Under the pieces are notes generated by a model. That model saw only the letters and a list, made by a program, of their open reading frames with translations, was not told the DNA's origin and made no database searches. From contig JAILHY010000001.1 in the NCBI GenBank assembly GCA_024695575.1, positions 1-41,326 on the forward strand: a stretch of DNA of 41,326 nucleotides, in the 5' to 3' direction. Source of the DNA: Lachnospiraceae bacterium. GTDB lineage: Bacteria; Bacillota; Clostridia; Lachnospirales; Lachnospiraceae. Of this stretch, positions 1 through 41,326 are shown piece after piece. Made by a program: the position numbers and the translations under genes. Every line of letters begins with the position of its first letter. Within the stretch, counting starts at the first letter, position 1.

Positions 1-290
1 TCCTCTGAATAATACTTGTATTCCTTGCCGTCATAAAGATAAAAAATGTAGGCAAAACGAACGTCCTCAACATGAAGATCTATACCGTAATAGTCATAAA
101 GGCGCCCCGAAAAGACCTTTTTCATGGGTTTCTTTTGCTGAGTATCTACCATCCGGTATTTGCTTTCGCAGATGAGCCAGACCTTCTTTATATCGTTCTT
201 TGCACACCTGATACGTATGCTTATGTCATGCTCCGACGAAGCATAGGCATATTCACTGTCCATTGTGTGTAGGATCGCTGATTCGTTCAT
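1..290 (-). CDS. Alpha-glycosidase (neopullulanase/maltogenic amylase-like), N-terminal CBM34-like domain, 3' truncated by window edge
   Basis: Reverse strand from ATG at 288-290 reads MNESAILHTMDSEYAYASSEHDISIRIRCAKNDIKKVWLICESKYRMVDTQQKKPMKKVFSGRLYDYYGIDLHVEDVRFAYIFYLYDGKEYKYYSE and stays open to the window edge; GGAG ribosome-binding site just upstream; resembles N-terminal domains of GH13 neopullulanases. Confidence 0.7.
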   Translation of the reverse strand, partial: MNESAILHTMDSEYAYASSEHDISIRIRCAKNDIKKVWLICESKYRMVDTQQKKPMKKVFSGRLYDYYGIDLHVEDVRFAYIFYLYDGKEYKYYSE

Positions 291-334
291 TTACCGCTCC
301 TTCTTTTGAAAGATCATAAAAGGATAAACACTGA

Positions 335-1438
335 TCACCAGTCGCTGTCCCAGTCGCTTCCGCCGCTGTCCCAGCCGTCACTCCCGCTGTCCCAGTCATA
401 ATCGCTGTCCGAGTCCGAACTTCCCCAGTCCCAGGAATCGCTGCTCTTGTAATTTGATTCATATGTCGATGAGTCTTTAAATTCTGTCGTAGGATTCCAC
501 TCGGCTCCGGTCCAGTTAAACTCGTAATCCGCGGGGTTTGTCCGGATCTCTGTGGGAAGCGCGTCGAAATTGATGGCATTATAGCTGTCGTTAACGTCGT
601 CGTACTCATACCAGTCATCGTGGTAGTTTACAAATATCGTATTTCCGGTGGACGGTCTGTAATAATGCGGTGTAGTATATACCGCAAACCACTGACCGGA
701 TATGATCATGGTCAAAAAGAGCAGTAAAAAAGTAGTCCTGTTAAGACCTATAAAATCCGTCCAGTCAAAATACAGCCACTTGGAAAGGCCCGGATGAGCA
801 TTTATAAAACCAATGGCATCTCCTCCGTTCTTTTTCGTGTAGAGCTTAACAAGCAGTTTTGTTATGCCATACACTGCTCCGACCATGGTAGCAAAAAGAA
901 GGATCGCCAGAATGATCCTGAACTTAAGCAACCCCACCATTCCTATTGCCATAATGCCAAAGAAAACACCAAGACCTGTCTTAAACTTGCTCTCGGTGCG
1001 CTCTACGTAATCGCTTGGATTCTTTGAACGCCTGTAGTTGCCCGAACCGCTTCTTCGCCCCGCATTTACATTATTTGCCTTCTGATTAAGGATCTCTGAC
1101 TTAAGCTTAAGATAGATCTCGTTAACTGCGTAAGCTTCGTCCGTACCTCTGTAACGAACGGCCCTTGACCCATCGCCCTTGTTCTTATAGACCACAAACT
1201 CGCTTCCGTCTTGGTAGATACCAAAAGCCTTAGGCTCCTTATAGTCTATGCCGATAAAGAAGCGTGTTGTCTCATAGGGCGGAAGATTACGTGCTTCGTA
1301 CCAGACCTTGAGTTCATCAATGGTCTTTGGCGTATGATCCACCGTTCTTTTTACATTGACATTGGGGGCACCGCAATTGGGACACTTGTCTTCTGTATCC
1401 TCAATCATGGCGCCACAGTATTCACACTTGATCTTCAC
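335..1438 (-). CDS. Zinc-ribbon membrane protein with Asp/Ser/Trp-rich C-terminal tail
   Basis: N-terminal CEYCGAMIEDTEDKCPNCG zinc ribbon, central hydrophobic helices, tail SDSWDWGSSDSDSDYDWDSGSDGWDSGGSDWDSDW. Start trimmed from ORF 335..1498 to GTG at 1438 because GGAGGGG lies at proper spacing. Confidence 0.75.
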   Translation of the reverse strand: MKIKCEYCGAMIEDTEDKCPNCGAPNVNVKRTVDHTPKTIDELKVWYEARNLPPYETTRFFIGIDYKEPKAFGIYQDGSEFVVYKNKGDGSRAVRYRGTDEAYAVNEIYLKLKSEILNQKANNVNAGRRSGSGNYRRSKNPSDYVERTESKFKTGLGVFFGIMAIGMVGLLKFRIILAILLFATMVGAVYGITKLLVKLYTKKNGGDAIGFINAHPGLSKWLYFDWTDFIGLNRTTFLLLFLTMIISGQWFAVYTTPHYYRPSTGNTIFVNYHDDWYEYDDVNDSYNAINFDALPTEIRTNPADYEFNWTGAEWNPTTEFKDSSTYESNYKSSDSWDWGSSDSDSDYDWDSGSDGWDSGGSDWDSDW

Positions 1439-1521
1439 CGTAAACCCCTCCTGCTTATTATCTGAATACAACCAATATTTGCAGCCAAAGTATATCAAAA
1501 AAACGTTTTCTGTTCAACAAA

Positions 1522-1550
1522 TAAAAAAGGGCCTGCCGAAGCAAGCCCTT
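1522..1550 (-). terminator. Rho-independent terminator with UUCG tetraloop, downstream of uraA-like gene
   Basis: Reverse strand: AAGGGCTTGC-TTCG-GCAGGCCCTT followed by TTTTATT. Confidence 0.88.
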
Positions 1551-1565
1551 GTGAGTGAACCATTT

Positions 1566-2888
1566 TTAGTTCTTTTTGCCGATACCGAGTACCTTGTTGG
1601 TGATGATACCAAGGATGAGTGCACAAGCAACCTCAGTAACTTCGATGGAACCGAAGTGGCAAACGAATCCGCCGATACCTGCGATGAGGATTACGGATAC
1701 GGTGAAGAGGTTTCTGTTATCATCAAGATCAACCTTCTGGATCATTTTAAGACCGGATACTGCGATGAAGCCGTAAAGTGCGATACATACACCACCCATT
1801 ACACATGAAGGAATGGTAGCAAGCACTGTTACGAAAGGAGCAAAGAAGGAAGCAACGACTGCAAGGATTGCGGTGCAAAGGATCGTTACTACGGAAGCGT
1901 TGCCGGAGATTGCTACACAGCCTACGGACTCACCGTAAGTGGTGTTGGGGCAGCCGCCGAAGAAAGCACCAACCATTGAGCCTACGCCGTCGCCAAGAAG
2001 GGTTCTGTGAAGACCGGGCTCTTCAAGAAGGTCGGATTCAATAATGGAGGATAAGTTCTTGTGGTCTGCAATGTGCTCTGCAAATACTACGAATGCAACG
2101 GGTACATATGCTACTGCAACGGTTCCTACGTAAGCGGGCGTAACATCTGCAAGACCCTTGATAGCTGTAACGAATGTGAACTCGGGAACCCATCTCATGT
2201 TGGAGAATGCTGAGAAATCGATAACCTGTAAAGCTTCGTTGCCGGTTGCGTTACCAACAAGTGTGAAGATGGTAGCTACGATGTAGCCTGCGCAAATACC
2301 TATGATGAAGGGGATCATCTTAAGGAATTTCTTTCCGAATACGGAGCAGATCATTGTAACAAATAAGGTTACGAGACCGCAGATGATGCAAACTGCAGGA
2401 GCTGTTGTCTTGCCGCTTCCCATAAGGTCGCCGACTGCATTGCCTGCAAGTGAAAGTCCGATGATTGCAACGGTAGGTCCGATAACAACTGCGGGCATAA
2501 GCTTGTTGATCCATGCGGTACCAACTGCTTTAACGATGATTGCGATAACTACGTATACAAGACCTGCGAAAACTGCACCAAGGATGATGCCGGCAAATCC
2601 TGCTTCCATTGATACGGCACCTGCAAATGCTGCAAGCATGGAACCGATGAATGCGAAGGATGAACCAAGGAATACAGGGCTCTTGAACTTAGTAAAAAGA
2701 AGATAAACGATAGTGCCCACACCTGCTCCGAAAAGAGCTGCAGATGAAGACATGTCAGAACCTGCACCACTGTTGATGATTGCGGGAACTGCGATGGTAG
2801 CTGCAAGGATCGCAAGCAGCTGCTGAAGAGCAAACACGATGACCTGACCGAATTTAGGCTTGTCTGCTACGCCGTAAGTAAGTTTCAT
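1566..2888 (-). CDS. uraA: Uracil/xanthine permease (NCS2 family, UraA/PyrP-like)
   Basis: Protein MKLTYGVADKPKFGQVIVFALQQLLAILAATIAVPAIIN...GGCPNTTYGESVGCVAISG typical of NCS2; start trimmed to ATG 2888 after GGAGGAAAAG. Confidence 0.92.
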   Translation of the reverse strand: MKLTYGVADKPKFGQVIVFALQQLLAILAATIAVPAIINSGAGSDMSSSAALFGAGVGTIVYLLFTKFKSPVFLGSSFAFIGSMLAAFAGAVSMEAGFAGIILGAVFAGLVYVVIAIIVKAVGTAWINKLMPAVVIGPTVAIIGLSLAGNAVGDLMGSGKTTAPAVCIICGLVTLFVTMICSVFGKKFLKMIPFIIGICAGYIVATIFTLVGNATGNEALQVIDFSAFSNMRWVPEFTFVTAIKGLADVTPAYVGTVAVAYVPVAFVVFAEHIADHKNLSSIIESDLLEEPGLHRTLLGDGVGSMVGAFFGGCPNTTYGESVGCVAISGNASVVTILCTAILAVVASFFAPFVTVLATIPSCVMGGVCIALYGFIAVSGLKMIQKVDLDDNRNLFTVSVILIAGIGGFVCHFGSIEVTEVACALILGIITNKVLGIGKKN

Positions 2889-2945
2889 AAACTTTTCCTC
2901 CATAATTAATGCATCTGATTTATAGTAAACGGGTTTACCCGATTG

Positions 2946-3482
2946 CTATCCGTATAATTCCACCGACATTTCTTCTTCAAAGGGAGGCATCTTTACTTTG
3001 ATATGCTCGCTCTTTGCTGTCGGCACGTTCTTGCCCACATAGTCGCCGCGGATGGGAAGCTCTCTGTGTCCTCTGTCCACCAGTACCGCAAGCTGTATTG
3101 CTGCTGCCCTGCCATGTGATAAGACCGCTTCCATTGCTGCTCTCGCCGTACGCCCCGTATAAAGAACGTCATCCACCAGGATAACAGTCTTACCTGTAAG
3201 GTCTGCGCTTATCTGGGACTGGGCGATTATGGGCTCAAGGTTAAGTCTTTCAAGGTCGTCACGGTAAAAAGTGATGTCCAGTTCGCCGATCTCAACTTCT
3301 TTGCCCTCGATCATAAGAATGTTATCTCTGATCATCTGCGCGATGGGAACCCCGCGACGCTTGATCCCGATAAGATACAGGTTCTCGCAGCCGCCGTTCT
3401 TCTCAAGGATCTCATGTGCTATTCTTTTTAATGCTCTCCCGACGGCGGCAGAGTCCATCAACGTTGCCTTGTACTGTGCCAT
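2946..3482 (-). CDS. pyrR: Bifunctional pyr operon transcriptional regulator / uracil phosphoribosyltransferase PyrR
   Basis: PRPP-binding motif VILVDDVLYTGRTARAAM, N-term MAQYKATLMDSAAVGRALKRIAHEILEKN; start trimmed to ATG 3482 after GGAGAAGAA. Confidence 0.94.
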   Translation of the reverse strand: MAQYKATLMDSAAVGRALKRIAHEILEKNGGCENLYLIGIKRRGVPIAQMIRDNILMIEGKEVEIGELDITFYRDDLERLNLEPIIAQSQISADLTGKTVILVDDVLYTGRTARAAMEAVLSHGRAAAIQLAVLVDRGHRELPIRGDYVGKNVPTAKSEHIKVKMPPFEEEMSVELYG

Positions 3483-3497
3483 TTCTTCTCCATTGCA

Positions 3498-3527
3498 AAA
3501 AGAAAAACCGTGCAGAGAACTGCACGG
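3498..3527 (-). terminator. Intrinsic terminator of the pyrR leader (attenuator)
   Basis: Reverse strand CCGTGCAG-TTCT-CTGCACGG then TTTTTCTTTTT, ending about 15 nt upstream of pyrR ATG. Confidence 0.85.
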
Positions 3528-3564
3528 CAAACACACAAAATAACCCTCGCGGGATGCTATGTGA

Positions 3565-3600
3565 TACCTTACCGGCCTCTCTGTGCCTCGTTTAAAGGAA
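3565..3600 (-). promoter_or_regulatory. PyrR-binding loop (anti-antiterminator) in pyrR leader RNA
   Basis: Reverse strand TTCCTTTAAACGAGGCACAGAGAGGCCGGTAAGGTA closely resembles the known PyrR-binding hairpin (UCCUUUAAA...CAGAGAGGCU...AAGGA). Confidence 0.82.
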
Positions 3601-3613
3601 TCTTACGATTGTT

Positions 3614-3642
3614 ATTATTGCACACATACAATATGTTGTAAA
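3614..3642 (-). promoter_or_regulatory. Sigma-A type promoter for pyrR-uraA
   Basis: Reverse strand TTTACA - 17 bp - AATAAT, each hexamer 5/6 to consensus, placing the start just before the PyrR loop. Confidence 0.6.
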
Positions 3643-3651
3643 GAAGTTTTT

Positions 3652-3661
3652 GTGATATAAT
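3652..3661 (+). promoter_or_regulatory. Extended -10 promoter for the acyltransferase gene
   Basis: TGaTATAAT at 3653-3661, about 30 nt before the start codon; divergent from pyrR promoter. Confidence 0.5.
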
Positions 3662-3691
3662 AGAAATAGTATTGAAACGGAGGAAACTACC

Positions 3692-4777
3692 TTGAGTACC
3701 GAGTCCAAAAGAAACGCAAATATAGAGCTTTTAAGAATACTCTCCATGATAATGATCACATTCCTTCATGCACTTGGGAAGGCGGATCTGCTTCAGAGCC
3801 TGACCACCTACCCTTCCGTAAACGTATGGCTTGCATGGTTTCTTGAAGCCCTCTCAATATCCGCAGTAAATATCTTTATGCTGATATCGGGATACTTTCT
3901 GATCGATTCACAGTTTAAGATTTCCAGAGTTTTAGAGCTTGTATTTGAGACTGTGTTCTATATGGTCTTAAGCCTTGTTTTCGCAATCGCCGTAGGTATC
4001 ATGCCTTTAAGCGAGCTTAATACCTATACTCTTATCAACACATTCCTTCCCATACACATGGAAGTGTACTGGTTCATCACCTGCTACCTTGTGATCTACA
4101 TTCTTCAGCCCCTGATCTCTGCCGGGGTTAAGAATATGAGTGTCAAAGCCTTCAGGATCACAATCATAAGCCTTGTGATATATGAATGTCTGTTTAAATC
4201 TTTCCTGCCTTTCAAGCTTACCGTCGACGAAGCAGGCTATTCCGTAACCTGGTTCCTTACCATGTTCCTTTTGGGCGCATATATGAAGCGCTACAGTTTC
4301 CGCTTCCTTAACACGGCAGCCGGTGGAGTTGCGCTCTACCTTGCAGGTTCCATCCTTGTGTTTACCGAAACTCTCATTATCGATTTTGTTATCAACCGTT
4401 ACGGACGTTTTGAATATATCCGTGGAATCGCCACCACCTACAATCACATTTTTCCGCTCCTTGCAAGCGTAGGTATCTTTACCGCATTTATATACAAAAA
4501 AACCATGAGTCCCAAGCCAGGCAACCTGATCTGCCGGCTCTCGCCCATGGCTCTTGGTGTTTATTTACTTCAGGAAAGCCTGCCCTTACGCTACGAATGG
4601 CAGAAGTGGTTCAGCCTTCCCGGATCCCTTAACGATCAGGTTTGGCTTTTCATATTGAAACTCCTGAGCGCTGTACTTGCAATGTACGCCCTCGGAACGG
4701 TCGTAGACTGGATAAGACAGTTATTGTTCAAACTTGTTGTCCGCCTTATACCATCCAAAAAGGCCGCAAAAGAATGA
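3692..4777 (+). CDS. Acyltransferase family 3 membrane protein
   Basis: N-term ESKRNANIELLRILSMIMITFLHALG typical of acyltransferase_3; about 10 hydrophobic segments; TTG start after GGAGGAAAC. Confidence 0.85.
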   Translation: MSTESKRNANIELLRILSMIMITFLHALGKADLLQSLTTYPSVNVWLAWFLEALSISAVNIFMLISGYFLIDSQFKISRVLELVFETVFYMVLSLVFAIAVGIMPLSELNTYTLINTFLPIHMEVYWFITCYLVIYILQPLISAGVKNMSVKAFRITIISLVIYECLFKSFLPFKLTVDEAGYSVTWFLTMFLLGAYMKRYSFRFLNTAAGGVALYLAGSILVFTETLIIDFVINRYGRFEYIRGIATTYNHIFPLLASVGIFTAFIYKKTMSPKPGNLICRLSPMALGVYLLQESLPLRYEWQKWFSLPGSLNDQVWLFILKLLSAVLAMYALGTVVDWIRQLLFKLVVRLIPSKKAAKE

Positions 4778-5509
4778 TTATTTAAGTTCGGTTGCAGGGT
4801 TTTCAAACTCTGCAAGCCTAATCTCATAAGCCTTCATAGCTTCTTTTTCATAGACGGTCTTCGGATCGTCTATTTTCATAAGCTTAAGCAAATGCTTGGT
4901 AAATAACGGATTAAGCGGAAGCAATGGGCCCAAAAGATAAGTTCCAAAGAAACTGTTATCCTTAATCCCTTCGAAGGGCTCACCCGGCGCAAGGCCGTCA
5001 CCCTTTGTTACCTTAACAAAAGGATATTCCGAAGTATCCCCGTAGCTGTGAGTAAACTGGGATTTGTTTCCGACGATCTTGATCCCTTCAAACTCGCCTA
5101 AGAACAGGGAATTGTATCTGTTAAACATACGCTGCTTTGCAGTAAAAGGATATAAGCCAAGACAGGGAATAACCTTACCGTCTTCGCATTCTATTTCTTT
5201 TTCGAAAAGTTCGATGGCGTTACCCGTAGCAAAGAAAATTACTCCGGCATCAATGATCTCGCGGATCCTTGCTGTATAAGGCTTTAATCTTTCGAGCACC
5301 AGTTCCTGTGAATGCTCCGTCATGGGACCGATATACACAAGATCAGGTTTGTTCTTAACAAAGTAAGGCTCGGAATTAAGTGAATCTTCCACAGTCTCTG
5401 CGGAAAGTCCGTTTTCCGCAATGCACTTTGACAGATACTTTACATTAAATGGATCGCCGTAAAGATTGGATACTTCGGGGTAGAGATACTCTATAACCTT
5501 ATCAGCCAT
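4778..5509 (-). CDS. GatD-like class I glutamine amidotransferase-fold protein lacking the expected catalytic Cys and His
   Basis: Start trimmed to ATG 5509 (MADKVIEYLYPEVSNLYGD), overlapping the MurT-like stop. GatD landmarks DGKVIPCLGLYPFTAKQRM and GTYLLGPLLPLNP are present, but the nucleophile region reads FFATGNAIELF and the usual YLHGP reads YLLGP. Confidence 0.8.
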   Translation of the reverse strand: MADKVIEYLYPEVSNLYGDPFNVKYLSKCIAENGLSAETVEDSLNSEPYFVKNKPDLVYIGPMTEHSQELVLERLKPYTARIREIIDAGVIFFATGNAIELFEKEIECEDGKVIPCLGLYPFTAKQRMFNRYNSLFLGEFEGIKIVGNKSQFTHSYGDTSEYPFVKVTKGDGLAPGEPFEGIKDNSFFGTYLLGPLLPLNPLFTKHLLKLMKIDDPKTVYEKEAMKAYEIRLAEFENPATELK

Positions 5510-6875
5510 TTGCCTCTGCCTCCTTGAGTAGTTTTTCTTTTGCACGGCCTGCCATATCGATCTTGTAGACCTGGTGAAGGATGAAGATCTTGACCGCCCT
5601 GTCCGTATCAAGGAGTTTGTAGGCGTTCTCCTCATCTGCCGTAGTGAATATCTTAGATCCGTCAACTCCTGCCAAAAGAAGCCTCAGTCTGTAATCCTCT
5701 GCCCTTCTTCCGGCCACTACGATCTTAACAACCTCGGGCGCTGCCAGTTTCTCAAAGTCTGCATCGTAAGCCCAGGTAATATTCTCCGAAGTCTTCATGT
5801 GCTTAAGTTCGTCATCGGGATAAAGAAGGATCTCCTTCTCCCCCGGTTCGTTCACCGCATAATCAAACACACAGGAGCAGGCTATGGGGTTGTGACCCTT
5901 GGCAAGGTGGGTTATGACCTCGATCTTACCTGCCTTGGAATCTGAATAGCGGCTCTCAACAATCCCGCCTGTCTTAAATCCTTCGCGGATCCGGTCAGCG
6001 GAGATACCCAGGATATCAAGTACAGTGATAACTGTAACCTGATTGTATATATTAAAGATACTGTTACTGATAAGTTCGAATTTCTCAGTTCTTCCCTTAA
6101 GTTCCATGGAAAGTGTGTTTCCAGGAATGTCAACGCATGCGGGGTAATCAGCCTTGGGAGACTCGTAATCTCCACGGGGACAATATACATTTCCGATGTG
6201 ATGATATCTTGAATAACGATACTTAAGCCTTTCGCCGCACACAGGACAGATCTGAAGATCGTTAATGATATTGGAAGGTTTTTCTTTGTCCGTGGGAAGC
6301 TTGTCTATGGCAAAGTATTTCCGGGGATTACTCTCTGCAAGTCGGGATGAAATGGGATCGTCCGCATTAAGGATCATAAGGGCTTCAGGATTGACCGCCC
6401 TATCCACAATTCCCTTAATATATTCGGCATGGGCATTCCTTGTAATGGAATCCCGGAAAAGATTGGTACAAACTATATAATTGGGGCGGATCTTGGGATA
6501 TATCTTGTGAGAACTTCGCTCATCAACCTCAATTATGCCTATCTCCTTGCGGCTGTTTCCGGAGAGTCCCGAATACTTCATCAATGCTGTTGCAATACCT
6601 GAATTGGTATTGCTTCCGGCGCTGTTGTTTAAGAGAGTATAGCCTTCTTTTGCCAGAATGTCGTTAAGAAGATTGCAGACTGTTGTTTTACCGTTGGTAC
6701 CCGTAACACAAATAAGAGTCTTGGGCTTACCGATGAGTCCTAGGTAGTCGGGACAAAGCCTTAACGCAATTTCGCCCGGCATATATGTTGCATTCATGCC
6801 GAGCATTCTTTGTAATCTGTATGCAAGTTTACCTGCAAAATGCCCGAGATAGAAACGGGCTCCACGTTTTGACAT
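5502..6875 (-). CDS. MurT-like Mur ligase family protein (DUF1727-type C-terminus), divergent
   Basis: P-loop VTGTNGKTTVCNLLNDIL, TNLFRD motif, zinc-ribbon-like CPVCGERLKYRYSRYHHIGNVYCPRGDY, C-terminal ITWAYDADFEKL; GGAGAATTTAC ribosome-binding site. Confidence 0.86.
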   Translation of the reverse strand: MSKRGARFYLGHFAGKLAYRLQRMLGMNATYMPGEIALRLCPDYLGLIGKPKTLICVTGTNGKTTVCNLLNDILAKEGYTLLNNSAGSNTNSGIATALMKYSGLSGNSRKEIGIIEVDERSSHKIYPKIRPNYIVCTNLFRDSITRNAHAEYIKGIVDRAVNPEALMILNADDPISSRLAESNPRKYFAIDKLPTDKEKPSNIINDLQICPVCGERLKYRYSRYHHIGNVYCPRGDYESPKADYPACVDIPGNTLSMELKGRTEKFELISNSIFNIYNQVTVITVLDILGISADRIREGFKTGGIVESRYSDSKAGKIEVITHLAKGHNPIACSCVFDYAVNEPGEKEILLYPDDELKHMKTSENITWAYDADFEKLAAPEVVKIVVAGRRAEDYRLRLLLAGVDGSKIFTTADEENAYKLLDTDRAVKIFILHQVYKIDMAGRAKEKLLKEAEANG

Positions 6876-6912
6876 GTAAATTCTCCGTCAATTGTTGTAA
6901 TAATCAGAATAT

Positions 6913-7905
6913 TCAGTCTTTAAGTGCCTCCTGGAACACGGGAAGCAGTCCTTCGTTCTTGTCCCTGTGGGGCGGAAGACCGTAGATATCGTGTCCCGGG
7001 AATTCATTCGCTTCGATGAAGCAGATATCATCGGGCATTACGCACACATCCCAGCCTATGTAGCCAACCTCGGGGATCTCGCGAGCCGCATCCTCGCAGA
7101 ACTTAACGACCTCATCCCAGCGGGGGATCTTAAATCCGACAATGGGTACACCGGTGATGGGGTGCTCCGTGTAGAGCTCACCTGACTTCTTTAAAGCCTT
7201 GTATTTAATGATGCCGTCATGTATATCAACAGGAGCAGCAAGTCCCTCGTGATTGAAGTTATCCACGTGAAAATGCTTGTTACCGATTCGAAGAAAGGCT
7301 ACGACCACATGACCTTTAAGCGTCACAACTCTGAGAGTGTTAACGGAATCCGGGTGGATAGCGGCAATTTCCTTGCATTGTACCACGGGTTCCTCGAGCA
7401 AACGCTGTGATTTTGCAAGTAATCCTTCAAAAACTTCCCGAAGATCCTTCCCCGTCGTATCCACGATCTCTATTCCCTGCCCGCAGGCAAGATCCACGGG
7501 CTTTGCAACAAACCTTGCGTGCTTCCCGGCAAATTCCTTGAATCCTTCGAAATCATCAGCCTTAACTTCCAGCCAGTCTCTCTTAAGATACTTGGAAAAA
7601 TGCCTGTTAAAATCAATCTTATTGTGGAAGATCTTCATCTTCTCGGGGTCGTTATATTTCTTTATGAGGGAATTGTTGATGCCTCTCGTAATGACGGTAG
7701 CGCGTTCCTTTTCCGTCATGTTATACATCTCAAACAGGTCGTAATCCACGTACCCTGCCTGGAACTTAAGCCCGCAGTGCACCATGTCAGCAAAAAGAAA
7801 GAGCTTCCCTTTACCGGTCTTATCATGGACCAGATTTATCATGTCAAAGAATCCGCTGTAGTTCATACGGCTGATCCTTTTTAAAAGATACTTTACTTTA
7901 CCCAT
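6913..7905 (-). CDS. Sugar-transfer-associated ATP-grasp domain protein
   Basis: Motifs FVAKPVDLACGQGIEIV, VQCKEIAAIHPDSVNTLRVVTLKG, EVGYIGWDVCVMPDDICFIEANEFPGHDIYG typical of ATP-grasp (PF14397-like). Start trimmed to ATG 7905 after GAGG. Confidence 0.82.
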   Translation of the reverse strand: MGKVKYLLKRISRMNYSGFFDMINLVHDKTGKGKLFLFADMVHCGLKFQAGYVDYDLFEMYNMTEKERATVITRGINNSLIKKYNDPEKMKIFHNKIDFNRHFSKYLKRDWLEVKADDFEGFKEFAGKHARFVAKPVDLACGQGIEIVDTTGKDLREVFEGLLAKSQRLLEEPVVQCKEIAAIHPDSVNTLRVVTLKGHVVVAFLRIGNKHFHVDNFNHEGLAAPVDIHDGIIKYKALKKSGELYTEHPITGVPIVGFKIPRWDEVVKFCEDAAREIPEVGYIGWDVCVMPDDICFIEANEFPGHDIYGLPPHRDKNEGLLPVFQEALKD

Positions 7906-7915
7906 ATAATACCTC

Positions 7916-7947
7916 AAAAAAGAGCCTCACAGAAATCTGCAAGGCTC
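7916..7947 (-). terminator. Rho-independent terminator for the chemotaxis gene, immediately upstream of the ATP-grasp gene
   Basis: Reverse strand GAGCCTTGCAG-ATTT-CTGTGAGGCTC (stem with G-U pairs) then TTTTTT. Confidence 0.82.
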
Positions 7948-7956
7948 ATTATAACA
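7948..7956 (-). promoter_or_regulatory. Extended -10 promoter (TGtTATAAT) for the ATP-grasp/MurT/GatD-like operon
   Basis: Reverse strand TGTTATAAT abutting the terminator 5' arm; no convincing -35. Confidence 0.5.
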
Positions 7957-8007
7957 CGAATGATACTTTTTTAATACTCCTTAATTCCGTTCAAGCGCCA
8001 CTCGGGC

Positions 8008-8030
8008 TGACTTAATCACGGATTAAGTCA
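8008..8030. repeat. Perfect inverted repeat, 10-bp arms with 3-nt loop
   Basis: tgacttaatc acg gattaagtca, 4 nt beyond the chemotaxis gene stop. Confidence 0.8.
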
Positions 8031-8034
8031 TTAA

Positions 8035-10005
8035 TTACTTAAAGATACTCAAACATTCATTAAGCTCGAATGCAACCTGGTTAAGATCTTTTGAAGCATC
8101 CGCAAGAGCCTCAACCGTCTTGTTGATCTCAGTAGTCGTAGCACTGGTCTCTTCGGATGAAGCAGCATTCTCTTCGGAAATTGCTGACAGCGAATCCATC
8201 GCGTCTGCTATCGAAACTCTGGACTGAACGATATTCTGAACTCCTGCCTCGATATTTCCGATATTTTCAATGGTATCATCAATCTGACCGATGAGTCCGT
8301 GTATCATCTCGGTTGTATCATCCAGTACCTTGGACTGGGATACCGTCATATCGTGAACCTTCTCTGACTCATCAACTGCAGCCTGGGACTTGGAAAGAAG
8401 CGAATTCATCTCATCCTTAATGCTCTGGGCTACTTCTGCTGAACTTACCGCCAGCTTACCGATCTCTTCCGCAACAACCGCAAATCCGCGACCCATTGCT
8501 CCCGCACGGGCTGCTTCGATCGAAGCGTTAAGCGAAAGAAGGTTAGTCTGTTCAGCTATCTCCGTGATAGCCTCGATCTTTTCACTGATACTGTCAACGG
8601 CTTTGCTGGTTTCCTTTATCTGATCCGCTATACGGTCAACTCCGGAAACCATAGTACTGGTAGCATCCTGAAGATCATGCACCTGATCTTCCGTTGCCAT
8701 GGAAGCCTTTTGCATTTCTTTTGCGATCCTGTTAAGAGATTCTGCCGTATCGTTGACTTCGTCGATCACCTCGCCGATATGTTCAACGCTCTCAGTGGCA
8801 TTCTGTACATCCTGGGCCTGCTGGGTAGCACCGTTTGCAATATCCTCAACCGCCTGAGTGATTCCGGCTATAGCGTCATTTATCTGATCCGTGATATGAA
8901 CCATATCCTGAGCACGTCCGCTTACGGTATCACTTGCACTCTTTGCCTTTGGAATCAGGTTATCAAGCTCCTGCATCAAGCCGTTAACTCCATCGCGTAC
9001 GGATCCTATCTCGTCTTCAGATCTGATATTTACACGTGCTCCCGTATCACCCTGACCCTTTTCAATGTCGGAAGCGATCTTGTTAACCTGGTTGGTAAGA
9101 TCCAGTATAGGTTTGGTTATCCGTATACTTACTATAGTAATAACAACAACAGCGATGATACAGAAAATAATGGTAAGAACAACGAATGTAGAAACCATAG
9201 CCTTAACCGGAGCATCATATACGCTCTTGGGTGTTACCAGTGCTACTGTCCAACCGTTTATCTCTACGTTTTCGGCTGTTATATAACTTGGTACTTTGTT
9301 ATAATCCGCAAACAGACTGTCTTCATCTATGGCCTTAAGATATATGCCGTTAAGAGCCTGCTCCAGTGTGACGGGTTCTTCTCCCGTAAGAGCAAAATCA
9401 GGATTTTCATGAACAACAATGTTGTTTTCATCTGTGGCTACAAATGCATATCCGTCTGAGCTCTCGGGTATCAACGCGGTAAGAGCACTCAGATCAAGAT
9501 CGACACCGACAACACCGCCTGACGTTGCATAGCACATACTTATGCAAAGCGCGTTGGTTATCATATCAATATATGGCTGTGTAGTATATATCCCATCATG
9601 TTCCTTGGCCTGTATATACCAGGATCTTACCGTAACATCATAATCTGCTGCAGGTTCAAACGAGGAGAACACCGCATTCCCGTTATCTTTGCCAAAATAG
9701 GCTTCGGTAATGAATTCGTTTTCTTTTACAAAGTCTACCAGGAAGGGTTTCATTCCTGAAATATCTCCCTGATAACTGCTGACGTAAGCCGCAAGACTCT
9801 TTAGGGCTCCCGCATTCTCACTGAACCAGTCATCCACCACTTGTGCCATATACTGTGCCGTAGCTTCATACTTGGCATCCATGGCATCTTCAAAATTAGT
9901 CTCGGCTTTTTTTGTGCTTACGATCGCATTGGCCACAAAGAGAACCAGAACCATAAGTACAACGATGAAAGTAATACGGATTCTTAAACTCTTCTTTAAA
10001 AACAT
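8035..10005 (-). CDS. Methyl-accepting chemotaxis protein (Cache sensor, HAMP, MCP signal domain)
   Basis: Signalling hairpin [49 protein letters not shown]-terminal TM and extracellular Cache-like region; start trimmed to ATG 10005 after GGGGGTGAC. Confidence 0.94.
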
Positions 10006-10088
10006 TTTTGTCACCCCCTGATGTATTTGTATGACCAAGACTAATTCTATGACTTGACAATTACCCGTTTCTTAACCATATTTAAAAC

Positions 10089-11333
10089 ATGGAAAACTTG
10101 ATCAAAAACTCAGTCATTACAATAAAAAAAGGTGAAGGCCGAAGTCTCAAGGCAGGAGGCGCATGGATCTACGATAACGAGATCGAGTCCATCACCGGAA
10201 CCTTCAAAAACGGCGAGATCCTGCGGGTTCACGATTTTGACGGATACCCTCTGGGAGCAGGTTTCATCAACCAGAATTCAAAGATCAGAGTCCGTATGCT
10301 GACACGCGCCAAGGACCCCATCATAGACGGCGAATTCCTTAGAGCAAGGGTTAAGGCCGCCTGGGATTATCGTAAGGCGGTCCTTGCAAAAGAAGACTTA
10401 AACAGCTGCCGTATCATCTTCGGAGAGGCGGACTTTCTTCCGGGGCTTGTGATCGACAAGTATTCGGATGTTCTCGTGGTGGAGTGCCTGGCTCTCGGAA
10501 TGGAAGCCTTAAAGGAATTTATCGTAGATTCTCTTAAGGAGATCCTTGCCGCGGACGGATATAGTATCCGCGGAGTCTATGAGCGATCCGATGCGCTGGT
10601 TCGTAAAAAAGAAGGCCTCATGCCCTATAAAGGCTTCATAGGATCCGAATTTGACACTAATGTAGAAATTGTCGAAAACGGCGTAAAATACCTGGTCGAC
10701 GTTGTAAACGGCCAGAAGACCGGTTTCTTTCTCGATCAGAAATATAACAGACTTGCCATGCAGCGAGTGGTTAAGGGACTTAGGTTATCCACAGGTTCCT
10801 CCAAAGTCCTTGACTGTTTTACACATATGGGAACCTTTGCTCTTAACTGCGGACTTGCGGGCGCAACCGACGTAACCGGCCTTGATATCTCTGAGTACGC
10901 TGTGGCACAGGCAACGGAGAACGCTGCCAGAAACGGCCTTTCAGATACCGTTAAGTTCCGGGCTGCCAATGTTCTTGACGAGCTTCCAAGGCTCTATGAT
11001 GCAGGGGAAAAGTTTGACGTGGTGATCCTGGATCCCCCTGCTTTTACCAAGTCAAAAGAAGCCACAAAGAGCGCAATGAAGGGCTATCGTGAAATAAACA
11101 TGAAGGGCATGAAGCTTGTTAAAGATGGCGGATACCTCGCCACCTGCTCCTGCTCTCATTTCATGACTCAGGAACTTTTTACCGAAATAATAGGCCAGGC
11201 CGCCAAATCAGTCCACAAGCGCCTGCGCCAGGTTGAATTTCGTACCCAGGCCCCGGATCATCCCATCCTTTGGGCCGCGGACGAAAGCTACTATTTAAAA
11301 TTCCTTATCTTCCAGGTTTGTGACGAAAAATAG
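10089..11333 (+). CDS. rlmI: Class I SAM-dependent rRNA methyltransferase, RlmI-like (PUA-like N-terminus)
   Basis: VLDCFTHMGTFALNCGLAGATDVTGLDIS, VILDPPAFTKSKEA and CSCSHFMT motifs of the RlmI family. Confidence 0.85.
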   Translation: MENLIKNSVITIKKGEGRSLKAGGAWIYDNEIESITGTFKNGEILRVHDFDGYPLGAGFINQNSKIRVRMLTRAKDPIIDGEFLRARVKAAWDYRKAVLAKEDLNSCRIIFGEADFLPGLVIDKYSDVLVVECLALGMEALKEFIVDSLKEILAADGYSIRGVYERSDALVRKKEGLMPYKGFIGSEFDTNVEIVENGVKYLVDVVNGQKTGFFLDQKYNRLAMQRVVKGLRLSTGSSKVLDCFTHMGTFALNCGLAGATDVTGLDISEYAVAQATENAARNGLSDTVKFRAANVLDELPRLYDAGEKFDVVILDPPAFTKSKEATKSAMKGYREINMKGMKLVKDGGYLATCSCSHFMTQELFTEIIGQAAKSVHKRLRQVEFRTQAPDHPILWAADESYYLKFLIFQVCDEK

Positions 11334-11360
11334 ATTCTTTATCGCAAAAGAGGAGGCCCC

Positions 11361-12413
11361 ATGGACCTTATAGTGATAATCGGTGCCGGTGCGGTCGGTA
11401 AAATGACCGTAGGCCAGGAATTAATGAAAATAACCGATTTCAGGCTTTTTCACAATCACATGATGATCGAGCCTGTTTTAGAGATATTCGGAAAATTTGA
11501 CGGTGATGTCATAAGTAGGCTTCGCGAGGATATTTTCGAGGCTTTCTTTAAGACGGACTACCAGGGCATGATCTTTACCTACATGTGGGCCTTCGACGAG
11601 CAGAGCGACTGGGATTATATCAAAGGTGTATCCGACAGGTTCGAAGCCACCGGCGGCACAGTTTACTATGTTGAACTTATCGCGGACCGTGAAGTTCGTG
11701 TCGAAAGAAACAAGACCGAAAACAGGTTAAAAAACAAGCCTTCCAAACGTGACCTGGTGGTGTCGGAAGCAAGAATGCTCCGTGAAGAAACAAAATACCG
11801 CGTAGTCAGCAACGAAGGCGAGATCCCCTTCAAGAACTATTTAAGGATCAACAATACTCGCATGGAACCCGCTGCGGCCGCACGTAAGATAAAAGAAAAC
11901 TTCAATCTCCCGGGACCCCGCAAGACCGAGCTCATGAACCGGATTAAACTTGAAACGGTCCGCGAAGATGAGATCGATCAGCTTTATTACATGCAGAAAG
12001 CAAGTTTCATACCCCTTTACGAGAAATACCACGACGAGGGCTCTCCCGCCATCGAGTCCATAGACCGCGTTAAAAGAAGGTTTGCAGTAGAAAACAGAAA
12101 ATACTATTTCATAGTAAAGGATGGCGCAAGAGTAGGCGTTATCAACATCGGTCACAACGATCCGAATGAGCACGAGGTTGCCTTTATCAGCCCTCTTTTT
12201 ATTCTCCCTGAGTTCCAGAATCAGGGTATAGGATATGTGGCTATTCAGAAGGCTTTCCAGCTCCTCCCTGATGTAAAGGTCTGGAAGCTTGACACCATCC
12301 TCCAGGAGCCCGCAAACTGCCACTTATATGAAAAATGCGGTTTCGTACGTGTGGGAGAAGAACACGTGGTGAACGAGAACATGACTCTTGTGGATTACGA
12401 ACGCCGGATTTAA
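11361..12413 (+). CDS. Fusion of P-loop (shikimate-kinase-like/AAA) domain with GNAT acetyltransferase
   Basis: N-term IVIIGAGAVGKMTVGQELM...LFHNHMMIEPVLEIF; C-term IKLETVREDEIDQLYYMQ...FISPLFILPEFQNQGIGYVAIQKAF...NCHLYEKCGF GNAT core; one uninterrupted frame. Confidence 0.82.
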   Translation: MDLIVIIGAGAVGKMTVGQELMKITDFRLFHNHMMIEPVLEIFGKFDGDVISRLREDIFEAFFKTDYQGMIFTYMWAFDEQSDWDYIKGVSDRFEATGGTVYYVELIADREVRVERNKTENRLKNKPSKRDLVVSEARMLREETKYRVVSNEGEIPFKNYLRINNTRMEPAAAARKIKENFNLPGPRKTELMNRIKLETVREDEIDQLYYMQKASFIPLYEKYHDEGSPAIESIDRVKRRFAVENRKYYFIVKDGARVGVINIGHNDPNEHEVAFISPLFILPEFQNQGIGYVAIQKAFQLLPDVKVWKLDTILQEPANCHLYEKCGFVRVGEEHVVNENMTLVDYERRI

Positions 12414-12454
12414 AATACTGATATCAGAGTTATCTATATACAGGGGGACTTACA

Positions 12455-14017
12455 ATGATCAAAGAAGAAAAGATACTACTTGGTAAATCAGGCGATGAAG
12501 ACATCTTTATCTATCCCAAAATGGCCAATCGCCACGGAATGATCGCAGGTGCCACAGGTACAGGTAAAACCGTGACTCTCAAGGTTATGGCAGAGTCCTT
12601 TTCCTCTATCGGCGTGCCTGTTTTCCTTGCAGATGTGAAGGGTGACATCGCACCCATGTGTCAGGCAGGTACAGACAATCCCAATGTATCCGAGCGTGTT
12701 TCATCAATGGGCCTGGATGCTGCCGGATTTGATTACCATGCTTTCCCCGTTAACTTCTGGGATGTATACGGTGAAAAGGGCATGCCCCTTCGTACCACCA
12801 TTTCCGAAATGGGCCCCCTTCTTCTATCCCGTGTTCTTGGACTTAATGATACACAGTCAGATGTCCTTACCTGCATATTCAAGATAGCCGACGATGAAAA
12901 TCTGATCCTGACAGACACCAAGGATCTTAAGGCCATGCTCAATTACGTAAGCGACAAATCCGCTGAATACGGCCCCAAGTACGGTAATATCGCAACGGTC
13001 ACCGTTAACGCCATTTTAAGAAGTATCGTGGCCATCGAATCAGAAGGCGCAGATCTTTTCTTCGGAGAACCTGCTCTCAACGTAGCAGACTGGCTCTGCA
13101 CTGATCGAAACGGCTATGGTATGGTACAGATCCTTGACTGTCAGAAACTGATACTTCATCCCCGTCTCTACTCTGCCTTCCTTCTTTGGCTTATTTCCGA
13201 GCTTTTTGAGTCTCTTCCCGAGGTGGGAGATCCCGAAAAGCCGAGAGTGGTTTTCTTTTTCGACGAAGCACACATGCTCTTTGATTCGGCTCCCAAGGCT
13301 CTGCTTGAAAAAATCGAGCAGTTAGTCAAACTTATCCGATCCAAGGGTGTCGGTATTTATTTTATAACCCAGAATCCTTCCGATATCCCGGACGGTGTAC
13401 TGGCCCAGCTTGGAAACAAGGTTCAGCACGCGCTCCATGCATACACTCCCAAGGAACAAAAAGCCGTCAAGGCTGCTGCCATGGGCTTTAGAGTAAATCC
13501 TGAATTTGACACCTACACCACACTTCAGGAGCTTGGAACCGGTAAGGCTCTCGTGTCCGTCATGGGTGAAGACGGTATACCTACCATCGTAAAACACACA
13601 AAGATCTGTCCTCCCCAGAGTTCCATGGGAACCCTGGCAGAGAGCGAGCGGATCTCCAATATAAACAATTCCGTTCTTTATCCGAAGTACTATGAATCCG
13701 TAGATAACGAGTCTGCATATGAACTCCTGGCAAGACTTGAGAGCAAACCTACGGAGAATGCCAAGAGCGAAGAAGAGGCTATGACCCTCACTGAAAAGAT
13801 GAAGAAGCAGCTTGAGGAGCAGGAAAAGAAAAAGAAGCAGCCTTCTGCTCTTGCCAAAGCTTCAAAGTCTGTTGCCAAGACCGCAAGCGGAACCATTGGA
13901 CGCGAAATAGGAAAGACCATCGGAAGTTCCGTCGGAGGCAAATTTGGTAAGACTCTTGGCGGTAATGTGGGAGCTTCCCTTGGCCGCGGTCTTTTGGATA
14001 CATTGTTTAAACTCTGA
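12455..14017 (+). CDS. HerA-like / DUF853 (YjgR family) ATPase
   Basis: Walker A GMIAGATGTGKTVTLKVMAESF, Walker B VVFFFDEAHMLF, FITQNPSDIPDGVLAQLGNKVQHALHAYTPKEQKAVKAAA; Gly-rich C-terminus. Confidence 0.92.
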   Translation: MIKEEKILLGKSGDEDIFIYPKMANRHGMIAGATGTGKTVTLKVMAESFSSIGVPVFLADVKGDIAPMCQAGTDNPNVSERVSSMGLDAAGFDYHAFPVNFWDVYGEKGMPLRTTISEMGPLLLSRVLGLNDTQSDVLTCIFKIADDENLILTDTKDLKAMLNYVSDKSAEYGPKYGNIATVTVNAILRSIVAIESEGADLFFGEPALNVADWLCTDRNGYGMVQILDCQKLILHPRLYSAFLLWLISELFESLPEVGDPEKPRVVFFFDEAHMLFDSAPKALLEKIEQLVKLIRSKGVGIYFITQNPSDIPDGVLAQLGNKVQHALHAYTPKEQKAVKAAAMGFRVNPEFDTYTTLQELGTGKALVSVMGEDGIPTIVKHTKICPPQSSMGTLAESERISNINNSVLYPKYYESVDNESAYELLARLESKPTENAKSEEEAMTLTEKMKKQLEEQEKKKKQPSALAKASKSVAKTASGTIGREIGKTIGSSVGGKFGKTLGGNVGASLGRGLLDTLFKL

Positions 14018-14063
14018 TTGAAACAGGAACCCGACGTTTGTGCTTGATAATGAGGATATTCTA

Positions 14064-15782
14064 ATGAGCGACAGTAAGAAAGAACGAAGCAGAGCAGTCT
14101 TTAGAAAGGAACAGCGTTTCAGGAAATTAAGGAGGCGGAGTTTTTCCGGAGGGATCATTATTTTCATAATAATGCTCATACTTCTGGCGCTTGTTGCTTC
14201 CGGAATCGTCATCGGACTTGATTTTCTTTTAAGTAACAGAATCGGGCCTGGCTATAAGGGGCTTCCTTATGTCATAGACGCTCTTGAAAGTGCCGGAGAA
14301 TCGGAAGAACTGGTCCTTCAAAGTCTTGGGATAACCAAGGATGAGCTTCGTTTTGCCATTGCTCTTCTCTCAGGTGTTGCCATCACGATGCTTGTAATTA
14401 TCGTGATGCTTATTATCAACATTCTTTCTTCCATAGGAAATCAGCGTCGTATGACGACATTTTTCCTTACGGATGATGCAAGTAAGGGTCATAACTGGAT
14501 GTGGTTCCTTATCAAAAGCAGTAACTACCTTCGCTTCAGAGGCCATGACAGATTTAATTTCGCCATACTTGACATAGACCTTGTAAATTACAGGAATTAC
14601 TGTATGTGCCACTCCGTTACCGACGGTGAGAAACTCCTTGTGGCAGTAGACGATATACTCAAACACAGCACCAGCAAATATCACGAGTTTTACGCTCACT
14701 ACGCTTCTTCCGATTTTGTCGCGCTCATAAGATACACGGATCCCGACGAATTCAATACTCGCGTGGACGGGCTTCTTTCTAGGCTCTTAAAAGCCGTGCC
14801 CGGCAATATCATCGATTTCCATATCGGTATCAAGCTCCTGCCCGCTACTACCGACAGTAAGGGAAGGCTTCGAAGCCGTAAGAATATGGATATCGAGGCT
14901 GAATACAACGATGCCTGCACTGCCCGCGCCACTCTCATGAACAGCGATAATTCCGGTATCGCTTTCTTTGACGAGAAGCTTGTTTCCGAGCAGAAATGGA
15001 ACGATACCGTCCGTCTCTCCCAGGCCAAAGCCCTTGAAAACGAGGAATTTGTCGTATTCTATCAGCCTAAGTACGATCCCAGCAATGATAAGCTTACAGG
15101 TGCCGAGGCGCTTATCCGCTGGAACTCTCCCGAGTACGGCCTCAAGGGTCCCGGGCAGTTCATTCCCTTATTTGAAAAGAGCGGATTTATCACTAAGATC
15201 GATCATTATATGTTAAGCCATGTAGCAAGGGATCAGAAACGCTGGCTGGATGCGGGCTTTAAGTGTGTTCCCGTTTCCGTCAACATTTCCCGTGCTCACT
15301 TTATTGAGCCAAATCTAGCGGAACAGATAAAAGATGCAGTGGACAAAGAAGGCTGTCCTCATGAGCTCATCGAGATCGAGCTTACGGAGAGTGCTTTCTT
15401 TGACGACAAAAAAGCCATGGTCGATACAATAAAGCGCCTTAAGGAATGCGGATTTGCCGTGTCCATGGATGACTTCGGAAGCGGTTATTCTTCCCTTAAT
15501 TCCTTAAAAGACATGCCACTGGATGTCCTTAAGCTGGATGCGGAATTCTTCCGGGGCGAAACTGACGATAAGCGCGGTGAGATCGTTGTCTCCGAAGCGA
15601 TCCGTCTTGCTAAGAACCTTAACATGCGCACCGTTGCGGAAGGTGTCGAAGTTAAAGATCAGGTTGAATTCCTTGCCGCCCAGGGCTGCGATATGATCCA
15701 GGGTTACTATTACGCCAAACCTATGCCCGGCAATGAATACGAAGAAAGAATGATGAAAAATGTCGAAGCGATTCAGGCATGA
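14064..15782 (+). CDS. Membrane EAL-domain c-di-GMP phosphodiesterase with degenerate GGDEF-like region
   Basis: EALIRW, SVNISR, ELTES, MDDFGSGYSSL, LKLD, AEGVE, QGYYYAKPMP; GGDEF position reads ASSDF; start trimmed to ATG 14064 after GAGG. Confidence 0.9.
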   Translation: MSDSKKERSRAVFRKEQRFRKLRRRSFSGGIIIFIIMLILLALVASGIVIGLDFLLSNRIGPGYKGLPYVIDALESAGESEELVLQSLGITKDELRFAIALLSGVAITMLVIIVMLIINILSSIGNQRRMTTFFLTDDASKGHNWMWFLIKSSNYLRFRGHDRFNFAILDIDLVNYRNYCMCHSVTDGEKLLVAVDDILKHSTSKYHEFYAHYASSDFVALIRYTDPDEFNTRVDGLLSRLLKAVPGNIIDFHIGIKLLPATTDSKGRLRSRKNMDIEAEYNDACTARATLMNSDNSGIAFFDEKLVSEQKWNDTVRLSQAKALENEEFVVFYQPKYDPSNDKLTGAEALIRWNSPEYGLKGPGQFIPLFEKSGFITKIDHYMLSHVARDQKRWLDAGFKCVPVSVNISRAHFIEPNLAEQIKDAVDKEGCPHELIEIELTESAFFDDKKAMVDTIKRLKECGFAVSMDDFGSGYSSLNSLKDMPLDVLKLDAEFFRGETDDKRGEIVVSEAIRLAKNLNMRTVAEGVEVKDQVEFLAAQGCDMIQGYYYAKPMPGNEYEERMMKNVEAIQA

Positions 15783-16455
15783 ATGTAAATATATACTGAA
15801 TCCCGTCGATGCGGCGTTGATGCGGGAGGCGGTTTCTTCCATATGCGAGCCCGACACACACGCAGGGTGCGAAGGTAGCTACAGAGTTCGAAGCCTTTAT
15901 TTTGATACTTTGGACGATCAGTACCTCAGTGAGAACCTTGCCGGTGTCAATTTAAGGCACAAATACAGGATCCGCGTGTATAACTGTGACTCCGATAGGA
16001 TCACCCTTGAGAGAAAAGAAACCGAAATTGGTTTAAAGCACAAGGATTCCTGCCTTATTTCTTTGGACCAGTGTAATGAACTGATGAAGGGAAATTTCTT
16101 TGTTCCTTTCGAAGATAAGCAGGTAGTTTTGCAGGAAATGTGCGCAGAGCACATGCTTAAGTTCCTTAGGCCCGCCGTAATCGTTGATTACCTGAGGATC
16201 CCCTATGTTTACCCTTCGGGAAATGTAAGGATCACTTTCGATCATAACGTATCTTCCTCCGCAAGAACTGAGGATTTCCTTAATAAAGACGCCATGATCA
16301 GCCCTGTTCTTTTTGATAACAGCGTTGTCCTTGAGATAAAGTACGATGACCTTATCCCTCATGGCATACGAAATATAATTTGCAGGCATTCCCTCAACGA
16401 ACAGACGGCCTTTTCGAAGTACGTATATGCAAGGAGTAATATAAAGAATGGCTAA
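15760..16455 (+). CDS. VTC-domain polyphosphate polymerase
   Basis: FRHECKYILN, YRVRSLYFDTLDDQYLSENLAGVNLRHKYRIRVY, LERKETEIGLKHKD, VVLEIKYDD typical of bacterial VTC proteins. Confidence 0.88.
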   Translation: MSKRFRHECKYILNPVDAALMREAVSSICEPDTHAGCEGSYRVRSLYFDTLDDQYLSENLAGVNLRHKYRIRVYNCDSDRITLERKETEIGLKHKDSCLISLDQCNELMKGNFFVPFEDKQVVLQEMCAEHMLKFLRPAVIVDYLRIPYVYPSGNVRITFDHNVSSSARTEDFLNKDAMISPVLFDNSVVLEIKYDDLIPHGIRNIICRHSLNEQTAFSKYVYARSNIKNG

Positions 16456-18246
16456 GAAGGTATACAGCATCCTCTTTGTGATCGCCATAGCTTTTGTTAT
16501 CCTGTTCATCATTCTAAGCGACAGGATACTTGTAAATAAAAGTTCCGCCAAATACGAAACTGCCACCACGGCAGAGGATATTGTCGTTAGAGTTTACTGC
16601 GGTAACGCTACAGCGGACGTAAAGGTTACTCAAACCGGTTCCGGGGCCGTTTTGTTTCTTCCATCCAATACGGAATATGCCGAAGTGCTTAATCTCCCGG
16701 GGATTGCAAGCGGAAAACGATACACTGTTTCCGAGGTTGGCGATATTCTTGATAACACCGGTCTTGGTAACATCGATGTAATGTCTTCCGGAAATGTCTT
16801 TTCAGTATTTATAGACTCGGAAGATTCCGTTGATACCATCGATTCAGCATTGAAGCGTCCTCACAATGCCAGTGCCAAAGTAGTTGATGCGGTTGGAAAC
16901 ATCATTTTCTCCGGAAAGCTTGAATATATCGCGCCCAGAGGCACATCTTCTTTTGTGCCGCCCAAGAAATCCTATGAAGTAAGGTTTAAAAAGAAAACCG
17001 GGCTCATCGATGACATCAAGGAAAAGAATGGCTTCTCCTTGCGGATTACTTTGATAAGACCCTGATACGAAATGCCGTAGTATTTAACTATGCCAATAAC
17101 TATACTTCCATAAAGGCACCCCGTGGCGAGTTTACAGATCTTTATATAAACGGCGAATATCGCGGGAACTACTATTTAACCGAAAAAGTAAAGAACGGAA
17201 CAGATTTAATCGATATTAAGGAAGCTGATGAAACCGACCTGACGGGAGGATATCTTTTAAAGTTCCTAAGTCCCGAACGTGTGAAAGATAAACCAGTCAT
17301 AAAAACAGAATCCGGTTATTGTCTGGAGATCGTTTCACCCAAGGATGTGACAGAATCTGAGATTACTTACCTTAAGGATTTCTTTTCCGAGCTTGAGCAC
17401 ACCGCGGCGGATCCAAAGGGTGTAAACCCGGAAACGGGGGCTAAGCTTGAGGATTACCTTGATATCCGGTCCTGGATCGACAAGTACCTTCTGGAAAATA
17501 TTTTCCAGAACGTGGATTCATCCTACGACAGCTGTTTCTTTTACAAAGAAAGTTCTTCCGCAGGCGGTCGCCTCGTAGCAGGGCCTGCATGGGATTACGA
17601 TCTTACCGCCACCGGCAGATTTGATATATGGAACACGGACAGAGTCGGAGATCTGTATCTTCGGGATCAGCTCCTTAACAATCCTTCTGTTAAATCCCGT
17701 ATTCAGGAGGAGTTTACAGAGAAGATCGTACCCTACGTCAGATATAACCTGTCATCCGATGTGTACAATATATACCGTTCTATCAGCAGTTCCTACGAAG
17801 CAAATTCGATTCGCTGGAGCACAGGCGATGACAGAGCCATCGATGATTTCATAATCAGAACCGAGAAAAGGCTTGAGGTCATTGACAATAAGATACTTGG
17901 AAACAACAGTGATCATCTTGTTTCTTTTATAGATTTTGAGGGAAATATCATCAAAACCGAATATGTAAAGGATGGAGAGTCAATCAGCGAATTACCCGAA
18001 TGCGCAAGCTGGTGGGCCTTCTTTAACGGCTGGTATGATAAGGCCACAGGGGAGCTTCTTCGCGAGGGAACTCCCATATTCGAGGACAAAGAATACGAAG
18101 TCAACTGGATCTACACCTCCCTTATGATAAAGAACTCTTTGGCCGAGCTTGGCGTTGACATAGATCATATCGACGAGGACTCGGTGCAGATTCTGGCAGA
18201 TTACTACAGCAGCCACATAGATGAATTCAGCAACATGGGAGAATAA
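16448..18246 (+). pseudogene. CotH kinase family protein split by an apparent single-base deletion near 17018-17026
   Basis: ORF 16448..17065 and the frame containing ORF 17281..18246 are one protein: ...GLIDDIK | (G)KEWLLLADYFDKTLIRNAVVFNYANNYTSIKAPRGEFTDLYINGEYRGNYYLTEKV...GPAWDYDLTATG. Adding one G to AAGGAAAAGAATGG restores IKGKEWLLLADYF. Confidence 0.86.
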
Positions 18247-18249
18247 AGC

Positions 18250-18915
18250 ATGAGTATCAAAGAAATAATCAAGAAATCAGTTCTGGAAAATTTCACCAAC
18301 AATAATTTCTCTGTGAAAGAGATCTTCTTTCTCATGGCGGTTTCGGCCTTACTTGGACTGTTTATATACCTTGTCTACCGCCTGGTAACAAGCAGAGGAT
18401 TTTATTCCAAGGCCTTCAGCGTGTCCCTTATAGTCCTTGGAATCATTACAACCGGCATCATCCTTACGATCCAGACAAGTATCGTTGTTTCTCTCGGTAT
18501 GGTGGGTGCCCTTTCAATCGTGCGTTTCAGGACAGCTGTTAAGAACCCTCTGGACCTTGTGTTTACCTTCTGGTCCATTAGCGTAGGTATCGTAGTCGGC
18601 GCGGGACTCCCTGTCGTAGCTGTCGGAATGAGCCTTGTGATCGCTATAATCCTGGTTCTTTTCCTTAATGTGTTCACGGGAAGCAAAGCCCGCCTTATTC
18701 ACGTTCGCGGTTCTTTTGACAAAGAAGCAGTAACCGAGATCGTTAAGAAATATGACAGGAATGTCAAAATACAATCTGAAAACTACATGGGCGAATCCAC
18801 TGACGTCCTGTTTCTTGTTAAGGTAAAAGAAACCGCGGACCTCATAAACGAATTACGAGGAACCGCGGGTGTAAATGCTGTTCTTTCCATAGAGCATACG
18901 GAAGGCCAGTTCTAA
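18250..18915 (+). CDS. DUF4956 family membrane protein
   Basis: Hydrophobic N-terminus and IVVSLGMVGALSIVRFRTAVKNPLDLVFTFWSISVGIVVGAG, as in DUF4956 proteins adjacent to VTC genes. Confidence 0.82.
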   Translation: MSIKEIIKKSVLENFTNNNFSVKEIFFLMAVSALLGLFIYLVYRLVTSRGFYSKAFSVSLIVLGIITTGIILTIQTSIVVSLGMVGALSIVRFRTAVKNPLDLVFTFWSISVGIVVGAGLPVVAVGMSLVIAIILVLFLNVFTGSKARLIHVRGSFDKEAVTEIVKKYDRNVKIQSENYMGESTDVLFLVKVKETADLINELRGTAGVNAVLSIEHTEGQF

Positions 18916-18926
18916 TTTGCTAAGAC

Positions 18927-20879
18927 TCAGTCCTTAAAGACCTCCAAGACTTCAGCACCTTTCTTTACGAATGCGATAAATTCGCTGATCTCGGCATGGA
19001 CATCAACGTAGGTGCCGCCTGCATATTCTTTTCCATCTTTAGTAAGGATCCACTCCCCATCGGGCAGATAGACTTTGCGGTTTGTCTGTCCTTTTTTAAC
19101 GATCGGAGCAAAAAGAATGTCGTCTCCAAACATATACTGATCGCCGGTCTTGTAGCATTCCTTATCCTCGGGATAGTTAAAGAACATGGGACGCATAACG
19201 GGATAGCCCTTCGCCGAAGCGATGTCCATGTATTTGCTGATATAAGGGATCAGGCGATAACGGAGTTTAACGATCTTTGAAAGAATCGCAAAGTTTTCTT
19301 CTCCAAAGCTCCAAAGCTCGTTGTCACCGCCTGTGGGCTCCTTAATGTCTCTCGTTCTGTCGTGACCGTCGCGGGATCCGTGAAGTCGCATAACCGGGCT
19401 GAACAGTCCGTACTGGAACCAGCGAACAATAAGCTCCTTAAAGTAGTCTGTTTCGATATTTCCGCCATAGAATCCGCCGATATCCGTATTCCACCAGGGG
19501 ATTCCGCACATGGCCATGTTAAGACCCGACTTAACCTGCTCTTCCAGACTTTCAAAGGTTGAAAGAACATCTCCGGACCAGACAAGAGCACCAAATCTCT
19601 GCGCTCCTGTGTAGGCTGCTCTTGTAAGGGTGATTATATCTTCTCTGCCCATTTCCTTTAAGCCGTCGTAAGCAAGCTTAGCGTAATAATAAGGGTAGAT
19701 AAGGGCAACTTCGTCGCCACGCCCCGCATACATTATAAGGTTATCGAAATGCTCCGGATGGATCTCGGGCTCAGCTTCGTCAAACCAGAGTCCGTCTACA
19801 CCGTTATCGATATAGTTTTCTTTTAGCTTGCTGAATACATACTTACGGGTCTCTGGATTGGTAGGGTCGATCTCAGCCTGAGGGCCGTAGAATTCAAACA
19901 CGCGATTACAGCCTGAAGCGGTACGCAAAAGCATGTTGTGCTCAAGCATATAGCGATAATTCTCGCTGTGCTCGTTGATGGTGGGCCACATGCTGACTAT
20001 GAGCTTGATGCCCATGCTGTGGAGTTCATCCGCCATGGCCTTGGGATCGGGCCAATACTTGGGATCAAACTTGTAATCCCCCTGCTCGGTCCAGTGGAAA
20101 TAGTCAACTATAATGGCAGAAACCGGTATTCCAAGTTCTTTATACTTTCTTGCTACTCTCAAGACTTCGTCCTGAGTCTCGTACCTTAACCTGCACTGCC
20201 AGAATCCCATACCCCATTCGGGCATCTTGGGCGCGTGTCCCGTAAGATCGGAAAGCTTAGAGGAAACCTCCGCAGGCTTACCGAGCATGACTACGAAATC
20301 TATACCCTTAGTGCAGTCACTCTTCCATCTTGTTCTGTTCATTCCAAGCTCAACAGTTCCCGTTGAAGGAAGATTCCAGAGAAATCCGTATCCGAGAGAG
20401 GAATATACAAAAGGAACGCTTGCCTTGGTATTAAGGTGATGAAGGTCAACGGTACAGCCTTTCTTGCTGTATACGTTCATGCGCTCATGTCCGAGACCGA
20501 AGAATTCCTCATCCTCCTTGGGCTCAAAGGTAACACGGGCTTTCCAGAGATTGCTTCCGATGCTGCGATAATTTCTAAAGGAATATCCGAAGGTCTGCTC
20601 AGGCTGTTCCCTGAGGATTTCCCGTTCTCCGTCAAAGAAAGTGAGTTTTCCGTTATCATCCATTCGAACCTTTAAGTTACCTGTTGAAAGCCACACGCTC
20701 TTACCGTCAGTCCAGGTTCCCGCAGGCATTTTCTTTGGCTCCATGGTCCAGTTTTCATCGGGAAGCGTAGAAGAAGCCGTGGCTCTGAACCTTATACAAC
20801 CCTCATGGACGGCGCTTATCTCGCCTATTTCGCCTTCTCTTATAAAAGTGACCCTGTTGTTTTCACACTTAAATTCCAT
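18927..20879 (-). CDS. Glycoside hydrolase family 31 (alpha-xylosidase/alpha-glucosidase-like)
   Basis: VDGLWFDEAEPE nucleophile region, GFWQCRLRY, WWNTDIGGFYGG, FSPVMRLHGSRDGHDR. Confidence 0.92.
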   Translation of the reverse strand: MEFKCENNRVTFIREGEIGEISAVHEGCIRFRATASSTLPDENWTMEPKKMPAGTWTDGKSVWLSTGNLKVRMDDNGKLTFFDGEREILREQPEQTFGYSFRNYRSIGSNLWKARVTFEPKEDEEFFGLGHERMNVYSKKGCTVDLHHLNTKASVPFVYSSLGYGFLWNLPSTGTVELGMNRTRWKSDCTKGIDFVVMLGKPAEVSSKLSDLTGHAPKMPEWGMGFWQCRLRYETQDEVLRVARKYKELGIPVSAIIVDYFHWTEQGDYKFDPKYWPDPKAMADELHSMGIKLIVSMWPTINEHSENYRYMLEHNMLLRTASGCNRVFEFYGPQAEIDPTNPETRKYVFSKLKENYIDNGVDGLWFDEAEPEIHPEHFDNLIMYAGRGDEVALIYPYYYAKLAYDGLKEMGREDIITLTRAAYTGAQRFGALVWSGDVLSTFESLEEQVKSGLNMAMCGIPWWNTDIGGFYGGNIETDYFKELIVRWFQYGLFSPVMRLHGSRDGHDRTRDIKEPTGGDNELWSFGEENFAILSKIVKLRYRLIPYISKYMDIASAKGYPVMRPMFFNYPEDKECYKTGDQYMFGDDILFAPIVKKGQTNRKVYLPDGEWILTKDGKEYAGGTYVDVHAEISEFIAFVKKGAEVLEVFKD

Positions 20880-20889
20880 AATCGTCCCC

Positions 20890-21654
20890 CTAATTTGCTT
20901 TGTTTGCGTTCTGTATGTAGTCAGAATAGCTCATTCCGGCGTATTTCTTAAAGCATCGACCGAAATAATTGGGATCGGGAATCCCTACCTCTGAGGAAGT
21001 TATGAACATCTTGGTTCCCTTGCTGGCTAAACTTATGGCATGCTCCATTCGGCACTCTGTCAGATATTCTACAAAGTTCTTACCCGTTTCCTGCTTGAAG
21101 CGCCTTGACAAATAGCTTGCACTGAATCCAAACTCCCCTGCTATGAAAGCAAGGTTAAGCTTTGAATCCTTATAGTTGTTCTCTATGTAATTCTTGATCC
21201 TGTCCATGGAGTTTTCTTCGGAAGAATCCGTTTCGGCCTCTCCACGGTCGTAATCCACTCTTTCGCCTTCTTTTTCAAGCTTGTTCTTTGCTTTCTCCAG
21301 AACCTCGTTGATCTCGGCTCTGACCATGGGCTTGAGCATATACTCAAAAACCGGAAGGCTTACGCATTTCCTTGCATATTCGAACTGATCGATGGCCGTC
21401 ATGATAATAAAGATAAGCCCGGGATAGCGCTCCGATGCGGTTTCCGTAAACTCTATGCCGTTCATGAAAGGCATTGAAATATCCACAAAAACGATATCGG
21501 GCCTCATATCATCTATTACGTTGATGGCCTCGATTCCGCTTGCAGCCTCTCCCACAAATTCCATGTTAAGGCTGTCCCAGTTAATTAGCCCTTTAAGGAG
21601 ATTTCGCGCCGACTGTTCGTCGTCAATTATCATAACCTTATATCTGTCACCCAT
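20890..21654 (-). CDS. AraC-type response regulator (YesN-like)
   Basis: Receiver YKVMIIDDEQSARNLL...PDIVFVDISMPFMNGIEF; C-terminal AraC HTH FSASYLSRRFKQETGKNFVEYLTECRMEHA. Confidence 0.93.
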   Translation of the reverse strand: MGDRYKVMIIDDEQSARNLLKGLINWDSLNMEFVGEAASGIEAINVIDDMRPDIVFVDISMPFMNGIEFTETASERYPGLIFIIMTAIDQFEYARKCVSLPVFEYMLKPMVRAEINEVLEKAKNKLEKEGERVDYDRGEAETDSSEENSMDRIKNYIENNYKDSKLNLAFIAGEFGFSASYLSRRFKQETGKNFVEYLTECRMEHAISLASKGTKMFITSSEVGIPDPNYFGRCFKKYAGMSYSDYIQNANKAN

Positions 21655-21657
21655 ACC

Positions 21658-23427
21658 CTACTCCCGTCTTGGAATTATGAATTCTATCTCCGTATATTCC
21701 CCAACTTCACTTCTGATCCTTACTACATCCCGCTTTCCGCAGAAATACCTGATCCTCTCAACGGTTCCCCACAAACCGAAGCTTTCGGAAGGAACTCCGC
21801 CCGGTTCAAGCTCTTCTCCGGTGTCCCCGGCCATTACTTTTTCAATCTGCTCCTCCGTCATTCCGACACCGGTATCTCTGACCCAGATATGCAGATCATC
21901 GACTATAATTCTGCTCTTTATGGTAATGGTTCCTTTTTCACCCGTAAGCCTGATTCCGTGGTAGATACTGTTTTCAACGATTGGCTGTAAGATAAGCTTA
22001 GGAATTATGAAGGATTTCGTTTCCTCCTCGATATCATACTCATCTTCAATGATATCGCCGTATCGAAGTTTCTGAAGAGAAAGATAATCTTTAACGATAT
22101 TGATCTCTCTTTCGAAAGGAATCTCTCTGTCGCCCTTGCTTAAGAAGTTTCGATAGAAACTGCCCAAAGTCTCAAGCGCCGAATGAACGTTATCTGCCCC
22201 CGCATCCATCGCAAGATAACCGATGGTTTCCAGTGAATTATAAAGAAAATGGGGCTTTATCTGTTCGTGAAGCACTCGCATTTCGGCTCGCCTGATGGTC
22301 TGCTCGTTCTCAAGGAGCTTTGAAAAGAGGGAGTTGACCCTCTCAACCATTCCGTTGTAGGAATCCTTCAAAAGACCGATCTCGTTATCAGGAATGGCTA
22401 TATCGATCTGCTCCAGGCGCCCTGTTTCTTTATTATGGTGCATTGCCTTGGTAAGCTCTGTGATAGGCGTTGTAACATTCTTTGTAAGATAGGTACCCGC
22501 AAGTATCAGGATAAAAAGAAATGTAAATATGATGGCCGTCAGTACCTTAACCGCCTCGAACATTACAAATTCGGTACCGATCTCCGAAGCGTAGGCGATT
22601 ATAATTGGCGTATTCTTGACCCTGCAGGCTGAGATCATAAGCTTGGATACTCTGCCGCGGATCATCTCGTGCTTGATCTCCTCCGTATATTCCGAAGGAT
22701 TTAAGTATTGCTGTAAGTCCCTGTTTCCCGAAAGAAAGAGCCCGTCTTCCGATATGGCAATAAGGTTCTTTCCGCCGATAACGTCGATCTTTCTTGCAAT
22801 GCTCGTATCGAGGATATTAAGGAACATGGTTCCTAACTTTTCCTGGGACTGAATGTCATATATCGTTCGCCCGATACTCACAAGGGGCGTTCCGTTTCTT
22901 TTGATTATAGCGCCGTTTCCGTTGATGGAATATGCCGCGCCACCCATTCGTTCACTGATGTCTTCAAGCCACTCCGGATCTTCCATCCTGGCAAGATTTA
23001 AGTCATATATATCGCGGCTTGTGTTGATATAAAGCCCGTCATTTCGAAAAGCAAAAACCGAATCCACCATGGTGGTTATATTGAGTGTGGCAAGTATACT
23101 GTATCTTGCTTTGTTTCGTAAGACCGCATCCACATCGCTTGCATCCGCCTTAAGGTACTCCACCAGATCCTCGTCGATCATCATGAGTCTGGATAGTTCC
23201 TTGTATTTCTCGATCTCTCCGCTTATGCCGTCTTCCAGAGCGTTTAAGGTTCTCTCAGCTTCGTTGTTGATGGTCTTAAGTCTTTCCTGCCTGACCAGAT
23301 ACAATACAGCAATAAAAAAAGAAACCGCCATTACAACGACAATGAGACCCATGATCAGCCTCAGTCCCGTAACAAGAGATTTCATTCCGTCAATTTTCGG
23401 TGCCTTAGTTTCCGATGTTTTCCTCAT
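21658..23427 (-). CDS. Sensor histidine kinase (YesM-like)
   Basis: LHEQIKPHFLYNSLETIGYLAM, LILQPIVENSIYHGIR, VRDTGVGMTEEQ; N-terminal TM/sensor/HAMP layout. Confidence 0.93.
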   Translation of the reverse strand: MRKTSETKAPKIDGMKSLVTGLRLIMGLIVVVMAVSFFIAVLYLVRQERLKTINNEAERTLNALEDGISGEIEKYKELSRLMMIDEDLVEYLKADASDVDAVLRNKARYSILATLNITTMVDSVFAFRNDGLYINTSRDIYDLNLARMEDPEWLEDISERMGGAAYSINGNGAIIKRNGTPLVSIGRTIYDIQSQEKLGTMFLNILDTSIARKIDVIGGKNLIAISEDGLFLSGNRDLQQYLNPSEYTEEIKHEMIRGRVSKLMISACRVKNTPIIIAYASEIGTEFVMFEAVKVLTAIIFTFLFILILAGTYLTKNVTTPITELTKAMHHNKETGRLEQIDIAIPDNEIGLLKDSYNGMVERVNSLFSKLLENEQTIRRAEMRVLHEQIKPHFLYNSLETIGYLAMDAGADNVHSALETLGSFYRNFLSKGDREIPFEREINIVKDYLSLQKLRYGDIIEDEYDIEEETKSFIIPKLILQPIVENSIYHGIRLTGEKGTITIKSRIIVDDLHIWVRDTGVGMTEEQIEKVMAGDTGEELEPGGVPSESFGLWGTVERIRYFCGKRDVVRIRSEVGEYTEIEFIIPRRE

Positions 23428-23543
23428 ACCGCTCTATACCCCGTATTGTTATTTTACCATTCTTTTTCCTTAAATACAAATATGGGAACGTGACTAGCAC
23501 GTCCCCACATTCGAAGGAAATATGAAAAAAAGAGGAAAATTGA

Positions 23544-24458
23544 TTATCCTTTTACGGCACCGACCATGAAACTTTCCTGGATCTTACGGCTCATGAACAC
23601 GTAAGTCACAAGCATGGGGAAGGTTGCAAGCACAAGACCCGCACCAACGAGACCCCAGTCGGTAATATTGCTGCCCTTAAGGTTTGATACAAATACGGGC
23701 AGAGTATAGTGCGCTTCATCTCCGAATACGCTGGCAAACATGAACTCATTCCAGCACTGAAGGAAGATGTAGATACCCATTGTAGCAAGTGCGGGACGCA
23801 TAAGAGGCACTGTAATGTGGAAGAAAGTACCCCAGAGACCGCAGCCGTCTATACAAGCGGATTCGTCCAATTCCTTTGGAATATCGTTCATAAATCCCGT
23901 ACATACCATGATTGCCATGGATAGCGAAAATGCTGCGTAAGGGATTATCAAAGCGCTGTAACTTCTTAACATTCCCATGTTGCTGCATGCCGAGTAGATC
24001 GGATAAAGGGCAACGTGCATGGGGATTGTGATACCGAGCATGAAAATGCTGTTTAATGTCTTACGGCCTTTCCATACGATACGGGTAATGGCGTAAGTAG
24101 CCATAAGTGCAGCAAGCAGTGAGATCACTATGGTTGCCACGGCGATGATAACACTGTTGGTAAAGCACTTTTCAAGTCCGCCGTTTGCAAAGAAATGTCT
24201 TGCCGGCGGCTCACCCGTTTTCTTTCCCATTCCGAAAACTCTTGTGTAGTTGCTCCAGAGCCATTCCTTGGGAAGACCGATAACGTTGCTTCCCGTGATC
24301 TCAAGGGAGCTTTTCAGTGAAAAAGTAAACAGGTAGTAAAGAGGGAACAAGTCGATAAGGAGCCAAAGTATAAGACCGATGTAGATCAGAACTTTAACAA
24401 ACTTATTCGTTTTCTGTACACTATACATTTCAGGATTGAAAGACTCATTTTTTGCCAT
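23544..24458 (-). CDS. Carbohydrate ABC transporter permease (MalG/UgpE-like)
   Basis: EAA loop ELDESACIDGCGLWGTFFHITVPLMRPAL; six TM segments. Confidence 0.93.
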   Translation of the reverse strand: MAKNESFNPEMYSVQKTNKFVKVLIYIGLILWLLIDLFPLYYLFTFSLKSSLEITGSNVIGLPKEWLWSNYTRVFGMGKKTGEPPARHFFANGGLEKCFTNSVIIAVATIVISLLAALMATYAITRIVWKGRKTLNSIFMLGITIPMHVALYPIYSACSNMGMLRSYSALIIPYAAFSLSMAIMVCTGFMNDIPKELDESACIDGCGLWGTFFHITVPLMRPALATMGIYIFLQCWNEFMFASVFGDEAHYTLPVFVSNLKGSNITDWGLVGAGLVLATFPMLVTYVFMSRKIQESFMVGAVKG

Positions 24459-25335
24459 ACGGATCTCTCTCCTTAAATAACCAGTTTATGAGGATAGCAA
24501 AAGCGAAGCACATGATGATCATGATCACGGCGATGGCACTAGCTATACCTCCCGAATTGTTAAAAGCGTACCGTACGAGCAGTAAACTCGGAACCTTGTA
24601 GGAGCAGTTATATGCGTCCTTGGCAAATACCTTGATAAGGTCGTATGACTTAAGGGATCCGGTTATTGCAAAAATGATACTTACTTTCAGGATAGGCTTA
24701 ATGATGGGGATGACGATATAACGGTTAACCTGTCCGTCTGTAGCTCCGTCAAGCATGGCTGCTTCACGTAATTCCGTTGAAACACCCTTAACACCCGCAT
24801 ACATAAGCAACATGTGATATCCCACGTACTGCCAGATGGTAGGAATGAATACGGCCAGCAATGCCGTTTTCTTGTTTCCCAAAAGTCCTTCCGGGGGAAG
24901 TCCTGTCCAGTGGAAGTATTCAAAAGCCTTGGTAATAAGGCCGTAAATGGGATTATATATTTTCTCCCACAGCATACCGATAACAACCGCAGAAATAAGA
25001 ACGGGCATAAAATACACTGAGAGATAGAAGCGTTCGCCTTTAATTCCTTTACCAAGCATCAAAGCAAGTCCCAAAGAAAGGGGAAGCTGGATAAAGACTG
25101 ACAGTGCAGCAAGGATCAGCGCATTTCGCACCGCTGTTCCAAAATCGTACTGCGAATTAAACAGATCGATGTAGTTTTGTAATCCAACGAACTGTCCCGG
25201 ATCATTAAAGCTTCTGTACTCGTAGAGGCTGTGATGAACTGATGCGACTATGGGGTAAACAAGCACACCTACAAAAAGCAAGAGGGCCGGGAGCAGAAAT
25301 AGAAATACTGTAACGTTTTGATGTTTTCTATGCAT
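24445..25335 (-). CDS. Sugar ABC transporter permease (MalF/UgpA-like)
   Basis: ELREAAMLDGATDGQVNRYIVIPIIKPIL; hydrophobic N-terminus LFLLPALLLFVGVLVYPIV. Confidence 0.93.
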   Translation of the reverse strand: MHRKHQNVTVFLFLLPALLLFVGVLVYPIVASVHHSLYEYRSFNDPGQFVGLQNYIDLFNSQYDFGTAVRNALILAALSVFIQLPLSLGLALMLGKGIKGERFYLSVYFMPVLISAVVIGMLWEKIYNPIYGLITKAFEYFHWTGLPPEGLLGNKKTALLAVFIPTIWQYVGYHMLLMYAGVKGVSTELREAAMLDGATDGQVNRYIVIPIIKPILKVSIIFAITGSLKSYDLIKVFAKDAYNCSYKVPSLLLVRYAFNNSGGIASAIAVIMIIMCFAFAILINWLFKERDPYGKK

Positions 25336-25363
25336 GACATTTCCTTCCGGATGAGAATACTCT

Positions 25364-25412
25364 CAAAAAAACGGCCTTTCCCATCCCATAGGGGAGACAC
25401 GGGAAAGGCCGT
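25364..25412 (-). terminator. Strong hairpin + U-tract between SBP and permease genes
   Basis: Reverse strand ACGGCCTTTCCC ... GGGAAAGGCCGT followed by TTTTTT; 12-bp perfect stem. Confidence 0.88.
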
Positions 25413-25445
25413 AAATACTTCATAAGTTAACCGATCAGACGGTTG

Positions 25446-26798
25446 TTATCTGATAGCACCCTTTAACTCGTTGATGAAGCCCTGTCCGTCAAGGTCCTTA
25501 CCATAAACCTTAGCAACTGCATCAAGGTAAGGCTGCTTCTCAACTGCGCTCATAGCGGTATCACCGAAGAGAACGTAAGAATCTGCCTTAGCACAGATCT
25601 CTGCTACAGCCTGGGTAAGAGGATTGATGGAGCTTGTGTCACCGTAAGGTGTCCATGCGGGAAGTCCGCAACCATCAAGGTAACCATAGTGGCAGATAAG
25701 TCTGCCAAGGTCTGCTGCGTACTTAGCAGCGAGCTCAGCATTGGGTGAAGAAGCAGATACTGCAAGAGTATCGGAAGGTCCACCGATGAGCTGTCCAAGC
25801 TTAGACTTGGAAGAATCGATTACAGGGAACTCAGTAACTTTAACCTTGTCACCAAAGCCGCCTTCAGCCTTGGAGAAGTCTGCACAGTTCCAGGTACCGT
25901 TCTGATAGAAAGCTGTTCTTCCGTTGATGAAATTAGCCTTAACATCGTCGTTGGGAAGAGAAGCGCCTGCGGGATCGAAGTAACCCTTGTCGATCCAGCT
26001 CTGGAAAAGATCTACAGCCTTAGCAACGTCAGCGTTGTCGTAGGAAGCTCTTCCAAGGAACATATCGTTAAGAGTAGCAGAACCGATGCTCTTCTGGATG
26101 ATGGGCTCAAGATACTCGGTTACACACCAGGTCTCACCACCTGCACATCCGAAAGGAATGATTCCCTTAGCAACAAGATCATCACAGCACTTTACGAGTT
26201 CGTCGTAGTTCTCGGGAACCTTATCCCAACCTGCCTGAGCAAGGAGATCCATGTTAGCGAAAAGAGCAACGATGTTCATGGTTGTAGGAACGCCGTAGTG
26301 CTTTCCGTCATATGTGGTGTTACCAAGCATGTTCTCAGGAAGTTCGCCGCTGTCAACGAAAGGCTTAAGAGTATCGTCGAGGCAGTAAACCTTACCCTGG
26401 TTTACGAAATCTCCGAGGTATGCGCATGCCCATGTGAAGAAGATATCGGGTACTTCGTTAGCTGCCATAGCAGCTGCGATCTTGGTCTTGTATGTTTCGT
26501 TTTCGATTGCTTCCCATTCAAGTTCAACGTTGGGATAAAGAGTCTTCATCTCTTCGATTGCTTTGACATAGGAATCATGGTTACTGTCGGCTTCCGTAGC
26601 TATGCACCACATTGTGAGCTTAACCTTTTCATCGGAGCTTGTAGCCTCGGTTGAGTTGCTTTCAGCCTTTGTTTCTGTCTTGGTTTCGGTCTTACTAGCG
26701 GTAGAAGCAGGTGTGGATGTCTTCGTCTCGCCACAACCAACCATAGCAAGAGTCATAACTCCTGCCAGCAGCACTGCTGCCAAACGTTTGATTTTCAT
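25446..26798 (-). CDS. Extracellular solute-binding lipoprotein, family 1 (sugar ABC transporter)
   Basis: Signal/lipobox MKIKRLAAVLLAGVMTLAMVGCGETKTS; KVKLTMWCIATEAD...; start trimmed to ATG 26798 after AGGAGGACAG. Confidence 0.93.
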   Translation of the reverse strand: MKIKRLAAVLLAGVMTLAMVGCGETKTSTPASTASKTETKTETKAESNSTEATSSDEKVKLTMWCIATEADSNHDSYVKAIEEMKTLYPNVELEWEAIENETYKTKIAAAMAANEVPDIFFTWACAYLGDFVNQGKVYCLDDTLKPFVDSGELPENMLGNTTYDGKHYGVPTTMNIVALFANMDLLAQAGWDKVPENYDELVKCCDDLVAKGIIPFGCAGGETWCVTEYLEPIIQKSIGSATLNDMFLGRASYDNADVAKAVDLFQSWIDKGYFDPAGASLPNDDVKANFINGRTAFYQNGTWNCADFSKAEGGFGDKVKVTEFPVIDSSKSKLGQLIGGPSDTLAVSASSPNAELAAKYAADLGRLICHYGYLDGCGLPAWTPYGDTSSINPLTQAVAEICAKADSYVLFGDTAMSAVEKQPYLDAVAKVYGKDLDGQGFINELKGAIR

Positions 26799-26868
26799 AA
26801 TCTGTCCTCCTAATAGCATATATGGGCTACCCCCACTGGTTTGAAAGTTTTGTCACTTTCTGATGTGA

Positions 26869-26896
26869 GTATAGAAGAACTTTTGAGCATAGTGAA
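26869..26896 (-). promoter_or_regulatory. Possible promoter of SBP-permease operon
   Basis: Reverse strand TTCACT - 17 bp - TATACT about 70 nt before the ATG. Confidence 0.4.
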
Positions 26897-26987
26897 TGGA
26901 AAAATTTTACTTCACCAAGCAGATTTTTTACCTTTTACACATATAATTTACGGAAACCGTTTTTTCTTTGTGCAAAATGATAGGCAT

Positions 26988-27020
26988 AAAAATCCCCTCT
27001 TTTAAAAACCAAAAGAGGGG
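26988..27020 (-). terminator. Rho-independent terminator after TPM-domain gene
   Basis: Reverse strand CCCCTCTTTT-GGTTTTT-AAAAGAGGGG then ATTTTTA. Confidence 0.82.
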
Positions 27021-27041
27021 GTGTGTAAGAAACTGTTATTT

Positions 27042-28400
27042 CTAAAAACTGCGTCCGGAACCCGTATGAGATGATCCCGAAGACCCCGAATAGGAGCTTC
27101 GATAAGAGGATCCTCCCGATGAAGATGAGCTGCTTCGTTGTATGGGATCGTATTTCTTAGAGGTAGTGGTACCTACGTAATTATCAGCGATTCGATCGAT
27201 CCTCACGGAATCCTTGAGCATGTACATATTTGCGTTTTCTTCCGGGTGAACAGGTTTCATCTTGGATGCTGCAGATGAAACAAATATCCATCCGATAAAA
27301 GCACCAACGACCAAAGCCCATATCAGACTTCCGCCCCAGGAACCCATCGTCCTTGCTACACGTCCGGTCTTAAGGGCATGTTCCAGATCTTTAAGAAATC
27401 TTACCGCTCCTTCGTAATCATGTGCGTCATTGAATTCGTCGGACAGATGGTCACAAAGCCGTGTATATCCTGTATTACCGAATATCTCGTCACTTGCACC
27501 ATAGGTATAAACATCAAACTGCGAATAATCTTCCAGAGGAAATATGGCAAGTACCACGCCCCTGTAATCATTGCCGAAACCATAGCCCCAATACTTGTAG
27601 AATGTATCGATATACTCATCTCTTGATAAACCTGCGGGACAGTACGCGATATAGATCAGTATATCTGTGTCGTATTTTGAAGAAATAGCATAAACCCGGT
27701 CGCTTAATTCATCTAACTCCTCATCTGACAGGATGTCATAATCCTGAAATACTCTCAGTACATTCGGGTCATGATGAAGTTTAAGTTCTGTTCCCCGCTC
27801 CGGATACCAGTCGGGAGCAAAAGGAGATCCTTTATGGTAAAGAGTTCCTATGTTCTCGATCCAGTCAAGAGCGCCTTCTCCGTATTTTGCATCTTTCATA
27901 TACTCATAAAGCACGTCATCCAATGCGTTGGCTACACGCTCTGTGTGAATGGATCTTGATTCCGTGCCCGTAGAACAGGTCCAGAAACCGCGGTTTCCTT
28001 CTTCCATGCAGATGAAAAGACAATATCCTTCCCTCTCACTTCCGTACCCATAACCGTTAAAATCATAGAAGTCTGCGCAGTAAACCGATCTGTCAAGCCC
28101 GTAAGAAGACTTGTCAGTAAACACCACAATGTCCTTTTTAAGCTCGTTTCTGAGTTCCGTTATGCGCTCTTCCATTGCGATTTCTTCGGCATCCGTAAAG
28201 ATATCCGCATCATCCACCACGCGGGGTGCATTTTCATCATGAAAGAACGTAAAGTTCTTGGGATCAGCAGGATACCAGTCGGGCTTAGCAGCAGTGTCCG
28301 CCGTACTTTCCTCGGCATATACGGCAATTCCCGATAGATCCGCTATCGTCAACCCTATCGCAAGGGTAAGAACTAAAGTAAATATTTTCTTTTTAAACAT
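27042..28400 (-). CDS. Secreted/membrane protein with two tandem TPM-like domains
   Basis: Signal peptide; RVVDDADIFTDAEEIAMEERITELRNELKKDIVVFT and RVFQDYDILSDEELDELSDRVYAISSKYDTDILIYI repeat the TPM start; C-terminal TM and Ser/Gly-rich tail ending GSGRSF. Confidence 0.8.
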   Translation of the reverse strand: MFKKKIFTLVLTLAIGLTIADLSGIAVYAEESTADTAAKPDWYPADPKNFTFFHDENAPRVVDDADIFTDAEEIAMEERITELRNELKKDIVVFTDKSSYGLDRSVYCADFYDFNGYGYGSEREGYCLFICMEEGNRGFWTCSTGTESRSIHTERVANALDDVLYEYMKDAKYGEGALDWIENIGTLYHKGSPFAPDWYPERGTELKLHHDPNVLRVFQDYDILSDEELDELSDRVYAISSKYDTDILIYIAYCPAGLSRDEYIDTFYKYWGYGFGNDYRGVVLAIFPLEDYSQFDVYTYGASDEIFGNTGYTRLCDHLSDEFNDAHDYEGAVRFLKDLEHALKTGRVARTMGSWGGSLIWALVVGAFIGWIFVSSAASKMKPVHPEENANMYMLKDSVRIDRIADNYVGTTTSKKYDPIQRSSSSSSGGSSYRSSYSGSSGSSHTGSGRSF

Positions 28401-28404
28401 ATTC

Positions 28405-29487
28405 TTACCTCCAGATAAAGTATTTGACTATGGACCATGCCATCATGATACCTGCAACGATCCCTGCCCGTTTATAGAAATAAGCTGCCTTAACCCCTTT
28501 GTCTATCGGAAGATTGCCCATAACCTTGCCTGTCTGCCCGTTCACCGCAAAATGATAGGCCTCTCCCCTGTGACTGATATCAAAGGTATATACAGGCAAA
28601 AGAATATATCTTGCCTTGACATTGGCCTTAAGCTCTCCGCCTGTCTGTTTTGAAGTTGCATATCCAATGACGGCGTTGCTCTGAGCTTCTTTTTCCGCTG
28701 TAGCCTTCATTCGTTTAATGGCTCTCGGAGCGATCTCAACGGATCCCTGATCGAACCGGTCTGCAGTAAAGCCGGCAAGATACCTGATGTCAAAAGGAAC
28801 TTCCTCTTTCATGTCAAAAGGCTCCAAGGAATCCATCAGCGCATCATCGATCTTTCCGCTTGCATCTACGGGAAGATCGGCAAAAGAAACCGACACATCC
28901 CTCACAAGTCTGTAATGATCCGTGTTGGTAACTACATAATCTCCGCTTCGATGTGAATTTGTCTTGGTGGCATTGTATCTTAAACTTCCCCTCAGTTCTC
29001 CGGAAAAAATCCAGAAAGGCACGTAAACACCGGTGATCTTTTCCATACGGCTTGCGGAAAAGAAATCTTTTGGAAGAAGCTTTTTGTTCTTATAGTACTC
29101 GGTCATAGCCGCGGGGAGTTCCTCTGAAGAGACCTTGAATGGTATTATCCCTTCCGGCCTCATCTTTCCGGATATCTTATCGGAAAGAACGATATTATTG
29201 CGACAGTACGGACAAGTAAGCGCTACCTGCTCGGGGGGCGCTATGACTTCCGCCCCGCAGGACTGGCAAATGTATATGGGAAGATTCTCTGCCGAATCAT
29301 CTGTCGCCTGTTTGTTAAGAGATTTGAAATCAAATCCTTCAAATCCGACCTCTGTCACATCATTGGCAAAAATATCCTCGCTGTATTTACAATGATCACA
29401 AACGATCCTTTTCTTCTGAGGATCAAAATACATGGGCGATCCGCACTGCGGACATTTCTGCTCGACTATCTTCTGTTCTTTGCTCAC
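28405..29487 (-). CDS. Protein with two zinc ribbons and C-terminal TM (TFIIB-type zinc ribbon-containing family)
   Basis: CPQCGSPMYFDPQKKRIVCDHC and CQSCGAEVIAPPEQVALTCPYC; start trimmed to GTG 29487 after GGAGGAAGG. Confidence 0.78.
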   Translation of the reverse strand: MSKEQKIVEQKCPQCGSPMYFDPQKKRIVCDHCKYSEDIFANDVTEVGFEGFDFKSLNKQATDDSAENLPIYICQSCGAEVIAPPEQVALTCPYCRNNIVLSDKISGKMRPEGIIPFKVSSEELPAAMTEYYKNKKLLPKDFFSASRMEKITGVYVPFWIFSGELRGSLRYNATKTNSHRSGDYVVTNTDHYRLVRDVSVSFADLPVDASGKIDDALMDSLEPFDMKEEVPFDIRYLAGFTADRFDQGSVEIAPRAIKRMKATAEKEAQSNAVIGYATSKQTGGELKANVKARYILLPVYTFDISHRGEAYHFAVNGQTGKVMGNLPIDKGVKAAYFYKRAGIVAGIMMAWSIVKYFIWR

Positions 29488-29536
29488 TAAGCCTTCCTCC
29501 GATTTCTGAGAAACTAATTTTCCGTAAAACAAAAAA

Positions 29537-29764
29537 TTATCTTAAGTTCTTAAGCTGTTCAATCATCTCTACATCCGAAGCCTGAACTTTCATGCTTGCG
29601 GTGGTTGGATTACCGTCGGGATCAGTTACCGTGATCTCGATAACCGTTCCTTCTTTTACTCCCTTTGTGGCCATATCCTTGAAGAAAGAAACCATCTTCG
29701 GATGATTTCCTTCAAACTGGTTCTTCATGGCCATAATCTTCAAAATGTCCTGTGGTCCGGGCAT
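29537..29764 (-). CDS. Small 75-aa protein of unknown function
   Basis: MPGPQDILKIMAMKNQFEGNHPKMVSFFKDMATKGVKEGTVIEITVTDPDGNPTTASMKVQASDVEMIEQLKNLR; tightly packed 1 bp downstream of the MATE gene. Confidence 0.65.
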   Translation of the reverse strand: MPGPQDILKIMAMKNQFEGNHPKMVSFFKDMATKGVKEGTVIEITVTDPDGNPTTASMKVQASDVEMIEQLKNLR

Positions 29765-29765
29765 G

Positions 29766-31127
29766 TCATACCTCCTTATTGATCACGATCACTTTCTTTT
29801 TCCTGAGATACAGATAATAAACAAGTCCCATGAGGATTCCGAATACGGTTGCCGTGGGAGCCGCGATACCGACTCCGATAAGGTTGGCATTGGGTCTCAT
29901 ACTCATGTAATAGGACATGGGCAGGCGCACAAGCAATGACTGTGAAATACCCATGATCATAACAAACAGTGACTTGGAATGGGCGTTAAAGTAACCCATG
30001 AAGCTGAAAAGAACGCTTGTAAGGAACGCTTCGGGAGCAAAGCCCTTCATGAATTCTGCTGCCCGGAGGATAACCGCTTCATCATCGGAGAATATAGCGG
30101 CTACAAGGTCGCCTCTGAAGAAGATCGCCACCGATACGAAGAGTCCCACCAGCACGCCTATACCCATGCTCCAGCGAAGTGCGGAAAGACCGCGGTCTTC
30201 TTTGTTGGCGCCCACGTTCTGAGCCACAAAGGAAGCCAGGGACTGCATGATGGCAACGGGGATCAGCATGACGAAGGCCTGAACTTTCTGGGCAACGCCG
30301 TATCCCGAGGAACAATCAAGTCCCATGTGATTGACAAAGGCACAAAGTGCAAGGAAAGTACCGTTTGTCAGTATTTCCTGGAAACCAAGGGGAAGACCGA
30401 TCATAAAGAAAAGACCGATCTGCTTATTTATACAGAAATCCTTGCGAGTGATCTTAAAGGGAAGATTCTGCCGCATGATAATGATTACGGAAAGGATGAC
30501 GCTCACGGCCTGAGCGAAAATGGTTGCAATGGCCGCACCCTGAACATTCATCTTAAATCCTGCTACAAGGATGAGGTCACCAACGATATTGACCACACAG
30601 GCGATGCCTACGAAAATAAGGGGAAGCTTGGAGTTTCCGAGGCCTCGCATAATTGAGCTTATAAAGTTATAGAACACTACAAATATAAAGCCTACCGCAC
30701 AGATCCTGATGTACTGGATCGTAAGCTCAACCGCTTCCTCGGGCGCCTGCATGAGCATCGCAATGGGACGCGCGAACACAAACATTATCACGGAAAATAA
30801 AATGGAAAGTCCTGCAAAAAACAGTACCGAACCGCCGATGAGACGTCCGATCTTGTCTTCTCTGTGTTCACCCAGATACCTTCCGAGTAAGACGGTTACG
30901 CCCACTGAAAGATTGGCTGTAAAGAAGGTGAAAAGATTCATTACGTTACTGCCGGTGGCGATTCCGGATATTCCGGCGGTGGTGCCGAAATGTCCGACGA
31001 TCATAAGGTCAACTGCGGAATACATTGCCTGCAGGATTAAAGCTCCCAGGATGGGGAGCATGAACCTGACCATCTTAACGGGAATGGAACCCGTGGTAAA
31101 ATCTTGATTTGCTGTTTCTTTTGCCAT
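29766..31127 (-). CDS. MATE family efflux transporter
   Basis: GSIPVKMVRFMLPILGALILQAMYSAVDLMIVGHFGTTAGISGIA; 12-TM pattern. Confidence 0.93.
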   Translation of the reverse strand: MAKETANQDFTTGSIPVKMVRFMLPILGALILQAMYSAVDLMIVGHFGTTAGISGIATGSNVMNLFTFFTANLSVGVTVLLGRYLGEHREDKIGRLIGGSVLFFAGLSILFSVIMFVFARPIAMLMQAPEEAVELTIQYIRICAVGFIFVVFYNFISSIMRGLGNSKLPLIFVGIACVVNIVGDLILVAGFKMNVQGAAIATIFAQAVSVILSVIIIMRQNLPFKITRKDFCINKQIGLFFMIGLPLGFQEILTNGTFLALCAFVNHMGLDCSSGYGVAQKVQAFVMLIPVAIMQSLASFVAQNVGANKEDRGLSALRWSMGIGVLVGLFVSVAIFFRGDLVAAIFSDDEAVILRAAEFMKGFAPEAFLTSVLFSFMGYFNAHSKSLFVMIMGISQSLLVRLPMSYYMSMRPNANLIGVGIAAPTATVFGILMGLVYYLYLRKKKVIVINKEV

Positions 31128-31154
31128 GAATACCTCAATTTCTAAATCTTAAAA

Positions 31155-32366
31155 CTACGCTGTTCCTTTCTCCAAAGAAGACGCCGGCCCTTCGGCGGTG
31201 GCGGTCTTGGAATAAAGGATCTTCAATATGATGGGTGTGGTGATGGAGGATACGATAATAAGTAAGATTACTGCCGTAAAGTACACGGGAGTGAGCAATC
31301 CTACCGACAGACCCTTCTGTGATGTGATAAGGGCTACCTCGCCTCGAGTCATCATACCGACACCGATCTTCATGGAATCTGCCCAGGTGAATCTGCAGGC
31401 CTTGGCCATGAGTCCGCAGCCTACGATCTTGCAGATAAGTCCCACAGCCACAAAAGCAAGTGAGAACCAGATGATTGACATATTCACTTCCGTAATATCT
31501 GTCTTAAGTCCGATGGAAGCAAAGAAAATGGGACCAAAGAGCATGTAGGAATTGATGTCCATCTTCTCGGCGATATACTCACTGTCTCGAACGTTACAAA
31601 GAATGATACCTGCCACATAGGCACCGGTAATGTCCGCAATTCCGAAGTACTTCTCGGAAATGTATGCCATGGCAAGGCAAAGCGCCAGTCCCATGATGGG
31701 AATACGGCGGGTATGAGGGTAACGGGAATCGATTGCCTTAAATATCTGATAAATAATAAATCCGACACCGATGGAAAATACAAAGAACAACGCTGTCTTG
31801 CCTGCAACCGCGGTAACATCGGCGCCGCCGTCCTTAAGTCCGATAACGACTGTAAGCACGATAATACCGATAACATCATCGATTATGGCCGCAGAAAGAA
31901 TGGTGGTTCCAACGTAACCCTTTAACTTGCCCATCTCTCTTAAGGCCTGAACCGTGATGCTGACTGAAGTTGCCGTAAGGATTACACCTACAAACAAAGC
32001 TGCATAGAATTCCTGTGTTCCCACTCCCGCAGGACCGTAAAATCCTCTGTAAAGGAAGAAACCGCCCACAAGGGGTACAAATACGCCAGCGCAGGCTATA
32101 AGGGTTGCTTTGGCTCCTGTTTTGATAAGGTCGTGTAAGTTGGTTTCAAGTCCGGCTGAAAACATAAGAAGAATAACGCCGATCTCCGCCATCTGACTTA
32201 AGAATGTACTCTGATCCACAAGTCCCAGAACGCTTGGACCGATCAGAAGTCCCGCTATAATCTCACCCACTACCTGGGGAGCCTTGAGCTTACGGGCCAT
32301 GATGCCGAAAAACTTCGCAAAAATAACGATGATTGCCAAATCCTTGAATATAAGATACGATTCCAT
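31155..32366 (-). CDS. Cation:proton antiporter (CPA2, Kef/NapA-like)
   Basis: LKAPQVVGEIIAGLLIGPSVLGLV, SAAIIDDVIGIIVLTVVIG, GMMTRGEVALI. Confidence 0.93.
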   Translation of the reverse strand: MESYLIFKDLAIIVIFAKFFGIMARKLKAPQVVGEIIAGLLIGPSVLGLVDQSTFLSQMAEIGVILLMFSAGLETNLHDLIKTGAKATLIACAGVFVPLVGGFFLYRGFYGPAGVGTQEFYAALFVGVILTATSVSITVQALREMGKLKGYVGTTILSAAIIDDVIGIIVLTVVIGLKDGGADVTAVAGKTALFFVFSIGVGFIIYQIFKAIDSRYPHTRRIPIMGLALCLAMAYISEKYFGIADITGAYVAGIILCNVRDSEYIAEKMDINSYMLFGPIFFASIGLKTDITEVNMSIIWFSLAFVAVGLICKIVGCGLMAKACRFTWADSMKIGVGMMTRGEVALITSQKGLSVGLLTPVYFTAVILLIIVSSITTPIILKILYSKTATAEGPASSLEKGTA

Positions 32367-32386
32367 GATGTCCTCTTTCTTCTAAT

Positions 32387-32428
32387 TAAAAATGTGCCAC
32401 AACTCCTAGGTTAGAATTGTAGCACATT
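32387..32428 (-). terminator. Rho-independent terminator after exonuclease gene
   Basis: Reverse strand AATGTGCTACAA ... TTGTGGCACATT then TTTAAT; 12-bp stem with one U-G pair. Confidence 0.78.
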
Positions 32429-32443
32429 GCACAGTTTTTTCAA
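32416..32443 (-). promoter_or_regulatory. Promoter for antiporter gene overlapping the terminator 5' arm
   Basis: Reverse strand TTGAAA - 16 bp - TACAAT with extended TGc. Confidence 0.5.
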
Positions 32444-32475
32444 GGTCAATTTGTAGAACTTGATCAGCAATTCTA

Positions 32476-33408
32476 TCAGGACTCAGCCTCTTTGGCCTTG
32501 TTGAAACGCTTCTTTATGGCGTTTGCTTCCGACGCCGTGATCTGTTTCTGGGTCTTGATAGCATAATACAACCCGTTGTCCGCCTTTCGGATGCGGATCT
32601 TAGTCTTGATAAATCCGTGCTTGTCACAACGGGATACTGCCAAAAAGAATCTTCCCGTGGGATTAAAAAGCTTAACTTCCCTGCTTGAACGCCTGCCGCA
32701 AAGATAACATCCCGTGTTCCTTACCTCACGGTCGGCGAGCATGGCTTCTTTGGTCGTAAAGCCCCTGGTTATATGCTTGTCGTAATCCTGAAAGATCCTG
32801 TGGACCTCGTGTTCCTTATCGATTGGAATATTGTAGGTATCGTAGGAAATGTAATCAAGCAGCTTGGGATCCTTTAATCTGATGAGGATCTCCGCAGTAT
32901 AATAGGCATCGCTGAAAGCTCTGTGAAAAGGAATGTCTTTCTTTATCCCCATGCGGTCAACAGCGGTTTCCAGTCCCAGTCTTTCTTTTCTGTTTCCGTG
33001 AGCAATTGCGTAAAGTTTCTGAACATCATAAAATGCAATGGGTCCGTCTGCAAAAGGAGGCAGATCGTAATAATTCATGTTTCTTTGTAATTCCAGAAGA
33101 TCGGCCGGGCCCCAGGTACAGAACATGACAGGCTCTCCGGAACACCAGTCCTCAAACTTCGCCATGACCTCCTCAAAAGGCTGCTCGTTCTTTAGCTCCT
33201 GCATCTTTAAGTGGACAAGCTTACCCGTCATGTAGTGCATGGTCTTGTAGATACTGGGCTTCACCAGGGCGGAAAACTCATCGATCATGACCATGTCTTC
33301 GTTAAGCTTCACCGCGCCTATCTCTATTATTTCAAACGGAACCTTGGGGTTATACTCTTCCTGCCTGCATGACTGGTTCCATTCCAGGTCGAGAACTATA
33401 TAGTTCAT
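32476..33408 (-). CDS. DEDDh 3'-5' exonuclease domain protein with C-terminal Cys/His module
   Basis: VLDLEWNQ...FEIIEIGAVKL, HRAFSDAYYTAEI; C-terminal GCYLCGRRSS...SRCDKHGF. Confidence 0.88.
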   Translation of the reverse strand: MNYIVLDLEWNQSCRQEEYNPKVPFEIIEIGAVKLNEDMVMIDEFSALVKPSIYKTMHYMTGKLVHLKMQELKNEQPFEEVMAKFEDWCSGEPVMFCTWGPADLLELQRNMNYYDLPPFADGPIAFYDVQKLYAIAHGNRKERLGLETAVDRMGIKKDIPFHRAFSDAYYTAEILIRLKDPKLLDYISYDTYNIPIDKEHEVHRIFQDYDKHITRGFTTKEAMLADREVRNTGCYLCGRRSSREVKLFNPTGRFFLAVSRCDKHGFIKTKIRIRKADNGLYYAIKTQKQITASEANAIKKRFNKAKEAES

Positions 33409-33514
33409 GTTCTTCCTTTCTCGTTTAAATATCTCGGGTCTTATGTTATAATTCTATGGATGTTTGCAGTTTAAGTCAACCGCATTAACAGAAAAAGAAA
33501 AAGGAGGACAGGCC

Positions 33515-34342
33515 ATGAAAACCCTGTCGGTAAAAGTTTCCGTTAACGGAACCGTTGACGGTGCCCACATGAATGTATATCTTTACGAAAATTCACCGGA
33601 GCTTCTCATTGAGAAAAGACCAATAGTCATTATCGCTCCAGGCGGAGGCTATCGTTTCAAATCTGAACGAGAAGCTGATTCCATCGCCACACAGTTTCTT
33701 TCCATCGGATACAATGCGGCAATCCTTTATTACAGCGTAGCTCCCGCGGTTTATCCCACCGCTTTGAGAGAACTTGCTTTTTCCTTTAAGTTCCTTAAAG
33801 ATAATGCGGCTGAATTCAATATCGATCCCGACAAGATAGTTGTCTGCGGATTTTCTGCCGGCGCACATCTTGTTGCATCCTTCGGTACCGGATACTATAG
33901 ACCCGAAGTTACCGATTATTTCCATGTTTCCGAGGATGAATTAAGACCTGCAGCCATGATCCTTTCATATCCCGTCATCACCTCGGGAGAGTTTGCCCAC
34001 AGAGATTCTTTTGACGCTTTACTTGGTCCCGACAAGGATGACAAAGAAAAACTTTCCTACGTTTCCATAGAAAATCGAGTTTCCGAGAAAACCGTTCCCG
34101 CCTTTATCTGGCACACCTTTGAGGACAACTGCGTTCCTCTTGAAAACTCCCTTCTTATGGCAGATTCCATGAGAAAAGCAGGAGTTCCCTTCGAACTTCA
34201 TGTCTTCCCCAACGGACAGCACGGTCTTTCTCTTGCCAATCACCTCACCATGTCCAAGTATGCAACTGAATTTGAGCCTGAAGCCGCCCAGTGGATAGAG
34301 CTTTGCAAGACCTGGCTTCTGAAACTCATCGGTCTTAATTAG
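33515..34342 (+). CDS. Alpha/beta hydrolase (acetyl-xylan-esterase/acetylesterase-like)
   Basis: VIIAPGGGYRF, VCGFSAGAHLVASFG, GQHGLSLA; start trimmed to ATG 33515 after AAAGGAGGACAG. Confidence 0.88.
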   Translation: MKTLSVKVSVNGTVDGAHMNVYLYENSPELLIEKRPIVIIAPGGGYRFKSEREADSIATQFLSIGYNAAILYYSVAPAVYPTALRELAFSFKFLKDNAAEFNIDPDKIVVCGFSAGAHLVASFGTGYYRPEVTDYFHVSEDELRPAAMILSYPVITSGEFAHRDSFDALLGPDKDDKEKLSYVSIENRVSEKTVPAFIWHTFEDNCVPLENSLLMADSMRKAGVPFELHVFPNGQHGLSLANHLTMSKYATEFEPEAAQWIELCKTWLLKLIGLN

Positions 34343-34353
34343 GAGGTTTGTTT

Positions 34354-36570
34354 ATGAGATTTCATAACGGTCACTGGGTAAAAGAAAAAGGAACCGAGAT
34401 CTTCTCACCAAAGGAGATCTACTATCATGAAATTAAAGACAATGTGCTTTCTTTTTGCGCACCTACCACATTTATCGCCAACAGAGGCTGCGTTCTCGAA
34501 GGGATCAACCTTACGATAGAAGTATCGAGTCCCGCCCCCGAGATCATCAGGGTAAAAACCAAACACCACCTTGGAGTAAGCCACAAGGGACCTGATTTTG
34601 ACCTAAATCTTCCCGATAAGTCCGTTCTTGATATTAAGGAATTCGATGACAGGTTCGAGTGTACTTCGGGCACTCTGACTCTGATACTTACTAAGAAACC
34701 CTTCTCCATGACCTACAAACGCGGGGGCGAGTTCCTTACAAAGAGCACCACCGGTGATCTTGCCTGTGTTAAGCGAAACTGGCACGGATATTACTACGAT
34801 GCCGCCGGCGATACTGCCGACACCTTTATGACCCAGGGTCTCGGTATTTCCGTAGGCGAGAGCATCTACGGTCTTGGGGAACGCTTCACTCCCTTTGTAA
34901 AGAACGGACAGAACGTTGAGATCTGGAACGAAGACGGCGGTACCAGCACCCAGATCTCCTACAAGAATATTCCTTTCTACGTATCAAGCAAGGGCTACGG
35001 CGTTCTTATGAACCATCCGGAACGGGTATCCTTTGAAGTGGGTTCGGAAATTGTGACACGCGTGGCTTTTTCTGTGGAAGGTAATGAACTTGACTACTTC
35101 CTCATTAACGGCCCCACTGTAAAAGAAACCGTTATGCGCTACACTGATCTCACCGGAAAGCCCGCTCTTCCCGCACCCTGGACCTTCGGACTATGGCTTT
35201 CCACTTCTTTTACCACCGATTACGACGAAGCGACAGTTATGTCATTTATTGACGGGATGCTTGATCGCGGGATACCTTTAAGAGTATTCCACTTTGACTG
35301 CTTCTGGATGAAAGAATTCCACTGGTCTTCCTTTATCTGGGACGACAGAGTGTTCCCCGATCCCAAAGGCATGTTAAAGCGAATCCACGACAAAGGCCTT
35401 AACATCTGCGTATGGATCAACTCTTACATCGGCCAGGAGTCGCCTCTTTTCAAGGAAGGTATGGAAAATGGTTTTCTTGTAAAGCGTCCCAACGGCGATG
35501 TATGGCAGTGGGATATGTGGCAGTCCGGAATGGCTCTTGTAGACTTTACCAATCCAAAGGCCTACAAATGGTTCCAGGACAGGCTTGAAGTACTTCTTGA
35601 CATGGGTGTCGATTGCTTTAAGACAGACTTTGGCGAAAGAATACCTACTGACGTAGTTTACTTCGACGGCTCTGATCCTCAGAAGATGCACAACTATTAC
35701 ACCTACCTCTACAATAAATGTGTATATGAGCTGTTAGAACACAAACGCGGTGTTGGAGATGCGGTTTTGTTTGCAAGATCCGCTACCGTAGGCGGACAAA
35801 AATTCCCTGTTCACTGGGGCGGCGACTGCTTCAGCGATTACGAGTCCATGGAACAGAGTCTTCGCGGCGGACTTTCCCTCATGCTTTCCGGCTTTGGTTT
35901 CTGGAGTCACGATATCGGCGGCTTTGAAGCAACCTCCACTCCCGATGTATACAAGCGCTGGGCGGCCTTCGGACTTTTAAGTTCACATTCCAGACTTCAC
36001 GGAAGTTCGTCTTATCGTGTGCCCTGGGCCTACGATGAAGAAGCTGTAGACGTTGTCAGAACCTTCACCAGATTAAAGGCCCGGTTGATGCCTTACCTTT
36101 ATATGACTGCTGTACAGGCCCACACCCTCGGTATTCCCTGCATGAGACCCATGATCATGGAATTCCCCGAAGATAGGAACTGCAGGACTTTGGACAAACA
36201 GTATATGCTTGGTGACTCCCTGCTGGTAGCTCCCATTTTCAACGACAGGTCTGTGGCAGAATATTACCTTCCCACCGGCACATGGACTGATTTCTTTACC
36301 GGCGAGAAAAAAGAAGGAGGCCGCTGGTATGAAGAGCCTTGCGATTACCTTCACATTCCGTTATATGTGCGTGAAAACAGCGTGATCGCTCTCGGAACAA
36401 TAGATAATCGTCCCGATTACGAATATGACAAGAATTACGAGCTTAAGTATTATGAGATAGAAGACGGAAAACCGGTTTCCATCTTCATCCCCGACATGAA
36501 AGGAAACAAGGCAGTAGAGGTTACGGTTACAAGACACGGGGACAAGTATGATGTAAAAGAAGAAAAATGA
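34354..36570 (+). CDS. yicI: GH31 alpha-xylosidase (YicI-like)
   Basis: VDCFKTDFGERIPTDVVYFDG, GLWLSTSFTTDYDEATV, HDIGGFEATSTPDVYKRW; start trimmed to ATG 34354 after AGGAGG. Confidence 0.93.
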   Translation: MRFHNGHWVKEKGTEIFSPKEIYYHEIKDNVLSFCAPTTFIANRGCVLEGINLTIEVSSPAPEIIRVKTKHHLGVSHKGPDFDLNLPDKSVLDIKEFDDRFECTSGTLTLILTKKPFSMTYKRGGEFLTKSTTGDLACVKRNWHGYYYDAAGDTADTFMTQGLGISVGESIYGLGERFTPFVKNGQNVEIWNEDGGTSTQISYKNIPFYVSSKGYGVLMNHPERVSFEVGSEIVTRVAFSVEGNELDYFLINGPTVKETVMRYTDLTGKPALPAPWTFGLWLSTSFTTDYDEATVMSFIDGMLDRGIPLRVFHFDCFWMKEFHWSSFIWDDRVFPDPKGMLKRIHDKGLNICVWINSYIGQESPLFKEGMENGFLVKRPNGDVWQWDMWQSGMALVDFTNPKAYKWFQDRLEVLLDMGVDCFKTDFGERIPTDVVYFDGSDPQKMHNYYTYLYNKCVYELLEHKRGVGDAVLFARSATVGGQKFPVHWGGDCFSDYESMEQSLRGGLSLMLSGFGFWSHDIGGFEATSTPDVYKRWAAFGLLSSHSRLHGSSSYRVPWAYDEEAVDVVRTFTRLKARLMPYLYMTAVQAHTLGIPCMRPMIMEFPEDRNCRTLDKQYMLGDSLLVAPIFNDRSVAEYYLPTGTWTDFFTGEKKEGGRWYEEPCDYLHIPLYVRENSVIALGTIDNRPDYEYDKNYELKYYEIEDGKPVSIFIPDMKGNKAVEVTVTRHGDKYDVKEEK

Positions 36571-36578
36571 TAAAGCAG

Positions 36579-36615
36579 AAAAAAGGACTCCGCAATACCA
36601 CGCGAAGCCCTTTTT
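36579..36615 (-). terminator. Intrinsic terminator between convergent GH31 and GH28 operons
   Basis: Reverse strand AAAAAGGGCTTCGCG ... CGGAGTCCTTTTTT; G-U pairs make the minus-strand RNA stem continuous, whereas the plus strand has A-C mismatches. Confidence 0.68.
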
Positions 36616-36638
36616 CTTTTTCCATAGAGAAGATTTAG

Positions 36639-37943
36639 TTATGAAAAGCTTATATTATCCGCATTCTTTATGTATACAGGTGGGATCAATACTTCTTTTC
36701 GCCCGTTGACCGAAGGTCTTTCATCAAGATACCCTGTCCAAAGATCCGAGAAGCCGACTCCCAGGCTGAATTCAGGGTTTTCTGCGGAAGTATCCACTAT
36801 CCTGTGCCAGCCCTCTTTTTCCATGTCGAATACGGAAGACTCAACGTACACGTCTCTGATACGGGATTTCTCGCCCCCCGCTATCACAATTGGAGCCTCC
36901 GATCGCATATGCATGTGATCGACCCGGATGTCATGGACCTTACCTGGGATCCTGTCCACTCCCTCTCTCTTGGCAGAAGAAAGAAAGATCGGCTCGCCTT
37001 CACCCCACCAGGTGCAGATTCCTGTCTTTCTTTTTGCACAATCCGCAAAGTTCCTGGTGTTTCCGGTAACATGACTTACATGGATATTGTAGATCTCACC
37101 GCCGTCCCTTGACCAGATTCCGAATCCTCTGATACAGTCTCTCACAATGCAGTTTGAGATCATCACATCGTGGATGTCACCCCAGGTTTCAGTCCCTATC
37201 TTAAGAGCTGTACAGTTTGTGGAAAGAATGCAGTCACTGATTATGATATCCTTACAATCCCCATACTTTTCGTGCATTGGAGCAGTGGATTTAAGTACTA
37301 TGCAATCATCTCCCGCCTTGATCCTGCAGCCTCTGATCATCACATTCTTACAGGAGTCGGGGTCGATACCGTCTGAGTTTACGCCCCGTTTATTGTTGTC
37401 GATCACGATGTTTTCGATCCTGACATTTCTGCATCCTGCCAGGTGCAGGGTCCAAAACGCCGCATCATAAAAGGTCACATCCTTAATGACCAGATCTTCC
37501 ACATCCTCTAAGAGCGAAAGCCTGGGCCTGAATCCCATGACTGCCAGCGGCCCTTCGTGAGGCCCGTCCTCGGGATCATCGTCAAAGAACACTTCCCTTC
37601 CCTGCCCATCGATCATACCCGTTCCGGATATGGTGATGTTACGCTCGTGCCTTGCATAAAGAAAGCAGCCGCCTTCCCAGCCCGTATCCTTATTATCGTC
37701 CTCAAATTCCCCGGAAAAATCTATCATATCCTCTTCATTCAGGCTGCATCTTAGGACTGCACCCCTTTCAAGATGAAGGTCGATCCCGGATCTTAACCTT
37801 AATGACCCGGAAAGAAAGGTTCCCGCAGGAATAAGAACTCTTCCGCCTTTTTTTGCCGTTTCGTCGATAGCCTTCTGAATAGCCTGCGTACAAAGGGTCT
37901 TTCCGTCAGGAACCGCCCCGTGATCAAGAATATTGCATGTCAT
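36639..37943 (-). CDS. Glycoside hydrolase family 28 (polygalacturonase-like)
   Basis: GRVLIPAGTFLSGSLRLRSGIDLHLERGAVL; NSDGIDPDSCKNVMIRGCRIKAGDDCIVLKS. Confidence 0.93.
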   Translation of the reverse strand: MTCNILDHGAVPDGKTLCTQAIQKAIDETAKKGGRVLIPAGTFLSGSLRLRSGIDLHLERGAVLRCSLNEEDMIDFSGEFEDDNKDTGWEGGCFLYARHERNITISGTGMIDGQGREVFFDDDPEDGPHEGPLAVMGFRPRLSLLEDVEDLVIKDVTFYDAAFWTLHLAGCRNVRIENIVIDNNKRGVNSDGIDPDSCKNVMIRGCRIKAGDDCIVLKSTAPMHEKYGDCKDIIISDCILSTNCTALKIGTETWGDIHDVMISNCIVRDCIRGFGIWSRDGGEIYNIHVSHVTGNTRNFADCAKRKTGICTWWGEGEPIFLSSAKREGVDRIPGKVHDIRVDHMHMRSEAPIVIAGGEKSRIRDVYVESSVFDMEKEGWHRIVDTSAENPEFSLGVGFSDLWTGYLDERPSVNGRKEVLIPPVYIKNADNISFS

Positions 37944-39339
37944 ACTTGCTTAAAACCTTTCCTGTAAAGTCTGTTTCCAGCCTTACTCCCCGTTTACCCG
38001 ACCAGATCTCCCGGCCGTTTATCTTAAAGAAAGCTTTGTTTCCCACTGATTCTGCAGTATAAACATCTTCCCCGAAGTATTGTTCATACTTTGAGTCTGC
38101 ACCGGTCACGCTTCCCCAAATGAGCTTATCTCTTACCCTGTCAACTCCGAACATTCTTGATACATACTCAAGTACGGACAGAAGCGCAGGTCCGTAGGCA
38201 TCCTGAGGCCCTGTAGTCCCTTCCGAAGAAGGCTTTCCGGTGAAAGGATCATACTGCTGTACAAACACGCATTCTTCGCCTATTGCACGGAAAAGGCTGT
38301 TTCCAAGAACGGGTATCAGGGAATAATATCCATAATTTTCCAAAGCCCTTATCGCCCTCTGGTAGGTAAGCGCCTCAGGCTGTCCGCTCCAGTTGTTTAT
38401 CCGCTCATTTCTAAACAGAGGATCTATTACGGAAACGGAAGGAAGCGGCATCTTTGTCCAGAATTCCCTGGGGTTTATGAGATGCTCCTTAACAAATCTT
38501 TCGGCTTCTTTGTCGCCCATACTCTTCCAGTACATCATCCGGAGATTGTTATGGATAAGAGAAGGCATCATCTTGTGATCCTTGTCCCTGTCAAAGAACG
38601 CGCCCCTGTTTTCGTCCCAAAGGTATTCTTTTATCCTGTTTCTTACCTTAATCGCATCTTCTTTATGCTTGCTTGAAAGTTCTTCTTTTCCCAAAAGCAT
38701 TGCGATGGCAGAAAGGGTTTCCCTGGCGTTTACGGAAAAACTCATAAAATCCATGGAAGCCATTGGCACTACTTTAAATCCCTCAGGTGGAGTTTCTTTG
38801 TCCCAGGCGTTTGGAGCGTCTGCGTAACGTTCTGCATTGTCTTCACCGGTGTCGTACTTACCCCATGACTCTAAGCATCCGTCACCGTCAGAATCCCTTA
38901 CTGCCCAAAGGTAATCGTCGTATTTGATCAAAACCTCATAAAGTCTTTCAAGAAACTCAGGATCTTTGCCCGTCAGATACCATACATCCAAGGCAGGATC
39001 GGGAAAGCAGAAACCCTGAAACTTATCAAACTGCGGTATCAGCCTGCCATCGCTGTATTCGATGCTCCCCGGAAGTCTTCCGTCAGCGCGTTGATGATCC
39101 ATAAAGATCTTCTGATTGTTAAGGGCAACCTCAAGGTTTCTTTTTGCGTACATGGCACCGCCCATGGGCTGAGTCTCTATCCAGACCTTCTCGTAGCCGC
39201 CGCCCTCGATCAGCACCTTGTAACCTGCAAAATCCCTGATATTACCTATGCACTTTTGCTCAGCGGAATCCGAAAGCTTCTGTACAAGCGGATCATCCGT
39301 CTGAAAAACTACTTTTGTATGAGTCATTAGACTTGTCAT
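37924..39339 (-). CDS. MGH1-like (alpha/alpha)6 glycoside hydrolase
   Basis: WIETQPMGGAMYAKRNLEVALNNQKIFMDHQRADGRLPGSI, FCFPDPALDVWYLTG, RDSDGDGCLESWGKYDTGED; overlaps GH28 start and upstream permease stop (ATGA). Confidence 0.78.
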   Translation of the reverse strand: MTSLMTHTKVVFQTDDPLVQKLSDSAEQKCIGNIRDFAGYKVLIEGGGYEKVWIETQPMGGAMYAKRNLEVALNNQKIFMDHQRADGRLPGSIEYSDGRLIPQFDKFQGFCFPDPALDVWYLTGKDPEFLERLYEVLIKYDDYLWAVRDSDGDGCLESWGKYDTGEDNAERYADAPNAWDKETPPEGFKVVPMASMDFMSFSVNARETLSAIAMLLGKEELSSKHKEDAIKVRNRIKEYLWDENRGAFFDRDKDHKMMPSLIHNNLRMMYWKSMGDKEAERFVKEHLINPREFWTKMPLPSVSVIDPLFRNERINNWSGQPEALTYQRAIRALENYGYYSLIPVLGNSLFRAIGEECVFVQQYDPFTGKPSSEGTTGPQDAYGPALLSVLEYVSRMFGVDRVRDKLIWGSVTGADSKYEQYFGEDVYTAESVGNKAFFKINGREIWSGKRGVRLETDFTGKVLSKYDMQYS

Positions 39340-40178
39340 CCCTTCAGTCCGCTGGTTCCGATACCTTCCACCAGGTATTTGTTAAAGAAAAGAAAGATCA
39401 GAAATACCGGGATCAGCGAGAGTGTGGACATTGCAAACATAGCGCCGTAATCCGTTACTGATGCAGAATCGGCAAATAACTTGATGGCTATGGAAGCCGT
39501 ATAGGACTGGGGCCTTGAGAGATAAAGAAGGGGGCCCATATAATCGTCCCATTTCCAGTAAAACTGGATGATTATGGTGGTCACTATGGCAGGCTTTAAC
39601 AAAGGAAGTATGATCCTTGCATAGATCCCGTATTTGCTGCATCCGTCGATCTTGGCAGCTTCGTCGAGCTCCCTTGGTATACCCTGCATAAACTGCATCA
39701 TCTGATAGATAAAGAAGGCCTGTCCGCAAAAGTAAGGAAGTATAAGCGGCACATACCCGGGCACCAGATGAAGCCTGTAATATATGAGATACTGGGGGAT
39801 CATGATGACCTGACCGGGGAGCATCATGGTCGCAAGCATACAGGTAAACCATAAGCCCCTGCCCCTGAACCTGATCCTTGAAAGCGCGTAAGCCACAAGG
39901 GAAGAAGAAAGCACTGTTCCGAAAGTGGCAATGGACGTGATGAACAGGGAGTTTCTGAAGAAAACGTCAAATCCCGTTCCGCCAAAACCTCTCCAGCCTC
40001 TTGCGTAATTGTCCCACTTGGCGCCGTCCGGTATCAGGCTTAAGGTTCCCCTCAAGATCTCCGCATTATCCTTGATCGAACCGCTTACCATCCATAATAC
40101 GGGATAGATCATAATGAATCCGAAGCCAAGTACAAGAACATGATATAAGGTTTTTCTGAATATCTTTTTGGTCTTCAT
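39336..40178 (-). CDS. Carbohydrate ABC transporter permease (MalG-like)
   Basis: ELDEAAKIDGCSKYGIYARIILPLLKPAIVT EAA loop; start trimmed to ATG 40178 after GGGAGAAGG. Confidence 0.93.
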   Translation of the reverse strand: MKTKKIFRKTLYHVLVLGFGFIMIYPVLWMVSGSIKDNAEILRGTLSLIPDGAKWDNYARGWRGFGGTGFDVFFRNSLFITSIATFGTVLSSSLVAYALSRIRFRGRGLWFTCMLATMMLPGQVIMIPQYLIYYRLHLVPGYVPLILPYFCGQAFFIYQMMQFMQGIPRELDEAAKIDGCSKYGIYARIILPLLKPAIVTTIIIQFYWKWDDYMGPLLYLSRPQSYTASIAIKLFADSASVTDYGAMFAMSTLSLIPVFLIFLFFNKYLVEGIGTSGLKG

Positions 40179-40188
40179 ATCCTTCTCC

Positions 40189-41106
40189 CTACGAATCTGC
40201 GGCATTAAATACCCAGAACTTCGAACTTCTGAATATAAGCAGCGTGATGATGCTCATGACTACCAGCATTACCCAACTCATGGCGCAGGCGTATCCCATG
40301 TGGTTGTATCTGAACGCCTGGTTATAAACGTTGAGCGCATAAAGCATTGTTCCGTTGTTTGGTCCGCCTCCCGTTATGACAAATGCCTGGGTGAAGGTCA
40401 TGAAGGCCGCTATGGTCTGCATTACAAGGTTATAAAGAATAATGGGGGAAAGGCAGGGCAACGTGATCTTTACAAAACGCTGGAATCCGTTTGCTCCGTC
40501 TATTTCGGCCGCTTCGTAGTAAGTTGAAGGTATTTCTTTTAACCCTGCTGCAAATATGATCATCGAGGAGCCAAACTGCCATGCCGCCATAAGGATCAGC
40601 GGGTAGATAGCCAGTTTTTCGTCTCCGAACCAGTTGATCTTTGAAAAGCCCAGATTACCGAGTACCGAGTTAAAAAGGCCCTTTCTTGCGAAAAGCTGTT
40701 TCCAGACCAAAGCTACTGCCACCGATCCGCCCACAAGAGACGGCACGTAGTAAAGAGACCTGTATAGAGTTACCAGTTTACTCTTTCTTGTGAGGACAAA
40801 AGCCACAAGCAGGGCAAAAGAAAGCTTTACCGGCACTGAGATGAGCACGTACTGAAGGGTCTTAAGTATAGACTTTGTAAACACTTCATCCTTAAACAGT
40901 CTCAAGAAGTTTTCAAGCCCCACAAATACCGCTTTTTTGCTTCCAAGGGAATAGTCCGTAAAAGAATATCCCAAAGACATGCAGATCGGTATGAGCGAAA
41001 AGCACACAAATCCGAAGATGAAGGGCGCCGCAAATACGTAACCTACCACATTGTCATCGTAGATGCTCAGTTTCTTTCTTTTTGCTTCAATTCTCTTCTT
41101 TTCCAA
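40189..41106 (-). CDS. Sugar ABC transporter permease (MalF-like)
   Basis: YEAAEIDGANGFQRFVKITLPCLSPIIL; TTG start after GGGGG. Confidence 0.92.
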   Translation of the reverse strand: MEKKRIEAKRKKLSIYDDNVVGYVFAAPFIFGFVCFSLIPICMSLGYSFTDYSLGSKKAVFVGLENFLRLFKDEVFTKSILKTLQYVLISVPVKLSFALLVAFVLTRKSKLVTLYRSLYYVPSLVGGSVAVALVWKQLFARKGLFNSVLGNLGFSKINWFGDEKLAIYPLILMAAWQFGSSMIIFAAGLKEIPSTYYEAAEIDGANGFQRFVKITLPCLSPIILYNLVMQTIAAFMTFTQAFVITGGGPNNGTMLYALNVYNQAFRYNHMGYACAMSWVMLVVMSIITLLIFRSSKFWVFNAADS

Positions 41107-41123
41107 GGTCTCATTGCCCCCTT

Positions 41124-41153
41124 TAAAAATCCCACCCGACAGGCGGGTGGGAT
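41124..41153 (-). terminator. Hairpin + U-tract between SBP and permease genes
   Basis: Reverse strand ATCCCACCCG-CCTGT-CGGGTGGGAT then TTTTA; 10-bp perfect stem. Confidence 0.85.
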
Positions 41154-41173
41154 GTATGAACTTTCGTTACTTC

Positions 41174-41326
41174 TTACTTAAAGATCGCCTTAGCGTCCTC
41201 ATAGGTCTTCTTTGCTGCCTCAGATGCCGTGATCTCGTCGTTTACCACCTGCTGGATGTAGTTTAAGTAATTATCCTGTACCTGATCCTGTCCGTCGGGA
41301 GAAAGAACATTGTACTCCCAAGGAGT
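41174..41326 (-). CDS. Extracellular solute-binding protein, C-terminal fragment (5' end beyond window)
   Basis: Reverse strand TPWEYNVLSPDGQDQVQDNYLNYIQQVVNDEITASEAAKKTYEDAKAIFK*, upstream of two sugar permeases. Confidence 0.78.
   Translation of the reverse strand, partial: TPWEYNVLSPDGQDQVQDNYLNYIQQVVNDEITASEAAKKTYEDAKAIFK

Follow-up and report, generated by a model that had tools for sequence, protein, structure and literature searches.

A GatD-like protein without the glutaminase Cys and His and its MurT partner belong to a widespread lineage in Clostridia

What can a GatD-like protein contribute to its MurT partner once the residues that release ammonia from glutamine have disappeared? 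This question is raised by a gene pair in the window, i.e. the whole analysed stretch of 41,326 nucleotides from a Lachnospiraceae contig. In streptococci, MurT/GatD represents an essential target for antibiotics, and the complex shapes how wall fragments of gut bacteria appear to host sensors. The complex has been described as widespread in Clostridia, with Cys and His conserved (PMC6085368, PMC6113224). No description of a GatD lineage lacking these residues (hereafter dead GatD) was found in the open literature, subscription journals being outside the scope of the search. Should MurT work with a dead glutaminase in a large part of the gut Clostridia, the annotation 'GatD' would mispredict both wall chemistry and nitrogen source. 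Such natural enzymes would also reveal a role of GatD for MurT beyond the making of ammonia, so far known from one in vitro mutant only.

Loss of the glutaminase residues in GatD

The gatD-like gene (4778-5509, minus strand) encodes a protein of 243 amino acids starting with MADKVIEYL. The first-pass annotation had reported GatD landmarks in it, and open reading frame, strand and motifs were confirmed, with significant homology to GatD chains in the PDB (E-values 5e-9 to 3e-7). The NCBIfam GatD model matched with an E-value of 1.3e-13 (50.8 bits, below the equivalog cut-off of 400), and the score for Pfam GATase_3 was 20.2, below the cut-off of 27. An AlphaFold2 model of the protein (pLDDT 96.3) found S. 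aureus GatD (6gs2_A) as its best PDB match with Foldseek (TM 0.85, rmsd 2.3), so that the GatD fold is predicted to be kept. The model contains a classical nucleophile elbow, consisting of a strand at residues 91-95 and a helix starting at residue 96. An Rfam search of the window gave no match.

Alignment to S. aureus GatD showed that the elbow sequence I-C-G-G-Y-Q is replaced by T95-G-N-A-I-E100 (5210-5227, minus strand). Gly96 (GGT, 5222-5224) occupies the position of the catalytic Cys94, an assignment shared by the phmmer and MAFFT alignments and by the predicted strand-turn-helix elbow. The catalytic His189 is replaced by Leu193 (TTG, 4931-4933, minus strand) within GTYLLGP. It had been noticed before that Cys and His are both missing and that His is exchanged for Leu at this codon; this part stands. 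The Cys position itself had been placed two residues too early, at Ala94/Thr95 (GCT 5228-5230, encoding Ala94), which is ruled out by three alignments and the model.

Furthermore, G-G-G-S/Q-D is replaced by G61-P-M-T-E65 (5315-5329, minus strand), with Glu65 at the position of Asp63. The glycines G60 and G95, which form the oxyanion hole of GatD (PMC5871853), correspond to Pro62 and Asn97 in the window protein, and Pro62 is expected to remove one of the oxyanion-hole NH groups. In S. aureus, the glutaminase activity of GatD is dead in the C94A and H189A mutants (PMC5871853), and C94G or C94S abolish activity in vitro while folding remains normal (PMC6113224). Because C94G, C94A and H189A kill the S. 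aureus activity, the window protein would have lost the hydrolysis of glutamine.

MurT and the gene neighbourhood

The gatD-like gene is preceded by a Mur-ligase-like murT gene encoding 457 amino acids (5502-6875, minus strand), whose 3' end shares 8 bp with the start of gatD. Its product scored above the Pfam cut-offs for both MurT_C (1e-20, 74.2 bits) and Mur_ligase_M (40.3 bits) and matched S. aureus MurT in the PDB (8e-52). The P-loop GTNGKTT (6681-6701, minus strand) is intact. G58, K59, N85, E108, D110 and E111 are kept, as is T60 in the subfamily of the window, and so are the gate-loop residues R133, D134 and R138. N85, E108, D110 and E111 are also present in 78/78 relatives, as is the P-loop apart from one or two isolated exceptions. 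Judged from these positions, MurT of the window retains all residues for ATP binding and carboxylate activation, including those binding Mg and the acceptor carboxylate. The Lys/stem-peptide motif DNAAD is not kept in the dead-type clade.

The zinc ribbon of MurT (6171-6248, minus strand) contains three of the four Cys. The fourth is Gly235 (6171-6173) in the window and is also lost in a close relative (L026), with all four Cys being present in 76/78 relatives.

A further change affects the contact to GatD. In S. aureus, Asp349 of MurT reaches into GatD and completes the triad, and a D349N exchange severely reduces activity in vitro (PMC6113224); the corresponding Asp-to-Ala exchange in S. pneumoniae lowers activity without abolishing it. 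The window MurT carries Asn365 (5781-5783, minus strand) at this position, and the column contains Asn in 71/78 relatives and Asp in 0/78. Members of a second dead subfamily (II) often keep Asp or Glu here, and the loss of the Asp is, by sequence, a trait of the window's subfamily and not of every dead member. With nucleophile, His, oxyanion hole and MurT Asp all gone, the earlier proposal that this protein cannot hydrolyse glutamine gains strong support. A persisting glutaminase with an alternative nucleophile in the rebuilt site, for which the conserved polar residues Thr95, Asn97 and Glu100 of the elbow might be considered, is very improbable, as the site contains neither Cys nor His, a Pro occupies the oxyanion position, and C94S, C94G, C94A and H189A are all dead in glutamine-dependent assays (PMC6113224, PMC3266927, PMC5871853).

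Directly upstream of murT lies a gene for an ATP-grasp protein (6913-7917, minus strand; PF14397, ATP-grasp_ST, 3.2e-48). Such a gene is found at this place and on the same strand in 7/81 loci (the window, L026, L071, L088, L093, L103 and L105), and the six of them present in the tree fall into two separate branches. The protein may be an operon partner, e.g. an additional ligase acting in the pathway of MurT. Apart from this gene, which alone recurs across distant branches, the neighbourhood was discarded as a clue to the donor, being mostly housekeeping synteny; the neighbours MurI, RlmN and PrkC reflect synteny within few lineages. At one locus (L145, G063:C7), the genes directly after a dead murT-gatD pair encode an amidotransferase of the asparagine-synthetase type and PTS EIIC.

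An old lineage that may occupy one slot

A scan of public genome contigs yielded 260 relatives. The best 80 of these come from MAGs labelled Lachnospiraceae, Oscillospiraceae, Clostridiaceae, Eubacteriaceae, Erysipelotrichaceae and others. All 78 close relatives that were aligned, each a separate locus, carry Gly at C94, Glu at Q98, Glu at D63 and I/L/V/T at H189, a uniformity which is partly due to selection, since the 80 loci were chosen for their similarity to the query and one of the search patterns held the motif of the His position. Class-wide genome surveys free of that selection, in which canonical GatD from the same pipeline served as positive control, gave 258 distinct GatD proteins, 180 without both Cys and His and 78 canonical. 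The Cys position of the 180 dead proteins is occupied by Gly (171), Ser (6) or Asn (3) and His occurs in none; the canonical ones have Cys in 77 cases, Ser in one, and His in all 78. The loss of Cys and His is conserved and not a chance event.

At least four dead subfamilies can be distinguished, the window belonging to the TGNAxE/KSQF subfamily. Catalytic Cys, His and oxyanion hole are lost in all relatives of the window's type, the MurT Asp in most of them. In their place, GatD of this type has acquired new invariant pocket residues, namely TGNAxE, Glu63 and KSQF, across families. The dead type is also carried by a cultured human gut isolate, Vescimonas fastidiosa MM35 (TGNAMEVF, GTYLLGP), whose GatD is labelled 'hypothetical protein' in RefSeq, and because this carrier is in culture the claim of a dead GatD can be tested.

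Some outlying loci were also recorded. A very divergent dead subfamily of family f71 (L219, L221-L223, L225, L227; TGTS/QIQM/TNTLGP) sits in finished Clostridia genomes of 2-4.4 Mb, some of them single-contig. One canonical-like GatD (L209, G339:C101) carries Ser instead of Cys (ISSGYQM), with His and the MurT Asp kept, an independent loss resembling that in carbamoyl-phosphate synthetase 1 (CPS1). A dead-type GatD (MTGNSFEM) is moreover encoded in a 5.9-kb faecal record filed as 'Bacteriophage sp.' (L288, MT837974.1), which is probably misfiled bacterial DNA.

Trees calculated without the active-site columns, for MurT, for GatD and for the two combined, separated 81 dead from 38 canonical members with zero exceptions (support 0.97-0.99), the canonical sample consisting mostly of Clostridia and S. 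aureus, so that wider sampling could shift the rooting. In nearly every locus where both genes were called, gatD follows immediately after murT, and in two loci (L016 and L030) they form a single fused open reading frame. The model of the L030 fusion (pLDDT 87, pTM 0.84) has halves matching the MurT and GatD crystal chains. A natural fusion of MurT with a Cys/His-bearing GatD, 822 amino acids long, was observed as well (L224, G678:C7). The scaffold partner suggested by the first-pass annotation is supported by the kept fold, the shared operon, the fusions and the co-evolution of GatD and MurT. Its view of a single odd copy has to be revised: the loss in GatD is an old and widespread lineage over many families of Clostridia, with matching changes in MurT, and not one decaying copy. 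A non-functional gene undergoing decay, to which the absence of the pair from three near-complete congeners without any MurT might point, is practically negligible as an explanation and refuted in substance by conservation, i.e. by open frames, invariant new motifs, fusions, wide spread and purifying selection (low dN/dS, 0.26/3.3, with dS saturated).

The distribution of dead and canonical pairs was followed in one genus (g208), each locus being read individually. Among its 49 genomes with at least 90% completeness, 14 carry a canonical pair only, 30 one dead pair, one two dead pairs, four none and not a single one both types. About nine genomes with both would be expected under independence (naive P 4.5e-9, the true P being larger due to shared ancestry). 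Because no genome of this genus carries both, dead and canonical pairs seem to share one role, and their exclusion suggests one functional slot, although it may partly reflect shared ancestry. An exception outside this genus is a genome of family f71 (G600) with a canonical pair and a distant dead pair. Some genomes hold two or three dead pairs, one of them in tandem (murT-gatD-murT-gatD; L137, G264:C16), where both GatD are dead and the second MurT is short and divergent. A search for a second, canonical pair, as had been recommended, found none: the window's own genome (82% complete) contains one MurT_C and one GATase_3 protein, and congeners with a dead pair (97-99% complete) gave no canonical hit.

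The nitrogen donor and comparison with known systems

Free ammonia is present at millimolar concentration in gut and rumen. In the large group of gut and rumen Clostridia with dead GatD, the nitrogen used by the enzyme probably comes from free ammonia or another amine and not from glutamine. Our preferred reading, to which we assign a probability of roughly 0.48, is that dead GatD is a needed structural subunit of a working, ammonia-dependent MurT ligase. GatD would hold MurT in its working shape within a complex, MurT would phosphorylate D-Glu at its alpha-carboxyl group in the lipid-linked wall precursor, presumably lipid II, and free ammonia would attack the activated D-Glu to give D-isoglutamine without glutamine. 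In S. aureus, MurT together with GatD C94G loses glutamine-dependent lipid II amidation and keeps the ammonia-dependent reaction at pH 8.5, and without GatD, MurT shows no activity whatever the donor, so that the GatD protein is still needed (Munch et al., PMC3266927). CPS1, too, has a dead glutaminase domain and uses free ammonia (PMC4655335). Because the natural Cys to Gly exchange equals C94G, and given the CPS1 precedent, a MurT that uses ammonia and requires GatD as a scaffold may be proposed by analogy.

Several points stand against this proposal. S. aureus MurT/GatD uses NH3 at pH 8.5 only and not at pH 7.5; the old pocket was not eroded but rebuilt with new invariant residues, suggesting a ligand or another donor; with DNAAD not kept, the acceptor may differ; and related genomes without any MurT exist. 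Because the pocket is rebuilt and S. aureus shows no NH3 activity at pH 7.5, two other readings stay in play.

The main rival to ammonia is the attachment of another amine to D-Glu. Here MurT would couple the alpha-carboxyl group with glycine, a diamine or an amino acid of the kind found in type-B cross-bridges, with GatD in a structural or gating role. Ordinary Mur ligases join amino acids and use a His of the active-site loop, which is absent from canonical MurT (PMC6085368); a loop His reappears, at another position, in MurT of the dead clade (E141 to H in 74/78). An adjoining ATP-grasp ligase gene, as in the window, the occurrence of type-B walls in Eubacterium (PMC11382707) and the exclusion of canonical pairs, which fits competition for one carboxyl group, point in the same direction. 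No donor-binding residues were identified, however, the species with type-B walls have no shown link to the dead clade, and the MurT gate acids facing the ammonia entry are kept (E198 to D, D355). Negativicutes, a group outside our genome sampling, carry cadaverine on D-Glu. We know of no gene in these Clostridia that has been assigned to the coupling of amino acids or diamines to the alpha-carboxyl group of D-Glu. A MurT lineage of such age and spread, with a repurposed GatD, could modify D-Glu in the cell wall with a donor that is not ammonia from glutamine, e.g. an amino acid or diamine; this is possible but, in our opinion, rather unlikely.

Still more doubtful is that the dead pocket serves as an allosteric sensor, in which a small ligand such as glutamine, glutamate or another amine switches MurT on, whatever the donor. 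The new invariant pocket residues across families and the capping Tyr and Asp19, which are mostly kept, would fit a sensor, and CPS1 is an effector-activated, ammonia-using enzyme with a dead glutaminase domain. No ligand is known, and the column of R128, which captures the substrate in S. aureus, is not conserved, though an Arg one residue further on is invariant.

Compared with canonical MurT/GatD, the lipid II isoglutaminyl synthase of S. aureus, S. pneumoniae and S. pyogenes, the dead type shares the operon, both folds, the ATP and acceptor residues of MurT and, in most members, the zinc ribbon. It differs by the absence of Cys, His and oxyanion hole in GatD, by Asn in place of MurT Asp349, by its new invariant residues and by a separate branch in both trees. 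The central and C-terminal domains and the ATP chemistry are also common to the Mur ligases C-F and the pseudomurein ligases, which in contrast join amino acids or peptides, possess a UDP-binding N-terminal domain and have no GatD partner. The S. aureus C94G mutant carries the same Cys to Gly change, and its ligase accepts NH3 and continues to depend on GatD; it is engineered, active with NH3 at pH 8.5 only, and differs by a single change from the wild type, whereas the natural site is rebuilt. In mammalian CPS1, a dead glutaminase domain is likewise kept as a structural part beside an intact ATP-dependent ligase. However, this ligase is unrelated to MurT, Cys is exchanged for Ser in CPS1 and for Gly in dead GatD, and the use of ammonia is proven for CPS1, whereas for MurT with dead GatD we infer it from S. 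aureus C94G.
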